Origin: an uncultured Clostridia bacterium
Lineage (GTDB): Bacteria > Bacillota > Clostridia > Christensenellales > Pumilibacteraceae
Reading direction: 5' to 3'
DNA length: 57,848 bases
NCBI GenBank assembly: GCA_947175195.1
Contig: CAMWLQ010000008.1
Location: 1-57,848, forward strand
Below, piece by piece: positions 1-57,848 of the stretch. The notes under the pieces are model-generated. The model was not told the DNA's origin. It worked only from the letters and a program-made list of their open reading frames with translations, and searched no databases. The translations under genes were made by a program, and so were the position numbers. How positions within the stretch are numbered: position 1 is the first letter of the stretch; the number at the start of each line of letters is the position of its first letter.

Positions 1-89
1 TGGTGCCGGTGATCGGAGTCGAACCGATACGGGTTATTAGCCCACCGGATTTTGAGTCCGGCGCGTCTGCCAATTCCACCACACCGGCA
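1..89 (-). tRNA. tRNA-Leu (anticodon CAA)
   Basis: On the minus strand the acceptor stem TGCCGGTG pairs with CACCGGCA, and the 3' CCA is encoded at 1-3. The anticodon arm has a 7-base loop CTCAAAA, giving anticodon CAA for UUG leucine codons. A long variable arm and the GGTTCGACTCC T-arm fit a class II tRNA-Leu. The gene reaches the window edge but looks complete. Confidence 0.95.
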
Positions 90-99
90 AAGCATAGTT

Positions 100-128
100 A
101 TTTTACAACACTTATCATTATTTGTCAA
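100..128 (-). promoter_or_regulatory. Promoter of tRNA-Leu
   Basis: Minus strand: TTGACA (123-128), 17-base spacer, TAAAAT (100-105). The predicted start of transcription is a few bases upstream of the mature 5' end at 89. Confidence 0.8.
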
Positions 129-166
129 GCATTTTTGCGCAATATGATTTGGCTTATAATTTTCGG

Positions 167-195
167 TTGCCTTTTTTATTTGTATGTTATATAAT
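167..195 (+). promoter_or_regulatory. Promoter of argC
   Basis: TTGCCT (167-172), 17-base spacer, TATAAT (190-195). The predicted transcript start is near 202, so the in-frame ATG at 198 lies upstream of the mRNA. This supports translation starting at 225. Confidence 0.75.
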
Positions 196-224
196 ATATG
201 CGACAAAATTATTTCGGACGGATT

Positions 225-1217
225 ATGAACAAAAGCATTAAAGTAGGAATAGTAGGCGCAAACGGTTATGCCGGCGCGGAAGTGCTTAGGCTGATTGCCG
301 AACACCCCGACGCCGAGCTTAAGGTAGTTACAAGCCGCGCTCAGCTCGGCAAAAAGGTATCGTCGGTATTCCCTGCGTTGCCCTGCGATTTGGAGTTTTC
401 CGACGCGTCCGACCCTGCGCTTAAAAACTGCGACGTCGTTTTTACGGCATTGCCCCAAACTGCGGGCGCGGCGCTCGTAGGCGAGCTTATAGACGCAGGC
501 GTGCGCGTAATCGACCTGTCCGCCGATTATCGATTTGAGGACGTATCGGTTTACGAACGCACATACGGCGTTACGCATCCCCGCCCTGACCTTAACAAGC
601 TCGCGGTGTACGGACTGTGCGAGGTCAACCGCGAACAAATAAAATCGGCTAAGCTTATAGCCAACCCCGGTTGCTACGTTACGAGCGTGCTATTACCTAT
701 GCTTGCCGTCACCAAAGCCGCAAAGGTTTCCAATATAATAGCGGACAGCAAGAGCGGCGTTAGCGGCGCGGGCAGGAAAGCGGACGAGGCATATGCGTAC
801 TGCACGCTTGACGAAAACTTTAAGGCATACGGTTTATTCACACACCGCCACGCGCCCGAAATGTCCGAAAAGCTGGGACAAAAGGTTCTTTTCACGCCCC
901 ACCTGCTACCCATTAAGCGCGGCATACTTTCCACCATATACTTTGAGGTTGACAATCCCGAGGCGGCGTTAAACGCGCTTAAAACGGCGTACAACGGCGA
1001 GCCGTTTGTCGGCTACACCGATACCCTCCCCGAAATCGGGTTTGTGTCGCACACCAACCGCTGTATGTTCGGATGTCGTTTCGACGGCAAACGCGGCATA
1101 GTTATATCGGTGATAGACAATCTATTAAAGGGCGCGGCAGGTCAAGCGGTGCAAAACATGAACATAATGTTCGGGCTTGACGAAACCGCGGGATTGCCCG
1201 TTTACGCACCAATTTAA
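225..1217 (+). CDS. argC: N-acetyl-gamma-glutamyl-phosphate reductase ArgC
   Basis: Reduces N-acetylglutamyl 5-phosphate to the semialdehyde with NADPH, the third step of arginine synthesis. The N-terminus carries the Rossmann motif GANGYAGAE (about residues 11-19), and the active-site cysteine sits in ANPGCY (Cys150). The 330-residue length is normal for the family. I chose ATG 225 because it gives the usual short N-terminus before the Rossmann strand, has a weak GGACGG site, and lies downstream of the predicted transcript start; ATG 198 does not. First gene of the arg cluster, followed by argB after about 90 bases. No argJ lies between argC and argB, unlike the common argCJBDF order. Confidence 0.96.
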   Translation: MNKSIKVGIVGANGYAGAEVLRLIAEHPDAELKVVTSRAQLGKKVSSVFPALPCDLEFSDASDPALKNCDVVFTALPQTAGAALVGELIDAGVRVIDLSADYRFEDVSVYERTYGVTHPRPDLNKLAVYGLCEVNREQIKSAKLIANPGCYVTSVLLPMLAVTKAAKVSNIIADSKSGVSGAGRKADEAYAYCTLDENFKAYGLFTHRHAPEMSEKLGQKVLFTPHLLPIKRGILSTIYFEVDNPEAALNALKTAYNGEPFVGYTDTLPEIGFVSHTNRCMFGCRFDGKRGIVISVIDNLLKGAAGQAVQNMNIMFGLDETAGLPVYAPI

Positions 1218-1309
1218 CCTTTTCGGCATATATTAATTCGGTCAAATACTACACCTGAGCGCTTATGCGCCCACCCTCTCCCAACGGCGAGGGCAAAAGA
1301 GGAAATACT

Positions 1310-2176
1310 ATGAAGGATTCCATTAAATCGACTATCGAGCGCGCAAACATAATTTGCGAGGCACTGCCCTACATACGCAAGTACAGCGGCAAAACGCTGG
1401 TGATTAAGTACGGCGGAAACGCAATGAACGACGAGGCAATCACCACTACCATACTGCAAGACATAGCCGCGTTAAAGATTGTGGGCGTAAACCCCATACT
1501 CGTCCACGGCGGCGGTCCCGAGATAAACAAAATGCTGTCCAGACTGGGCGTGCAGCCGCAGTTTAAAAACGGACTGCGCGTTACCGACGAGCAAACGATG
1601 GAGGTCGCACAAATGATTTTGTGCGGCAAAATAAACAAGAACATTGTGGGCGAGCTTAACGGCTTGGGCGTTAAGGCAATCGGGCTTTGCGGCAAGGATT
1701 CACTGCTGATTAAGGCGGAAACGCTCGACCCCGAGCTGGGCTACGTAGGCAAGATAACCGAGATAAACGCCAAGCTGTTGGAGATACTCGCACGCGACGA
1801 GTTTATACCCGTCATAGCGTCAATAGCAACCGACGAAAACGGCAACAGCTACAACGTGAACGCCGACACTGCCGCGGCGGCGATTGGCGCGGCAATGCAC
1901 GCGGAGAAACTGTTGTTCCTTACCGACATCGACGGCATTATGACCGACAAGGACAACGCGGAAACGCTTATCAACCGCATTACGGTATCGGGGCTGCAAA
2001 AGATGATTGCCGACGGCTCTATCTCCGGCGGCATGGTACCCAAAGCACAAAGCTGCATAGACGCAATCGAACGCGGCATAAACAGCGTGTTTGTGCTTAA
2101 CGGCACGCTCCCCCATTCCATACTGCTTGAGCTGTTTACCGACAGCGGCGTGGGCACGATGATAGAGCGCGGTTAA
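1310..2176 (+). CDS. argB: Acetylglutamate kinase ArgB
   Basis: Phosphorylates N-acetylglutamate. The amino-acid-kinase core starts with TLVIKYGGNAM, followed by the VHGGGPEIN substrate loop and SGGMVPK near the C-terminus. About 28 residues precede the core and include the hydrophobic stretch around EALPYIRKYSG; in the family this N-terminal helix is typical of arginine-inhibited kinases, so feedback inhibition by arginine is likely (inference). The start at 1310 has AGAGGA a few bases upstream; an in-frame ATG at 1265 lies in a hairpin-rich intergenic stretch and adds a non-family leader. Length 288 aa, usual for ArgB. Confidence 0.96.
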   Translation: MKDSIKSTIERANIICEALPYIRKYSGKTLVIKYGGNAMNDEAITTTILQDIAALKIVGVNPILVHGGGPEINKMLSRLGVQPQFKNGLRVTDEQTMEVAQMILCGKINKNIVGELNGLGVKAIGLCGKDSLLIKAETLDPELGYVGKITEINAKLLEILARDEFIPVIASIATDENGNSYNVNADTAAAAIGAAMHAEKLLFLTDIDGIMTDKDNAETLINRITVSGLQKMIADGSISGGMVPKAQSCIDAIERGINSVFVLNGTLPHSILLELFTDSGVGTMIERG

Positions 2177-2231
2177 GATAAAAATAATATCAAAAATCAC
2201 TGCGGCTTAATATACCGCAAAAGGTGAAAAA

Positions 2232-3422
2232 ATGAACATAAACAAAATAAAAGACGCCGAGGCAACGCACTACATGCCCGTATTCTCACGGGACAGCTTG
2301 GTATTGGACCACGGCGAGGGCAACTGCCTATTCGACATAAACGGCAACAAGTACGTCGATTTTGTAGCCGGTATCGCTACTAACATACTCGGCTACAACC
2401 ACCCAGAATACACCGAGGCGGTGTGCAATCAGGTAAAAAAGCTGATGCACGTGTCCAACCATTACTACACGGAAATTCAATCGCAGTACATAACGCGGCT
2501 GTGCGAGGCGTCGGGCTTTGCCCGCGTATTCCTGTGCAATTCGGGCGCGGAGGCAAACGAGTGCGCAATCAAGCTTGCGCGGCGGTATTTCAAAAACCAC
2601 GGCGGCGACAAGGTAATCCTCTACGCCGAGGGCAGCTTTCACGGCAGGACGCTCGCAACACTCACAGTAACGGGCAACACAGCCCAGCACGAACGGTATT
2701 CCCCGCTCCCGCAAGGCTTTGATAGCTTTAAGTACAACGACTTTGACGACTTTAAGAGCAAGCTGACCGACAACGTAGGCGCAGTAATACTGGAAACTAT
2801 CCAGGGCGAACGCGGCGTGCGTCCGTTTTCCAACGACTTTTTGGTAAACGCGTACGCGCTGTGCAAGTCCAAGGGCGTGCTGTTTATTGTGGACGAGGTG
2901 CAAACGGGCATGGGCAGAACGGGAACGCTGTTCTCGTTTGAACATTTCGGCATAAAGCCCGACATCATAACAATGGCAAAGGGCATTGCGGGCGGCATCC
3001 CCATGGGCGCTTGCCTTGCCTCGGAAGAAGTAGGCACCGCATTCTCGCTCGGCGATCACGGCTCGACCTTCGGCGGCAACGCGCTTGCTTGCGCCGCGGC
3101 GGATAAAGTGCTGGAAATTTTGCAAAACGGCTTGCTTGAGCGCGGCGCTAAAATGGGCGTGTACTTGGGCAATAAGCTTGCTCACCTTTCCAAATACAAC
3201 TTTATTACCGACATTCGCGGCTTAGGTCTTATGCGCGGCGTAGAGCTGTCCGACAAAGTGCCCGCGGCGGCGTTCGAAGGCAAGATACGCGAAAAGGGCT
3301 ATCTCGTAAACGTGGCAGGCAACAACACGCTACGCCTTATTCCCCCTCTTACGATAACCGAACAAGAAATCGACGGGCTTGTTGCGGCACTCGACGAGGT
3401 GTGCGCCGCAACCCACGTATAG
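2232..3422 (+). CDS. argD: Acetylornithine aminotransferase ArgD
   Basis: PLP-dependent class III aminotransferase converting N-acetylglutamate semialdehyde to N-acetylornithine. It contains FIVDEVQTGMGRTG (cofactor-binding aspartate), and the Schiff-base lysine lies in TMAKGIAGG (Lys250). 396 residues, normal length. AAGGTG lies 6 bases before the ATG. Third gene of the cluster; an intrinsic terminator follows, and argF has its own promoter. As in other ArgD proteins it could also serve as the lysine-pathway DapC aminotransferase, which sequence alone cannot settle. Confidence 0.95.
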   Translation: MNINKIKDAEATHYMPVFSRDSLVLDHGEGNCLFDINGNKYVDFVAGIATNILGYNHPEYTEAVCNQVKKLMHVSNHYYTEIQSQYITRLCEASGFARVFLCNSGAEANECAIKLARRYFKNHGGDKVILYAEGSFHGRTLATLTVTGNTAQHERYSPLPQGFDSFKYNDFDDFKSKLTDNVGAVILETIQGERGVRPFSNDFLVNAYALCKSKGVLFIVDEVQTGMGRTGTLFSFEHFGIKPDIITMAKGIAGGIPMGACLASEEVGTAFSLGDHGSTFGGNALACAAADKVLEILQNGLLERGAKMGVYLGNKLAHLSKYNFITDIRGLGLMRGVELSDKVPAAAFEGKIREKGYLVNVAGNNTLRLIPPLTITEQEIDGLVAALDEVCAATHV

Positions 3423-3466
3423 TCACAATCAACTACGCAAACAATTAATTTTCATATTTCAACACC

Positions 3467-3495
3467 AAACGCGCAAAAACAATTTGCGCGTTTTT
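3467..3495 (+). terminator. Intrinsic terminator after argD
   Basis: Stem AAACGCGCAAA (3467-3477) pairs with TTTGCGCGTTT (3483-3493) and runs into a T tract. It separates argCBD from the argF transcript. Confidence 0.85.
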
Positions 3496-3497
3496 AC

Positions 3498-3526
3498 TTG
3501 ATTTAATCTTGCTTTAATGATACAAT
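3498..3526 (+). promoter_or_regulatory. Promoter of argF
   Basis: TTGATT (3498-3503), 17-base spacer, TACAAT (3521-3526). It begins directly after the terminator T tract and implies a leader of about 75 bases before argF. Confidence 0.75.
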
Positions 3527-3557
3527 ATTATGTATTAAACAACATTTTAGCCAATAT

Positions 3558-3587
3558 CGACCGAGAACGATTTTTACACTTCGGTCG
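3558..3587 (+). other. Hairpin in the argF leader
   Basis: CGACCGA (3558-3564) pairs perfectly with TCGGTCG (3581-3587) around a 16-base AT-rich loop. It lies between the argF promoter and its ribosome binding site. There is no T tract, so it is not a simple terminator. It may be a protein-binding or mRNA-stability element; the role is unknown. Confidence 0.55.
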
Positions 3588-3608
3588 TACGCATATCAAG
3601 GAGATTTC

Positions 3609-4556
3609 ATGGACGTATCGTCATACAAACCCAAGGGCAAAATAGACCACAAGCACTTGCTTAATTTGCTCGATTATTCCACTGCCGACATTTACGAGAT
3701 TTTGCATTTGTCGGAGTCGCTCAAAACCGCTTTCCACAAAGGAAAAAAACACGAGCTTTTAAAGGGTAAAACCTTAGCAATGATATTCAGCAAATCGTCT
3801 ACGCGCACGCGCGTATCCTTTGAAATGGGTATGCACCAGCTTGGCGGACACTCGCTGTTTTTGTCGAGCAACGATATTCAGCTGGGCAGAGGCGAAACCA
3901 TTCACGACACCGCCTGCGTGCTGTCGCAATACGGCATTGACGGCATAATGATTCGCACCTTCAAGCAGTCGGACGTAGAGGACCTTGCACGCTACGGCAC
4001 GTTTTCGGTAATAAACGGACTTACCGACGATTTTCACCCCTGCCAAGCGCTTGCCGATATATTTACGGTTTACGAAAAGTACGGTCGGCTTAACGGCATA
4101 AAGCTTTCGTACTTCGGCGACGGCAACAACATGGCGCACTCGCTTATGCTTGCAGGCGCAAAGACGGGCATGGAAGTGTGCATTTGCTCGCCCGAGGGTT
4201 TCCAACCCAATCCCGATATAACCGCGGCGGCGCAAAAGTTCGGCAAGGTTACGGTAACTGACAGCGTAGAGGAGGCGGCAAAAGACGCCGACGTACTTTA
4301 TACCGACGTATTCTTCTCTATGGGACAAGCCAAAGACCACAAAAAGGAAAAAGCGCTTATGCCCTACCAGGTCAATGCCGACGTAATGGCAATGGCAAAA
4401 AAGGACGCCGTGTTTATGCACTGCTTGCCCGCGCACCGCGGCGAAGAGGTTACGGCGGACGTTATAGATTCCGAACGCTCGGTAATATTCCAAGAGGCTG
4501 AAAACCGCTTACATGTTCAAAAAGCGGTTATGTGCCTGCTCATGGGAAAAAGATAG
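3609..4556 (+). CDS. argF: Ornithine carbamoyltransferase ArgF
   Basis: Joins carbamoyl phosphate and ornithine to citrulline. The carbamoyl-phosphate motif STRTR is at residues 64-68, and the ornithine-loop cysteine is in FMHCLPAHRG near the C-terminus. Length is 315 aa, standard for the family. AAGGAGATTTC precedes the ATG. It has its own promoter and a structured leader, and the GNAT gene follows after 12 bases, so the two are probably co-transcribed. Confidence 0.96.
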   Translation: MDVSSYKPKGKIDHKHLLNLLDYSTADIYEILHLSESLKTAFHKGKKHELLKGKTLAMIFSKSSTRTRVSFEMGMHQLGGHSLFLSSNDIQLGRGETIHDTACVLSQYGIDGIMIRTFKQSDVEDLARYGTFSVINGLTDDFHPCQALADIFTVYEKYGRLNGIKLSYFGDGNNMAHSLMLAGAKTGMEVCICSPEGFQPNPDITAAAQKFGKVTVTDSVEEAAKDADVLYTDVFFSMGQAKDHKKEKALMPYQVNADVMAMAKKDAVFMHCLPAHRGEEVTADVIDSERSVIFQEAENRLHVQKAVMCLLMGKR

Positions 4557-4568
4557 AAGGACAACAAA

Positions 4569-5078
4569 ATGTATTTGGCAATACGCCGCGCTACGGACGA
4601 GGACGTCGACAACGTACTGCGGGTAACAAAAGAATCGTTTTCGCTTTACCAAGAGGAACTGCACGTAAACTACGAGGTAAAAGCGCTTAAAGAAACAATA
4701 GAATCCACACTGCACGACATACGCGAAAACGCCGTGTTTGTGGTGGAACGGTTTGGCGTGCTTGTGGGCGCTATCCGCATCAAAAAGCTGTCGGATGACT
4801 TGTGGTACGTATACCGATTCGGCGTAAGCCCCAAAATCAGCAATACAGGCTTGGGCTCGGCACTGTTGGACGCGGCGGTAAACTTTGCGCACGAAAACGG
4901 CGCAAAAGCTATTGCGTTGCACACCAATTCTAAATACTACCGTTTGGCACGATACTACTACGGAAAACAGTTTTACGTACACTCCACCACGTTCGACCGC
5001 GGGTATGTGCGCGCACTGTTCGTGCTGGAGCTGGAGCAAAACACAGGAGTAGACCTATCCCCCGCATTTTTGCAATAA
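4569..5078 (+). CDS. GNAT family N-acetyltransferase downstream of argF
   Basis: A 169-residue single-domain GNAT protein. The acetyl-CoA loop corresponds to SNTGLGSALLDAA (about residues 93-105), after the beta-strand motif WYVYRFGVSP. AAGGAC lies upstream of the ATG and the gene is 12 bases from argF. Position in an arginine cluster that lacks argJ and argA suggests it might acetylate glutamate (a short NAGS-like enzyme), but this is inference from context; a general amine or protein acetyltransferase is equally compatible with the fold. The substrate-side residues do not let me decide. Confidence 0.8.
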   Translation: MYLAIRRATDEDVDNVLRVTKESFSLYQEELHVNYEVKALKETIESTLHDIRENAVFVVERFGVLVGAIRIKKLSDDLWYVYRFGVSPKISNTGLGSALLDAAVNFAHENGAKAIALHTNSKYYRLARYYYGKQFYVHSTTFDRGYVRALFVLELEQNTGVDLSPAFLQ

Positions 5079-5163
5079 ATTTGGTGTTATACCCAGAGCA
5101 AGCTCTGAAACGGCGTGCTTTGCGCACGATGCCGCTACAAGTAGCGGGCATTACACCAAATTT
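5078..5163. repeat. 86-bp inverted-repeat element with internal hairpins
   Basis: Outer arms AAATTTGGTGT (5078-5088) and ACACCAAATTT (5153-5163) are perfect 11-base complements, and pairing continues inward with CCC/GGG. Inside are three small hairpins: AGAGC-AA-GCTCT, CGGC-GTGC with GCAC-(GAT)-GCCG, and CTAC-AA-GTAG. The whole folds as a cloverleaf-like junction between the GNAT gene, whose stop codon it touches, and degV. It could be a non-autonomous repeat element or a structured RNA. Confidence 0.6.
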
Positions 5164-5224
5164 GTTCTTGTCGCATTTTTGCAATTGCAAGCAAGCAAAA
5201 ATGCTCCTCAAATAGGAGTTAATT

Positions 5225-6091
5225 ATGGACTATGTTATAGCCACTGACAGCACCTGTGACATTCCCAAACAAATGCTGCGCAGTATGCAGGTCTATTCGC
5301 GCGACATGACTTACTTTGTAAACGACGTTGCGTACGGTAAGGATGAGGCTAACCAACTGGAGTTTCATCAATTTTACGACGCCATGCGTGCGGGTGCGCG
5401 CACAAGCACGTCTATGATAAACGAACAAACGGCACGCGAATTTTTGACCGAGCTACTCGCTACGGGCAAAAACGTGCTGTATTTGTCGTTTGCCTCCGCC
5501 CTATCCGGCACTTACGATAACTTTAGGCGCGTGGCGGACGAGTTGAACGCAGTAAACGCCAACAAGGTATACGTTGTGGACTCCAAATGCGCGTCGGGCG
5601 GCGAAGGATTGTTTGTAACGCTTGTCGCTCAAAAACGCGACGATGGCGCAACGTTTGCCGAGGCTTGCGAGTATGCCGAAAAAATACGCGACAACGTTAT
5701 ACACTACTTTGTCGTCGAGGACCTTAAGTACCTCGCCCGCGGCGGGCGGCTGGGAAAAGGCTCGGCTATCTTCGGCAATATGCTCAACATAAAACCCGTA
5801 CTGCATGTTGACGAGCTGGGACGGCTGATCCCAATTAAAAAAGTCATCGGCAGAAAAAAATCGCTTAGCATGCTTGTGGAAAAAATGGACGAACGGTACA
5901 ACAGGAGCAGCGACACGGTATACATTACGCACGGCGACTGCTATGAGGACGCCAAATTCGTTGCCGACGCCGTAACCGCCAAGTTCGGCGTACACCCACA
6001 AATTTTGCCGCTAAGCTACGTTATAGGCAGTCATTCGGGTCCCGGCACTGTCGCGCTGTTCTTCACCGGCGACAGCCGCACGGAAAAATAG
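5225..6091 (+). CDS. DegV family fatty-acid-binding protein
   Basis: 288 residues beginning MDYVIATDSTCDIP, the typical DegV opening with its DSTCDI motif, followed by LSFASALSGTYDN and VVDSKCASGGEG. DegV proteins bind a fatty acid in the cleft between two alpha/beta domains; the Firmicute FakB members hand it to the kinase FakA. No fakA is visible here, so FakB function is a family inference. GGAGTTAATT precedes the ATG. It closes the plus-strand cluster and is followed by a strong terminator. Confidence 0.9.
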   Translation: MDYVIATDSTCDIPKQMLRSMQVYSRDMTYFVNDVAYGKDEANQLEFHQFYDAMRAGARTSTSMINEQTAREFLTELLATGKNVLYLSFASALSGTYDNFRRVADELNAVNANKVYVVDSKCASGGEGLFVTLVAQKRDDGATFAEACEYAEKIRDNVIHYFVVEDLKYLARGGRLGKGSAIFGNMLNIKPVLHVDELGRLIPIKKVIGRKKSLSMLVEKMDERYNRSSDTVYITHGDCYEDAKFVADAVTAKFGVHPQILPLSYVIGSHSGPGTVALFFTGDSRTEK

Positions 6092-6110
6092 ACAATAAAC
6101 AAATAAAATA

Positions 6111-6141
6111 AAAATCAATAGCACTGCGCTATTGATTTTTT
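6111..6141 (+). terminator. Intrinsic terminator after degV
   Basis: AAAATCAATAGC (6111-6122), loop ACTGC, GCTATTGATTTTTT (6128-6141). It lies in the convergent gap between degV and the minus-strand yfbR-like gene. The A-rich left arm also gives a T tract on the minus strand, so it can serve both. Confidence 0.88.
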
Positions 6142-6171
6142 GTTGAACGTTATAATAATTGTAGCGGTATG

Positions 6172-6753
6172 TTAATCCAACAAGCTGTCCAAGTTCATTG
6201 AATACGCGGGAAGAAAAACGTCGAGGAAATATTGTACGGATTTTTCGGGTACGCCTTTAAGGCTTTCCAGCGTGGATTTGTACGCTTTTTCAAACTCTTT
6301 ATTTCCAACGGAAATTTCCTCCACGCACTTAATAAGCGCGCTCATCTTGTCCGCATGCTTTACAAATATGTATTCGGGCTCTTTTCTATCCGCTTTTACG
6401 TACGGCGAAAACGCGGACTTAAGCTCGTCGGGCAGCGTGTCCACCAGCTTTTGCTCGGCGCGGTGTTCGATTTTTTTGTACGCTCGATTGATGTCATCGT
6501 CAAAATACTTGACGGGCGTGGGCAAATCCCCTGTTACGACCTCCGCCGATTCGTGGTAAAGCGCAATAACCGCAGCCTTGCACGCGTCCAGATTGCCGCC
6601 GTAAAGGGTGTTTTCTATCGTGCACAGCGCATGCGCTATCATCGATACCTGCATTGTGTGCTGCGCCACGTCCTCCACCGAAGTGTTGCGCATAAGCGCC
6701 CACCTATCGATGAGTTTCATTCTATCCAAAAATGCGAAAAATTTACTTACCAT
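6172..6753 (-). CDS. YfbR-like HD-domain 5'-deoxynucleotidase
   Basis: 193 residues that track E. coli YfbR closely: RMKLIDRWALMRN, the metal histidine at QHTMQVSMIAHAL (His32), TGDLPTPVKYF (residues 74-84) and KHADKMSALIKCVEE. YfbR removes phosphate from deoxynucleoside 5'-monophosphates. Oddly, the HD dyad that binds the metal is His67-Glu68 (LYHESAE) instead of His-Asp, confirmed from the codons. The later metal aspartate and the catalytic Glu71 are kept, so activity with altered metal preference is possible. The ATG overlaps the transketolase stop (TGATG), showing translational coupling. Last gene of the aro operon. Confidence 0.85.
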   Translation of the reverse strand: MVSKFFAFLDRMKLIDRWALMRNTSVEDVAQHTMQVSMIAHALCTIENTLYGGNLDACKAAVIALYHESAEVVTGDLPTPVKYFDDDINRAYKKIEHRAEQKLVDTLPDELKSAFSPYVKADRKEPEYIFVKHADKMSALIKCVEEISVGNKEFEKAYKSTLESLKGVPEKSVQYFLDVFLPAYSMNLDSLLD

Positions 6754-8762
6754 CAGTTATCCTTATTCCCAAACAAAGTCTCGTTCTTGCTGCATGTGCG
6801 TATTGTCTTTTTTGCAAGCTTAACAACGTTGTCGGTGTTGAATCCGCAAATCTCGAACAAGATTGATGCGGGCGCACTCATACCGAAACGGTCTATGCAG
6901 CACAATTCGCCGTCAAGTCCGACATACTTGTACCAGCAGCTTGACTTGCCCGCCTCGATTGCCACACGCGCGCGCACGTTGGACGGCAATACCGATTCCT
7001 TGTACTTAACTGTTTGAATATCAAACAATTCCATGCACGGCATACTCACCACGCGGGCGTCGATATTGTCCTTGGCAAGCTCCGCTTTTGCGTTGAGTGC
7101 GAGTGAAAGCTCCGAGCCCGTAGCGATAAGTATAACGTCGGGCGTTTCATTTTTGCTGTCCGCCGCAATATAGCCGCCGTAAAGCGCGTCCGTACTTGTG
7201 CAGTCGAGCTGCGGCAAGTTTTGGCGCGACGTGATTATTGCGGTCGGGCTTTTGCCAGTCCATGCCGATTCAAACGCGACAGCCGTTTCGGTTGCGTCCG
7301 CGGGACGGAAAACCTTTATTCCCGGTATTGCACGCAATCCGGTAAGCTGCTCTATAGGCTGATGTGTAGGTCCGTCCTCACCTACGCCGATACTGTCGTG
7401 CGACAGTACATAAACAACGGGGATGTTCATAAGCGCGCTCATACGAATAGCCGCTTTCATATAATCGGAGAACACCGTGAACGTCGCGCAAAACGGGAGC
7501 AATCCACCATGCAAATACAAGCCGTTGCATATCGCGCCCATTGCATGCTCACGAATACCGAAGTGAATATTGCGTCCGTTTTCGGTTGCGGAAACATCGC
7601 CGCCGTCCTTGATCTCAACCAAGTTAGAAGGAGCAAGGTCCGCCGAGCCACCCACAATAAACGGATTTTTTTGCGCTATCGCGTTGAGTATACGCAGTCC
7701 CGACGCGCGCGCCGCCTCCGGCTTTTCGGGCTTTTCGTAAATGCTGTCCAGCTCGTTAAAGTCAACGCTGCCCTTGCGCCATACCTGGAATTCCTCGTAC
7801 TCTTCGGGGTACTTGTTTTTGTACGTCTTGACGGTTTTGTTCCATTCGGTTTGATACTTAGCAAACACGGGCGCCATTTCAGCTACGTGGTCGGCAACTG
7901 CGGGCGGAACTTCAAAAGCGGGCATCTTGTATCCGAGCTTTTTGCGCAATTCCTTAATGTTGTCGGCGCCAAGCGGCGAGCCGTGGCACTTGGACGTGCC
8001 CGCAAGCGGCGAGCCGTAGCCTATTGTGGTGTTGATTATAATCAGCGACGGCTTGTCCTTATCGTCCTTGGCGAGCGTTATAGCCGCGGAAATCGCGTCT
8101 ATATCCTCGCCGTTGTTGACGCGTATGACCTGCCAGCCGAGCGCCTCATGGCGTTTGCCGACGTCCTCGGTAAACGTAATGTCTATACTGCCCTCTATAG
8201 TTATGCGGTTGCTATCGTACAAAACGATGAGCTTGCTCAGCTTTTGCGCGGCGGCAAACGACGCCGCCTCGTTTTCTATACCCTCCATCATGCAGCCGTC
8301 ACCGCACAGCGCATAGGTGTAGTGGTCTATAAGCGTGCAATCGGGCTTGTTGAACTTATTGGCCAGTATTCGCTCCGCCAATGCAAAGCCGACTGCGTTT
8401 GCCACACCCTGCCCGAGCGGACCTGTGGAAACCTCCACTCCGGCGGTAACACCGTATTCGGGATGCCCGGGGGTTTTGGACGTGTGCTGACGGAAACGCA
8501 TAAGGTCTTCCTTTGTCAGCCCGTAACCGAACACATGTAAAAGCGAGTATAACAGCGCGGAGCCATGCCCTGCGGAAAGCACAAACCTGTCGCGATCGAA
8601 AAAGTTGGGGTCTTTGGGATTATGCTTAAGCTGCTTTGCAAATAACGTGTAAGCCATAGGCGCGGCGCCCAAGCATATACCAGGGTGTCCGCTTTTTGCT
8701 TTTTCTATCGCCTCGACGGAAAGCATCCTCAATGTGGATATTGTCAGTTGTTCGTTTGTCAT
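6753..8762 (-). CDS. tkt: Transketolase
   Basis: Full-length 669-aa ThDP enzyme. The N-terminal pyrophosphate domain has GHPG, GHGSALLYSLLH and GDGCMMEG; the middle pyrimidine domain has GIREHAMGAICNGL and HDSIGVGEDGPTHQP; the C-terminal domain is complete. It interconverts pentose and triose/hexose phosphates and yields erythrose 4-phosphate, one of the two entry substrates of the shikimate pathway encoded just upstream. AAAAGGAGATATAA precedes the ATG. It lies 23 bases after the mutase gene and overlaps the next gene by one base at its stop. Confidence 0.96.
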   Translation of the reverse strand: MTNEQLTISTLRMLSVEAIEKAKSGHPGICLGAAPMAYTLFAKQLKHNPKDPNFFDRDRFVLSAGHGSALLYSLLHVFGYGLTKEDLMRFRQHTSKTPGHPEYGVTAGVEVSTGPLGQGVANAVGFALAERILANKFNKPDCTLIDHYTYALCGDGCMMEGIENEAASFAAAQKLSKLIVLYDSNRITIEGSIDITFTEDVGKRHEALGWQVIRVNNGEDIDAISAAITLAKDDKDKPSLIIINTTIGYGSPLAGTSKCHGSPLGADNIKELRKKLGYKMPAFEVPPAVADHVAEMAPVFAKYQTEWNKTVKTYKNKYPEEYEEFQVWRKGSVDFNELDSIYEKPEKPEAARASGLRILNAIAQKNPFIVGGSADLAPSNLVEIKDGGDVSATENGRNIHFGIREHAMGAICNGLYLHGGLLPFCATFTVFSDYMKAAIRMSALMNIPVVYVLSHDSIGVGEDGPTHQPIEQLTGLRAIPGIKVFRPADATETAVAFESAWTGKSPTAIITSRQNLPQLDCTSTDALYGGYIAADSKNETPDVILIATGSELSLALNAKAELAKDNIDARVVSMPCMELFDIQTVKYKESVLPSNVRARVAIEAGKSSCWYKYVGLDGELCCIDRFGMSAPASILFEICGFNTDNVVKLAKKTIRTCSKNETLFGNKDN

Positions 8763-8785
8763 TTATATCTCCTTTTACAAGTGTG

Positions 8786-10591
8786 TTATTCTTCCGTATC
8801 GACCGTTTCAAATTCGTCTTCTACGTCGTATGCCTCATCGGATTCGACGGCATAGTCACCCTCCGCCGTTTCGTACACCTCGTCGGTTTCGGTAGCGTAA
8901 TCACCCTCCGCCGTTTCATACGTCTCGTCGGTATCGGCGGCGTAGTCACCTTCAGCCGTTTCGTATACCTCGTCGGTTTCGGCGGCGTAATCATCGTTCG
9001 CCGTTTCATATGCCTCGTCGGTTTCAGCGGCATATTCCTCGTCCGTTGTTTCGTACACCTCGTCGGTTTCCGATTGTTCATACGCCTGCTGCTCGGCATC
9101 GGCTATCAGCTCGTACAGCGGCGTGGTGTCCAAGCCCACAAAACCGTTAAGGAACGAATACAGCAATCGTGCAATGCTGAGCGAGCCGCCCGCCTTGTCC
9201 GATTCTATATATATGGGCAATACTGGATCGTGCACGCTGGTGCGAACGATAAAGTACCCGTCGGCATGCGACACGTAAGCGCGCACACCCTCGTAGTTGT
9301 CGTCCGAAAGCCTGAGCATGCGCTCTGACATTGCGGTCAGTCTTGCAATTATTTTGTCCGCAACCTCGCGCCAGTTTTCGCATGTAAAGCTAAGGCGAAT
9401 ATCGCGCTCCTCCAGCGGCATTTGCAGGTCGTCTATAAGGTCGTTAAGCGACATGCCCTTTTTGCGCAGTCCGGACATAACTATAAGTATCTTTGCTATA
9501 AAGTACGCGCCGTCGTCCAAAAAATAATGATCGGCAAAAGCCGCGTGCCCGCTGCTTTCTATGGCAAGCGGCGCGTCCACGCCCTCGTCGCACAACCGTT
9601 TTGCCTCGTCTATCACGTTGCGGTAGCCGCGTTTAAACCGCTTTTGAACGCCGCCGCGGCTTTCTATAAACATGCGCAAGCCCTCGTTGGTTACCGAGTC
9701 GGTAACGATTGTCGCGCCCTGATGATCGGGCAAAATCATTGCCGCAGCAAGCGCTATCAGCCTTGAACGGTTGATTTCCGTACCGTCGGCTGTTACCACC
9801 GCGCAACGGTCGGCGTCCGCGTCGAAAATAATACCCAGGTCCGCGCCCGTTGCTATAACTCGGTTTTTGAGCGACTGCATAGCCTCGGCGTTTTCGGGAT
9901 TGGGCGCGTGTGCGGGGAAGTTTCCGTTCGGCTCCAAATACTGCGACGGCGAAATGTTGCCGCCAAGCGGCTCTATAACGCGCTTGGCAAAAAATCCACC
10001 TACGCCATGCCCCGCGTCCACCGCGATTTTCATCCCCTTAAGCGGAAGGAAAAGGCCTGTCCCCTTTCTTATCGTTTCGGTAAGCGAATCGCAGTACAGC
10101 CGCAAAAAGTCCCTGCGTATAACCGTAGACGTGGATGAACGTTCTGGCTTTTCGCCGTTATTTGCAAGCTCGATAATCTCGTCGAGCTGCGCCGAATTTA
10201 CGCCGCCCTCGGGCACGAAAAATTTAAGTCCGTTAATATCGCTGGGATGGTGACTGGCGGTTATCATAATCGATCCGTCCGCAAACATGGACGGGAATTG
10301 CGTAACCATATACGCCGCAGGCGTGGAAAACAAGCCGCAATCGAAAATTTCCAGTCCGGCATACTTTAGTTCGGCAACGATTGCGCGCGAAAAGCCCTCG
10401 CTTGTAAGCCGACTGTCGCGAGCTATCGCTATTTTGCATCTGGGCTTGTCCATACGCCGCACTACCCACAGTGCAAAGGCGCTTGCCAAATCCCTAACGG
10501 CTTGCTCGGTAAGAGGTGCGCTCTTGCCCTCGGATTCAATCGCTCTGCCGCGAATATCCGTTCCGCTCTTTAATATGCCGTAATTATTCAT
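8786..10591 (-). CDS. Phosphomannomutase/phosphoglucomutase with an acidic repeat tail
   Basis: Alpha-D-phosphohexomutase of 601 aa. The phosphoserine loop is TASHHPSDING (Ser113), the metal loop is DADADR (257-262, usually DGDGDR), and the sugar loop is ESSGH (345-349). The core ends near residue 495, the usual family length. After it comes a 94-residue tail (508-601) of five 15-residue repeats built on ETDEVYETAEGDYAA plus a partial copy, strongly acidic and with regular tyrosines, probably disordered. AGGAGAGAGT precedes the ATG. Its place in an aro operon suggests a central carbohydrate role; the exact sugar substrate cannot be read from sequence. Confidence 0.92.
   Translation of the reverse strand: MNNYGILKSGTDIRGRAIESEGKSAPLTEQAVRDLASAFALWVVRRMDKPRCKIAIARDSRLTSEGFSRAIVAELKYAGLEIFDCGLFSTPAAYMVTQFPSMFADGSIMITASHHPSDINGLKFFVPEGGVNSAQLDEIIELANNGEKPERSSTSTVIRRDFLRLYCDSLTETIRKGTGLFLPLKGMKIAVDAGHGVGGFFAKRVIEPLGGNISPSQYLEPNGNFPAHAPNPENAEAMQSLKNRVIATGADLGIIFDADADRCAVVTADGTEINRSRLIALAAAMILPDHQGATIVTDSVTNEGLRMFIESRGGVQKRFKRGYRNVIDEAKRLCDEGVDAPLAIESSGHAAFADHYFLDDGAYFIAKILIVMSGLRKKGMSLNDLIDDLQMPLEERDIRLSFTCENWREVADKIIARLTAMSERMLRLSDDNYEGVRAYVSHADGYFIVRTSVHDPVLPIYIESDKAGGSLSIARLLYSFLNGFVGLDTTPLYELIADAEQQAYEQSETDEVYETTDEEYAAETDEAYETANDDYAAETDEVYETAEGDYAADTDETYETAEGDYATETDEVYETAEGDYAVESDEAYDVEDEFETVDTEE
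8846..9070 (-). repeat. 45-bp coding tandem repeats in the mutase tail
   Basis: Five consecutive 45-bp units encode residues 508-582, each a variant of ETDEVYETAEGDYAA. The units differ by scattered substitutions, mostly conservative, while length stays exactly 45 bp. This suggests expansion by slippage or unequal recombination under selection for an acidic Tyr-containing peptide. Confidence 0.9.
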
Positions 10592-10674
10592 ACTCTCTCC
10601 TAACGGGCGTTACAGGTATATTATATATCTTTTAGTCGTGTTTGACAAATGTTTTGCCCAAAATTCGGCAAATT

Positions 10675-11826
10675 TCACAAAATCCGCAGTATGCCGTCGT
10701 AACCGCGCACGCTGTAATCCGCCGAACATTCCTTGCTTTCGCTCGGGTCGAATAGGCATGTGTCTATACCGCTGTTTATGCCGCCGCGAATGTCGGAATT
10801 TATACTGTCGCCGAAGATAAGCGTTCTCGACTTATCCACGCCGCCAAGCTCATTAAACACACAATCAAACAACCGCGGGTCGGGTTTATTGTACCCTATC
10901 TCCTCGGATATAAACGCGCCGTCAATACAGCCGTCCAAAGCCTTAAGCCGCTCATGAGCGACACGCGCAAGACCGTTGGTGAGTATGTATACCTTGATAC
11001 CGCGATTGCGCACGGCAGATAAAAACTCCGTCGCGCCGTCCAATAAGAATCGCGTTTTCTTTAAGTTCTCCAAAAACGTTTCGCTAACTACAGAAACGTC
11101 AAAATCCTCGCCCAGCCGCTCTTTCAGCATAGAAAACCTGAGCGTATCGAGCTTGTCACGCTCTATCAGCTTGTCCTCCAGCTTTCGCCAAACTATGGCG
11201 GACGCCTCGCCGAATTCTTTTACTATCCTCTCGTCATCGGCTTTTACGCCAACCGCGCGCGCAGCACCTACTATGGACGTGCGCATAGCTTTTTGAAAAT
11301 CCAGTACCGTATCGTCCGCATCGCAAAGCAGTATGTCGTACCTGTTGGGGCGCGGGCTGGACAAAGCGCATGATAGCTTTTGCACGCAGTCGCCCGATGT
11401 TGTATCTATCGTATAATCGGCATAGCGACTGTACAGCGCAGCGCGCTCGTTTACTATTTTTTCTATATCGGTCTTGAACGGTCTGTCCGATCCCGCAATG
11501 CGCTCCTTAAGCGTTTCCACAGGCGCAGTAAGACACACAATATCACAACGGCTGCGTAACGCGTTAATGTTGCGTTTATCGAGCACTGCCCCGCCACCGC
11601 ACGATATGATTTCGGCATCCGAATTTACTGCCTGTAAAACGAGCTCATGCTCGATTTTTCTAAACGCACTCTCGCCGTTATCGCTTATATAGCGCGAAAT
11701 ATCGCCGTAGCGGGCTGTAAACACCTCGTCGGTATCAAACACATTACAGCCGTGTTTCGCCTTATATTGCAGGGCAAGCGAGGTTTTTCCGCTACCCATA
11801 GGACCGATTAACGCTATTCTTTGCAC
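10675..11826 (-). CDS. Shikimate kinase fused to a YjjG-like HAD phosphatase
   Basis: Two domains in one frame. Residues about 1-157 are shikimate kinase (AroK/AroL): P-loop GPMGSGKT at 8-15, DTD at 31-33, CGGG at about 76-79 and a DRPF lid motif. Residues about 160-383 are a HAD hydrolase resembling the pyrimidine nucleotidase YjjG: DADDT (169-173, nucleophile), ILTNG, EEIGYNKPDPRLF and FGDSINSDIRGG. The kinase supplies shikimate 3-phosphate to AroA; the HAD partner's substrate is unknown. I start at GTG 11826, with AAGG 8 bases upstream, where the kinase strand begins; an ATG at 11880 is in frame but lies inside aroQ without a well-spaced site. The gene overlaps the aroQ end. Confidence 0.85.
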   Translation of the reverse strand: MQRIALIGPMGSGKTSLALQYKAKHGCNVFDTDEVFTARYGDISRYISDNGESAFRKIEHELVLQAVNSDAEIISCGGGAVLDKRNINALRSRCDIVCLTAPVETLKERIAGSDRPFKTDIEKIVNERAALYSRYADYTIDTTSGDCVQKLSCALSSPRPNRYDILLCDADDTVLDFQKAMRTSIVGAARAVGVKADDERIVKEFGEASAIVWRKLEDKLIERDKLDTLRFSMLKERLGEDFDVSVVSETFLENLKKTRFLLDGATEFLSAVRNRGIKVYILTNGLARVAHERLKALDGCIDGAFISEEIGYNKPDPRLFDCVFNELGGVDKSRTLIFGDSINSDIRGGINSGIDTCLFDPSESKECSADYSVRGYDGILRIL

Positions 11827-12233
11827 AGTAAATACCTTAACGCCAAAATGTAGCCGTCGCCGCCGAATCCGGCTATACATCCTGCCGTATGCTTTGCAAG
11901 CACGCTTTTTTGCCTGAATTCCTCACGCGCCAAAATGTTGGACAAATGCACTTCCACAGTCTTTGCCTTTACGCAAGAGAGCGCGTCGGCTATCGCATAT
12001 GAATAGTGCGTGTACGCGCCGGCGTTGATAATAAGCCCGTCAAAGCCGCCCTGCTGCAGGCGATTGACTATCTCGCCCTCTATGTTGGACTGAAAAAATT
12101 CTATTTCCGCGCCGTGCGATTCGGCGAATTGTTTAATCCGCGCGTTAATCTCGTCCAAGCTTTCCGTGCCGTAAATTTCCTCGCGCTTTCCCGTCATGTT
12201 TATGTTGACGCCGTTAAGTACCAAAACATTCAT
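11814..12233 (-). CDS. aroQ: Type II 3-dehydroquinate dehydratase AroQ
   Basis: 139 residues, the compact dodecameric class II fold. The N-terminus MNVLVLNGVNIN matches the class motif, the active-site lid tyrosine is in REEIYG, and the IINAGAYTHYSYAI and VEVHLSNI motifs follow. It dehydrates 3-dehydroquinate to 3-dehydroshikimate. Two adjacent ATG codons (12236, 12233) follow GGAGG; the second has better spacing. The first overlaps the aroE stop codon, so translation is coupled either way. Confidence 0.95.
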   Translation of the reverse strand: MNVLVLNGVNINMTGKREEIYGTESLDEINARIKQFAESHGAEIEFFQSNIEGEIVNRLQQGGFDGLIINAGAYTHYSYAIADALSCVKAKTVEVHLSNILAREEFRQKSVLAKHTAGCIAGFGGDGYILALRYLLCKE

Positions 12234-12235
12234 CA

Positions 12236-13018
12236 TTATCCTCCCAAACAGCCGTTCGCCTTTACGCGAAAAGCGACGTGCTCGTAAATATTTTCCACAT
12301 CGAACGTGCCGTTAAGTAAAATCCTGTCGCCCTCTATCGCCTGATAGATGAGCATATCCCCGCCGTCCGCCACTTGTGCGCCGCCGTTACGGTTGCGCCG
12401 CAAAAACGGCGTCGCAGCAGAATAAACCAAATCGAACGCAAAGTCGAATGACGGCAGCACGCAAAATGCGGCAAGCGCGTCCTCGCCGTTTGTGCCGAGC
12501 GGCGTGCAGTTCACTATCAGCTCCGCCTGCTGATTGGCGTACAGCTCGGCGCCGCCGTACTTTGCAACAAGCCGAGCGGCATTAATATTGGACCGTCCAA
12601 GCACGTAAACCTTTTTACCCGAAGCGGTCAGCGCATTTACCACAGCGTGCGCCGCGCCGCCCGTACCCAGCACCAGTGCGGACTGCACGCTGCTCCGCCA
12701 GTCAACAAAGTTACGGTCGAGCGCGCGAACAAAACCTATGCCGTCGGTGTTGTACGCCGTTTTGTTCGAGCAACGCACAAGATTAACGGACTGCTCGTCG
12801 CAGTCGAAAAACCGCTTGATTTCCGACTTGTACGGCTTGGTGACGAAAAAACCGTCATAGTCGTGCAAAAGAGTGCGCACCGCCTCGCCAAGCCTGCCGT
12901 ACTGCACGTCCAAAACGTCGAACTCTATATCAATACCAAGCGCGTCCGCGATAGCCTTGTGCACCGCAGGCGACCTTGTGTAAGAAATATCCTTGCCGAG
13001 CAATGCCGCTTTAAACAC
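12236..13018 (-). CDS. aroE: Shikimate dehydrogenase AroE
   Basis: Reduces 3-dehydroshikimate with NADPH. It shows SYTRSPAVH (shikimate-binding serines), VTKPYK with the catalytic lysine, NTDGIGF with the catalytic aspartate, and the GTGGAAHAV nucleotide-binding turn. The protein is 260 aa, slightly short for the family. VTKPYK departs from the usual VTIPHK (Ile to Lys, His to Tyr) but keeps the final lysine. It overlaps aroA by 8 bases. Confidence 0.93.
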   Translation of the reverse strand: MFKAALLGKDISYTRSPAVHKAIADALGIDIEFDVLDVQYGRLGEAVRTLLHDYDGFFVTKPYKSEIKRFFDCDEQSVNLVRCSNKTAYNTDGIGFVRALDRNFVDWRSSVQSALVLGTGGAAHAVVNALTASGKKVYVLGRSNINAARLVAKYGGAELYANQQAELIVNCTPLGTNGEDALAAFCVLPSFDFAFDLVYSAATPFLRRNRNGGAQVADGGDMLIYQAIEGDRILLNGTFDVENIYEHVAFRVKANGCLGG

Positions 13019-14258
13019 CTATCACCTCCTCGAAAAAGGACGGATAGCTGACGGCGACGCAGTCGGCGTTTTGTATTACACAGCCCTCGCCCGCCGCAGC
13101 CGCAACCGCCGCAGCCATTGCAATGCGGTGGTCGCCGTAAGAATCGACTTTGCCGAATACAAGCGGCTTGCCGCCGCAAACAACAATACTGTCGCCGCGC
13201 TGGTCTATATCCGCGCCCAAGCTACGCAGTGCGGCAACCGTCGTATTTATGCGGTCGCTCTCCTTATGCCTAAGCTCGCCCGCACCCTCGATTACGCTGA
13301 CGCCGTCTATATGACACGCCAGCGCGCACAGCACGGGTATTTCGTCAATCAACAGCGGCACTTCGTTTTCGCCTATTATGATAGGGCGCAGCTTGCCGCC
13401 GCTCACGGTTATATCGCCGTAAGGCTCGTCGCAGTCGGTAAAATTATCTATACTCACCCTTGCGCCGATTTTGCGCAAAACGTTTATAAACGCCGTGCGC
13501 GTAGGATTAAGCCCGACTGATTTTACCGTACAACTGCCGTGCAAAGCAAGCGCCGCCGCAAGCGGATACGCCGCCGCGGAAATATCGCCGACTACCGTTA
13601 TGTCGTTGCCGAAAAGAACGCTGTTTCGGCACGTTACGGTATTGTCCGCAACCGATACTTCGCCGTTGATCTTACTTAGCATAATCTCGGTATGGTCGCG
13701 CGTTTTAACCTTTTCGGTTACGGTGACCGACGACGAACAATTCAGTCCCGCAAGCAACAATGCGCTTTTTACCTGCGCCGACGATATGGGCATAAAGTAT
13801 TCCAGCCCGCCGAGCGCCGACCCTATAACTCGCACCGGCAAATGCCCGTCGGTGTCCTCTATCCTCGCGCCCATAAGCCTCAGCGGGTCGATTATGCGCC
13901 GCATTGGACGGGCGCGCAAAGACTCATCGCCGTCTATACCAAACACTCCGTTAAGTCCCGAAAGCAAGCCTATAAGCAGCCGCGCCGTCGTTGCGGAATT
14001 GCCGCAGTCAAGCGAACACGAACGAAACGGCGCGCCTATTACGTGCGCGGTGTTACCTTCCAATGTAATGCTTGCGCCCAAAGCGCGCATACAATCGACG
14101 GCGGACAGCACGTCGGCGCACAGCGAAAGATTGCGCACCTCGGACTTGCCGACGGCGTAAGAGCAAAGAATAACCGCACGCACCGATATGCTCTTGTCGG
14201 GCGTGCTCATCAACGTTTTGTCGTAACTGTTCAGTTTGGGAACAGCTTTTTCGCTCAT
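13011..14258 (-). CDS. aroA: EPSP synthase AroA (3-phosphoshikimate 1-carboxyvinyltransferase)
   Basis: 415-residue enolpyruvyl transferase joining PEP to shikimate 3-phosphate. Visible motifs are DKSIS near the N-terminus, GNSATTARLL (PEP site), RPMRRI, SAQVKSALLLAGL, EVPLLIDEIPVL and RHKESDR. The PEP loop reads GNSATT rather than the more common GNSGTT (Gly to Ala); in this family changes at the corresponding glycine are linked to altered glyphosate affinity, so reduced sensitivity is possible but unproven. It overlaps aroB by 4 bases and aroE by 8. Confidence 0.95.
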   Translation of the reverse strand: MSEKAVPKLNSYDKTLMSTPDKSISVRAVILCSYAVGKSEVRNLSLCADVLSAVDCMRALGASITLEGNTAHVIGAPFRSCSLDCGNSATTARLLIGLLSGLNGVFGIDGDESLRARPMRRIIDPLRLMGARIEDTDGHLPVRVIGSALGGLEYFMPISSAQVKSALLLAGLNCSSSVTVTEKVKTRDHTEIMLSKINGEVSVADNTVTCRNSVLFGNDITVVGDISAAAYPLAAALALHGSCTVKSVGLNPTRTAFINVLRKIGARVSIDNFTDCDEPYGDITVSGGKLRPIIIGENEVPLLIDEIPVLCALACHIDGVSVIEGAGELRHKESDRINTTVAALRSLGADIDQRGDSIVVCGGKPLVFGKVDSYGDHRIAMAAAVAAAAGEGCVIQNADCVAVSYPSFFEEVIGV

Positions 14259-15256
14259 ACCTTTTTGAGTTCCTTTATTGCTCCGTCATACCGCTCGATA
14301 AAGTCGCTTTGCGCTATGCGCACATTGGACACCTCGCCCGCTGCGGTCGGCAGCATGATCGTAATCATGTCGCCTTCGTTCTTTTTGTCATGCAACGCGC
14401 GTTCCTTGACCGATTTGGTAGAGGTGCGCGGCGGCGTTACAAACCGCTTGCATATCGATATTATTTGATTGTAAAAATCTTTGTCGATTATGTCTTTGCA
14501 CATTGCACATTCGGTCATTATACCCTTAAGCACGTACTCGCCGTGAGTGGACTTATATCCGTCCGCCGCCTCCAGCGCGTGTCCTACGGTGTGACCTATA
14601 TTCAAATTTTTGCGCAATCCGTTTTCTTTGGGATCGGCATCGACCACCGCCTGCTTGATCTCTATACACTTTTCTATAAGCGCGTATACGGCGTCGCGGT
14701 CGTATGCGATTATATTATCCAAATTATCTATGAGCATGGAGTAAGACTTTTCGGTGAGCAAGCATGTTTTTATCATCTCGCCGTAGCCGCACAGCCAATC
14801 CTCCTCGTACAGCGTTTCCAAAAAATGATAGGATATTATTACGCTTTCGGGCGCGTGGAATGTGCCTATAAGGTTTTTTACGCCACCGTAGTCGATTGCG
14901 GTCTTGCCGCCTATGCACGAATCCACCATTGCAAGCAACGTGGTGGGAATAACCACCCAAGCAATTCCGCGCATATAAAGCGATGCCGCAAGCCCCACGA
15001 CGTCGCCCACAACGCCGCCGCCAAGCGCGGCAATTTTATCGGTGCGCTTTAATCCACGCGCGCCCATTGTCTCTAATATCGAAAACAAGGTTTGTTGGTT
15101 TTTGCTTTTTTCGCCAGCGGGTATGATAAACGCGTTTTTACTCAGCTCGGGATATAGCCGCGCAACGTTTTCGTCGGTAACGACCATTGCGCACAACGAC
15201 AATGCGTTTTCTATATCGCCTACAATATTTTTTCCGTACATTACGTTAGTCGTCAT
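14255..15256 (-). CDS. aroB: 3-dehydroquinate synthase AroB
   Basis: Cyclises DAHP to 3-dehydroquinate using NAD and a divalent metal. Motifs: AGEKSKN, GGGVVGDVVGLAAS (NAD-binding), PTTLLAMVDSCIGGKTAID, and the metal ligands in GHTVGHALEA. The start at 15256 follows AAGGAGA and overlaps the aroC stop as ATGA; an upstream in-frame extension of 45 residues is Arg/Gly-rich, lies inside aroC and is not part of the family. At 333 aa it is a little short, with the shortening at the N-terminus. Confidence 0.95.
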   Translation of the reverse strand: MTTNVMYGKNIVGDIENALSLCAMVVTDENVARLYPELSKNAFIIPAGEKSKNQQTLFSILETMGARGLKRTDKIAALGGGVVGDVVGLAASLYMRGIAWVVIPTTLLAMVDSCIGGKTAIDYGGVKNLIGTFHAPESVIISYHFLETLYEEDWLCGYGEMIKTCLLTEKSYSMLIDNLDNIIAYDRDAVYALIEKCIEIKQAVVDADPKENGLRKNLNIGHTVGHALEAADGYKSTHGEYVLKGIMTECAMCKDIIDKDFYNQIISICKRFVTPPRTSTKSVKERALHDKKNEGDMITIMLPTAAGEVSNVRIAQSDFIERYDGAIKELKKV

Positions 15257-16398
15257 ACAGCGCTCTCCTTGTCGGCGTATCTTTGCTTGACCTCCGCCAT
15301 TGTGTCGCCGCCCAGCATATCGGACAAAGCCTCGCACAACGCTATAGCCACCGCCGCCTCGCACACCACGCCGCCCGCAGGTACGGCGCACACGTCGGCG
15401 CGTTCCGACGCCGCAGTCGCTTGCTTGCGGGTAGAAATATCTACTGTGTTAAGTCCGTTCTTGAGCGTGGGAATCGGTTTAAAGTACGCACGCACAATAA
15501 TGTTTTCGCCGTTGCTCATGCCGCCCTCGATCCCGCCCGCGCGGTTGGTGCGGCGCAATGCCTTGCCCGATTTATTAACGAAAATCTCGTCATGAACAGC
15601 CGAGCCGTACAACGAAGAGCCCGCTATGCCGTCGCCTATTTCCACTGCCTTTACCGACGGCACGGCGCCCACCGCGCCCATAATAATGCCGTCCAAACGC
15701 TTGTTTTGCGCCGTGTAGCTGCCTATGCCCGACTTTAGCCCGCTTACTACTATTTCGGCGGCGCCGCCAAGCGTGTCGCCTGAAAGCGCGGCTATGCGTA
15801 TTTCGCCCACCATTTTTTCGCTTGCGGCTACGTCCAAGCACCGCACTCTGTCGGCGTCGGCACGGGCGTTGATGTCGGTATAATCATTGACGCTATCCGC
15901 TTTGACTATGCCTATAGCTACGGTATGGCTTTGCACGGTAATACCCAGCTCGGCAAGATACTGCTTAGCGATTGCACCCATGGCTACAAGCATTGCAGTA
16001 CTGCGAGCGGATGCGCGTTCCGCTACGTTGCGCGCGTCCGAAAATCCGTACTTGACCGCGCCCGACAAATCGGCATGCCCGGGGCGCACAGCGGTAATGC
16101 GCCTGTCCGTTCCCGTCGCGTCGGCGCCGATAGTGTTTTTCCAGTTTTGATAATCACGGTTAGTTATAAGCAAGGAAATGGGACTGCCAGTGCTTTTGTG
16201 CGCGCGAACGCCCGAAACGATTTCCGCGCGGTCGTCCTCTATTTGCATACGCGCACTCCTGCCCAGCCCAAGCATACGGCGGGCAAGCTCGGAATTGATA
16301 AACTCCCCGTCGATATTAAGTCCCGCGGGTAAATTACTCATTATTCCTACCAACATTTTGCCATGCGATTCGCCGGCAGTAACAATTTCTATCGCCAT
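15253..16398 (-). CDS. aroC: Chorismate synthase AroC
   Basis: 381 residues; FMN-dependent 1,4-elimination of EPSP to chorismate. The start MAIEIVTAGESHGK carries the GESHG signature, followed by GRSARM, RPGHADL, and SARSTAMLVAMGAIAK with the arginine-serine FMN contacts. First gene of the minus-strand aro operon, although it is the last pathway step. Upstream is a 188-base gap in which I see no strong promoter. DAHP synthase and chorismate mutase are not in this window. Confidence 0.95.
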   Translation of the reverse strand: MAIEIVTAGESHGKMLVGIMSNLPAGLNIDGEFINSELARRMLGLGRSARMQIEDDRAEIVSGVRAHKSTGSPISLLITNRDYQNWKNTIGADATGTDRRITAVRPGHADLSGAVKYGFSDARNVAERASARSTAMLVAMGAIAKQYLAELGITVQSHTVAIGIVKADSVNDYTDINARADADRVRCLDVAASEKMVGEIRIAALSGDTLGGAAEIVVSGLKSGIGSYTAQNKRLDGIIMGAVGAVPSVKAVEIGDGIAGSSLYGSAVHDEIFVNKSGKALRRTNRAGGIEGGMSNGENIIVRAYFKPIPTLKNGLNTVDISTRKQATAASERADVCAVPAGGVVCEAAVAIALCEALSDMLGGDTMAEVKQRYADKESAV

Positions 16399-16473
16399 AA
16401 AAAACTCTTACCGTTATTATTTGTTTTTGTGATTTGATTTAATTGTTAAGTATAATTGAACGTATGTGAATGT

Positions 16474-16577
16474 GCATGGGCGCATAGACAAGGCAAGAAG
16501 GTGCGACCGACGGGAGTTTAGTCAAGCCTAAATGACCGATGGCACACCGACCATTAACGACGTATAACGACGTTAAG
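16474..16577. repeat. Repeat-like non-coding element between aroC and the DUF2207 gene
   Basis: A GC-richer stretch in an otherwise AT-rich gap. It has three GACCGA or CCGACC copies, a hairpin TTTAG-TCAAGC-CTAAA (16517-16532) and a tandem AACGACGT pair ending in GTTAA. No convincing reading frame runs through it. It resembles a short interspersed element; there is no second copy in this window to confirm that. Confidence 0.35.
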
Positions 16578-16586
16578 CGCGCCCGA

Positions 16587-18518
16587 TTACCATGAGCCGC
16601 CGCCACCGCCGCCGAACCCACCAAACGAGCCGCCGCCGCTGTGACCGCCGCCGGAGAATCCGCCGCCCGAAAAGCTGCCGCTACTCACCTTGGGCGGTGT
16701 GTACGTGAGCGACGAGCCTATCGAACTGGACAGACGCGATATAACGTAAATATCGAATACCGAAACGTTGCCGCCGCTGTAATACGTAGGCGGCTCGATG
16801 CTAAGTCCCGCAAATTTATCCTGCCAAATCTTTGACACGCCAAGCACGTTGGCGTACGGCAATATATTGTAGTAATACTGCGGGTCGTCCTTCAACATCA
16901 TTTCCAACTGAGATTTTTCAACGTCGCGTATAAAGTTGCGGAAACCGATTATTTCGTTTAGCTGCTCGGTGTATTTGTCACTACGCCGAGTAAGGAAGGG
17001 CGCAATCGCCGCCGTCGCACCTATACATACGGCAAAGATAATCTTTTCCGTCCACGCCATTGCGTCAGTAGGCACGGCAAGCATGACCGCAACCGACACA
17101 AGAACGACCGCCATAAGATACAGCGCCAAAAACGCTTTGCGCATTATATCGCCCAGCTTAAAGTACGTCCTTACCAGCATTGACCCGAGCACGCTTGCGA
17201 GCACGACGGGAATCACTGTTATCACGCCGATCAGGTTGAAAAATCCGCTTGATATGCGCAGCGTGCAAAGCATCGATCCGAGCACGGCAAACAGTGCCGC
17301 CGCAACAGCCATGCCCACCGACAGCGCGGTAAAGCCCGACCTGAAAAATCCGCCGCGGTATTCCTTGTTGACCGCGCTTTTGACTGCGTTTATTTTGTTT
17401 GCAAAGCTGCCCGAAAGACTGCTTATGCTCACCCGCACTTCACCCGTTTTTTTGTTGCGCTTCGCCCTTTTGAACAACTCTACAAACAAAGTCCGTTCAT
17501 ATTCCGTTACGGGATCTATCTCTTTCAGTTTGGTCAAATATGTTTCGCCGTCAACGTCCTGTATCGAAAGATACCCCTCGCTCGCCCAATAGAATATGAG
17601 CGAAGTCACGTCGGACGACGAGCACGTGCCGTCTATTATCTTGCCGAGCTGCACGGGCAGCATATGCCGCTTGCGCCCGCTCTTTCCGTCCGTTAGCGGA
17701 GGATAAAATCCAACAACGGGAGTGAGCGGTTTATCCTTGCCCAAAAACACCATTAGCAGTATGGACGCTACTACAAGCACCACGCCGATAACTATGGTAA
17801 CGATACCTTCAAAGCCCGAGCTTGTAAGCAATCCGCTCGGCATTATTGCTTTTACGCGCACACCATGAAACGGCATTAATCTACCTGTTTCCAGCGTGAC
17901 CGTTTTTCCGCCGTTGGTGAGCGAAACGTCGCGTTCCTGCCCGCTGACCCACACCGACACGGCGCTGTCCTGTATGGCGGTGGGAAAGTTTACGGTTACA
18001 ACTGCGTTTAGTATAAAACACGACCAGCCCGTACCGACAACGTTCAAATCCAATGCGTTTTTGTCCTCGGGATGTTCGGGCGTAAGATAATCATACTCGA
18101 CAGTGCAATACAGCTGCTCGCCTACGCCTAAATATCTATTTGCGTCGCCCACCGTGATGCGGACTATGCGGTTTCCCGACTCGTGTCCGACCTTGTAATT
18201 GACGTCAAAGCCGTGGCTATCCTTTACCGACGCAGTAAGATTGCGCACGCGTTCGCCCGAATTAACTGGAATATCCACGTAAATACCGTGGCGTTCGTAA
18301 TTAAACTCCACAGTCAAATTTTGCGTGATTTTGCACGAGCGGTCCTTGTGCCAATCGACGTCCACGCGCATTTCATTTATGGTCATGGCACTGTCAATCG
18401 TTTGCGTCGTGACTTCCTCGCCGTACAGCGACGCAAAAACGGTTATTCCTATAAAAAACAGTACCGCCGTAGCGAAAAGAATTCCGAAAACGACGGTTAA
18501 CTTTTTTTGTGATAACAT
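16587..18518 (-). CDS. DUF2207 family membrane protein
   Basis: 643 residues. An N-terminal transmembrane segment (about 9-30) is followed by an extracellular beta-rich domain, a second helix near residues 235-260, a cytoplasmic stretch, then about four more helices (roughly 395-510). The C-terminus is almost pure Gly/Ser and ends in GGGGSW. This is the layout of the DUF2207 family, whose function is unknown. The start codon lies just past the lemA stop, so the two are one operon; LemA and DUF2207 often occur together, suggesting a shared envelope role. Confidence 0.85.
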   Translation of the reverse strand: MLSQKKLTVVFGILFATAVLFFIGITVFASLYGEEVTTQTIDSAMTINEMRVDVDWHKDRSCKITQNLTVEFNYERHGIYVDIPVNSGERVRNLTASVKDSHGFDVNYKVGHESGNRIVRITVGDANRYLGVGEQLYCTVEYDYLTPEHPEDKNALDLNVVGTGWSCFILNAVVTVNFPTAIQDSAVSVWVSGQERDVSLTNGGKTVTLETGRLMPFHGVRVKAIMPSGLLTSSGFEGIVTIVIGVVLVVASILLMVFLGKDKPLTPVVGFYPPLTDGKSGRKRHMLPVQLGKIIDGTCSSSDVTSLIFYWASEGYLSIQDVDGETYLTKLKEIDPVTEYERTLFVELFKRAKRNKKTGEVRVSISSLSGSFANKINAVKSAVNKEYRGGFFRSGFTALSVGMAVAAALFAVLGSMLCTLRISSGFFNLIGVITVIPVVLASVLGSMLVRTYFKLGDIMRKAFLALYLMAVVLVSVAVMLAVPTDAMAWTEKIIFAVCIGATAAIAPFLTRRSDKYTEQLNEIIGFRNFIRDVEKSQLEMMLKDDPQYYYNILPYANVLGVSKIWQDKFAGLSIEPPTYYSGGNVSVFDIYVISRLSSSIGSSLTYTPPKVSSGSFSGGGFSGGGHSGGGSFGGFGGGGGGSW

Positions 18519-18521
18519 AGT

Positions 18522-19142
18522 TTAATCAAATTTTACCTTGGGCGCTACGCGTTCTGCCTCGTCCTCGATTTCAAAGAACGGTCTGCGTTCCAGTTTCATT
18601 TTGTTAGCGACAATGCTCGACGGGAACTGTTCTATCTTGTTATTGAAAATCTTGATTTTGGCGTTGTAATACTTGCGGCTGCGCGCAATCTCCTCCTCGA
18701 TTTGCTCGAGCTGACGGGACAAATTGTTGAACTGGCTGTCCGCCTTGAGCTGAGGGTACTGCTCCTGTACAAAGTTCAACAGCGTGCGCAACGAGGAATT
18801 AAGCTCGCGCTCGGCGGAAATTCTATCAACACCGCTTGCAACCGACGAGCCGCCGCCGCTACGTGCCGCCATTGCAGCATTGCGCGCCGCGGTTACCCTT
18901 GTGAACGTTTCCGATTCGTGCTTGGCGTAGCCCTTGCATGTTTCCACAAGGTTGGGAATAAGATCGTAACGCTTTTTCATATGTACGTCCATAGCGGAGA
19001 ACGATTCCTCTACGTCGTTTTTGAGCGCAATAAGCGAGTTGTGCGTGGCAATGTACCATATGGCTATTATCACTATGATAAGCCCGACAACGCCGCCGAT
19101 TATACCGCCTATTACTCCGCCTGACAAAGATAAAAATTGCAT
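18522..19142 (-). CDS. LemA family protein
   Basis: 206 residues: one N-terminal transmembrane helix (about 8-30) and a long helical cytoplasmic domain with the family pattern NDVEESFSAMDVHMKKRYDLIPNLVET, then LSRQLEQIEEEIARSRKYYNA and a closing RRPFFEIEDE. LemA function is not established. I start at ATG 19142, which has GGAGG 9 bases upstream; the ATG at 19157 has no site, and the one at 19253 lies upstream of the promoter found here. Confidence 0.9.
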   Translation of the reverse strand: MQFLSLSGGVIGGIIGGVVGLIIVIIAIWYIATHNSLIALKNDVEESFSAMDVHMKKRYDLIPNLVETCKGYAKHESETFTRVTAARNAAMAARSGGGSSVASGVDRISAERELNSSLRTLLNFVQEQYPQLKADSQFNNLSRQLEQIEEEIARSRKYYNAKIKIFNNKIEQFPSSIVANKMKLERRPFFEIEDEAERVAPKVKFD

Positions 19143-19179
19143 TATTTTTTCCTCCATAATACAAATATTGTACCATCTA

Positions 19180-19208
19180 ATTGTACCATACGTTGTACGG
19201 GATTGCAA
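19180..19208 (-). promoter_or_regulatory. Promoter of the lemA-DUF2207 operon
   Basis: Minus strand TTGCAA (19203-19208), 17-base spacer, TACAAT (19180-19185). The -10 element is followed 7 bases later by a second GGTACAAT copy. The leader would be about 30 bases. Confidence 0.75.
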
Positions 19209-19286
19209 GTGTTTTTTGAAAATTACGGTGATATGAGCAATATAAAAAGCCAAGATGTACTCGGCTTTTTGTAATCGGTTATTTAA

Positions 19287-19979
19287 TTAGCTTTGCGTAT
19301 CGTCGTTAAGTACCGAGCTTACGGCGGAATATATTGTGTACGCTATTTTTTGTTGGTAGCTCGCCGTTATCAATTTGCTCTCGTCCTGCGCGTTGGACAA
19401 AAATCCGCACTCGCACAGTATTGACGGATACTCGGTGCAATTAAGGATATAGTAGTCGCCTACCGCGGCTTGGCGTGCGCGGTCGTTGAGCACGTCGTTA
19501 AAGTAGTTTTGCACGACTCTTGCATACCGCTCTCCCGCCGCCGACGCATAAAACGTTTGCGCGCCATTTACCGACGATACGGGATACGAATTGCAATGCA
19601 CGCTTATTACAAGATCGGGCGACGCCGACGACAATATCTTTTTGCGCTCGCTCATATCCCCGCGCTTGCTGTACTTGATTCCGCCGCACACCGCCGAGGA
19701 GTCGCTGCGCGTGAGCACGACGTTGTAGCCGTCGTTTTGCAGGTACTTGGCTAAATACTTGGATATGGATAGGTTTATGTCGCTTTCCTTTGTCCCCGTG
19801 GTAATGCCCGTTACGCCGCCGTCCGCACCGCCGTGACCTGCGTCGATCACAATGGTTATGCCGTTACTCGGCTTGGCGGACGCAATAACCGTAGCTGCGG
19901 TCGTCACAGCGGCAATCAGCGCCAAAACAATAGACAAGACAGCAATAATGGTTTTTCTTTTAATCGTGATAAACGCCAT
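19287..19979 (-). CDS. CwlD-type N-acetylmuramoyl-L-alanine amidase
   Basis: 230 residues. An uncleaved N-terminal helix (about 10-33) precedes an Amidase_3 domain with VIDAGHGGADGG (zinc His49), the KESDINLSIS glutamate, SVHCNSY and CECGFLSN. GAQTFY and YQQKIAYTIYSAV match the sporulation amidase CwlD, which acts with PdaA to make the muramic-delta-lactam of spore cortex. The short single-domain form without SPOR or LysM repeats supports CwlD rather than a vegetative amidase. GGGAGG lies about 12 bases before the ATG, longer than ideal. Confidence 0.82.
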   Translation of the reverse strand: MAFITIKRKTIIAVLSIVLALIAAVTTAATVIASAKPSNGITIVIDAGHGGADGGVTGITTGTKESDINLSISKYLAKYLQNDGYNVVLTRSDSSAVCGGIKYSKRGDMSERKKILSSASPDLVISVHCNSYPVSSVNGAQTFYASAAGERYARVVQNYFNDVLNDRARQAAVGDYYILNCTEYPSILCECGFLSNAQDESKLITASYQQKIAYTIYSAVSSVLNDDTQS

Positions 19980-20118
19980 ACAGCCGCTGTACCTCCCTGA
20001 GCGAATTGAACGGTGACCTGATTTTTCTACATTTTTCTACACATGCATTTATCCACAATGTGCATAACTATGTGCATAAGTGTATAACGCCGTCGGTTTA
20101 TATGCATTTTTCGCTTGT

Positions 20119-21582
20119 TTAGTGGTTGGAATACAGCTGCACGTTGCCGTTGAGCCACGACTCGAACAACGGTTTAAGCTGGCGGCTTGACGCCTTTTCC
20201 ATAGCGCCCATAAGGTCCTGAGGCTCGGCAATGCCGAACTTGTTGTCGGCGTAATACCGCTTTAAGCCCGCCAAAAACTTGTCTGTACCAACGGTGTTGC
20301 GTATATCGTCCAGCATTAACGCGCCCTTAACGTAAATCATATAAGAATATTCGGTTTCGCTGCCGTACTCGTTTACCGCACGGGTCATGGACGTATCGCC
20401 CAGCCCGTTGTTTTTGTACGTTTCGCAGTACAGGATATATGCGCTCAGCGCGTCGGCGCGCTTGGCGTCGAACGTGTATTTATAGCCTTCCGCGTACTCA
20501 TAGAACATCATTGTGGAATACTCCGCCATAGCCTCGTCCAACCACGAATATTTAACCTCGTCGTTGCCTACCGCGCCGTACCACCATTGGTGCGCCGTTT
20601 CGTGCACTATAATGTCCAGCTTGCTGTCGCCGCTGTACGCGTCGGAAATCATGGACAGTGCGGGATATTCCATACCACCCTGCAAAAATCCCGTTTGCAC
20701 AACGGTGTATTCCTTGTACGGATATGCGCCGAACTTGTCGCCGAATATGCGCACCGAGTCGATTGCCGCGTTAAGCGATTTTTCGGGCTCGTTGTCCGAA
20801 TAGTAATAGTAATTGACTATTGTAGAGCCGCTGAGCCCACTCATTTTTTCATACTCGCCAAGCACCGCCGCAAAGTCCCTGACCGACCGTGCGGTTATAT
20901 TGTACGTTACGGCGTTTTCAATCTCGGTCTTGCCCTTAATCTCGCCCGTCGCGGCACACTCGTACTTTTCGGGCACGGTCAGCGTTACCGAATAATCGGC
21001 ACACTCGCTGAAAAACGGATCGCCCGTCGAATAGTACGGATCGGCTACGAACGCGCCGTCGCGGTACATGCATGCTATCGGGTAGAAGTTGCCCAGGTTG
21101 ACCGACTTGTCGGTATATCCGAATCTATGCCTTACGTTGGGCAGCTTAACCGAATATTCTATTTTTACCGACGTCTTTTCCGTGGGATCCAATGTATCGC
21201 CCAACGGTACGACAAGGATGTTTTCGTCCTCGCCCGACACCGTAACGTCCTTGGCTTTGCCCTTGACGGACACGCTATCGATTTTCATTACGCTGTAGCT
21301 TTTGCCGCTCGGGTAAGCGTCGGTAATTCGGCTGTCGGCAACGGGACTGTAAGATGCGCCCTCGCGGTATGCGTTGGGATACAAATGAAACCACAATTCC
21401 TTTAGCGGAACGTCGTTGTTGTTTACGTAGTCGCATGTGACCGTCGCGGTAAGAATGTTGTCGGCGGAAAGCGTTGCGTCTATCGTGTACTTGCTGAGCT
21501 CGGTCTTTTCGTTAGACGAGCAAGCAAAAAGCGGCAGCGACAGCGCCGCAACCGCTATTACGGCAATGAGTTTTTTTCGCAT
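20119..21582 (-). CDS. M1-family metallopeptidase lipoprotein
   Basis: 487 residues with a lipoprotein signal (lipobox LFAC, Cys21). The middle has GGMEYP, equivalent to the exopeptidase GxMEN motif, and the zinc site HETAH (327-331), followed by WLDEAMAEYS with the third ligand glutamate. The N-terminal half is a beta-sandwich as in M1 aminopeptidases. It probably acts on peptides at the outer face of the membrane after lipidation by Lgt (encoded at 43 kb). AAGGAGATTGAT precedes the ATG. A palindrome matching the transporter operator lies about 90 bases upstream. Confidence 0.9.
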   Translation of the reverse strand: MRKKLIAVIAVAALSLPLFACSSNEKTELSKYTIDATLSADNILTATVTCDYVNNNDVPLKELWFHLYPNAYREGASYSPVADSRITDAYPSGKSYSVMKIDSVSVKGKAKDVTVSGEDENILVVPLGDTLDPTEKTSVKIEYSVKLPNVRHRFGYTDKSVNLGNFYPIACMYRDGAFVADPYYSTGDPFFSECADYSVTLTVPEKYECAATGEIKGKTEIENAVTYNITARSVRDFAAVLGEYEKMSGLSGSTIVNYYYYSDNEPEKSLNAAIDSVRIFGDKFGAYPYKEYTVVQTGFLQGGMEYPALSMISDAYSGDSKLDIIVHETAHQWWYGAVGNDEVKYSWLDEAMAEYSTMMFYEYAEGYKYTFDAKRADALSAYILYCETYKNNGLGDTSMTRAVNEYGSETEYSYMIYVKGALMLDDIRNTVGTDKFLAGLKRYYADNKFGIAEPQDLMGAMEKASSRQLKPLFESWLNGNVQLYSNH

Positions 21583-21670
21583 ATCAATCTCCTTTCTAAG
21601 CCGCCTGGGCGGCGCATTTTGTTTACGATTATCAATATGACGAAAATAATGCCGTTATGCTCTTTTTGAC

Positions 21671-21692
21671 AAAACCGAATAAAGTCGGTTTT
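21671..21692. promoter_or_regulatory. Palindrome matching the TetR-region operator arms
   Basis: AAAACCGA-ATAAAG-TCGGTTTT. Its inner 7-base arms and 6-base spacing are identical to the palindrome at 25234-25253 (AAACCGA-N6-TCGGTTT). It lies between the last transporter gene and the peptidase gene. It may be an operator for the peptidase gene (a weak TTGTCA follows at once on the minus strand) or a terminator for the transporter operon; the T run is only four bases. Confidence 0.5.
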
Positions 21693-21707
21693 AATTTTCA
21701 TGCCAAG

Positions 21708-22514
21708 CTATACCAAGCTCGTTTTGTTTAGTATTAAGTTGCTGACCGCGCCGATACCTACGGCGAAGATCGCACCGCCGGCAAGCGTCATAATAACGTG
21801 TATGAAGGTTGCGTTGAGCGGCGTCATCATAGGTATCATCATAAACATAAATGCACCCACGCCAATCGCAAGCAAAATAGAAAGCCAAGTGCGCTGTTTG
21901 GCAACAACGGCGAATGCGAGGAATATCGAAACGAATACCGCAACAAGGAATATTTTCGAGAACAAACAAGCCACGATTCCGCCCGCATTAAAGCCTTCCA
22001 TTGTGAACGGAAGTCCTGCAATCCCGCCGCCTATCATAGCGCCTATGAAGAACATAAGCATCATAATTGCGCCGCCCACAAAGCACACAAGCGTTTTGGA
22101 AAAAACGTAATCAACCTTTTTGGAACGAACGGTAAACAGGTTCTTTGCATATCCGCTGCGAAAATCCTCGGCCGTGAATACACATACGAGCACGGCAATC
22201 ATAAAGTACATCAAATTCATATTGCACATTGTCGTAAGGTCCATAGACATAGCCGCATCAGCGCTGCCGGATGCCTCGCTGACCGAGCTTATAGACTGCC
22301 AAACGTTGGTGAACATTGCCGCCGCTTCCGCGCCGGTAGTCGGGTCGGGCTCTCCGCCCATCATACCCGTCATTACCAACATCAGTATGGGCATTGCAAG
22401 GCTCACGCCCAACAAAACGTAAATAAGCGGCATAGTGAACATTCTTTTAAAGTCCACCTTGAGCATGGTTTTCAGTCTTTTGGCAAAAGTAAACTTTTCA
22501 AACGTCGCATCCAT
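21708..22514 (-). CDS. ABC-2 type transporter permease (second pair)
   Basis: 268 residues with about six predicted transmembrane helices and a cytoplasmic N-terminus (KRLKTMLKVDFKRMFTMPLIYVLLG). It is clearly paralogous to the permease at 23429-24268: the N-terminal KRLKxMLxVDFxRxF stretch, an alanine-rich loop with MFTNxWQ, and DYKSGY-like or DFRSGYAKNLFT motifs recur. It should pair with the ATPase whose stop lies next to its start. Likely an exporter of peptide antibiotic or lipid type by family; no substrate is evident. Confidence 0.85.
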   Translation of the reverse strand: MDATFEKFTFAKRLKTMLKVDFKRMFTMPLIYVLLGVSLAMPILMLVMTGMMGGEPDPTTGAEAAAMFTNVWQSISSVSEASGSADAAMSMDLTTMCNMNLMYFMIAVLVCVFTAEDFRSGYAKNLFTVRSKKVDYVFSKTLVCFVGGAIMMLMFFIGAMIGGGIAGLPFTMEGFNAGGIVACLFSKIFLVAVFVSIFLAFAVVAKQRTWLSILLAIGVGAFMFMMIPMMTPLNATFIHVIMTLAGGAIFAVGIGAVSNLILNKTSLV

Positions 22515-23417
22515 TTATCTACCCTCCCTCATCAAGTCGATGTAGTATTCTTCCAAGCCGATCTTGCTTGTTTTGATTTCCGTAACGGCGATACGATGTT
22601 CGTTATACAAATAATCAACAACCTCTTCGGCTTTAACGGCGGCGTAAATGCGGATATAATCCTCCTCGTCCGTTTCGACGCGCGAGTATTTGCGTTCGAG
22701 CGCCGCCATTGCCGTAGTCATATCTTTGGCTTTTAGCGCAACATAGGTACGGCAATTTGCGTTAAGCTCTTCGGCGGTCATTTCGGCTATCATCTTGCCG
22801 CCGCGCACTATGCCGTAGTGTGTCGCTATTTTTTCGAGCTCGCCCAAGATATGAGACGAAATGACTACCGTGCAATTATAGCTCTTGGTAACGTCCGTCA
22901 GCACTTCACGCATTATTCTCATACCGTCGGCATCCAAGCCGTTTATAGGCTCGTCGAGAATAAGTAACGTAGGGTTACCGAGCAGCGCAAACGCAATACC
23001 GATACGCTGTTTCATACCGAGCGAGCAATTCTTGAATTTGTTGCTTGCCGAGCCTTCCATGTGCACAACTTTCAGCACTTTACGCACTTCTTCCTCGGCG
23101 TTTTCTATGCCCAAATTCGCCGCTTGCAGCATCATATTGTTCCACACGCTGTAATTGGGGAAACAACCCGGCGCCTCTATAAGCACGCCTACCTTCGCTC
23201 TGACGTCCGCGTCCTTGTAATCCTTGCCGAACAGCTTTACCTCGCCGCCGCTCGGAAGTATAAGCCCGCAAATGATTTTTTCGGTAGTTGATTTGCCGGA
23301 GCCGTTTTCGCCGATAAAGCCGTATATAGCGCCCTGCGGCACGGTCATGTTAAGTCCGTTTAAAGCTTGTTTTTGTCCGAAATTCTTTTTTAAATCTCTT
23401 ATTTCAATAGCGTTCAT
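22515..23417 (-). CDS. ABC transporter ATP-binding protein, BcrA-type (second pair)
   Basis: 300 residues. Walker A is GENGSGKST, the signature is CSLGMKQR in place of LSGGQ, and Walker B is LLILDEPINGLD, followed by the SSHILGELEKIA switch region. The SLGMKQR signature and a C-terminal accessory domain of about 90 residues are typical of bacitracin- and lantibiotic-immunity exporters (BcrA, SpaF). Paralogous to the ATPase at 24270-25172, differing mainly in the C-terminal domain. The stop directly abuts the permease ATG. Confidence 0.92.
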   Translation of the reverse strand: MNAIEIRDLKKNFGQKQALNGLNMTVPQGAIYGFIGENGSGKSTTEKIICGLILPSGGEVKLFGKDYKDADVRAKVGVLIEAPGCFPNYSVWNNMMLQAANLGIENAEEEVRKVLKVVHMEGSASNKFKNCSLGMKQRIGIAFALLGNPTLLILDEPINGLDADGMRIMREVLTDVTKSYNCTVVISSHILGELEKIATHYGIVRGGKMIAEMTAEELNANCRTYVALKAKDMTTAMAALERKYSRVETDEEDYIRIYAAVKAEEVVDYLYNEHRIAVTEIKTSKIGLEEYYIDLMREGR

Positions 23418-23428
23418 TGTTCACCTCA

Positions 23429-24268
23429 TTAATAACAATCGCGCTTGGATAATATCCACGAGCCTAATATGTTGTAAATCACCGCCCAAGCGACCGAAAC
23501 GGAAAGGCATACGATTACGCTGACAAAGTTTGCCGAAAGACAAGCATATACAGACGAACCGTAAAGGAATATATTGAGTGCGGGCGTGTTTCCTATAACC
23601 GCCGCCGCACCGATAATGGGAATACCCGTACCGAGCACAAAGCACAGAGCAATGGAAATGCCGAACTTCGAGCGGAAAATTATATTGATAAAGGTGTACA
23701 GGCTTGCCCAACCCAAGCTCATTATCATCTTGCCGAGTATGGCGCAAATCAGCGATCCCGCGTTGATTGTGAACGGCAATCCCGTAGCCGCACCCGCAAT
23801 CATACCGCCGATCATATAGGTAATACACATACACGCCATAGAGAATGCGCCGAGCAGCGATTTGCTCATCATATAGTCTTCCTTTTTGGCGTGCGTGGTA
23901 AATAACTGCTTTACGTATCCGCTTTTGTAATCGTGCCCGATAAAAATCGAAATCATTATTCCACCGAATATGAACACCATATTCATATTGGCATAGTCGC
24001 CCATGTCGTTTATAACGTATAACGGACTTTTTGCGGCAATGATTTGCCAAGCGTTTGTAAACATTGCCGTCGCTTCCGCAGCTTCTACTCCCTTTGCTCC
24101 GCCGCCCATTGCGCCCATAGATACGAGCGCCGGAATAATCGCGGCAATGCCAAGAAAAATGTAAAACAGCGGAGTATGGAACAACCTGTAAAAGTCTACG
24201 CCGAGCATGCCTTTCAACCTTTTGAAAAAGCTCGGTTGTTCGAATTTCAGTTCGCGAGTGTTTTCCAT
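23429..24268 (-). CDS. ABC-2 type transporter permease (first pair)
   Basis: 279 residues with about six membrane helices. It opens MENTRELKFEQPSFFKRL, then GMLGVDFYRLFHTPLFYIFLG. AAGGAGAGTGAC lies upstream of ATG 24268; an in-frame ATG at 24316 sits inside the upstream ATPase gene and is unlikely. Partner of the ATPase ending two bases away. Paralogous to the permease at 21708-22514, so the pair was duplicated in tandem. Confidence 0.85.
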   Translation of the reverse strand: MENTRELKFEQPSFFKRLKGMLGVDFYRLFHTPLFYIFLGIAAIIPALVSMGAMGGGAKGVEAAEATAMFTNAWQIIAAKSPLYVINDMGDYANMNMVFIFGGIMISIFIGHDYKSGYVKQLFTTHAKKEDYMMSKSLLGAFSMACMCITYMIGGMIAGAATGLPFTINAGSLICAILGKMIMSLGWASLYTFINIIFRSKFGISIALCFVLGTGIPIIGAAAVIGNTPALNIFLYGSSVYACLSANFVSVIVCLSVSVAWAVIYNILGSWILSKRDCY

Positions 24269-24269
24269 T

Positions 24270-25172
24270 TTAGTCACTCTCCTTTCTCGACATAAGTTCG
24301 ATATAGTATTCTTCAAGTCCGACCTTGTTCTTTTCGACTGCGCTTACAGGCTGTCCGCTTGCAAGCATGCACCGCACTATACTTTCGGTATCGTCCACGT
24401 CGTAAACTCTGATACACTCGTCCTCGTAGCGAACGTCCGCGAATTTCCTTTGCAATACGGTAAGCGCCGACGGAATGTGCGGTGTCTTGACCGACACAAA
24501 CACGCGAGAGCGCGCGTCCATTTCCTCTGCGGACATTTCTTGTATAAGCCTGCCCTGCCGAATAATGCCGTAGTGCGTGGCTATCTTTTCCAGCTCGCCC
24601 AGTATATGCGAGGATATTAGCACGGTGCAATTATAGTTTTGCGTAATGTCAACAAGTATTTCGCGCATAATACGCATACCGTCGGTGTCCAGTCCGTTGA
24701 TAGGCTCGTCCAAAATCAAGAGCGCGGGATTGCCGAGCAACGCCATAGCAATGCCTATGCGCTGTTTCATACCGAGCGAGCAGCTTTTGAATTTGATTTT
24801 TGCGTTGTCCTGCATACGCACGATTTTGAGCACACGCTTTATTTCCTCGTCACGGTTTTGTATACCGAGATTTAACGCCTGCATCATAAGGTTAGCCCAC
24901 ACGCTTGAGTTGGGAAAGCAGCCCGCATTCTCTATAAGCGCGCCCACTCGTGCGCGAACACCGGCGTCGGTATAATCCTTGCCGAAAAGCTTGATTTCGC
25001 CCTTATCGGGTACAAGATGTCCGCAAATAAGCTTTTCCGTAGTGGACTTGCCCGACCCGTTTTCGCCGATAAAGCCGTATATTGCGCCCTGCGGTACGGT
25101 CATGTTCAGGTTATCCACTGCGTACATTCCACGAAAGCTTTTGGATAGATTTCTTATTTCTATTGCGTTCAT
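24270..25172 (-). CDS. ABC transporter ATP-binding protein, BcrA-type (first pair)
   Basis: 300 residues with GENGSGKST, CSLGMKQR and LLILDEPINGLD as in its paralog. CAGGAGGACGTTA precedes the ATG. First gene of a four-gene transporter operon (ATPase-permease-ATPase-permease). Upstream are TATAAT at 25197-25202 and the 38-bp conserved element at 25218-25255, but no good -35 box, as expected for a promoter that depends on a bound regulator. By family it exports a membrane-active compound. Confidence 0.92.
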   Translation of the reverse strand: MNAIEIRNLSKSFRGMYAVDNLNMTVPQGAIYGFIGENGSGKSTTEKLICGHLVPDKGEIKLFGKDYTDAGVRARVGALIENAGCFPNSSVWANLMMQALNLGIQNRDEEIKRVLKIVRMQDNAKIKFKSCSLGMKQRIGIAMALLGNPALLILDEPINGLDTDGMRIMREILVDITQNYNCTVLISSHILGELEKIATHYGIIRQGRLIQEMSAEEMDARSRVFVSVKTPHIPSALTVLQRKFADVRYEDECIRVYDVDDTESIVRCMLASGQPVSAVEKNKVGLEEYYIELMSRKESD

Positions 25173-25217
25173 TAACGTCCTCCTGATTACAAGAATATTA
25201 TAAAACGTATTCGATAC

Positions 25218-25255
25218 AAACACCACAACATAAAAACCGAAAAGTGTCGGTTTCT
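25218..25255. promoter_or_regulatory. Conserved 38-bp element, copy 1 (transporter operon)
   Basis: 36 of 38 bases match 28128-28165. It contains the palindrome AAACCGA-AAAGTG-TCGGTTT (25234-25253). The only two differences from copy 2 are paired positions of the palindrome (G/A and C/T), so the symmetry is kept. It starts 15 bases upstream of the -10 box of the transporter operon. The palindrome also sits 12 bases past the cls stop and could fold as a weak terminator there. Confidence 0.8.
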
Positions 25256-25265
25256 ACTGCGTATT

Positions 25266-26828
25266 TTAAAACAACGGCGAAAACACCTTAGCCATAGCGC
25301 GTATAAACCGCTGAAACAAATTTTCTTTTAGCATACCAAGCTCGAACTGTATAGACTTTTCTTGAGTTTCGAGAAAATCATTTTTAATGTCCCCGATCGC
25401 CTTGTGCTTGTATATCCACACGCCGTTTTCGAAGTGGTGAACAAGCGAACGGTAATCCATATTGACCGTGCCGACCATAACCGTTTCGTCGTCGGAAATA
25501 TAAGTCTTGGCGTGAACAAAGCCGCTTTCGTATTCGTAAATCTTTACGCCCGCCGTCAAAAGCCTATTGTAATGGCTGCGCGTCATTAGGAACACAAGCT
25601 TTTTGTCGGGAATATGCGGCGTGATTATGCGCACGTCTATGCCGCGAATGGCGGCGTTTTCCAGCGCCTCGATCAGCTCGCTGTCTATAATCAAATACGG
25701 CGTTGTTATGTACACGTACCGCTTGGCTTGGTTGAGCATATTGAGAATGACCGACTTGGACACCTGCCTATCGTACACCGGCTTGGGTCCGTCGCCGAAC
25801 GGTATGCAATAGCCGTCCTGCTCCACGCATTCGTTACCGTAGTAATCGGCAAAATTATCGTCGAATTTTTTGTCGTTCAAACCGTAATCGATAAGGAACA
25901 ACCGCGTAAGCTCGTTTACCGCCTCGCCCTGCAAGCGCAAACCAACGTCCTTCCAGTGCCCGAATTTTTGTATGCGGTTTATGTATTCGTCGGCAATGTT
26001 TACGCCACCCGTGTACCCGACTTTTCCGTCAATAACGGTAATCTTTCTGTGGCTGCGGTTATTAAACTCGTTGTTGGCTTGGCCGCGCAAGCGCGAAAAC
26101 GGCACCGCTTTTATTCCCATCTTTCTAAGCTGTTTATAGTAGCTCCCGGGAAGTGTCATCATACAGCCTATATCGTCGTACACAACGCGCACCTCGACGC
26201 CGCTTGCCGCCTTTTGTTTGAGTATCTCCAAAATCGTGTTCCAAAACAAGCCACCCTCGATTATGAAGTATTCCATAAAAATAAACTTTTCGGCTTGTTT
26301 CAAGTCCTCGACCATAGCGGCAAACATATGCTCGCCAAGCGGATAATAACTTATATCCGTGTTGCCGTAAACGTGCGAGTCCGACAGCTTGTTAAGCATT
26401 ACCGCTTGCGATCCGATTATCGCGTCGCCCTCGCATATTTGCGACAGCTCCGCGCCATCGTCCTTTGCCACGCGTTGTGTGGTCATTCGTTGTAGTCTTT
26501 TTACCTGCTTTTTGCTCAGCTTGCGAGAATAGAACATAAAGTAAAGCATAAACCCGACAATAGGAATAAGCATGACGAAAAACAGCCACGGCAGCTTGTA
26601 GTCGGGATTGTCCTTGCGGTTGATAATCGCTATCGCAACGACAAACTGTGTTATAACTACAACAAAGTAAAAATACGGGATGAAAATAGTCAATGCCGAT
26701 ACAACCGCAATTACCGCCAGCGTTTCAATCACCACAAGGAAGATTGCAACGATATAGCGGAACGGGATATATGTTATCTCCCGTTCCACCTGCTTGTTGT
26801 GTTCTTGTATTACGATTTTCTTTTTCAT
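25266..26828 (-). CDS. cls: Cardiolipin synthase (phospholipase D family)
   Basis: 520 residues. Two N-terminal membrane helices (about 23-72) are followed by two PLD domains with HKD motifs: HRKITVIDGKVGYTGG and HAKTYISDDETVMVGTVN. It joins two phosphatidylglycerol molecules into cardiolipin. AGGAAAAACA precedes the ATG, 8 bases after the acetyltransferase gene stop, so it belongs to the same operon as the repeat protein. Cardiolipin changes surface charge and curvature, which would fit with neighbouring antibiotic-type exporters (inference). Confidence 0.92.
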   Translation of the reverse strand: MKKKIVIQEHNKQVEREITYIPFRYIVAIFLVVIETLAVIAVVSALTIFIPYFYFVVVITQFVVAIAIINRKDNPDYKLPWLFFVMLIPIVGFMLYFMFYSRKLSKKQVKRLQRMTTQRVAKDDGAELSQICEGDAIIGSQAVMLNKLSDSHVYGNTDISYYPLGEHMFAAMVEDLKQAEKFIFMEYFIIEGGLFWNTILEILKQKAASGVEVRVVYDDIGCMMTLPGSYYKQLRKMGIKAVPFSRLRGQANNEFNNRSHRKITVIDGKVGYTGGVNIADEYINRIQKFGHWKDVGLRLQGEAVNELTRLFLIDYGLNDKKFDDNFADYYGNECVEQDGYCIPFGDGPKPVYDRQVSKSVILNMLNQAKRYVYITTPYLIIDSELIEALENAAIRGIDVRIITPHIPDKKLVFLMTRSHYNRLLTAGVKIYEYESGFVHAKTYISDDETVMVGTVNMDYRSLVHHFENGVWIYKHKAIGDIKNDFLETQEKSIQFELGMLKENLFQRFIRAMAKVFSPLF

Positions 26829-26836
26829 TGTTTTTC

Positions 26837-27394
26837 CTATTTATGCGGAATTTGCTTTACTACCCTGCAAGGGTTTCCTACCGCCACCGTGTACGGCGGG
26901 ATATCTTTGGTGACAACCGAGCCTGCACCGATTACTGCGCCCTCGCCTATCGTTACGCCCGGCAATACGGTTACGTTAGCGCCCAGCCAAGTTTTGTCGC
27001 CGATTGTTATGGGCTTGTCGCAAAACCCGCCCTTTAGCCTCTCGTCCGCGTCAAGCGTATGATTGGTGCAAATAATACTGCAATTAGGACCGATAAGTGC
27101 GCAGTGCCCTACAGTGATAATGTTGGAATCGAGGAATGTGCAGTTATAGTTGATCATTGCCGTGCCTTTAAAGTGAATATTCTTTCCGAACACGCACTTA
27201 AATCCGTCCTCGATAAAAACGTACTGATTATATTCGGTTACAAGCTCCTTGATTATTTCCGTGCGCTTAGGGTCGCTCGGGCGCGCGTGATTAAAGTCGT
27301 ACAACAGTTCCTTCACTTTCATTTGAAAGGTCATAACCTCTCCGTCCCTGCTATTGAACTGTTCGCCCGACAATGCTTTTTCAAGTTCAGTCAT
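26837..27394 (-). CDS. Hexapeptide-repeat sugar O-acetyltransferase
   Basis: 185 residues of the maltose/galactoside acetyltransferase family (LacA, Maa, NodL). An N-terminal helical cap (RPSDPKRTEIIKELV) is followed by a left-handed beta helix with hexapeptide repeats such as ITIGDKTWLGANVTVLPGV, then the closing GAGSVVTKDIPP and VAVGNPCRVVK. The catalytic histidine is likely in ICTNHTLDADER. It transfers acetyl from acetyl-CoA to a sugar hydroxyl; the acceptor is unknown. The start overlaps the repeat-protein gene by 8 bases. Confidence 0.9.
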   Translation of the reverse strand: MTELEKALSGEQFNSRDGEVMTFQMKVKELLYDFNHARPSDPKRTEIIKELVTEYNQYVFIEDGFKCVFGKNIHFKGTAMINYNCTFLDSNIITVGHCALIGPNCSIICTNHTLDADERLKGGFCDKPITIGDKTWLGANVTVLPGVTIGEGAVIGAGSVVTKDIPPYTVAVGNPCRVVKQIPHK

Positions 27395-28070
27395 TGCTTT
27401 CCTCGCCCGTTACTTCGACGGCATACTTACCGTCAAGTCCCTTTGCCCTTAAAAACTCGTTAAACTCGCGGGCAAGATCGTCGGCGGAATATTCCGATGC
27501 GTCTTGCAGCTTTGCGCCGTTCGTCGCGCCGTAGCCTGCCGTCGTCCTGTATACGCTTGCTTTCGCGTTAGCTATATTGGCTCTCGTTTGTGCCGAAATT
27601 CCGTCAATCGCCGCAGCCGTTTTACGCGGCGCTTCTTTTATGCCCTTTTTGAGATTTGCTATAATGAGCTGCACTTTTGCCTTAAAGCCCTTGGTGTGCA
27701 AAAACTCGGTAAATTCGGGATTTGCCTCCGCCGACTGACGCTTGACTTCCTCAAGCTGTGCTTTGTCCGTTTCTTTTTGTTTGCGCGCGCTTTCCGCCAT
27801 ATTGGCAAATGCTACTTTAAACTTTGCCGCAATGCCTTTTGTTTGACAAAATTCCTCAAACTGATTGCTGATTTCCTCGTAGTGGTGGTCGTTGTACTGT
27901 TCGTTCATGGTTTTTGTTCTCCTTATTTGAATGATTTTTTTATTTCTTTCGGCGTGGGAAAGCAATATCTTAAATTGTTCCTTGCCCGTTGCCGATAAAA
28001 ATTGTCGAAAGTCCTTTTCCGTAATAACAACGGATTCGTTCGGGTCTTGAATGTTGTCTGTATTCTCCAT
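27387..28070 (-). CDS. Uncharacterised protein with four FxxFLxxKG repeats
   Basis: I do not recognise this 227-residue protein. It has four degenerate repeats starting near residues 21, 71, 120 and 203: FRQFLSATGKEQFKIL, FEEFCQTKGIAAKFKVAF, FTEFLHTKGFKAKVQLII and FNEFLRAKGLDGKYAV. Repeats two and three are each followed by a charged helical stretch. There is no signal peptide or membrane helix, so it is probably cytoplasmic. The start at 28070 has GAGG 6 bases upstream and includes the first repeat; an internal ATG at 27908 also has AGGAG and might give a shorter form. It heads the operon with the acetyltransferase and cls, under the conserved 38-bp element. Confidence 0.7.
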   Translation of the reverse strand: MENTDNIQDPNESVVITEKDFRQFLSATGKEQFKILLSHAERNKKIIQIRRTKTMNEQYNDHHYEEISNQFEEFCQTKGIAAKFKVAFANMAESARKQKETDKAQLEEVKRQSAEANPEFTEFLHTKGFKAKVQLIIANLKKGIKEAPRKTAAAIDGISAQTRANIANAKASVYRTTAGYGATNGAKLQDASEYSADDLAREFNEFLRAKGLDGKYAVEVTGEESND

Positions 28071-28127
28071 AATGTACCTCATAGGCTGTTGCCTGATTGC
28101 ATTTATAGTTTAGCTGTGAATTTACAA

Positions 28128-28165
28128 AAACACCACAACATAAAAACCAAAAAGTGTTGGTTTCT
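28128..28165. promoter_or_regulatory. Conserved 38-bp element, copy 2 (between tetR and the repeat-protein operon)
   Basis: Matches 25218-25255 at 36 of 38 bases. The palindrome AAACCAA-AAAGTG-TTGGTTT (28144-28163) ends 4 bases before the -35 box of tetR. On the other strand the block lies 20 bases upstream of TATAAA (28102-28107) for the repeat-protein operon. It is well placed to control both divergent transcripts and is the likely binding site of the TetR protein at 28203. Confidence 0.8.
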
Positions 28166-28167
28166 GA

Positions 28168-28196
28168 TTGATTTTTTAAAAGCATTTTGGTACAAT
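28168..28196 (+). promoter_or_regulatory. Promoter of tetR (leaderless)
   Basis: TTGATT (28168-28173), 17-base spacer, TACAAT (28191-28196). The ATG starts after 6 more bases, so the transcript should begin at or next to the start codon. Confidence 0.75.
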
Positions 28197-28202
28197 CGTA
28201 AT

Positions 28203-28799
28203 ATGAACAGATCGGAATCGAAATTTGAAAATACAGCAAGCAAAATGCGGAGCGCATTCGTTACGTTGTTGGAAACAAAAGAGTTTGCCGACATCAGCAT
28301 TATGGATATTTGTAAATCCGCGGGCGTAAACCGTTCCACATTTTACGCGCATTACGACAACACATACGACTTGTTAAAAGAGTCGCGCGATAGCATAGTA
28401 GACAGTTTTTTCAAAGAATGTAATTTCGAAGACCCAGTGGATCTATCGGATATGCGCAATTTAAGCAAGGAAGACTTAAATTTGATTTCGCCCAAATACC
28501 TGCTGCCATACCTGCGATATATACAAAAGCACAAACGTCTTTTTAGGATTTACGCCGACAATGCTCACGCATTCGAAGTGAGCAAAATGGACGATTTAAT
28601 GGTAGAAAATATTTTTGTCCCCATATTGTCAAAATACGGAGTAACGGATAAAAAACTCATTTACTATATGCAAAAGTTTTTCCTAAAAGGAATCGACGCG
28701 ATTATCAATGAGTGGGTACGCAACGATTGCGAGGACGACATTTTGTTCATATGCGAGATTATAATTTTTTGCGTGCGACCTACAGACCATAAAGCATAA
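28203..28799 (+). CDS. TetR family transcriptional regulator
   Basis: 198 residues. The N-terminal helix-turn-helix reads ISIMDICKSAGVNRSTFYAHY (about 33-53), with the FYxHY end typical of TetR. A helical ligand-binding domain follows with no family-specific motif I can name. No Shine-Dalgarno sequence precedes the ATG and the promoter ends 6 bases upstream, so the mRNA is probably leaderless. It is divergent from the repeat-protein/acetyltransferase/cls operon and its promoter abuts the conserved palindrome. It is likely a local regulator of that operon and of the ABC transporters, and autoregulated (inference). A strong terminator follows. Confidence 0.88.
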   Translation: MNRSESKFENTASKMRSAFVTLLETKEFADISIMDICKSAGVNRSTFYAHYDNTYDLLKESRDSIVDSFFKECNFEDPVDLSDMRNLSKEDLNLISPKYLLPYLRYIQKHKRLFRIYADNAHAFEVSKMDDLMVENIFVPILSKYGVTDKKLIYYMQKFFLKGIDAIINEWVRNDCEDDILFICEIIIFCVRPTDHKA

Positions 28800-28800
28800 A

Positions 28801-28842
28801 AAACACGGTATCGGATAAAACCGAATACCGTGTTTTTTTTGC
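28801..28842 (+). terminator. Intrinsic terminator after tetR
   Basis: AAACACGGTATCGG (28801-28814) pairs with CCGAATACCGTGTTT (28821-28835) with one bulge, followed by T8. Convergent with the ddl gene; the A run on the left may allow action on both strands. Confidence 0.9.
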
Positions 28843-28857
28843 TGTTTTATTTATATT

Positions 28858-29934
28858 CTACTTGCCCACAATCGGCGTTGTGGGTGTATACGTGCGTTTT
28901 AGCGCGTCAAATCGCTGTTTACGGCGGTACGCGCAGTCTATCATCTTGTTTATCAGCTCCGAAAACGGCATTTGTTTTGCGAACAACGGCGACGCCAAAG
29001 ACCCCGGAATGGTGTTGATTTCGTTGACGTAAATGTCGTCGTTTTTAACCATAAAGTCAACGCGCGCCACGCCGCTGCACCCTATCGCGCGGAACGCCTT
29101 TTCCGCCAAGTCCTGCACAAGCTCGTTCTTTTCCGCACCTATCCCCGCGGGCATTTTGTGCTTTAACGACTTGACATCGCCCGCGTACTTATCGGCAAAC
29201 GTCAAAAACGTTTTCCACCCGACAGGCTGTTCGGTTTCCGATACGGTAAGCTCCTCGTCGTAGCTGTCGCCAAGCACCGCGCAGTTGACTTCGGTAAAAT
29301 CCGTCAGTGCCTTTTCTATAATGACCAAATCGTCCCACTCGAACGCCACGCGCAGCGCCGTATACAGCGCCGCCCTATCGTCCGCTACCGATATGCCTAT
29401 CGAGCTGCCCAAGTTGCACGGCTTTACAATCACTGGATAGCCTAAATCCTCAGCCTCGTCCATCACCGTTTTTTCGTCGGCGTTAAACTTTGCGTGCGTA
29501 GTAGTCACGTACGGCAATACGTTAAGCCCCGCATTACGGAATGCTATCTTGGACAGGATTTTGTTCATACCGATAGCTGACGCCGCTACGCCGCTGCCGG
29601 TGTACGGTATGCCGCACATTTCCAGCAAGCCCTGCAGCGAGCCGTCCTCGCCGAGTAGCCCGTGCATACACAATAGCGCGGCGTCCACCTTGTACAGCTT
29701 TTTGTTTTTGCAGTACAAATAACCGTCGGCGGGACGAAGGTGCACCCTTTTCCCGTCAAACCTATTGTTGCGCACAGCGGACACGCTGTCAAAGCACTCC
29801 GCTGCCCACCACGCGCCGTCGCCGTCTATATACACGCCCACGCACCTTTGTTTGCACGCGGACATGGCTTGCAAGCCGGTAATTATGCTAATGTCGTGTT
29901 CGCACGACCGTCCACCGAAAAATACAGCAATCAT
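28858..29934 (-). CDS. ddl: D-alanine--D-alanine ligase
   Basis: ATP-grasp enzyme of 358 aa making the D-Ala-D-Ala dipeptide of peptidoglycan. It begins MIAVFFGGRSCEHDISI (the GGxSxEH signature), then GEDGSLQGLLEM, PVIVKPCNLGSSIGI, and the metal-binding VNEINTIPGSLA near the C-terminus. The loop after NTIPG reads SLASPLF, a variant of the family pattern. I start at ATG 29934, which gives the canonical N-terminus; an in-frame TTG lies 24 bases upstream. There is no Shine-Dalgarno site, and TATACA lies 6 bases before the ATG without a clear -35, so leaderless translation is possible. Confidence 0.88.
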   Translation of the reverse strand: MIAVFFGGRSCEHDISIITGLQAMSACKQRCVGVYIDGDGAWWAAECFDSVSAVRNNRFDGKRVHLRPADGYLYCKNKKLYKVDAALLCMHGLLGEDGSLQGLLEMCGIPYTGSGVAASAIGMNKILSKIAFRNAGLNVLPYVTTTHAKFNADEKTVMDEAEDLGYPVIVKPCNLGSSIGISVADDRAALYTALRVAFEWDDLVIIEKALTDFTEVNCAVLGDSYDEELTVSETEQPVGWKTFLTFADKYAGDVKSLKHKMPAGIGAEKNELVQDLAEKAFRAIGCSGVARVDFMVKNDDIYVNEINTIPGSLASPLFAKQMPFSELINKMIDCAYRRKQRFDALKRTYTPTTPIVGK

Positions 29935-29992
29935 ACTTGTTGTATATGATTGCCGCAATTAAATGGTGATAGATTTTATATTTATGTTTGTT

Positions 29993-30769
29993 CTACAAAA
30001 AGTAGAACGAAAAAGTCAAAATCGAAACGATAAACAGGTATAGCGAAAACCACTTATAGTTGGCTTTGGCTATCAGCTTGAGCATTACACGCACCGCAAT
30101 ATACCCCGACGCGAACGCCGTTGCCGCGCCGATAAACATACCAAACCAGTCCACGCTGCCCAACGCGCCCGCCTTAGCCACGTCTATTACGCTGAACAAG
30201 AGCGAGCCGCAAATTACCGGTATGCTCATCAAAAAGGAAAACGTAGCTATCTTTTTGCTGTCCGTGCCCGCCACAGTGCCGCCGAAAATAGTCGAGCCCG
30301 ACCGCGACACTCCGGGTAGAACTCCCAGTCCCTGCATAAGCCCCATTGCCGCTGCGCCGCCCCAACCCAAGTCTTTGGGCTTTTTGTTGCGCTTTGCCAC
30401 GATTTCGCTTATAAGCATTATCACCGCGGTAAACGCGAAAAAGAAACATAGGTACTTGGCTGTGGAAAAATACTCTTCTATCAAATCGTTGCAAGCAAAC
30501 CCCACTATTACCGCGGGAACGGTAGCCACAACAAGCATAGCAAGGTTTTTGTACGGCTTTTTGAACAGCTCCAAAATAGGCTTGTACAGCACTATAACCA
30601 CAGCGACAAGCGTGCCAACATGCACCATAACGTCAAACAGCAAAAAAGAGCTGCCGTCGTTAAGCCCCATCAGCTCTCTTGTAAGTATTAAATGTCCGCT
30701 GGACGATACAGGCAAAAACTCGGTCAATCCCTGCACCAGACCCAGCACCATGGCTTGCCACCAAACCAT
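29993..30769 (-). CDS. uppP: Undecaprenyl-diphosphatase UppP (BacA family)
   Basis: 258-residue integral membrane protein with about eight helices. Signatures: GLVQGLTEFLPVSSSGHL at the N-terminus (active-site glutamate, Ser and His) and LPGVSRSGSTI (catalytic Arg). It regenerates undecaprenyl phosphate, the lipid carrier for peptidoglycan and glycans; over-expression of the family gives bacitracin resistance. GGAGG sits 8 bases before the ATG. Located 58 bases upstream of ddl on the same strand. Confidence 0.96.
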   Translation of the reverse strand: MVWWQAMVLGLVQGLTEFLPVSSSGHLILTRELMGLNDGSSFLLFDVMVHVGTLVAVVIVLYKPILELFKKPYKNLAMLVVATVPAVIVGFACNDLIEEYFSTAKYLCFFFAFTAVIMLISEIVAKRNKKPKDLGWGGAAAMGLMQGLGVLPGVSRSGSTIFGGTVAGTDSKKIATFSFLMSIPVICGSLLFSVIDVAKAGALGSVDWFGMFIGAATAFASGYIAVRVMLKLIAKANYKWFSLYLFIVSILTFSFYFL

Positions 30770-30862
30770 TAAAATTACCTCCGGAAAAAACCGTCACAAT
30801 ATAATAATGAATTAGGTATGAAAATTATTACTCGCTTAGGTCAAACCCAACAAACATTCGCA

Positions 30863-32905
30863 CTACGCGGCGTCGCTTGTAGCGGCGGATGACACGGCAA
30901 GCGTCATTTTTGCCTCGGCGTCGGCGGCGCGCAAGCTCGATTCGCGTTCCTTTATCGCCTGCTCTCTTGCGCCGCGAGGAACGACCTCGAACACCTTTTT
31001 TTCGATGCCTTGCTCGTCCTCTTTTTCGGCTATCTTTTTCAGCTCGGCAAGATCTTTGTCGAACTTTGCCCTGTCTATTGTTTCCAGCTTGGTAACGAAT
31101 ATGCCCTCGTGCATTGTTTGATCGACCTGCTCTTGGTCGTAGCGCAGCTCCTCAAACAGTTTCTCTCCGGGACGCAAGCCCGAAATGACTATTTGTATGT
31201 CCTTGTTGGGCACAAGTCCGTTAAGTCTGATAAGGTTGCACGCCAAGTCGTAAATATACACGGGCTCGCCCATATCGAGAACAAAAACCTCGCCCGAGCT
31301 CGCCAGCGCGCCCGTTTGCAAAACAAGCCGCACCGCCTCGGGTATGGTCATAAAGTAGCGCTTGATATTGCGGTCGGTAACGGTAACCGGACCGCCCTCT
31401 TGTATTTGACGTAAAAACGTGGGAATAACCGAGCCCGACGAGCCCAAAACATTGCCGAAACGCACAGCCGCCATTTGCATATCGCCGTCCTCGGCGCGCG
31501 TTTGCACCAGCATTTCCGCAAGTCTTTTGCTTGCGCCCATCACGTTTGCGGGGTTGACCGCCTTGTCAGTGGAAATTAATACAAACCGCTTTACACCCGC
31601 TTTTTGGCACTGCTCGATAAGATTTTTCGTGCCGAAAACGTTGTTCTTGATAGCCTCGGTGGGCGCAATCTCCATCATAGGCACGTGCTTGTAAGCCGCC
31701 GCGTGGAATACAGTTTCGGGCTTAAACCTACTCAGCACATCCGCCAGCTTGCCCGCCTCGCGCACAGTACCCATAATCAGGGAATATCGCGAAGTGTCGA
31801 ATTTCTTTTGGAATTCCTGGTCGATATTAAACATTCCGTTTTCGTTTTGGTCGAAAATTACCAAATGCTTGCAACCGAAAGTGAGCGCCTGCCTGCACAG
31901 CTCGGAGCCGATAGAGCCCGCGCCGCCAGTGACCATGACAACCTTGTCCTTGACCGACATGTCCACAAGCTCGGTTTTGACCTTGAACTCGTCCCTGCCC
32001 AAAAGCGATTCGATTTTTATGTCACGCAAAGCGAGAGAGGCATTTGCCGCCGCATTTGCGTCGCTTATTGGCGGCAGCATTTTTATCGGAATATTGTATT
32101 TGGAAATATGCTCGTATATATGCTTTAACTGCGATTTTGTAATGTCTGTAATTGCGATTACAAACATATCGGGCGAATAATCTTCTATAATTTGCGCCAC
32201 GTCGTTCAAGCCGCCCGCAACAAGATTGCCGCCTATGGATTTGCCGTGCTTGTCCGCGTCGTCATCCATAAACGCAACGGGCAAATATCCCTCGTCGGCG
32301 TTGGCGATAAAGCGGTTGTTAAGCACCGAGCCGATATTGCCCGCGCCGTAAATAACCGTGCGTATGGGCTTTTTGTCGCTTGTGGCAAAGTTTCCGCGCT
32401 GCACGTGCCTGACGTAGCCTATGAGCATGTTGGAAAACCTCGGTATGGCGGTAAACACCATAGCCAAAAATACGTACAACAAAATTTGAGTGCCCCATAA
32501 ATCGACGTTGAACGCCGCAAACAGCACCGCTTTCATAATCAAAAGCACGCAGTACGACATGACGTACGACGCGGCAAACTTGATAAATTCTATACGCCCC
32601 GCAAACTTCCACACAACATTGTAGCAATTAAACAGCGCAAGCATACATACGGGTATACCCGTCATTATTATCATAATCGGTATTTCGAAATTGCCGTAGT
32701 TGAGCGCAGCCGATACGGGCACTTGATTGAACATAGCTATACGGGCAAGCCAAAACGCGCCAAAGCAAAATGCAATGTCGAATATGAACGTTAATAACAC
32801 CCCGCGGTAACGCGGCGAAAACAACGCCTTAACTTTTACATTAGTCCGCTTTTTTGTTTCTATATTATCCGATTTGATGTCGGTATTTTTCGGTTGTTTT
32901 GCCAT
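30863..32905 (-). CDS. Membrane-bound nucleoside-diphosphate-sugar dehydratase/epimerase (CapD/PglF family)
   Basis: 680 residues. Four or five N-terminal membrane helices (about 25-170) are followed by two Rossmann domains: GAGNIGSVL (about 186) and GGAGSIGSELCRQAL (about 332). YKHVPMME and STDKAVNPANVMGASKRL carry the active site in the order typical of UDP-GlcNAc 4,6-dehydratases (PglF, FlaA1, CapD). It makes a 4-keto-6-deoxy sugar for a surface glycan. The C-terminal 70 residues are charged and lack family motifs. GAGGGG lies close to the ATG. Confidence 0.93.
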   Translation of the reverse strand: MAKQPKNTDIKSDNIETKKRTNVKVKALFSPRYRGVLLTFIFDIAFCFGAFWLARIAMFNQVPVSAALNYGNFEIPIMIIMTGIPVCMLALFNCYNVVWKFAGRIEFIKFAASYVMSYCVLLIMKAVLFAAFNVDLWGTQILLYVFLAMVFTAIPRFSNMLIGYVRHVQRGNFATSDKKPIRTVIYGAGNIGSVLNNRFIANADEGYLPVAFMDDDADKHGKSIGGNLVAGGLNDVAQIIEDYSPDMFVIAITDITKSQLKHIYEHISKYNIPIKMLPPISDANAAANASLALRDIKIESLLGRDEFKVKTELVDMSVKDKVVMVTGGAGSIGSELCRQALTFGCKHLVIFDQNENGMFNIDQEFQKKFDTSRYSLIMGTVREAGKLADVLSRFKPETVFHAAAYKHVPMMEIAPTEAIKNNVFGTKNLIEQCQKAGVKRFVLISTDKAVNPANVMGASKRLAEMLVQTRAEDGDMQMAAVRFGNVLGSSGSVIPTFLRQIQEGGPVTVTDRNIKRYFMTIPEAVRLVLQTGALASSGEVFVLDMGEPVYIYDLACNLIRLNGLVPNKDIQIVISGLRPGEKLFEELRYDQEQVDQTMHEGIFVTKLETIDRAKFDKDLAELKKIAEKEDEQGIEKKVFEVVPRGAREQAIKERESSLRAADAEAKMTLAVSSAATSDAA

Positions 32906-32937
32906 TACCCCTCGATTATGCCCTTATATCACACTGT

Positions 32938-32966
32938 ATATTACCACAATGCCTTTATTTTGTCAA
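32938..32966 (-). promoter_or_regulatory. Promoter of the sugar dehydratase gene
   Basis: Minus strand TTGACA (32961-32966), 17-base spacer, TAATAT (32938-32943). The leader is about 25 bases and contains the GAGGGG ribosome site. Confidence 0.8.
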
Positions 32967-33028
32967 CACCATTGGGGAAATTATGTCAATATATGTGCGC
33001 CAAACGCGCATATCCGTTAATTTAAACG

Positions 33029-34309
33029 CTATTTTCGAGTATTTATATACTTTTTGAATACCGAAAGCACTTCGTCTATTTTGCTCGCGTCCTCACATTC
33101 GCACATCACGCGCACCTTCGGCTCGGTACCCGACATACGCACGATAAGCCTGCCTATGCCCGACAGCCGCGCCGTATAGTCCTCGATCAAGTCTATCATA
33201 CCCTTTTCGTACATTATCGACTGATCGGCATACTCGGCAATCGCCTTTTGCGGAAACAGGTTAAGCTCGATAAATTCGCCGAGCTTGCCTTTTTTGAATA
33301 ACGCTTTGGTAAGGAACATACTGGACATTATGCCGTCGCCCGTGGTTGCTTGCGGGTACACGATATAATGCCCGCTTTGCTCGCCGCCGAGGTTGTAGCC
33401 CTTTTTGAACATAAGGTCGCAAATATACTTGTCGCCGACCGGTGTGCGTACAAGCCGTCGCCCGTCCTTTTCCAGCCGCCGCTCCAGCGCGGTGTTGGAA
33501 AGAATAGTACCGACAACAACATTGTCCTTGAGCGCCATTTCCCTGCCGATATTGTACAGCACGGAATCGCCGTCCATTATCTTGCCGTCAAACACGAACG
33601 CAAGTCTATCGGCGTCGCCGTCATAAGAAAATCCGAGCTTGTAGTCGGTGCCGACCATAGAATGCAGCACATAGTCGGGATGCAACGCGCCGCAGCCGCA
33701 GTTTATTTTTTCGCCGCGTAGCTTGTAGTTTTCTATCTCGACCGTCGCGCCCAAGCGCTCGAACGCCTCCTTGGCGACGGTGGACGCCGCGCCGTAGCCG
33801 CAATCCAGCCACACCTTGGCGCCCGACATGTTATAATCAACCGTTTGCACGAGGTAATCCACGTACTGCTTTTGCGCGTCGGTAATCTCATGCACCGAGC
33901 CGACTGCGCGCGCCTCGCTGGGGTTTTCGATATAATATTCTATACTGCCCTCTTGCTCCTCGCTGAGCTTGACGCCGTTGCCGTCGAATATCTTTATGCC
34001 GTTGTACTCAGGCGGATTGTGCGACGCCGATATTACGATACCGCACAGCGCGTTATACTTGATTGCCATGCGCGCTATCGCCGGCGTGGGCAACACGCCA
34101 ACCGTCAAAACCTCCGCGCCGCCGCGCTTTAGCCCGTCTATCAAAGCGGACTGTATTTCCGGTCCGGACACACGGGTATCTCGCCCTACAACGACAATAC
34201 CTTTGCCGAAGTATGCGACAACGGCAAGCCCGACCTTGTATGCCAGCCCCGTGTCAAGGTTGTCGCCGTACTTGCCTCTTATACCGTCCGTACCGAAATA
34301 TTTGCTCAT
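33029..34309 (-). CDS. glmM: Phosphoglucosamine mutase GlmM
   Basis: Converts glucosamine 6-phosphate to the 1-phosphate for UDP-GlcNAc. Visible: MSKYFGTDGIRG at the N-terminus (hallmark of GlmM), ISASHNPPEYNGIKI with the phosphoserine, SYDGDADRLAF (metal loop) and GGEQSGHYI. The 426-residue protein is slightly shorter than the usual 445. CGGAGGGACT precedes ATG 34309; an ATG 33 bases further up would add a non-family leader. Works with glmS encoded 0.9 kb away on the other strand. Confidence 0.96.
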   Translation of the reverse strand: MSKYFGTDGIRGKYGDNLDTGLAYKVGLAVVAYFGKGIVVVGRDTRVSGPEIQSALIDGLKRGGAEVLTVGVLPTPAIARMAIKYNALCGIVISASHNPPEYNGIKIFDGNGVKLSEEQEGSIEYYIENPSEARAVGSVHEITDAQKQYVDYLVQTVDYNMSGAKVWLDCGYGAASTVAKEAFERLGATVEIENYKLRGEKINCGCGALHPDYVLHSMVGTDYKLGFSYDGDADRLAFVFDGKIMDGDSVLYNIGREMALKDNVVVGTILSNTALERRLEKDGRRLVRTPVGDKYICDLMFKKGYNLGGEQSGHYIVYPQATTGDGIMSSMFLTKALFKKGKLGEFIELNLFPQKAIAEYADQSIMYEKGMIDLIEDYTARLSGIGRLIVRMSGTEPKVRVMCECEDASKIDEVLSVFKKYINTRK

Positions 34310-34354
34310 AGTCCCTCCGATTGCCAGCGCAAAATTGCACAAACTACCAAATAA

Positions 34355-34383
34355 ATTATAGTATATTCCGCTAATCTTGTCAA
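34355..34383 (-). promoter_or_regulatory. Promoter of glmM
   Basis: Minus strand TTGACA (34378-34383), 17-base spacer, TATAAT (34355-34360): full consensus. The leader is about 40 bases. Confidence 0.88.
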
Positions 34384-34440
34384 TATATATGCAAGTTATT
34401 TATCCTTTGCGCGATAAAAATAAAATAATTTTACCAACGG

Positions 34441-34470
34441 TTGACATAACACTAAAATATATCTTATAAT
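34441..34470 (+). promoter_or_regulatory. Promoter of the small export gene and glmS (near-leaderless)
   Basis: TTGACA (34441-34446), 18-base spacer, TATAAT (34465-34470). The ATG follows after 8 bases, so at most a 2-base leader is expected. Divergent from the glmM promoter. Confidence 0.85.
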
Positions 34471-34478
34471 ATAGCGGT

Positions 34479-35180
34479 ATGAGTGAATTTGTACAAGGAA
34501 TAGCCGAGGCAATGAACAACGCTCTCGGCGCGCCGCTTAGCGTATTGTTGCTGTCTATCATACCGATAGCCGAGGCTCGATTCGCCATACCGTTCGGCAT
34601 AAGCATGGGGCTGTCGCCTATGGAGGCGTTCGGCTGGGCGTTTTTGGGATCGTCGCTTATCGCGCCCATACTGCTAATAGTTTTTATCCCCACCATAAAC
34701 GCGCTGTCAAAGACAAAGTTCTTTTCCAAAATCGGCAAGTTTTTGTACGACAAGTTCGAAAAGAAATCGCGCTCGCTCGCCGATACCGTGCATGACGATA
34801 ATACGGAAGGCGGAGCAAAAAAGCCGTTCCTTACCAAAAGCGACCTGAAAAAGATGGGCGGTACGGCGCTGTTTGTAGCCGTTCCCCTGCCGCTTACCGG
34901 CGTATGGACGGGCAGCGCGGTGGCGTCCATACTGAAAATCGGGTTTGTAAAATCGCTTATCGGCGTTGTAATCGGCAATGCCGTTGCGTGCGCGATAATT
35001 ACGCTTATATCGTTTTTGTTCAAGGACTACGTCAACTATATCACGCTCGCATTTTTTGTAATAGCGGTAACAGTTGTGGTGGTATTAATCATAAAACTTA
35101 TATTGTACAAACCCAAAACCGAGGGCGAAACGTCGGATAAAATTTCCGCAAAAGACGACGGTGCAAACAACAAAGAATAA
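34479..35180 (+). CDS. Small multidrug-export family membrane protein (PF06695-like)
   Basis: 233 residues with about five hydrophobic helices. The N-terminal half carries SIIPIAEARFAIPFGISMGLSP and the C-terminal half the matching PLPLTGVWTGSAVAS re-entrant-like motif, as in the COG2426/PF06695 family, named small multidrug export proteins on thin evidence. A charged cytoplasmic loop (about 80-125) and a charged tail are present. No Shine-Dalgarno site; the promoter ends 8 bases before the ATG. glmS follows after 14 bases in the same transcript. Confidence 0.8.
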   Translation: MSEFVQGIAEAMNNALGAPLSVLLLSIIPIAEARFAIPFGISMGLSPMEAFGWAFLGSSLIAPILLIVFIPTINALSKTKFFSKIGKFLYDKFEKKSRSLADTVHDDNTEGGAKKPFLTKSDLKKMGGTALFVAVPLPLTGVWTGSAVASILKIGFVKSLIGVVIGNAVACAIITLISFLFKDYVNYITLAFFVIAVTVVVVLIIKLILYKPKTEGETSDKISAKDDGANNKE

Positions 35181-35194
35181 TTAAGGAGTACACT

Positions 35195-37021
35195 ATGTGC
35201 GGAATTATAGGTTACGTGGGCGGCAAGCAAGCCGCGCCCGTTTTGCTTAAAGGACTGCAAAGATTGGAATACCGCGGCTACGATTCGAGCGGCATAGCGA
35301 TTGGCGACGGCGACAAAATAGGTGTCGTCAAAACGTGCGGCAAAGTTGCCGCGCTGTGCGAAAAAACACTGGACGGCAAATCCATAAGCGGAAATATAGG
35401 CATAGGTCATACAAGATGGGCCACCCACGGCACGCCCAGCGATATTAACTCCCACCCGCACCTGTCCGCGGACGGGCGGTTTTGCATTGTTCATAACGGC
35501 ATAATCGAAAACTTTGCCGAGCTTAAAGCCGAATTGGTAAACCACGGCTTGCCGTTTACCAGCGACACGGACAGCGAGGTAATAGCACAGCTTATTCAAT
35601 ATCTTTACGACGGCGATATGGTATCCACCCTGCGCATGGTAATGGATAGGATTGTCGGATCGTACGCGGTGGGCATACTGTGCGCCGACACACCCGACAG
35701 CCTGTTTGCCATACGCAAGGACAATCCGCTTGTAGTCGGCATAGGACAAAACGAAAACTTTATAGCCTCCGACTTTGCGGCGGCATTGGAGCATACGCAC
35801 AGCTTTGTACAGCTTAACGACTATGAAATCGCACGGCTCACCGCGCGCGCAGTCACCTTTTTCGACCGCTACGGCAATGCCCTAAAGAAGACTCCGTACA
35901 ACGTGGACTGGGATATATCCCGCGCCGAAAAAGGCGGCTATCCGCACTTTATGCTCAAAGAAATCTACGAGCAGCCCAAAGCGATAAAGGACACGGTAAG
36001 CCCGCGCATCAAGGGCGACAATATAATCCTCGACAAGATAGATTTTTCGCCTAGCAACGTAAACAGCATAAACCGCATAAACATCGTCGGCTGCGGCTCG
36101 GCGTACCACGCAGGCATTGTCGGCAAACACTTTATCGAAAAGTATTGCCGCATATCGGTAAGCTGCGAGCTTGCCAGCGAGTACGTGTACAGCAATCCCA
36201 TAACCGACAACCGCACGCTTACCATTGTCATAAGCCAAAGCGGCGAAACGGCTGACTCGCTTGCCGCGCTCAGGCTTGCCAAAAAGCTCGGGTCGCACAC
36301 AATAGCAATAGTAAACGTTCTTCACAGCGCAATCGCCCGCGAGGCGGACGACGTGTTGTACACCTACGCCGGACCGGAAATCTCCGTTTGCACCACAAAG
36401 GGCTACACCACACAGGTGGCAATGCTGTATTTGATTGGGCTTAAAATCGCCAAGGTCAAGCACATAATTTCCGACGCGCGGTACTCCGAATTATTAAACG
36501 AGCTTACTCGCCTGCCCGACAAAATAACCGAGATTCTAAACGACACCGACAAGATCAAAAATTATGCCGAAAGCTACGCCGATCATAAATGCGTGTTCTT
36601 TATAGGCAGGAACACCGACTACGCGGCGTCGCTTGAAGGCGCGCTCAAACTGAAGGAAATATCGTATATCCACGCCGAGGCATACGCCGCGGGCGAGCTT
36701 AAACACGGCACTATATCGCTGATAGAAAACGGAACGGTCACGCTCGCGCTCGTCACTCAAGAAGGACTGTACAACAAAATGCTGTCCAACATAAAATCCG
36801 TGCAGTCGCGCGGCGGCTCGGTGCTTGCCATATCATCACAAAGCAACAAGCAAATCGGCGAGGAGGCGGACTCGATTTTGACTATCCCCGCCTGCGACGA
36901 CGACGTAACGCCCGTGCTTACCGCCGTGGTATTGCAAATATTTGCATACTACATTGCCGCCAAACGCGGCTGCGACATAGACAAGCCGCGCAACCTTGCC
37001 AAGTCCGTCACAGTCGAATAA
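35195..37021 (+). CDS. glmS: Glutamine--fructose-6-phosphate aminotransferase (isomerising) GlmS
   Basis: 608 residues, complete. The N-terminal glutaminase domain starts at the nucleophile Cys2 (MCGIIGYVGG) and has GHTRWATHG; two SIS domains follow with SQSGETADSL and ending DKPRNLAKSVTVE. It makes glucosamine 6-phosphate, the entry to UDP-GlcNAc and cell wall. AAGGAGTACACT precedes the ATG. The gap to the upstream gene is only 14 bases, so there is no room for a glmS ribozyme leader. Confidence 0.97.
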   Translation: MCGIIGYVGGKQAAPVLLKGLQRLEYRGYDSSGIAIGDGDKIGVVKTCGKVAALCEKTLDGKSISGNIGIGHTRWATHGTPSDINSHPHLSADGRFCIVHNGIIENFAELKAELVNHGLPFTSDTDSEVIAQLIQYLYDGDMVSTLRMVMDRIVGSYAVGILCADTPDSLFAIRKDNPLVVGIGQNENFIASDFAAALEHTHSFVQLNDYEIARLTARAVTFFDRYGNALKKTPYNVDWDISRAEKGGYPHFMLKEIYEQPKAIKDTVSPRIKGDNIILDKIDFSPSNVNSINRINIVGCGSAYHAGIVGKHFIEKYCRISVSCELASEYVYSNPITDNRTLTIVISQSGETADSLAALRLAKKLGSHTIAIVNVLHSAIAREADDVLYTYAGPEISVCTTKGYTTQVAMLYLIGLKIAKVKHIISDARYSELLNELTRLPDKITEILNDTDKIKNYAESYADHKCVFFIGRNTDYAASLEGALKLKEISYIHAEAYAAGELKHGTISLIENGTVTLALVTQEGLYNKMLSNIKSVQSRGGSVLAISSQSNKQIGEEADSILTIPACDDDVTPVLTAVVLQIFAYYIAAKRGCDIDKPRNLAKSVTVE

Positions 37022-37052
37022 GATTAAAAATAAGAATAATATTCAAAAATAA

Positions 37053-37077
37053 AAGCCCTCTCTTTGCGAGAGGGCTT
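37053..37077. terminator. Bidirectional terminator between glmS and murI
   Basis: AAGCCCTCTC (37053-37062), loop TTTGC, GAGAGGGCTT (37068-37077). The T tract is better on the minus strand (TTTTATTTTT after the stem), so it mainly ends the gpr-murI transcript, and it can also stop glmS. Confidence 0.88.
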
Positions 37078-37079
37078 AA

Positions 37080-37799
37080 CTATTTTTTGTATGTAGACAA
37101 GAATTTTATTGACGGCGTACACTCGCCCTTTTTCGCCGTCTGTCCCGACAGCTCCAAGCAGTACTTGAGCCGACGCGCCGCACCCTCCGCGCCGTCGTAG
37201 ATTTTGATATTACCGCCGTAAATTTCGTTTATCAAGCCCGTTACGTAGCTGTAATGCGAACAACCGAGTATTACCGATTCCGCGTCGGAGTACTTTTTGA
37301 ATACCTCGCTTACGTAATGCCTTATGCGTGTAATATCGTCCTGATTGTCCTCTATAAGCTTGGCAAGCTCAGGCGCCGCCAACGGCACTACCTTTTTGTC
37401 GCAGCTTGCCAGCAGCCTGCTAAACCTATCCGACGAGAACGTAGCGTCGGTAACAAGCGCGACGGCATAACCGTTTTTGCCGAGCTCTTTTACGCACGGC
37501 TTTACTGCTGGCTCCAGTCCCACCACAACGCGCGTGCTGTACAGTGCGCGAATACTGTCGACAGCGGTCACAGTCGCGGTGTTGCACGCTATTACCACCG
37601 CCTTGCAGTTGAGCGAAAACAGCGTATCGGCGCACATAAACGCCGCGCGCGCTATTTCCTCCTTCGGCTTGTTGCCGTACGGCATATTCGCCTCATCGGC
37701 GAGATATATAAAGCTTTCTTGCGGCAACAGCGCCGTGCAGCATTTAAGCACGTTCAATCCGCCTACGCCGCTGTCAAACACTCCTATCGGTCTTTGCAT
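37080..37799 (-). CDS. murI: Glutamate racemase MurI
   Basis: Makes D-glutamate for peptidoglycan. 239 residues with the two catalytic cysteines in IACNTATVTA and LGCSHYSYV, the DSGVGGLNVL start and the PYGNK motif. Slightly short for the family at the C-terminus. I see no Shine-Dalgarno site before the ATG; it lies 51 bases downstream of gpr on the same strand and is probably co-transcribed. Confidence 0.95.
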   Translation of the reverse strand: MQRPIGVFDSGVGGLNVLKCCTALLPQESFIYLADEANMPYGNKPKEEIARAAFMCADTLFSLNCKAVVIACNTATVTAVDSIRALYSTRVVVGLEPAVKPCVKELGKNGYAVALVTDATFSSDRFSRLLASCDKKVVPLAAPELAKLIEDNQDDITRIRHYVSEVFKKYSDAESVILGCSHYSYVTGLINEIYGGNIKIYDGAEGAARRLKYCLELSGQTAKKGECTPSIKFLSTYKK

Positions 37800-37850
37800 A
37801 GCGTATCTTGTATATGCGCAGCGGTAGCGCTTTGTTACAAATGCTTACTT

Positions 37851-38630
37851 TTACCTTCCGAATGAAAACGCGTTGTTTATTGCGCCCGCGATTATGCTTG
37901 CGCAGTCCTCTACCAGTATGTCCACATCCTTGGGCGTTACTATCATGTCGCAGTGCGGATCGCTTTGGCACGCGCAGTAGTCGCGCGCTATGGTGGACGA
38001 ATACACGACAAGCGGCACGCCTATAGACACCGTGCGTATACCGAGCGACGACTCGTCCAGCCTGCGCCTATGGTTTTCCACACCGCTCCCCGGCGTTATG
38101 CCGCTGTCCGTCACCTGAAACGCCGTAGCGATTCGACTTGCGGCAGCGGCGGTAAGCGCGTCCACCACCAATATTACGTCGGGCTTAACCCTGTCCGCCA
38201 CGGCGGATATTATATCAAAGCTTTCTATACCCGTCATTCCCAGCACGTTGGGCGTGAGCGCACAAAGATATTTATGCTCGCCGTTATTCAAGTGACGGTT
38301 TACGCACAACCGCTTAAACACGCGGTCGCCTAGCGCGTCGGCGGTCAAATCGGGATTGCCCAGCCCTACCGCCATAACCTTGTCACAGTCGTTACAGTAG
38401 CTTTTCAGGCACGAGCAAAGCGCGTCGGTAACGCGTTTATACTGCATGTTTTCGCCCTTGACGACGGCGGTCGTTTCCAGCGTGGCGTACTTTCCGCACG
38501 GCTTGCCGAGCTGCTTGGACATTTTTTCATCCACGTTCACCTCGTAATATTTGATAAGCCCGTCATCCTTATTGTGCTTGTGCTTGCAAAATTCAACCGC
38601 CATATCGGTATAAACAGCGTATTTATCCAT
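37851..38630 (-). CDS. gpr: Spore germination protease GPR
   Basis: Aspartate protease that degrades small acid-soluble spore proteins at germination. 259 residues with VGLGNPDLTADALGDRV, TPNVLGMTGIES, VVDALTAAAASRI, ITDSGITPGSGVENHR and IGVPLVVYSS, all GPR hallmarks. Its presence marks a spore-forming lineage. The start at 38630 (MDKYAVYTDMAVE) fits the family; an ATG 57 bases upstream adds a hydrophobic leader overlapping the intergenic region. In sporulating relatives gpr is made in the forespore; CATACTA on the minus strand near 38695-38701 resembles a forespore-sigma -10 box, but this is weak. Divergent from rpsT, as in Bacillus. Confidence 0.93.
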   Translation of the reverse strand: MDKYAVYTDMAVEFCKHKHNKDDGLIKYYEVNVDEKMSKQLGKPCGKYATLETTAVVKGENMQYKRVTDALCSCLKSYCNDCDKVMAVGLGNPDLTADALGDRVFKRLCVNRHLNNGEHKYLCALTPNVLGMTGIESFDIISAVADRVKPDVILVVDALTAAAASRIATAFQVTDSGITPGSGVENHRRRLDESSLGIRTVSIGVPLVVYSSTIARDYCACQSDPHCDMIVTPKDVDILVEDCASIIAGAINNAFSFGR

Positions 38631-38681
38631 AAAAATATTGTTTGTAAAAGAAAAAAATTTAATCGCAAACCCAACAAACAG

Positions 38682-38710
38682 TTGCAAAAGTTATTTTAGT
38701 ATGGTATAAT
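38682..38710 (+). promoter_or_regulatory. Promoter of rpsT
   Basis: TTGCAA (38682-38687), 17-base spacer, TATAAT (38705-38710); leader about 35 bases. Confidence 0.8.
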
Positions 38711-38751
38711 TGTATGGCAAATAGAAAAAAGGCGATAAAAGGAGTAAAATC

Positions 38752-39276
38752 GTGCCCAACATTAAATCCGCTAAAAAGCGCGTACTTATTACAAAAAAGA
38801 AAAACGCCCGCAACCGTTCCGATCGTTCCAAGGTCAACAACGCAATCAAGGCGTTTAACAAAGCTATCGATTCGGCAAACATAGAAGAGGCGGAACGCTT
38901 ACTGCCCATCACCATGTCGATTATCGACAAGGGCGTTACCGCAGGTATTCTTCACAAGAACGCCGCCGCAAACAAAAAGTCGGCGCTCAGCAAAAGAATC
39001 AGCGATATTAAGAGCGGCAAAGTAACCGTTACCGTCAAAAAGGACAACAAGACCATTGCTGCCGAAAAAGCGCGTGCCGCCAAGGAGGCTCGCGAGGCTG
39101 CACGTGCCGAGTTCCGTGCCAAACAGCAAGAGAAGGAAGCGGACAAGGCCGAACAGAAAAAGAAAAAGGCAACCAAGGAAAAAGAAAAGGTAGCCGAAGA
39201 AAAGCCCAAAAAGGAAAAGGCGCCCAAAAAGTCCAAGAAAGCGGAAACCGCCGAGGACGCGCCCAAAGCCGAATAA
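38752..39276 (+). CDS. rpsT: 30S ribosomal protein S20 with a long charged C-terminal extension
   Basis: Residues 1 to about 88 are a normal S20: MPNIKSAKKRVLITKKKNAR, LLPITMSIIDKGVTAGILHKN and AAANKKSALSKRI. S20 binds 16S rRNA early in 30S assembly. The protein continues for about 86 more residues rich in Lys, Glu and Ala (KAEQKKKKATKEKEKVAEEK), probably a long helix or disordered tail, roughly doubling the normal length. Translation starts at GTG 38752 after AAAAGGAG. A terminator follows. Confidence 0.95.
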   Translation: MPNIKSAKKRVLITKKKNARNRSDRSKVNNAIKAFNKAIDSANIEEAERLLPITMSIIDKGVTAGILHKNAAANKKSALSKRISDIKSGKVTVTVKKDNKTIAAEKARAAKEAREAARAEFRAKQQEKEADKAEQKKKKATKEKEKVAEEKPKKEKAPKKSKKAETAEDAPKAE

Positions 39277-39290
39277 TTTAGTACAAATCA

Positions 39291-39316
39291 AAACCGCTCA
39301 TTCGAGCGGTTTTTTA
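39291..39316 (+). terminator. Intrinsic terminator after rpsT
   Basis: AAACCGCTC (39291-39299), loop ATTC, GAGCGGTTT (39304-39312) then T run. Confidence 0.9.
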
Positions 39317-39359
39317 TTGCCTTTATTATGTCACTGCTATAAGCTCTACTACCCTGCCG

Positions 39360-39965
39360 TTAATCATCGTCGTCCATAATAACGCCAAGCTCGCGCATTA
39401 TGTCCTTTAAATCCTCTTTGGGATGGAGCGCCTCGGAAAAAGAGAATCCTGCGGGCGACCTGTCCGTGTATTCGTCATCAACGGCGGCGCTCGCCTCTTG
39501 ACCTTCGTCGCCGTCGTCCTCGTCGTCAAGCGACGTTTTAAGCCGTTCACGCTCCTGCTCGTACTGACTTTCAATATCGCCAGCGTGCGTAAGCACCTCG
39601 GAAATTTTGCGGTTTACCCTACTCGCCTCGACAAGCTCGTCGTCCAACGGGTATGCGGCTATAATATTATTATAGTATGACAGCCATTTTTCGTGAAAGC
39701 TTTTTAGTTGCGCTATTTCCTGATTGTACTTGATAAGCGACACGCGCTCGATGTCGTCCGCCTTTTTGAGTGCGGCGGTAATCGCCTTGTACACAAGCTC
39801 CTTTTGGCTCTCGTACTTTGCTATTTTGCGCTCGGCTGCCGAAAGGCTCTTTTTAAGCTCGTCAATGCGCTCGCGTTGACGCAGCATAGTGCCCTCACAT
39901 TCGCGGCGCACCGCCTCGGCATAGCTGTCCAAATCGGATTGGGTGTATTTCTTTTTGCCGTCCAT
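39360..39965 (-). CDS. Coiled-coil protein of unknown function
   Basis: 201 residues, no signal or membrane segment. Residues about 10-150 are strongly helical with heptad-like patterns (RQRERIDELKKSLSAAERKIAKYE and ESQYEQERERLKTSL); the rest is acidic and ends DDDD. The size and helix layout recall DivIVA/GpsB-type scaffold proteins, but their conserved N-terminal motif is not evident, so I do not assign it. A purine-rich AGAGAGAAGGA precedes the ATG. Located 55 bases upstream of nothing on its strand but the rpsT terminator; its 5' neighbour on the same strand is pncB. Confidence 0.6.
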   Translation of the reverse strand: MDGKKKYTQSDLDSYAEAVRRECEGTMLRQRERIDELKKSLSAAERKIAKYESQKELVYKAITAALKKADDIERVSLIKYNQEIAQLKSFHEKWLSYYNNIIAAYPLDDELVEASRVNRKISEVLTHAGDIESQYEQERERLKTSLDDEDDGDEGQEASAAVDDEYTDRSPAGFSFSEALHPKEDLKDIMRELGVIMDDDD

Positions 39966-40020
39966 TTCCTTCTCTCTTATTTATTCTTTGTAGGCTTTTG
40001 TATTTTATTTATCCGTGTTT

Positions 40021-41436
40021 TTATTTATGTTCAGTCAGCAGTTTGTGCTTTAATGCGTACAGCCCGTCGGATATGTTCACCTTGTAAATTTGCGGGTTGT
40101 CTATGCGCTTGTACTCGTCCCAAAACTTTGCTTTCTCGGCCGTTGCAAACTCGACTATTTGCTTGAGCGTCGGCGTGGCGTATACGCACTTGCCGCCGCT
40201 GAATATTTGGCGGTGCATGGGGCGTATCTCGTAGTCGTTGAGCGTGGTGGTCTTCCACCGTTCAGTTTCGTGCGTAAGCACCAACGGCTTTTTTATTTGT
40301 TCGCCGTATAGCGCGATAAGATCGGCAACCGCCATGCCGCTGTCCTTGTCGTACACCCTGTACAACGTCTTAAACCCGGGATTGGTAACCTTTATCAGCG
40401 AGTCGGAAATTTTCATGCGCGGCTCCATTTCGCCGTTGCGCTCGATTGCGGACAGCTTGTACACTCCGCCAAGCGACGGAGTTTCCTCGCTGGTAATGAG
40501 CTTTGTGCCCACGCCGTACAGGTCGATTTTTGCGCCCTGCGCGTTGAGCGACTGCAAAAGGTATTCGTCTATATCGCCCGACGCCATTACCACCGCGTCC
40601 TTAAATCCCGCATCGTCCAGCATTTTGCGTGCGACCTTGCTAAGATACGCCAAGTCGCCGCTGTCCAGCCGTATGCCTACGGGCTTGTGTCCCTGCGCTT
40701 TAAGCTCGTTAAACACGGTTATCGCGTTCTTTATGCCCTGAATGGTGTCGTACGTATCGACGAGCAGCAGGCACGTATCGGGATAGACCTTGGCAAACGC
40801 GCGGAATGCGTCCAGCTCGCTGTCAAAGCTCATAACCCAGCTGTGCGCGTGCGTGCCCTTGACGGGTATGTCGAACATTTGTCCCGTCAACACGTTGCTT
40901 GTCCCGTTGCACCCGCCTATTATTGCGGCGCGCGCGCCGTATATGCCGGCGTCGGGACCCTGCGCACGGCGCAGTCCGAACTCGACCACGCCCTTACCCA
41001 TAGCCGCCGAAACTATGCGCGCCGACTTGGTGGCAATAAGCGTTTGGTGGCTGATTATATTGAGCAGTGCGGTTTCTATAAGCTGGGCTTGAATGAGCGG
41101 CGCTTTGATTATTACAATCGGCTCTTGCGGGTAAACAATATCGCCCTCGCACACCGAATACATCTCGCCCGTGAATTTGAAATCCTTGAGATAGTCCAAA
41201 AACTCGGGATGGAATACGTTGAGCGAACGCAGGTAAGCAATGTCCTCGGCTGAAAAATGCAAGCCCTTTATGTAGTCGATCGCCTGTTCGAGCCCCGCAA
41301 ACACCGCGTAGTTAATGGTGTCTTTTTGACGAAAAAACAAGTCGAACACCGCCGTTTCGTGCGCCTTGCCCTCTAAAAAATAACCGTCCATCATTGTAAG
41401 CTGATAGAGGTCGGTCATCATTGTAAGATTACGCAT
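40021..41436 (-). CDS. pncB: Nicotinate phosphoribosyltransferase
   Basis: 471 residues. Starts MRNLTMMTDLYQLTMMDGYF, characteristic of the family, and contains GLEQAIDYI, EFGLRRAQGPDA, GTHAHSWVMSF with the catalytic histidine, and GIRLDSGDLAYLSK. It converts nicotinate and PRPP to nicotinate mononucleotide in NAD salvage. The ATG overlaps the stop of the upstream membrane-protein gene by 8 bases, so it is the third gene of an lgt operon. Confidence 0.95.
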   Translation of the reverse strand: MRNLTMMTDLYQLTMMDGYFLEGKAHETAVFDLFFRQKDTINYAVFAGLEQAIDYIKGLHFSAEDIAYLRSLNVFHPEFLDYLKDFKFTGEMYSVCEGDIVYPQEPIVIIKAPLIQAQLIETALLNIISHQTLIATKSARIVSAAMGKGVVEFGLRRAQGPDAGIYGARAAIIGGCNGTSNVLTGQMFDIPVKGTHAHSWVMSFDSELDAFRAFAKVYPDTCLLLVDTYDTIQGIKNAITVFNELKAQGHKPVGIRLDSGDLAYLSKVARKMLDDAGFKDAVVMASGDIDEYLLQSLNAQGAKIDLYGVGTKLITSEETPSLGGVYKLSAIERNGEMEPRMKISDSLIKVTNPGFKTLYRVYDKDSGMAVADLIALYGEQIKKPLVLTHETERWKTTTLNDYEIRPMHRQIFSGGKCVYATPTLKQIVEFATAEKAKFWDEYKRIDNPQIYKVNISDGLYALKHKLLTEHK

Positions 41437-41983
41437 TGTCTGATTTGTCCTTTTTTAAATACGATTCAAGTGCGATAGCTATTACCACAAGCCCGCCGAA
41501 CGCAGCAAGCAACCCGCTGACTAACCCGTAGCCGCACACGCCCGACGAGCCCAGCGCGAATATTGCGCCCATCCCGCCGAAAATCAAGATTGCTTTGATT
41601 TGCGTAAGTCGACCTTGCGCAAACCACAAAGAAAACACGCACCCTATTGCGGGCGCCGCTATGTATATGGGATAAAGCTGTCCGTAACCTGCCGACGTAG
41701 TTACTGCCAATAGCGACGTAAGTCCGCATGCAAGCACTACGCCCGCAAACCACATTGACAGCGAATTTTTTGCGATTACTGCGCTCAAAAGCACGGCTGC
41801 GCCAAACCCAAACAACACCGTGGGCGCCGCTATATCTCGCACCGACGCCTTAATAACATCCGCGCCGGCAAGCACCAAAACAATGCCGGCAGCGACAAGC
41901 AGACAGCCCATAACGATATTGCACGCGCACTTTTGCTTTTTGGAAAGCGGAAGTACGACGTCAGTCGTCCCACTTGTCTTCAT
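41429..41983 (-). CDS. Small integral membrane protein
   Basis: 184 residues with about five or six hydrophobic helices (for example CNIVMGCLLVAAGIVLVLAG and the Gly-rich GLLAAFGGLVVIAIALESYL at the end). I recognise no family. The start at 41983 has GGAGG with 6-base spacing and lies inside the lgt 3' end (overlap 23 bases); upstream in-frame ATG codons are less well placed. Coupled to lgt and pncB in one operon. Confidence 0.75.
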   Translation of the reverse strand: MKTSGTTDVVLPLSKKQKCACNIVMGCLLVAAGIVLVLAGADVIKASVRDIAAPTVLFGFGAAVLLSAVIAKNSLSMWFAGVVLACGLTSLLAVTTSAGYGQLYPIYIAAPAIGCVFSLWFAQGRLTQIKAILIFGGMGAIFALGSSGVCGYGLVSGLLAAFGGLVVIAIALESYLKKDKSDNA

Positions 41984-43067
41984 ACGCATCCTCCGCGTCG
42001 TCCGATATGACCTCTTTTGTATTAATATTTTCGCGTTTTGCGGCACCCGATAACGGCGCACCTGTAGTAGCGTTGTTATCCGTACCGTCGTCTTTTACCT
42101 TTATTGCAACGCCGTTTTCGTCTACAATAACCTCTTCTTTGTTCCTTACCTTTTTCCTGTCCTTAAAGAACACAATGTCGGGCATGGGATGGGCAAGCTT
42201 GGTCTTTTCGTAACCGAAATACTCGTCGTTCAGCTTTTTTTGATTGACAAAAATGAATACCTTTTTGCCCGCACGCTTGGCGCGGATTATGTGCGTTGCA
42301 ATTATAGCAACGCCCGCAACTATAAACAGCACGCTTACAAACACGCTGACGCGCATTCCGCCCAAATACAAAACGTCGTTTACGCGGATTGCCTCTATCC
42401 ACGCCCTGCCTATACCATAACATATGCTGTACGCGGCAAAAACGAAACCGTCAAAGCTCTTGTGCCGTCCCAAATACAAATACAGCAGTACGAAAAATCC
42501 GAAGAAATTCCACAACGATTCGTAAAACCATATGGACGTGCGCCACTCGTCGCCCACCTTCATGCTGAGCGGCGCCCACTGAAATGCGGGATTGGTAACA
42601 ACCTCGCCGTAGCACTCGCCGTTGGTAAAGTTGCCCCAGCGCGCGATTACCTGTCCGAGCATAATGAACGTGAAACCTACGTCTGCGATTTGCCAAAATG
42701 ATACGCGCTTATTTTCGGGGAGCTTTTTTCTGTTCTTCCAAAAGTGGAAAATGACCGCGCCCGCAATAGCGCCGATAAGTCCGCCGTATATTGCAAGCCC
42801 CGCAAGCCCCTTGAATTCACCGTCCGAAAAACCGCAAAACTCAGCGAACGTCCAAGAATTGCCGTCTATTACGTCAAACACCACGTGGTAAATGCGTGCT
42901 CCGATTATGGCAAGCGGCAGGCATATTATAATCATGTCGATTATAACGTCGCCCTCCAAACCGTGATGCTTTGCGGCAAAATAGCAACCGACAATGCCGC
43001 ACATAATGCCGGTCGCCATAAGCAACCCGTACCAATTAAACGAACTGATAAAAGCTAAAGAATTCAT
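41961..43067 (-). CDS. lgt: Prolipoprotein diacylglyceryl transferase Lgt with a cytoplasmic extension
   Basis: Adds diacylglycerol to the lipobox cysteine of prelipoproteins. 368 residues: seven membrane helices and the signature IARWGNFTNGECYG (usually GRxGNFxNxExxG), with GARIYHVVFD and RPAW-like GIGRAWIEAIR. After the last helix (about residue 268) there is a 100-residue charged tail (HPMPDIVFF, RKKVRNKEE, ending EDKWDD), longer than in typical Lgt. No Shine-Dalgarno site; a consensus promoter ends 6 bases before the ATG, predicting leaderless mRNA. Serves the several lipoproteins in this window. Confidence 0.93.
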   Translation of the reverse strand: MNSLAFISSFNWYGLLMATGIMCGIVGCYFAAKHHGLEGDVIIDMIIICLPLAIIGARIYHVVFDVIDGNSWTFAEFCGFSDGEFKGLAGLAIYGGLIGAIAGAVIFHFWKNRKKLPENKRVSFWQIADVGFTFIMLGQVIARWGNFTNGECYGEVVTNPAFQWAPLSMKVGDEWRTSIWFYESLWNFFGFFVLLYLYLGRHKSFDGFVFAAYSICYGIGRAWIEAIRVNDVLYLGGMRVSVFVSVLFIVAGVAIIATHIIRAKRAGKKVFIFVNQKKLNDEYFGYEKTKLAHPMPDIVFFKDRKKVRNKEEVIVDENGVAIKVKDDGTDNNATTGAPLSGAAKRENINTKEVISDDAEDAYEDKWDD

Positions 43068-43073
43068 AACCCG

Positions 43074-43102
43074 ATTATAGCCCTTATCAGTCCTTTTGTC
43101 AA
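43074..43102 (-). promoter_or_regulatory. Promoter of lgt (leaderless)
   Basis: Minus strand TTGACA (43097-43102), 17-base spacer, TATAAT (43074-43079), then 6 bases and the ATG of lgt. Full consensus. Confidence 0.88.
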
Positions 43103-43222
43103 GCCTTTTTACCCGCGTGTGTTTACTATGCGGTTCGTTTTTCGTTTCACCCGCTCAATTATATTGCGTTATAATATATTTACGCCACTATTGCCTTGTT
43201 TCCGATAATAATTCCGAATTAT

Positions 43223-44461
43223 TCATGGCGCAACGGCTATTACCTGCGGCACAGCGCGATAGGTGTTTTCCCGCACTTTTACGCGTTTTAGCTTTTTACC
43301 GTCCTTGTACACGTTGATATATGTTTCGCTTGTAATACCGTCCTTACCCAAGGACACCAACAGCCTACTGCCACTTACCGCGCCTTGCTCGAAGTATTTG
43401 TACTCGTTGTCCGTTTGCTCCTGCGTTTCGCACTTGACCACGTCGAGCACCACGCTTTCCGGAACTATCTCATACTCCGGCTTTTCGCCGAAAACTTTTA
43501 CGGTGGCCTTTCGCCCGCTCACCGACACCACAATATAAATCGAGTGCGTGGTGGTGTTGGTTATTAGTAAGTCGCTTACCGAGCTTATCATGGCGTCCAA
43601 TCCCGCGGGACAGTACGACGGGCAAATCGAATGTGCGTTTGCCGCACAGCTGAGCCCTGCTATGAGCGCCGCGTTATATACAGCAGTAGACGCCTGACAC
43701 ACGCCGCCGCCCGTTCCGTCTATGTACTTGCCGTCCACTATTATCTTTGCTTGCTTAAAGCCGTTTGCCTCGGTGCGCTCGCCCACCGTTGCATTGAACG
43801 ACATAGTTTCGCCCGCGGGTATAATCATGCCGCCTATCTTGCTTAATGCGAGCTTAACGTTGTGCGCGCGTTCCTCCGACGAGCCCGTAAAGTCGGTTGT
43901 ATACGAGCTGCGCTGTTGCAGCTCTTCCCTCAGCATGTCGGCGGTGATTATGGGCGGAATATCCGAAACCGTCGCCTTGACCTCGCCGCCGCCCGAAAAC
44001 TTGAACGAACAGTATATGCTTGCGTACAGCTTTTCCTCGTTTATGCATATACCTGTTTTTTCGCGTATAACGCTAAAAACCCCGTGCTCGTACACCGTTT
44101 TTGCGTCGGTCGGCGGTACAAAAACTTTGTCGCACAGTCCGTCCAGCTTGCGCACAAGCAAAGGAAAACATTGCCTCACGGCGGTCTTATAGTCCGCGCC
44201 GCGGGCAATACATTCGTCCATATACTCTATTTTTTGCGGTAACGGCGCGTTTATTTTGCGCGCAGCTATTTGTTCTATAACCGTAAAGTCCGACGGCTCG
44301 ACGGGCTTGTCCGTGTATTGGTACGTTTCCGTTCCGTACGTAATTGTAAGCGTCGGGTACGTATCGGACTCCGCGTCGGTCGGCGCTTTTGCGGCGCCCA
44401 TAGCGAGCAGCATACATACCACAAAAGCTGTTATGTATATTAATCTACCGAGCTTTTTCAT
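43223..44461 (-). CDS. VanW family protein with a G5-like C-terminal domain
   Basis: 412 residues. An N-terminal signal or anchor (ITAFVVCMLLAMGAAKA), a variable middle region, then a VanW domain: NVKLALSKIGGMIIPAGETM, FNATVGERTEANGF, DGTGGGVCQASTAVYNAAL. The C-terminal about 80 residues (YFEQGAVSGSRLLV, ETYINVYKDGKKLKRVKV) resemble a G5 domain. VanW proteins occur near glycopeptide-resistance genes and in many Firmicutes; their biochemical role is unknown. Extracellular or membrane anchored. The ATG at 44461 has no clear ribosome site; an in-frame TTG lies two codons upstream. Confidence 0.87.
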   Translation of the reverse strand: MKKLGRLIYITAFVVCMLLAMGAAKAPTDAESDTYPTLTITYGTETYQYTDKPVEPSDFTVIEQIAARKINAPLPQKIEYMDECIARGADYKTAVRQCFPLLVRKLDGLCDKVFVPPTDAKTVYEHGVFSVIREKTGICINEEKLYASIYCSFKFSGGGEVKATVSDIPPIITADMLREELQQRSSYTTDFTGSSEERAHNVKLALSKIGGMIIPAGETMSFNATVGERTEANGFKQAKIIVDGKYIDGTGGGVCQASTAVYNAALIAGLSCAANAHSICPSYCPAGLDAMISSVSDLLITNTTTHSIYIVVSVSGRKATVKVFGEKPEYEIVPESVVLDVVKCETQEQTDNEYKYFEQGAVSGSRLLVSLGKDGITSETYINVYKDGKKLKRVKVRENTYRAVPQVIAVAP

Positions 44462-44509
44462 ACGCAAATAGTATGTCGAATTATATCGAAAGTATTCGGT
44501 AGGTTTATT

Positions 44510-45871
44510 CTATTTTTTGTTAGGCAGCTCCGACGGAGTTTTAGGCAGCCTACTTGCCGCCTTTTTCAAAAACTCTATATTGTTGTTTTTGGGATTAATC
44601 AGGCAATCCTTCCACAGCACCTCGAGCGCTGCGGAAATAGCCTCGCTTTCAAACCCCATGTCAACCAAGTCGCGTCCCGATATTTTGAGCGATTTTTTAA
44701 GTATGGGCGCGCCCTCCTGCATCAGCTTTTCGCGCACAAGCTCAAACCTGTGCGGAGCCGCCGCCTCCTCCGGCGTTACCATTCCCGTCGCTATTTTATC
44801 CGCGCGGATTAGCGCCGTAAGCTTATCCAAAATATCGTAGTTTTTGGACACGAACACACGTATCTTGGATTCCCGCGCGTCGCCGCGCATGTCGTACATA
44901 TGCGCACTGCACAGCCGCACTACTTGTTCTATAACGTCGTTGGGATAGCGCAGCCTGTTCAATATTACGCGCGCGGCTATGCCCGAGCTTTTTTCGTGTC
45001 CGTAAAAATTGCCGAAATGCTTATAGCAGTACGCCTTGCCTACGTCGTGCAACAGAGCGGCAAGCCTAACGTTGTGCAACGGTTGCGCGGCAAGCACGGT
45101 GCGAAACGTATGCTCCAAAACGTCGTACTTGTGGTACTGTTCGGGCTGAGCCATGCCGTCGCATTCCACCAATTCGGGTATTAGGTTTTTCCACAAGTCC
45201 AACTGTTTCAACAGTCTAAGCCCGCGGTAATGCGCGTTTTTTACGCCGTTTACGATGTCGGCATGCAAAATCTTGTCCAGCTCTATGCGCTTGCGCTCGG
45301 CGGTTATGTCGGCAAGGTTGTCGCTCATCGCCCTTGCTGCGCGCGCCGTTTCGCCTTCTATCTTAAAGTCCAGCTCCGCGGCAAGCCTGACAAGCCGCAA
45401 AAGCCGCAGCCCGTCCGACTCGAACACACGCTTGTTACAGCCGCGCAAAACCTTCATTTCCACGTCGCGCATTCCGCCCAGCGGGTCTATTATCTCATCC
45501 CGCTTTACGTCGTAATATATCGCGTTACAGCAAAAATCCCGCCGCGCCGCATCCGCATAAATATCGGTGGTAAAGCTAACGCGCACGGGCGTGTGTTCCC
45601 CGCCCTCGCCGTACACCTCCACCCTGAACGGTGTGTATTCGTACTTGACGCCGTCGTATATTATTTGCGCCGTGCCCATGCGGTGATTGACCATCGTCAT
45701 GGTGGTGCGCGGCGGCAACGACAAAGCAAGCGCCGGCATAGGACCTGCTATGTCTATATCCGTGCATTTATACCCGCACAAACTGTTGCGGACGTACCCG
45801 CCCACAACATACACGTTGTCGCCAAGCTCGCTTATAAATTTGGCGGACTTTTCGTCAAGATTGATTTTCAT
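44510..45871 (-). CDS. cca: CCA tRNA nucleotidyltransferase with HD domain
   Basis: 453 residues. Poly(A) polymerase-type head: VVGGYVRNSLCG, then the metal aspartates in TDIDIA, the RRDFCCNAIYYD motif and RLLRLVRLAAEL. A C-terminal HD domain (ALLHDVGKAYCYKHFG, GHEKSSG) suggests added phosphatase or phosphodiesterase activity. It adds or repairs the tRNA CCA end; note that the only tRNA gene here encodes its own CCA. The usual GGxVRDxLLG reads GGYVRNSLCG. The ribosome site is weak. Confidence 0.93.
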   Translation of the reverse strand: MKINLDEKSAKFISELGDNVYVVGGYVRNSLCGYKCTDIDIAGPMPALALSLPPRTTMTMVNHRMGTAQIIYDGVKYEYTPFRVEVYGEGGEHTPVRVSFTTDIYADAARRDFCCNAIYYDVKRDEIIDPLGGMRDVEMKVLRGCNKRVFESDGLRLLRLVRLAAELDFKIEGETARAARAMSDNLADITAERKRIELDKILHADIVNGVKNAHYRGLRLLKQLDLWKNLIPELVECDGMAQPEQYHKYDVLEHTFRTVLAAQPLHNVRLAALLHDVGKAYCYKHFGNFYGHEKSSGIAARVILNRLRYPNDVIEQVVRLCSAHMYDMRGDARESKIRVFVSKNYDILDKLTALIRADKIATGMVTPEEAAAPHRFELVREKLMQEGAPILKKSLKISGRDLVDMGFESEAISAALEVLWKDCLINPKNNNIEFLKKAASRLPKTPSELPNKK

Positions 45872-45901
45872 TATATTTTATCCATGTTTGTTGTTAGTTA
45901 A

Positions 45902-45930
45902 ATTCTATCACATACTAATAATAAAAGCAA
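45902..45930 (-). promoter_or_regulatory. Promoter of cca
   Basis: Minus strand TTGCTT (45925-45930), 17-base spacer, TAGAAT (45902-45907); leader about 24 bases. Confidence 0.7.
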
Positions 45931-45945
45931 CACTTTTCGCCAATC

Positions 45946-45974
45946 TTGACATTTAATTCTTTTGGGTGTATACT
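45946..45974 (+). promoter_or_regulatory. Promoter of the esterase gene
   Basis: TTGACA (45946-45951), 17-base spacer, TATACT (45969-45974); leader about 25 bases. Confidence 0.82.
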
Positions 45975-46005
45975 GTTGTAAAACTCAATCTATCAGGCGG
46001 TAAAA

Positions 46006-46764
46006 ATGAAACGCAAGTACGAGATAGCGGTATTGTCAAGGGGCGGGTTTGCGCGCACGGTGCGCATATACGCGCCCAAAAAAGCCGACCGCGCCATAAT
46101 AATGCACGACGGGCAAAACGTGTTTTACGACGCGGACGCCACCTACAAAAAGAGCTGGCGCGCGCTCGACGCGCTTAAAGCGGAAAACGTCAAAAACACC
46201 GCAATAATCGGCATAGACAGCACCAACACGCGCGAGTATGATTATTTGCCCTTCCCCTTCGAGTTGTCGGAACGGTACGGCATGAAACTTGTAGGCGGCA
46301 GAGCGGACGAATACATGGCGTACTTGGATGAAATTATCATTCCCTACCTCGACAAACGATTCGGGTTTAAGTTTTACGGTATGCTCGGCTCGTCGGCGGG
46401 CGGGCTTGCCACGCTGTACTTTGCGGCGCGGAAAAACCCGCGCGTCAAGGCTTACGGCATGTTTTCCACACCGCTGTTTATATGCCCCAAGGCATTTGCC
46501 GAGTTTTTCAAAACAGCCACGTTCGATACCGACGGGTACTACAAGGTTTACACGGGCGGCGCCGAAAGCACGGGCAGCGTGGGACCGGAATTAGCCGAAC
46601 AGGAATCGCAGCTGTTTGTTACCGACGGGTACGTCCTTAACGACGCACTGCGAAAAAGCGGCGTAAAAAACCTTGACCTTACCGTAACAAACACGGCGGT
46701 ACACGACGAACGCGCTTGGTACGCGCCGCAAAAAGATTTCTTTAAAAAGTTTTCACTGCTTTAA
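46006..46764 (+). CDS. Esterase-family alpha/beta hydrolase
   Basis: 252 residues of the putative esterase family (PF00756, which includes esterase D and enterochelin esterase). The oxyanion segment is IIMHDGQNVFYD, the nucleophile elbow GSSAG has Ser130, and the catalytic histidine is probably in TAVHDERAW. No signal peptide, so cytoplasmic. AGGCGG precedes the ATG. Single-gene transcript with its own promoter. The substrate cannot be told. Confidence 0.88.
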   Translation: MKRKYEIAVLSRGGFARTVRIYAPKKADRAIIMHDGQNVFYDADATYKKSWRALDALKAENVKNTAIIGIDSTNTREYDYLPFPFELSERYGMKLVGGRADEYMAYLDEIIIPYLDKRFGFKFYGMLGSSAGGLATLYFAARKNPRVKAYGMFSTPLFICPKAFAEFFKTATFDTDGYYKVYTGGAESTGSVGPELAEQESQLFVTDGYVLNDALRKSGVKNLDLTVTNTAVHDERAWYAPQKDFFKKFSLL

Positions 46765-46794
46765 GCTTATCAATACGATATAATTATTTACGCT

Positions 46795-46820
46795 AATGCG
46801 CTCGATACGTCGGGCGCATT
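46795..46820. terminator. Bidirectional hairpin between the esterase and transglutaminase genes
   Basis: AATGCGCTCGA (46795-46805), loop TACG, TCGGGCGCATT (46810-46820), an 11-base stem with one G-T wobble, followed by AAACTTTTATT on the plus strand. It overlaps the last codon of the minus-strand gene. Confidence 0.65.
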
Positions 46821-49392
46821 AAACTTTTATTAATACCAAAACCGACTCTTCCAGCGAAAACGTTTTTACGTCGGCTGTGCGGTGAACGGATTTTACCGCC
46901 GTAGTAACATACGTTGCTATCTCGTTGTCCGAAAGAGTAAATCCGCCGTCGGCGTAAATTTCTATCGCCTGATACCCCACAGCATGCTCGCCGCTTAAAG
47001 GCACGCTTATTGTTTTGTTCTTGACGTAGGCGCGCGCAAAAGCCGTCGCTATTTCACTCACTCTATTCTTTTGGATTTCGGTTTTTGCTATATAGCAATT
47101 AATTTCCACACCGTTTACCGTCATATCCGCAAACACGTTTATAGGCGACTTTGCCGTTTGCGGCGCGTACATTATCGTAGTATTGTCGTCGTACTCATAA
47201 GGCTCGAAGTGCGTGGCGGATACTTGCGCGTCCGTCACAAACAGGTAGCTGTGCAGCCCAAGCTCGTATTCCCTCGCCGCGCCGTCAAGCGCCAACGTAA
47301 TATGCGAATCGCCCCAAGTGCAATCCACCACATACCACGCGCCGTCCAAATACACCTTGTTCCAAGCGTGTCCGCCCGCCTCGCGCAAGGACTTGCCCGC
47401 CCTGCCCACAACGCGCACGCACGGTATGCCCTCCATATTGCACATAAGCGTGTACGCCTTGCTCATACCGTCGCACACGGCGTTGGGATTGTACGCCACG
47501 CCGCCGAACTTGGTTGAGCCGTTGCCGAACACTGCCTCCAAATAGTAAGCGGAATAGCTCTCGCCGCCGCTTGAAAGCATAGTTGCGGGCGTGTCGTATG
47601 TTACATGCCACATAATCCAGTCGTAAATAGCATGCGCCTTTTGCACGTCGGTCATGTCGTCCGTGCAAATACTGCGCAATACGTTGCGCGCCTGCTCGTA
47701 AACCGCCTGCGCCGACGACCCTGCCTTGGGAATCGGTCTTACTCCGTTTTGCGCCGCCAAATACAGCTCGTCGGAATACTCCACCTCCGCCGTGCGCGTC
47801 CGACTGTCTATAGCAAACTTGTAGTTTGACGGACGGTTTTTCGCCGCGTCATAGTTGATGTGCGGCAGTATGGCATGCAGCTGTGCCGACCTTTGCGCCG
47901 ACGCTATCGTTTGCGTAGACGGACTGTTGACGGTGCTGACCTTAAACGAAGTGCGCATAACATCGCCGCCCAAGTCGTTCACTTTTATGCCGGTATACGT
48001 TCCGCTTGTTGCCGCAATCGGGAATGCACTGTTCCACAGGTCTACTGCGCTGCCCGATCTGTCATAGCCCAAATAGCAATCGAACGACACCGACGAGTTT
48101 GCCTCTTTTTGCCTGAAATAGATATAATATTCAGTAATCCTGACGTACTCGATAGCCGATGTTACGTAAAGATCGCCGCACGGCAAAACGTTGGTTATAT
48201 ACTGCTTGGCGTTTGACGGCAGCTGCGTAAACGTAACGTAATCTGAATAACCGCTTTCAGTTACGGCGTCGCCGTCGCCCAATGATTTTACGCGGAACTT
48301 ATATTCTTGTCGATTAGAGCCCGTCGCACACAAATCGATCAGCGACCCGACGTCAAACCCGTTTTCGTCGAACAACTCCGCATATTGCGTATCGTTTTGC
48401 GAATATTCGACCGTACTACCCTGCGGGAACATGATTTCCACCTTGACATTGCCGATGGCCTCGTATTCGATATATGCGTGCGGGTACAAATTGTCAAACT
48501 CCAAATCGCCCATGATAGGCAACACCGCGCCGCGGAAACACACATCCTCCGAATACTCCGTTTGACCGTTTACCTTGACGGTAAGCGTATGCCGCCCTAC
48601 CGTGGGCGAATAAACGTACGTGCTGTCCATACCCTCGTACAGCACTTTTCCGTCCTCGAAATACTGGAAATATATATCATCCGTATCGCCGCTTGCGGCA
48701 ACCGAAAATACTATATTGTCAAACGGCTCGTTTTGTTCGAGCTCGCCCGTCACGCTCACTTCGGCGGTGACGGCGCTGCATACGCGCACGGTAATCTCGT
48801 CGGAGTAGAAATCCCCGCACTGCGCAATAACGGCGTATTCGCCTATCTCGCTCGGCGTAAACTCAAACTCGTCGCTCAACGTAAGCGTTTCTATATGCGC
48901 GCCGTTTACGCACCAGTATACATATTCAACCCCGCTCGGCTCGCCCGTAGCACTGACGGTAAACGTAATCTCGGACGTCCTTCCGAATGTTTGAACAAGC
49001 TCGCCGTTTGCCGATATGGTAAGCGAATCGTCCTCTCTTTCGGTTACCTCAACCTTAATCCTATCGCTTGTGTAGCTTGTTTCCGCTGTCACGTACGCCA
49101 TACCGACGGCGGTTGCCGTAACGACCGTCGAAAGCCTGTTTACCGAAACGACGGAACTGTCCGATGATGACAATCTATATGAGGTCGTGTTCGTTTCGAG
49201 AACACGCGAAATGTCGTACATTTCCCCTACGTACAGTTCAAGCTTGCTTTCCGTAAACCTGATTACGTCGGGCTTGAACAAGTCCCGAAAGTATGAGCAC
49301 CCGGCGGACATCACCGCTATTGCGGCAATGAGCGTAACGGCGACCGCCGCCCTGATACGCGCTGAAAATTTATTGATATTCGCTTTTTGCAT
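46819..49392 (-). CDS. Lipoprotein with Ig-like domains and a transglutaminase domain
   Basis: 857 residues. Signal with lipobox SAGC (Cys32), then a Big2-like domain (VGEMYDISRVL, SSDSSVVSVNRLSTVVTATA), two or more beta-sandwich modules, a middle beta region, and a transglutaminase-like domain from about residue 590. The catalytic triad is complete: Cys640 in NAVCDGMSKAY, His675 in GGHAWNKVYLDGAWY, Asp690 in VVDCTWGD. About 120 residues follow. It is probably anchored to the outside of the membrane and acts on proteins or peptidoglycan peptides by proteolysis or cross-linking. GGAGGGATA precedes the ATG. Confidence 0.88.
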   Translation of the reverse strand: MQKANINKFSARIRAAVAVTLIAAIAVMSAGCSYFRDLFKPDVIRFTESKLELYVGEMYDISRVLETNTTSYRLSSSDSSVVSVNRLSTVVTATAVGMAYVTAETSYTSDRIKVEVTEREDDSLTISANGELVQTFGRTSEITFTVSATGEPSGVEYVYWCVNGAHIETLTLSDEFEFTPSEIGEYAVIAQCGDFYSDEITVRVCSAVTAEVSVTGELEQNEPFDNIVFSVAASGDTDDIYFQYFEDGKVLYEGMDSTYVYSPTVGRHTLTVKVNGQTEYSEDVCFRGAVLPIMGDLEFDNLYPHAYIEYEAIGNVKVEIMFPQGSTVEYSQNDTQYAELFDENGFDVGSLIDLCATGSNRQEYKFRVKSLGDGDAVTESGYSDYVTFTQLPSNAKQYITNVLPCGDLYVTSAIEYVRITEYYIYFRQKEANSSVSFDCYLGYDRSGSAVDLWNSAFPIAATSGTYTGIKVNDLGGDVMRTSFKVSTVNSPSTQTIASAQRSAQLHAILPHINYDAAKNRPSNYKFAIDSRTRTAEVEYSDELYLAAQNGVRPIPKAGSSAQAVYEQARNVLRSICTDDMTDVQKAHAIYDWIMWHVTYDTPATMLSSGGESYSAYYLEAVFGNGSTKFGGVAYNPNAVCDGMSKAYTLMCNMEGIPCVRVVGRAGKSLREAGGHAWNKVYLDGAWYVVDCTWGDSHITLALDGAAREYELGLHSYLFVTDAQVSATHFEPYEYDDNTTIMYAPQTAKSPINVFADMTVNGVEINCYIAKTEIQKNRVSEIATAFARAYVKNKTISVPLSGEHAVGYQAIEIYADGGFTLSDNEIATYVTTAVKSVHRTADVKTFSLEESVLVLIKV

Positions 49393-49412
49393 TATCCCTC
49401 CGATTGCTCACG

Positions 49413-51842
49413 TCAATTCTGTTGCTCTACCGCGCGCGGCGACTCCGCCACAGCGCATATATATCCGTTCGCGATTATCGTGCGCCTGCTTGCAAACGTA
49501 GCGTTATTTAGCACATTGCTCGCATACTCGTCTATCGCCCTGCTTACAAAACCCGATATTTCGGCTGTTTCTTCTTCCGTTATACCGTCGGACAATGCAA
49601 GCTCCACGCCGAAAGTATTGTTGTAAATACTGCTCAAGCCGCCCACAAACGGTATACTTATTTGACCGCGCACGACGGAGTCAAACGCGTGGAACACAAC
49701 GGCTCGCACCGACTCGTACGTTATCTCCGCCTTATCGATATAATTATCGATATACATGCCGTTGTATTCGTACTTTTGCATATAACGTGAATACGTGCGG
49801 TCAAACGCCTCGTAACCGTCGTTTACCGTGCAACCCAGCCGTTCGAGATCGCTATCGCTTATAAGCAGTCCGCAGTGCGACGTATACCGAGCGGAAGTGT
49901 TCGCAATCGTTATTTGACCTCCGAAAACGTCCACATTGTACCACAATCCGTCCAGCTTAACTTTGTTGTAATATCCGTACCCTTCGCCGTAACAAATAAC
50001 GCACTCTATGCCCTCGATACCGCAAAGCAACGCAAACGCCTTGGCTGCGCCCTCGCGCGTCACCATATAGCTCGATCCCAAAGGATCGTCGTTTGCGAAT
50101 ATGCCGTCCAAAAACCTGCCCGCGGAATTTGTATCTACGCTATCCGCATTGACCGTAACCCACTGCAGCCAGTCGTATACGGCGTGAATCTTTTGATATT
50201 GCGTGTAGTCTTTTCCGACTATGCGCAAAAGAATGCTTTTTGCCGCACGGTAAACGGTGTATGCGGCGTCGCCGCTTTGCGTGACCGGTCTTACGCCGTT
50301 AGATACCGCAATAAGCAGTTGTTCGCTACCCAGCACCGAAACGCTGCGCGTTGCCCTATCCGACGAAAAAACATAGTCGTTAGAACGGCGATTAATGCTG
50401 TTATATTCTATGTGCGGCAACTCAAAGTACAAAGGATTTTTGGACGTATGTTCATACTTAGCAGGCTTGTTTACGTACTGAGCAAAATCGAGCGTTATAA
50501 CATTGCAGTCGGTCGCGGCGGTCACATTAAGCCCGAGCCTTTCGGCTTGCTTAATTATTATTTGCTCAATGCGCTCGACGTCCGCCGCCGCATAACACTG
50601 CGCGGTTTGCGCGCCGGTAGCATACAGCTCGCGCACGTAATCTACAGCCTCGCTTTCGGTTGAAATAAACGAATTGCGGCAAAGCACCTTGTTATCCAAA
50701 TAGCTTGCCACATTCTCGCCGAACTGCGAAAAAGCAAATTCGTGCCTATCGCCGTCCATGCCTATAATCACCGTATACTGCTCGGGATTTTGTGCGCACA
50801 CGGTAATATACTCGGTCGCCCTGAATGCCCCGCTCGCAAACAAATGCGCGTACTGCGCGTCAGTAACGTCGAATATACTGCGATTGCCGTCGGGGTCGAT
50901 AATGGAAACGTACAGCACCTTGCGCTCTTTTGCATACCGAATATATACGCCATCGGTATCGTCAAATGCAACCTCGCAGTCGGAATATGTATCGCTCGCT
51001 ATATCGAGCGTCACTTCGTTCTTGCCGTCTATTTGCTTTAGTTCTCCGTTTACGTACAAGCAAACGGCGTACCGCCCTACCGACGGCGCAAAATCGAACG
51101 TTGGGCTGTCGCAAGCCTGTTCGCCGTTTACACGCCACTCGTACACCGACCGCGGATTGAGCGAATTTACATCCTCGTACGCCGTGAACGTGACGGTGGA
51201 ATACGCCGCAACGTTGCTAAGGCTCGTATGCCCGATAGTGACCTGCGTAGGTCTATACACCTTTATACCGACGCTCTTTACTATATCGCCCACGGTAGCC
51301 GTTACGGAATACTCGCCGTAGCCCGTGGGAGTATATTCAAATCGATTGCCCGAAAAGGTCGTGCCGTCGCTCACCTGCCATTGCACTTCCGTTTGCGTGT
51401 TTGCGTTGCCGTCAAACTCCGCCGATAGAACCACAGGCTCGGGCGCCGCACCGCGCAATGTTTGTATGCTGTTTTCCGCCGTTACGGTAAAGTCTATTAT
51501 GTCGCGGTAGGTTACGTTAATCTTTATCACCGCGGTTTTGCCGTATGCTGAAATTTTGACGTCCGCCGTGCCCGACTTAACGGCAACCACCGTCGTGCCG
51601 TCTATGGACACACAATCGGAATCGGTGCTGAGCGTAACCTTGCCGCCGCTCGTAGCGGGCGAAAAACTGACGTAAGGCAAGACACTTCGGCTTTCCCCTA
51701 CGGCAAGCGAAAACTCGGTGCGCGACAAAACAATGTCCACGTCCTCAGAAGAACAGCCAAACAAAATCACGGCAAGCAGCGTAAGCCCTGCCATAACCGC
51801 TAAGCGAAAAATATTCTTACCGATTTTTTGTACTGTTCCCAC
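49413..51842 (-). CDS. Paralogous lipoprotein with a degenerate transglutaminase domain
   Basis: 809 residues, same architecture as its downstream neighbour: lipobox LFGC (Cys30), Big2-like domain (VGESRSVLPYVS, GTADVKISAYG), Ig-like modules with matching segments, then a transglutaminase-like fold. Aligning NKVKLDGLWYNVD with NKVYLDGAWYVVD of the neighbour shows the catalytic cysteine replaced by Arg596 and the histidine by Gly623; only Asp638 remains. It is therefore probably a binding or scaffold protein. Starts at GTG 51842, with no Shine-Dalgarno site, 6 bases after the -10 box. Confidence 0.85.
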   Translation of the reverse strand: MGTVQKIGKNIFRLAVMAGLTLLAVILFGCSSEDVDIVLSRTEFSLAVGESRSVLPYVSFSPATSGGKVTLSTDSDCVSIDGTTVVAVKSGTADVKISAYGKTAVIKINVTYRDIIDFTVTAENSIQTLRGAAPEPVVLSAEFDGNANTQTEVQWQVSDGTTFSGNRFEYTPTGYGEYSVTATVGDIVKSVGIKVYRPTQVTIGHTSLSNVAAYSTVTFTAYEDVNSLNPRSVYEWRVNGEQACDSPTFDFAPSVGRYAVCLYVNGELKQIDGKNEVTLDIASDTYSDCEVAFDDTDGVYIRYAKERKVLYVSIIDPDGNRSIFDVTDAQYAHLFASGAFRATEYITVCAQNPEQYTVIIGMDGDRHEFAFSQFGENVASYLDNKVLCRNSFISTESEAVDYVRELYATGAQTAQCYAAADVERIEQIIIKQAERLGLNVTAATDCNVITLDFAQYVNKPAKYEHTSKNPLYFELPHIEYNSINRRSNDYVFSSDRATRSVSVLGSEQLLIAVSNGVRPVTQSGDAAYTVYRAAKSILLRIVGKDYTQYQKIHAVYDWLQWVTVNADSVDTNSAGRFLDGIFANDDPLGSSYMVTREGAAKAFALLCGIEGIECVICYGEGYGYYNKVKLDGLWYNVDVFGGQITIANTSARYTSHCGLLISDSDLERLGCTVNDGYEAFDRTYSRYMQKYEYNGMYIDNYIDKAEITYESVRAVVFHAFDSVVRGQISIPFVGGLSSIYNNTFGVELALSDGITEEETAEISGFVSRAIDEYASNVLNNATFASRRTIIANGYICAVAESPRAVEQQN

Positions 51843-51848
51843 AAATAC

Positions 51849-51877
51849 ATTATATCAAATCCGTCGAGTAAAAGCAA
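51849..51877 (-). promoter_or_regulatory. Promoter of the lipoprotein pair (leaderless, GTG start)
   Basis: Minus strand TTGCTT (51872-51877), 17-base spacer, TATAAT (51849-51854), then 6 bases and the GTG start. Confidence 0.78.
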
Positions 51878-51915
51878 GGGAACGCGAAAAAATATACGTC
51901 TATATTATTTTTAAC

Positions 51916-51944
51916 TCATTTTACGCGCCCGAAAAACATAAGAT
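51916..51944 (+). promoter_or_regulatory. Possible sigma-E promoter of the SpoVB-like gene
   Basis: TCATTTT (51916-51922), 14-base spacer, CATAAGAT (51937-51944). This compares with the Bacillus sigma-E consensus of about KMATATT-14-CATACANT: one mismatch in the -35 and two in the -10. No sigma-A promoter is visible in the 100-base gap. The ATG follows 6 bases after. Confidence 0.4.
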
Positions 51945-51950
51945 ATAGCG

Positions 51951-53447
51951 ATGAATTCCATGACGAAAGCAGTAATGACGATGACGGCATTCACCTTTGC
52001 GGAACGCACGCTCGGATTTTTGTTCAAAATCTACCTATCGCGCGAAATCGGCGCGGTAGGCATGGGCATCTATTCGGTCGCGTTGTCATTCTTTTTTGTG
52101 CTGATAACGCTGCTGACGTCGGGCATACCGCTTGTGGTGTCCAAGCAAACGGCTACCAACAAAGCGGAAAGCGGCGGAATATGTTCGGCGGCGCTCATTT
52201 TCGAGCTTATCACGGCGCTGATAGTTTGCCTTTTGGTAGTGACCTTCCAAAAGCCCATCGGGTCGCTGTTTGCCGATAAGCAGTCAATGACGCTTGTTAT
52301 AGTAATGCTGCCTGCGCTGGTATTTTCAGGCGTATACTCCGCGTTCCGCGGCGTACTGTGGGGCGAAAAGCGTTTTATGTCAGTGAGCGCGGTGGAATTG
52401 ATAGAGCAAGTAGCACGCATAGTCGGGTGCATTGTGCTGTTTTCGCTGTTCAGCAACAAGACGGTAGCGGTAGCCGCGTCAATGACGGTGGCGTGCGCCG
52501 TATCGGCTGTTGCGGTAGCGCTGTTCTATTTTTGCGGCAAGCGCAAGCTAAAAAGCCCCAAAACACATTTTAAGCCGCTTATTGCCACATCCGTGCCCAT
52601 TACGCTGTCCCGCACTACATCAAGCATAAACAACTACGTTATAGCAATAGCAATGCCGTTTTTGCTTATGTCGAGCGGGCTTAACTCCGAACAGTCAATG
52701 TACGTTTTCGGCTCGTGCGTGGGAATGGCGTTGCCGCTGCTGTACCTGCCCATAACGGTAGTTGGATCGCTCGCGTTTGTAATGATACCTACCCTGTCAG
52801 AATCGTACGCACTGGGCGACAAAAAAAGTATGTGCCGTCAAATAGAAAACGCACTGTCGTTTTCAGTAATAATCGCGGCTATTGTATTGCCCGCCTACTG
52901 CGCGCTGGGCGAGCCGCTCGGCACGTTTATTTACAACAACACCGACGCGGGCATATTCCTGAAAAAATCGGCATGGCTGCTGTTGCCGCTTGCGTTTGAA
53001 AACATAGCATCGTCAATGCTCAACTCGCTCGATTTGGAAAAGAAATCGCTTATCAACTACCTAATCGGCGCGGTCACAATGTACGTTATTTGCTTTGCGT
53101 TTTACTCGAGATTCGATATGGACGTGTTTATACTCGCATTCGGGCTCAGCCTGATTGCGTCGTCCGTGCTTGACGTGATAGACATTAAACGGCGCACGGG
53201 CTTTAAACTGACATTCTTTAAACCGCTGTTTATTTGCCTTGCCAGCGCATATCCCGCGTGGCTGTTTACCGAATACGTACATTCCATAATTCCGGGAACG
53301 GTCATTCCCATAATAGTTGCGGGTATAGGCGGAGTGTGCTTTTCGGCGCTTGCCGCAGTCATATTCGGCGCGGTGGACTTTGAAATGGCGGTGGGCAAAA
53401 AACAAAAAAAACACAAGCCGCTATTCGGCAAATTCAAGCGCACTTAG
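51951..53447 (+). CDS. SpoVB-like MOP-superfamily lipid flippase
   Basis: 498 residues with about 14 predicted helices; polysaccharide biosynthesis/MATE fold. The opening (KAVMTMTAFTFAERTLGFLFKIYLSREIGAVGMGIYSV in family alignments corresponds to the SpoVB start) has the REIGAVGMGIY motif shared by SpoVB and MurJ-like proteins; FSGVYSAFRGVLWGEKRF also fits. SpoVB is needed for spore cortex, probably as a precursor flippase. No Shine-Dalgarno site; the only promoter I can see resembles sigma-E, consistent with mother-cell expression. The C-terminus is Lys-rich (KKQKKHKPLF). Confidence 0.82.
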   Translation: MNSMTKAVMTMTAFTFAERTLGFLFKIYLSREIGAVGMGIYSVALSFFFVLITLLTSGIPLVVSKQTATNKAESGGICSAALIFELITALIVCLLVVTFQKPIGSLFADKQSMTLVIVMLPALVFSGVYSAFRGVLWGEKRFMSVSAVELIEQVARIVGCIVLFSLFSNKTVAVAASMTVACAVSAVAVALFYFCGKRKLKSPKTHFKPLIATSVPITLSRTTSSINNYVIAIAMPFLLMSSGLNSEQSMYVFGSCVGMALPLLYLPITVVGSLAFVMIPTLSESYALGDKKSMCRQIENALSFSVIIAAIVLPAYCALGEPLGTFIYNNTDAGIFLKKSAWLLLPLAFENIASSMLNSLDLEKKSLINYLIGAVTMYVICFAFYSRFDMDVFILAFGLSLIASSVLDVIDIKRRTGFKLTFFKPLFICLASAYPAWLFTEYVHSIIPGTVIPIIVAGIGGVCFSALAAVIFGAVDFEMAVGKKQKKHKPLFGKFKRT

Positions 53448-53484
53448 CGGTACGCAACCATGCGCAAATAATTAGGCAATACAA

Positions 53485-53532
53485 AAACAGCTCGAAACGC
53501 ACTTAATTGCATTTCAAGCTGTTTCCGTTTTT
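53485..53532. terminator. Bidirectional terminator between the SpoVB-like and DUF3810 genes
   Basis: AAACAGCT (53485-53492) pairs with AGCTGTTT (53517-53524), with an inner GAAA/TTTC stem. T-rich tracts follow on both strands (TTTCCGTTTTTT plus, TTTTTG minus). It overlaps the 3' end of the DUF3810 gene. Confidence 0.82.
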
Positions 53533-54800
53533 TGCTCGTAAATTGCAAAGAACATTTTTTGTACTTGCGAAAAGTTGATTATGCGCACCGGCTCTTGCGT
53601 TACGGGATCGCGCTCGGGCTCGCCCGTTACGGGGTCGGTAGGCGTTACCACCGTGCTTTGGTTGCCGTCATCGTAACTGCCCGTGCCGTTTGTAGCGCCG
53701 TTTGCCTCTAAATACCAGTTGTTGAAAAACTCGGCTATTTGCCCTATCAGGTCCCACTGCGAATTCCAATAATCGGCGGCAAACCACCGCTCGACACGCA
53801 CAAGGTCGCTTAACCGCACCGCATAGCTGCTGTACGACTCCCAGTCCTCGGTAAGTATAAACGATTCCAGCAAATTGTCAAAAGAATAATAATACCCGCA
53901 ATACCGTAAATAATCGTCGTCCGACGTTACCAAAACGTACCACGCAAGCAAGTTGGCGTCACCCTCGCGGAATACGCCCTTGGCGTGCGCCAGCTCGTGC
54001 GCAAGCGTAATCGTGCGCGTAGTGGGCGGCGCGGCGTTATTCACATTAGCCTCGCCCGTCGGCAAAAACGTCATGCCGGTTATCAGCATTTGCGACATAA
54101 ACCAGCTATTTACTATCGGTTTGGCGGTCGGCGTGTACTGATTGAAATACGGATCGGTCAGCTTGGCATACTCCACCTTTACTCGCTCCGCCAGCTCGGA
54201 AAAGGTGTACGGACATTCCACACACCCGTTTTTGTCGCGCGGCAGCGTTTGGGCAAGATTATTGTAATCGGCAAAAAAGTATTCTATTACAGGCTTTACG
54301 CTTTCCGCGTCGTAGGTCCGTTGGGACTGCGGAATTGGCATTTCCGCGCGGTAGTACGCAAACGCCATACTCACCATATACAGGTTGAGCACATAAATTA
54401 CGCCCACGCATATAGACAGCGCGCCCGTAAGTATGCGCAAAAACCTTGCCCTGCCCAAGTTAATTATAAGCCTTACGTAAAAGAAAATGCCCAGTCCGAT
54501 TAAGCAAACTATAAAGAACTCCATAATCGAAAAAGGCAGCCACGACGTGAGCGTGCCTACGACACGCACCCACCCCGCCTCTATATGCGTTGTCCACCAC
54601 TCGGCTATTTGCCGATCGGTACGCAAATCCAGCATCAGCAGCAACGGAATAAGCAGCCCGCACGCGACGGCGGCAAGAATAAACACACCCTTACCTATAG
54701 GGCGTTTTACTTTTTGCGCGCGCCTACCGTCAATCGCGTACATGCGCGTAAACCGCCTCGGCATAATATATCCGTTGTGCTTTTGCCGCTCAAAAGTCAT
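53514..54800 (-). CDS. DUF3810 membrane metalloprotease
   Basis: 428 residues. Three N-terminal membrane helices (about 38-60, 90-112, 122-145), then an extracytoplasmic zinc-protease domain with HELAH (His268-Glu269, His272) followed by KGVFREGDANLLAWYV. This pattern is the DUF3810 family, for which no substrate is known. The C-terminus has a Thr/Pro-rich segment (VVTPTDPVTGEPERDPVTQE) before a last helix-like stretch. No Shine-Dalgarno site; consensus promoter 6 bases upstream of the ATG. Confidence 0.85.
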   Translation of the reverse strand: MTFERQKHNGYIMPRRFTRMYAIDGRRAQKVKRPIGKGVFILAAVACGLLIPLLLMLDLRTDRQIAEWWTTHIEAGWVRVVGTLTSWLPFSIMEFFIVCLIGLGIFFYVRLIINLGRARFLRILTGALSICVGVIYVLNLYMVSMAFAYYRAEMPIPQSQRTYDAESVKPVIEYFFADYNNLAQTLPRDKNGCVECPYTFSELAERVKVEYAKLTDPYFNQYTPTAKPIVNSWFMSQMLITGMTFLPTGEANVNNAAPPTTRTITLAHELAHAKGVFREGDANLLAWYVLVTSDDDYLRYCGYYYSFDNLLESFILTEDWESYSSYAVRLSDLVRVERWFAADYWNSQWDLIGQIAEFFNNWYLEANGATNGTGSYDDGNQSTVVTPTDPVTGEPERDPVTQEPVRIINFSQVQKMFFAIYEQKTETA

Positions 54801-54806
54801 AGTTGT

Positions 54807-54835
54807 ATTATACTACACAAAAGCGCGCTTGTCAA
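54807..54835 (-). promoter_or_regulatory. Promoter of the DUF3810 gene (leaderless)
   Basis: Minus strand TTGACA (54830-54835), 17-base spacer, TATAAT (54807-54812), then 6 bases and the ATG. Full consensus. Confidence 0.88.
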
Positions 54836-54839
54836 TGCG

Positions 54840-55976
54840 CTACTCGTTTGACATAATCTCTTTTATAGGCACTTTGTTTATGCGCACCGCATACACCGCC
54901 ATTGCGCAAGCGTACAGCATGACAAACGTGCCGAGCGTAATAAAAAAGTACCCTATGCCGAATCTATACGTAGCAACGCTTTTTACGTCCGCAAAAACAA
55001 CATTCACCATAACAGTCATCAATACATGCTGGTAAACCGTGCCGAGCGCAAAGCCCAAAATCGCAAACGGCACATACCCCGCAAGTAGCGCGACCGCGCG
55101 CTCCTTTGCCGAATATCCAAACGCTTTCATCACAGCTATACTGCTCTTATTCGCATTAATCGCCGTTGTAATAGCCATAAACAGCGCTGTAACGCCCAAA
55201 ACGGCGCCGATAACCAAAATCATCACACCCATAATTACGCTGCTTAAATCGCTCATTGTAAGCCCCATTTGCAGCATTGCCGAATAGCAAAAGCACGCAA
55301 ACGCCACAAAGAACACGACCGACTTTTTGCCCGCAAGCGTGGACAAACACATTTCGACCAAGAACGGGCGCTGCTTGCTTGACGGTCGGAGTTTGGACTT
55401 TGCCGTCGCTTTTCCGCCCTTAATCATAGACACTACGTTGCGCCGCAGCGACAGCTTGGCATACAAGCACGCAAACGCGGAAAACAATATTGTAGGCGCA
55501 ATAACAAGCGCGACAAGCAATTCAACGTGATAGCTTATCGTTATTGCCGGCATGCCGTCTATCGTCATTTCGCGGTAAATGAGCGGCATTATTGCGTGCC
55601 CCGCGCCGTAGCCGACCGCCGCGCCTATAAAGGTACTAAGTCCAAACACCCAAAAGCTCAACGATATTTTATTATCCGAATACCCCATTGCTTTGAGTAT
55701 GCCAAACCGCTTGGCATTGCCGTCTATAAACAGCTTAATATAGAACACCGTCATTACAACGGCAATCAAGCAAAGCACTCCGCCCGTTATAGCGCACGTA
55801 AATTTTGCCGACGTAATGTTGGCGTCGTACAGCGTGCGCAGGTCACCGCTTACCGCCTTGTCTATTGCAAGCGCGTCCATATAGTAATTCAAAAAGAAGG
55901 TGCATACGAACACCGCGCAAAAGCATACCACCGATATGCCGAAAAGCTTTATTCCGTTCTTAATTCCGATTACCAT
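54840..55976 (-). CDS. FtsX-like ABC transporter permease
   Basis: 378 residues in two FtsX-type halves: one N-terminal helix with an external loop, then three helices (about 58-150), a cytoplasmic loop with basic residues, and a second set of four helices to the end. FGILKAMGYSDNKISLSFW and IAVMKAFGYSAKERAVALL are the repeated FtsX coupling motifs. The external domain is short compared with MacB, closer to LolE or bacitracin-sensing types. GGGTGG precedes the ATG. Pairs with the ATPase ending two bases upstream. Confidence 0.88.
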   Translation of the reverse strand: MVIGIKNGIKLFGISVVCFCAVFVCTFFLNYYMDALAIDKAVSGDLRTLYDANITSAKFTCAITGGVLCLIAVVMTVFYIKLFIDGNAKRFGILKAMGYSDNKISLSFWVFGLSTFIGAAVGYGAGHAIMPLIYREMTIDGMPAITISYHVELLVALVIAPTILFSAFACLYAKLSLRRNVVSMIKGGKATAKSKLRPSSKQRPFLVEMCLSTLAGKKSVVFFVAFACFCYSAMLQMGLTMSDLSSVIMGVMILVIGAVLGVTALFMAITTAINANKSSIAVMKAFGYSAKERAVALLAGYVPFAILGFALGTVYQHVLMTVMVNVVFADVKSVATYRFGIGYFFITLGTFVMLYACAMAVYAVRINKVPIKEIMSNE

Positions 55977-55977
55977 A

Positions 55978-56664
55978 CTACCACCCTATTTCGTACGCCG
56001 ATTTTGGCGCAGGGTTGTCGGTTACACTCACAATCTTGCCGCTGTTCATTTCCACAACGGTGTTCGCCATGTCCGCTATGTTGCGGTTGTGCGTGACCAT
56101 GACCATGGTAAAGCCGCGTTCCGCCTTGAGCTTTGCAATATAGTCCAAAACGCTCCGTCCCGTGCTTTCGTCCAATGCGCCCGTCGGCTCGTCCAAAAAC
56201 AATATTTGCGGTTTTTTGGCAAGCGCGCGCGCTATACACACGCGCTGCTGCTCCCCGCCCGACAATGCGCTCGGCATGGCTTTTAGTTTATCAACAAGTC
56301 CCACCGCCTCAATTTCGCGTATATAATCTTTATTGCCCGCAAGGTCGGCGCCTAAGCGCACATTCTTTTCCACGCTTAAATGCGGCAATAGATAATATTG
56401 CTGAAAAACAAACCCCACGTATTCGCGGCGGAACTCGGTCAGTTGTTTATCGGTCATTGCGGAAAGGTCTTGACCGCACGCGACAACGCTCCCGCTGTCC
56501 GCACGCTCCAAGCCGGACATCACGTTCATAAGCGTGGACTTGCCCGATCCCGACGCGCCGATAATTGCGACAAAGCTGCCGCGCTCGATATTAAGCGACA
56601 CACCACGCAACGCCTTGACCGCGCCACCGTTAAATTCCTTACATAAATCGGTTGCCGTAATCAT
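55978..56664 (-). CDS. ABC transporter ATP-binding protein, MacB/LolD type
   Basis: 228 residues. GASGSGKST (Walker A), ALSGGEQQRVCIARAL (signature), ILFLDEPTGALD (Walker B) and VTHNRNIADMA (switch). Compact single ATPase of the LolD/MacB group that works with FtsX-like permeases. GAGGATTGATT precedes the ATG at 56664, which immediately follows the tetR stop; an in-frame ATG at 56793 lies inside tetR and adds a non-family leader. Confidence 0.93.
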   Translation of the reverse strand: MITATDLCKEFNGGAVKALRGVSLNIERGSFVAIIGASGSGKSTLMNVMSGLERADSGSVVACGQDLSAMTDKQLTEFRREYVGFVFQQYYLLPHLSVEKNVRLGADLAGNKDYIREIEAVGLVDKLKAMPSALSGGEQQRVCIARALAKKPQILFLDEPTGALDESTGRSVLDYIAKLKAERGFTMVMVTHNRNIADMANTVVEMNSGKIVSVTDNPAPKSAYEIGW

Positions 56665-56666
56665 AA

Positions 56667-57236
56667 TCAATCCTCGTTTTGCTTGATGTGCTTTAATACC
56701 GCAACAAACTGTTCGGTAAGCATAGCCTTTTCGTCCGAAAACTTGCATACGCCCGTCACGACAGCCGCGGCAATGCCATGCGTGTACACCCATAGGTGCA
56801 TATAAAGCCGCTCGGCTTTTTGCCGTTCGAGCCCGTAATAATCCATTACCGACTGCAAAATCTTTTCGGCGTTTTGGTCGATTGCGTCAAGCACGCCGCG
56901 CTCGTCGAGTAACTCGGTTTGCTCGCGCATAAACAACAACATAAACAGCTTGGGATGCTCGTGCGCAAACCTGAGGTACGCCTCACCTACACCGCGAAAC
57001 GGAACGGCGTTACGCAGTCCCTCGTCCACGTAGCTGTTGTACAACGCATTGGCGCGCTCTACCACTGCGGCGCAAACCTCGTCCATACTGCTGAACACAG
57101 TGAATATAGGGCGCGGCGAGCTGCCGAGCGCGGCGGCAAGCGTTCGCGCGGTTAGAGCGTCAAACCCGTTTTTCTCCACCTCGTCAAGCGCAGTGCTCAC
57201 AATCTCCTCTCTTGTAAATTTCGATTTAGGCGGCAT
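56667..57236 (-). CDS. TetR family regulator of the adjacent FtsX-type transporter
   Basis: 189 residues. The N-terminal helix-turn-helix is TREEIVSTALDEVEKNGFDA, then LTARTLAAALGSSPRPIFTVFSS (residues about 8-50). The C-terminal domain is of the TetR_C group with a repeating His/Met/Phe-rich pattern (HPKLFMLLFMREQ, LWVYTHGIAAAV). First gene of a tetR-ATPase-permease operon. AAGGAGTAATT precedes the ATG. Two adjacent 14-bp palindromes next to its -10 box strongly suggest autorepression. Confidence 0.92.
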   Translation of the reverse strand: MPPKSKFTREEIVSTALDEVEKNGFDALTARTLAAALGSSPRPIFTVFSSMDEVCAAVVERANALYNSYVDEGLRNAVPFRGVGEAYLRFAHEHPKLFMLLFMREQTELLDERGVLDAIDQNAEKILQSVMDYYGLERQKAERLYMHLWVYTHGIAAAVVTGVCKFSDEKAMLTEQFVAVLKHIKQNED

Positions 57237-57249
57237 AATTACTCCTTAT

Positions 57250-57277
57250 AAAACAATCGTTTTAAAACACTTGTTTT
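57250..57277. promoter_or_regulatory. Tandem TetR operators
   Basis: Two abutting palindromes: AAAAC-AATC-GTTTT (57250-57263) and AAAAC-ACTT-GTTTT (57264-57277). They start one base from the -10 hexamer and cover the predicted transcript start, an ideal site for repression by the TetR encoded 14 bases downstream. Confidence 0.82.
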
Positions 57278-57306
57278 AGTATAAACCGAGAATAAGCAGT
57301 TGTCAA
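57278..57306 (-). promoter_or_regulatory. Promoter of the tetR-ABC-FtsX operon
   Basis: Minus strand TTGACA (57301-57306), 17-base spacer, TATACT (57278-57283). Confidence 0.85.
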
Positions 57307-57372
57307 GAGAAATAAAAAAAAATATGTAATTGTTATGTATAACATAGGCGCAATCGGCACAATATAAAGTTG

Positions 57373-57537
57373 TAAGGCAATCGCGGGTTTACGATAGGTA
57401 TATCGACCACATTGCGATAAAACCTCCTACCCCACAATGCCCTACAGACGGTTCGCTTTAACAGCCGTAAAATCTTTCAGCCTACGGCAAGCGAAACGGA
57501 AAATTCCTCCAATGTTACGGCATTGTGGGATTTTTTC
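57373..57537 (+). other. Candidate structured RNA or repeat element
   Basis: Nested perfect stems: CGATA-GGTA-TATCG (57392-57405) inside ATCGC/GCGAT (57380-57384, 57414-57418); an 11-base outer stem CCCACAATGCC/GGCATTGTGGG (57431-57441, 57519-57529) enclosing TTCGCTT/AAGCGAA (57452-57458, 57489-57495) and GCCGTA/TACGGC (57464-57469, 57483-57488). A T6 run follows the outer stem, as in an intrinsic terminator. No reading frame spans it. The fold suggests a small non-coding RNA or a palindromic mobile repeat; I cannot match it to a known RNA family. Confidence 0.45.
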
Positions 57538-57556
57538 GTTGTGGAAAAATAAGGTG

Positions 57557-57648
57557 GAGATTCTTCACTGTGCATTGCTTGTTCAGAATGACAAAAAATT
57601 TATTTACTGTTAAAACTATTTTGTCATTAGAGCAACGCGAGGAATCTC
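57557..57648. repeat. MITE/REP-like palindromic repeat
   Basis: Imperfect inverted repeat: GAGATTCTTC (57557-57566) against GAGGAATCTC (57639-57648), and inside it TCAGAATGACA against TGTCATTAGA. The wording GAGATTCTTC...CAGAATGACA...TGTCATT...GAATCTC resembles interspersed repeats found in many bacterial genomes. No transposase is nearby. Confidence 0.6.
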
Positions 57649-57774
57649 AACATTTTTTAAAAACTTACGCATAATCCCCCGAAAAGTGCACAATATAATA
57701 GTGTAAAGCAAATAACTTTTTTACGCCGAAAAGAAAATGCTTTACAAAAAATCTAATCGCATTAATTTGCGAAT

Positions 57775-57815
57775 ACGAAAAATCCACATTGCAAACGCAA
57801 CATGGATTTTTTCGT
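57775..57815. terminator. Hairpin with T run, possibly bidirectional terminator
   Basis: ACGAAAAATCCA (57775-57786) pairs with TGGATTTTTTCGT (57803-57815) with one extra T, around an inner TTGC-AAAC-GCAA. It resembles an intrinsic terminator readable in either direction; no gene ends in the visible sequence on either side. An inverted repeat TGTAAAGCA/TGCTTTACA (57702-57710, 57738-57746) precedes it. Apart from these elements I see no gene from 57237 to the end. Confidence 0.6.
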
Positions 57816-57848
57816 TTTATGAAATTATTTTTTTAATTTATCTATTGC

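Follow-up and report, generated by a model that had tools for sequence, protein, structure and literature searches.

A candidate TetR operator in the place of the −35 element at two envelope-gene operons of an uncultured Clostridia bacterium

The window, the whole 57,848-nt stretch of contig CAMWLQ010000008.1 that was analyzed, contains a gene for a TetR-family regulator, a rep-mac-cls operon and an operon of two ABC ATPase–permease pairs (Table 1). A copy of the same short element lies ahead of each operon, and positions 25218-25255 and 28128-28165 are identical at 36 of 38 bases, as an earlier note on this DNA had reported; the mismatches are at 25239 (G/A) and 25248 (C/T). When the source genome (1,784,007 bases in 32 contigs) was searched with the 34-bp core at up to three mismatches, exactly these two copies were found, a looser pattern returned the same two only, and the reversed pattern used as a control gave no match. 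Two copies in 1.78 Mb do not make a REP- or MITE-like dispersed repeat, the occurrence at many unrelated loci that the note had named as the finding that would overturn its proposal. No Rfam family matched the element, the sole match in the Rfam search being a tRNA at 4-88.

Table 1. Genes, promoter elements and element copies at the locus (window positions).
Feature	Position	Strand	Description
perm2	21708..22514	-	second ABC-2 permease
abcA2	22515..23417	-	second ABC ATPase
perm1	23429..24271	-	ABC-2 permease; Pfam score 22.5, below cut-off 27
abcA1	24270..25172	-	ABC ATPase, lantibiotic-protection-like
ABC operon −10, TATAAT	25197..25202	-	17 nt from element; −35 slot TGGTGT = 25220-25225
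Element copy 1, 34-bp core	25220..25253	+	between cls and abcA1; upstream of ABC operon; 12 nt past cls stop codon
Dyad, copy 1	25226..25249		CAACA (25226-25230), N14, TGTCG (25245-25249)
cls	25266..26828	-	cardiolipin synthase; TIGR04265 344.2 bits, above cut-off 290
mac	26837..27394	-	hexapeptide sugar O-acetyltransferase
rep	27387..28070	-	helical repeat protein without known family
rep-mac-cls operon −10, TAAACT	28107..28112	-	17 nt from element; −35 slot TGGTGT = 28130-28135
Element copy 2, 34-bp core	28130..28163	+	between rep and tetR
Dyad, copy 2	28136..28159		CAACA (28136-28140), N14, TGTTG (28155-28159)
tetR promoter	28168..28196	+	TTGATT (28168-28173), N17, TACAAT (28191-28196); starts 4 nt past the 34-bp core of copy 2
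tetR	28203..28799	+	DhaS-like TetR-family regulator, proposed binder of both sites

The regulator belongs to the TetR family by its TetR_N domain (26.7 bits, cut-off 24). Its score for TetR_C_8 (PF14278) is 19.7 bits, below the cut-off of 26.1, although a distant relative at locus L149 passes with 44.2 bits; no publication on TetR_C_8 came up in the literature. The best NCBIfam model is DhaS (TIGR02366), at 39.1 bits far from the equivalog cut-off of 129, and no dihydroxyacetone kinase gene, of the kind that DhaS activates, is found among the annotated targets. By profile and by fold, the DhaS structure 2iu5 ranks among the top PDB matches, the profile match covering the HTH only; about equally close in fold are models of FadR, EthR and MtrR, of which several are repressors. 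The exporters had been called BcrA-type; this is fair only in the sense of lantibiotic-protection-like. The best NCBIfam model for abcA1, TIGR03740 (lantibiotic protection), is matched at 203.5 bits, below that family's cut-off of 309.75. The predicted structure of Rep is all-helical (mean pLDDT 61, pTM 0.21). Judged by annotation, this set of lantibiotic-type ABC pairs, cardiolipin synthase, acetyltransferase and helical protein suggests a putative role in envelope stress, and the proposed envelope-stress or drug-response function would fit it.

To follow the element beyond the window, 61 genomes of the same family were compared, 11 with and 50 without an orthologous TetR. The site was present in 9 of the 11 and in none of the 50 (p = 3 × 10−9). 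It heads the rep, ABC-exporter and related operons and moves with them when the gene order differs. The search of related genomes that had been proposed found the motif ahead of the same genes, and the linkage of tetR to two operons is borne out by both co-occurrence and position. At least one site was found in 40 of 43 named loci with TetRs of 49–81% identity; the three exceptions comprise two contig ends and one dyad with a single mismatch. Behind 77 distinct sites, the first gene was abcA1 in 32 cases, rep in 29, another ABC ATPase in one and some other gene in 15.

The symmetry of the element differs from that originally described. Both copies in the window do contain the first-described palindrome, and its two differing bases form one pair, which had been read as covariation marking a bound site. 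Across 67 distinct sites, this pair (20/29 of the 34-mer) was G-T in 27, G-C in 25, A-T in six, A-C in four, C-C in three and other in two, and its members are uncorrelated (Fisher p 0.74). The covariation is thus not sustained outside the window, and the left arm of the palindrome is lost in distant sites, so its centre, 24.5 of the 34-mer, is not that of the conserved core; the palindrome may have a local role as a hairpin after cls. The outer boxes ACACC and GGTTT were also considered as a symmetric pair and dropped, as the sites of distant TetRs fixed the dyad as CRACA/TGTYG. The deeply conserved dyad is CRACA-N14-TGTYG. With the N14 spacer there were 108 distinct dyad matches, compared with 1–11 for every other spacer length from 6 to 23; two module sites have N13 instead of N14. 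Among the 77 distinct sites the promoter-proximal half-site is TGTTG in 70, whereas the distal one is divided between TGTTG (44) and TGTCG (33), a contrast with a p-value of 2 × 10−7, and the direction of the operator would therefore be readable from the sequence alone.

The dyad extends to more distant regulators. At 32 loci with TetRs of 38–44% identity, an N14 dyad lies within 2 kb of tetR in 26, compared with 0–2 for other spacers, and a −10 follows at 23 nt from the dyad in 26 of the 32; leaving out five loci glimpsed during the definition of the dyad, the count is 22 of 27. Six of the 32 lack this dyad. The other neighbor genes of these distant TetRs differ. Loci L134 and L135 show no clear dyad with N14 spacing. 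The flank of the operator varies with residue 49 of the recognition helix: Ala accompanies TGG in 45 of 51 rows and Leu accompanies TTC in 22 of 26. In essence, this association reflects a single deep branching of the tree.

Exactly 23 nt separate the dyad from a downstream TATAAT-like −10, and a TTGACA-like −35 is absent. In 72 of 77 distinct sites the −10 is exactly 17 nt past the 34-mer, and these −10s are of the ordinary sigma-A type, with a preceding TG in 19 of 85 rows. A −35 with five or six matches was found in none of 73 site-linked promoters but in 60 of 519 control −10s. Because the operator dictates the bases of the −35 slot, the poor match is not independent evidence for activation. 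The position as a whole, with a site that adjoins or overlaps the −35 region, a fixed distance to the −10 and a poor −35, is that of a class-II-type activator, and the good −10, absent −35 and fixed spacing support the earlier suggestion that the regulator may activate. MerR-like action on a long spacer, hinted at by a TTG 20 nt before the −10, was set aside because the dyad is upstream of the spacer and not within it.

Conservation, co-occurrence, dyad, spacing and the missing −35 are read directly from sequence, whereas binding by the TetR of the window, the direction of control and the signal are inferred. That the neighboring TetR binds the dyad is a well-supported prediction, and the promoter layout suggests that it switches the two envelope-gene operons on rather than off. 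We favor, with some reservation, the reading in which the DhaS-like TetR encoded alongside uses the element as its operator and acts as a class-II-type activator of both operons. Counting the final base of the −10 as −7, a TetR dimer would occupy CRACA-N14-TGTYG from roughly −59 to −36 in each operon promoter, centred near −47.5. With its proximal half-site abutting the −35 slot, bound TetR would probably touch sigma region 4 or the C-terminal domains of alpha and recruit RNA polymerase in the manner of a class-II-type activator. The rep-mac-cls and double ABC-exporter operons would then be turned on together by a ligand, probably envelope-related, while tetR has its own ordinary promoter just outside the site.

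The main rival has the same TetR on the same dyad as a classical repressor that keeps the −35 region covered at both operons until a ligand releases it. PMC3511530 states that the majority of TetR proteins are repressors. Several of the close folds are repressors too; at both operons the site and the −35 slot overlap, and in 70 of 77 sites a TTG placed 20 nt ahead of the −10 could provide a weak −35. A pure repressor, however, needs neither the exact 23-nt distance, which is kept across TetRs down to 38% identity, nor the loss of −35 matches from site-linked promoters, and the nearest named TetR model, DhaS, is an activator. We therefore consider repression rather unlikely. It is very improbable that a different factor, an unrelated regulator or an alternative sigma factor, reads the element with tetR as a mere neighbor or target. 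The element has a direction and takes in the −35 slot, and the binding of the dyad by TetR is itself a sequence-based prediction, but the site tracks the TetR orthologue across the 61 genomes, the dyad recurs beside distant TetRs with differing other neighbors, the flank varies with the recognition-helix residue and the −10s are ordinary. Least credible of all is an RNA hairpin terminator or attenuator: copy 1 on the cls strand does fold at −15.3 kcal/mol (z −3.6) and so may double as a cls terminator, but the folding energy of copy 2 does not stand out from that of shuffled sequences (z −0.75 and −0.40), the element precedes the −10 to which it is phased and thus is not part of that transcript, the proposed covarying pair is not Watson-Crick in 36 of 67 distinct sites, and a terminator scan and Rfam include neither copy.

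Beyond this locus, the activator reading may extend to a TetR subfamily in Bacillota. Whether its members are class-II-type activators that obey a common, rigid promoter grammar, CRACA-N14-TGTYG-N23-TATAAT, with the operator in place of the −35 element, seems to us evenly balanced; the proposed range includes Clostridia, Oscillospiraceae, Butyrivibrio, Bacilli MAGs and perhaps Lactobacillaceae. With TetRs of as little as 38% identity covered by the grammar, the prediction extends to dozens of genomes. Only a minority of the very large TetR family is known to act by activation, and few predictions of such operators across genera are known. Here, sequence alone yields a putative operator, a promoter register, a candidate specificity residue and a predicted envelope-gene regulon in uncultured gut bacteria.

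Judged by title and opening of the abstract, none of the papers listed in searches of a largely open-access literature gives an account of this operator. The best named relative of the regulator is DhaS, the TetR-family activator of the dhaKLM operon of Lactococcus lactis. Its operator, GGACACAT-N6-ATTTGTCC, has RACA/TGTY half-sites with a 12-nt gap, whereas the gap here is 14, and DhaS controls dihydroxyacetone kinase genes in place of envelope genes. As in lantibiotic-protection ABC transporters (TIGR03740), the ATPases are paired with ABC-2-type permeases; unlike those systems, they lie here beside a TetR gene. The palindrome of TetR_0692, as given in PMC8457756, differs from the present dyad. 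FasR (SPV_0647) of Streptococcus pneumoniae, described in PMC12647141 as a TetR regulator of membrane balance, resembles the present TetR in its DhaS-like fold, by that paper's own fold comparison, and in its link to the membrane. No motif was found by its authors according to the same paper, and the grammar proposed here may help with such DhaS-like membrane regulators.

The repeat is real and confined to two places. Its two stretches agree at 36 of 38 bases. When the window's own genome (1,784,007 bases) was scanned for the 34-bp core with up to three mismatches, these two places alone came up; a looser pattern returned the same two, and the reversed pattern had no match in the same genome. 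The element is therefore not a dispersed repeat at many unrelated loci. A TetR with at least 50% identity to that of the window was present in 12 of 101 genomes searched and the site in 11 of 201, while the looser pattern was positive in 11 of 74 family genomes. The TetR search and the looser-pattern search have 61 same-family genomes in common; among these, the site was found in 9 of the 11 with a TetR orthologue and in none of the 50 without one (p = 3 × 10−9). As to the two exceptions, genome G014 carries a diverged site adjoining tetR, and in G036 the contig begins 92 bases ahead of tetR, so that any site there would fall outside the available sequence.

Locations of the element, its dyad and the genes and sites discussed (L-numbers, tetR loci of relatives)
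Feature	Location	Strand
Element copy 1, 34-bp core, before the ABC operon	25220-25253	
Dyad of copy 1	25226-25249	
Copy 1 as folded from the cls strand	25218-25262	
Element copy 2, 34-bp core, between rep and tetR	28130-28163	
Dyad of copy 2	28136-28159	
rep	27387-28070	-
Start region of tetR	28191-28205	+
tetR	28203-28799	+
Third site in genome G103	L070:10865-10898	
Gene of ~117-aa protein, example	L149:9557-9907	
Gene of 108-aa protein beside a distant tetR	L144:10610-10936	

The earlier note had proposed looking for the motif before the same genes in relatives, and there it was found. Scanning 101 loci at a score of at least 25 gave 77 distinct contexts with 67 distinct 34-mers; abcA1 came first behind 32 of the 77, rep behind 29, another ABC ATPase behind one and other genes behind 15. 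Sites scoring at least 14 were present in the window and 16 of 24 fetched stretches, the eight others comprising five with distant TetRs (35-39% and 43% identity; L050-L053, L072), L073 (44%), a contig end (L065) and a diverged site (L068). Of the 43 named loci whose TetRs share 49-81% identity (L092-L133, L145), 40 had at least one site scoring at least 12; the rest were the contig ends L123 and L126, the latter beginning within an apparent truncated site, and L131, where a single base of the dyad deviates. Where gene order was altered (e.g., L061, L071, L105), the site headed the rearranged operon. The core dyad lay upstream of 51 of 64 rep or abcA1 matches checked in 48 loci. By inspection, the 13 without it are two cross-matches to abcA2, eight behind a same-strand gene and assumed to be operon-internal (with a gap of 747 bases in L093), two diverged sites still picked up by the scan (L115, L128), and L131.

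The earlier note had read the element as a palindrome (arms AAACC(G/A)A and T(C/T)GGTTT) kept symmetrical by covariation, and this did not hold. Over 67 distinct sites, the key pair, columns 20 and 29 of the 34-mer, was G-T in 27, G-C in 25, A-T in 6, A-C in 4, C-C in 3 and otherwise in 2, with no correlation (Fisher p = 0.74, over the G/A by C/T cells). The left arm of that palindrome is not kept in the sites of more distant TetRs, whereas CRACA and TGTYG are. The columns invariant in the 77 contexts are 7, 9-11, 15, 27, 28, 33 and 34. Across 97 loci, CRACA-N14-TGTYG had 108 distinct matches versus 1-11 for any other spacer from 6 to 23. Within 2 kb of tetR in 32 distant loci (TetR 38-44%), N14 gave 25 distinct matches in 26 loci and other spacers 0-2 each, a test that is partly in-sample, as the sites of five loci (L150, L159, L162, L164 and L151, the contig of L073) were glimpsed while the dyad was defined, and that includes near-copies (L157, L160, L166, L169); minus the five, the figure is 22 of 27. 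The N14 dyad was absent from this range in L148, L155, L156, L164, L167 and L168. At L057 and L063 the spacer of the module sites is one base shorter, and at N14 spacing a clear dyad is missing from L134 and L135 (48-50%). Several of the loci L131-L137 carry a short dyad like CAACAAATGTNG, with the same half-sites at N2, shortly past the operon −10; none was seen in the window's operons.

The dyad is tied to the promoter. With a −10 defined on the operon strand as at least 4 of 6 matches with A at position 2 and T at position 6, it begins exactly 17 nt past the 34-mer, or 23 nt past the dyad, in 72 of 77 contexts, and in 53 of the 77 this is the first best-scoring place. Offset 23 also led among 203 oriented dyads (at least 5 of 6 matches; 73, versus at most 14 at any other offset) and in the 32 distant loci (at least 4 of 6; 26, versus at most 6). 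The half-site facing the promoter is nearly fixed, being TGTTG in 70 of 77 distinct sites, while the distal one varies (TGTTG 44, TGTCG 33; p = 2 × 10−7; 5 of 85 rows omitted as reverse readings with a poor −10). This proximal TGTTG supplies the TTG found 20 nt ahead of the −10 in 70 of 77 sites. The poor −35 noted earlier was borne out: the slot reads TGGTGT in the window's operons, and the best TTGACA match at 16-18 nt reached 2 of 6 in 49, 3 in 19 and 4 in 5 of 73 promoters. Control −10s before other genes reached 5 or 6 in 60 of 519 cases (shuffles, 1.7%); the difference (Mann-Whitney p = 3 × 10−5) concerns sites that are not independent, since the operator itself fixes the −35 slot. TG precedes the −10 in 19 of 85 rows, which, like the TTG at 20 nt, is a further caveat on this comparison.

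Bound at a dyad centred near −47.5, at operon promoters lacking a −35, TetR would activate both operons. The chief rival is repression through occlusion of the −35 region; the position of the dyad centre, the exact spacing over deep divergence and the DhaS-like regulator favour activation. A role of the element as RNA is a weak alternative: on the cls strand, copy 1 forms a much more stable fold than its shuffles do (−15.3 kcal/mol, z −3.6) and, lying just after the cls stop, may serve secondarily as the cls terminator, but copy 2 folds no better than shuffles and a terminator scan reports neither copy.

The promoter of tetR itself (TTGATT-N17-TACAAT), directly outside the site in the window, looks self-sufficient. 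Its start codon follows the −10 by only 6 nt with no ribosome site before it, so the message looks leaderless, as it apparently does in L054, L056 and L057; in L058 and L059 there is a leader, which contains GGCGG. TetR as the reader of the site is supported, short of proof, by residue 49 of its recognition helix. With Ala, the proximal flank is TGG in 45 of 51 rows (otherwise TTG in 3, TGC, GGG and TGT); with Leu it is TTC in 22 of 26 (otherwise CGT in 2, AGT and TTT); GAT and GGT occur in the two rows with Asp, and TAC in the one with Phe. The limit is that Ala and Leu form essentially a single deep split in the TetR tree (72 rows).

The targets comprise double lantibiotic-type ABC exporters, cardiolipin synthase, an O-acetyltransferase and a helical protein, a content which suggests that the regulon answers membrane- or wall-active compounds. 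The helical protein, Rep, is all-helical with recurring xFxxFLxxKG-like segments and falls into no Pfam family; on visual comparison, the 108-aa protein in L144 looks similar to it. A condensation-domain protein gene (~400 aa) behind its own site copy in L059, L093, L095, L098, L102, L109 and L121 is a predicted added member of the regulon (Pfam was run on L093 only; the L102 gene is incomplete). Several small, apparently hydrophobic proteins are also encoded behind site copies. The third site in G103 stands before a further ABC transporter ATPase in one direction and, in the other, before a divergent gene whose promoter reads TTGATT-N17-TACAAT. Many of the distant loci L139-L171 show the site, then a ~117-aa protein and tetR, frequently with another hydrophobic protein as well. 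The ~117-aa protein begins with MNTDKIYAE, has hydrophobic segments and matches neither Pfam nor the curated NCBIfam models.

Among the papers listed by literature searches, mostly outside subscription journals, none seems to concern this operator. In the accessible part of PMC12647141, the authors report no motif for SPV_0647, a DhaS-like TetR of S. pneumoniae that is presumably the FasR named in their discussion. The window TetR is above the Pfam cut-off for TetR_N and below that for TetR_C_8. Of the NCBIfam models, that of the activator DhaS fits it best, at a score far under the cut-off. The DhaS-like 4mk6 leads the PDB profile matches of the window TetR, which include DhaS itself (2iu5) over the HTH only. 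By E-value, its AlphaFold2 model (pLDDT 87) best matches 4mk6, 3kkc and 2iu5, with structures of FadR, EthR and MtrR close behind, FadR having higher TM-scores.
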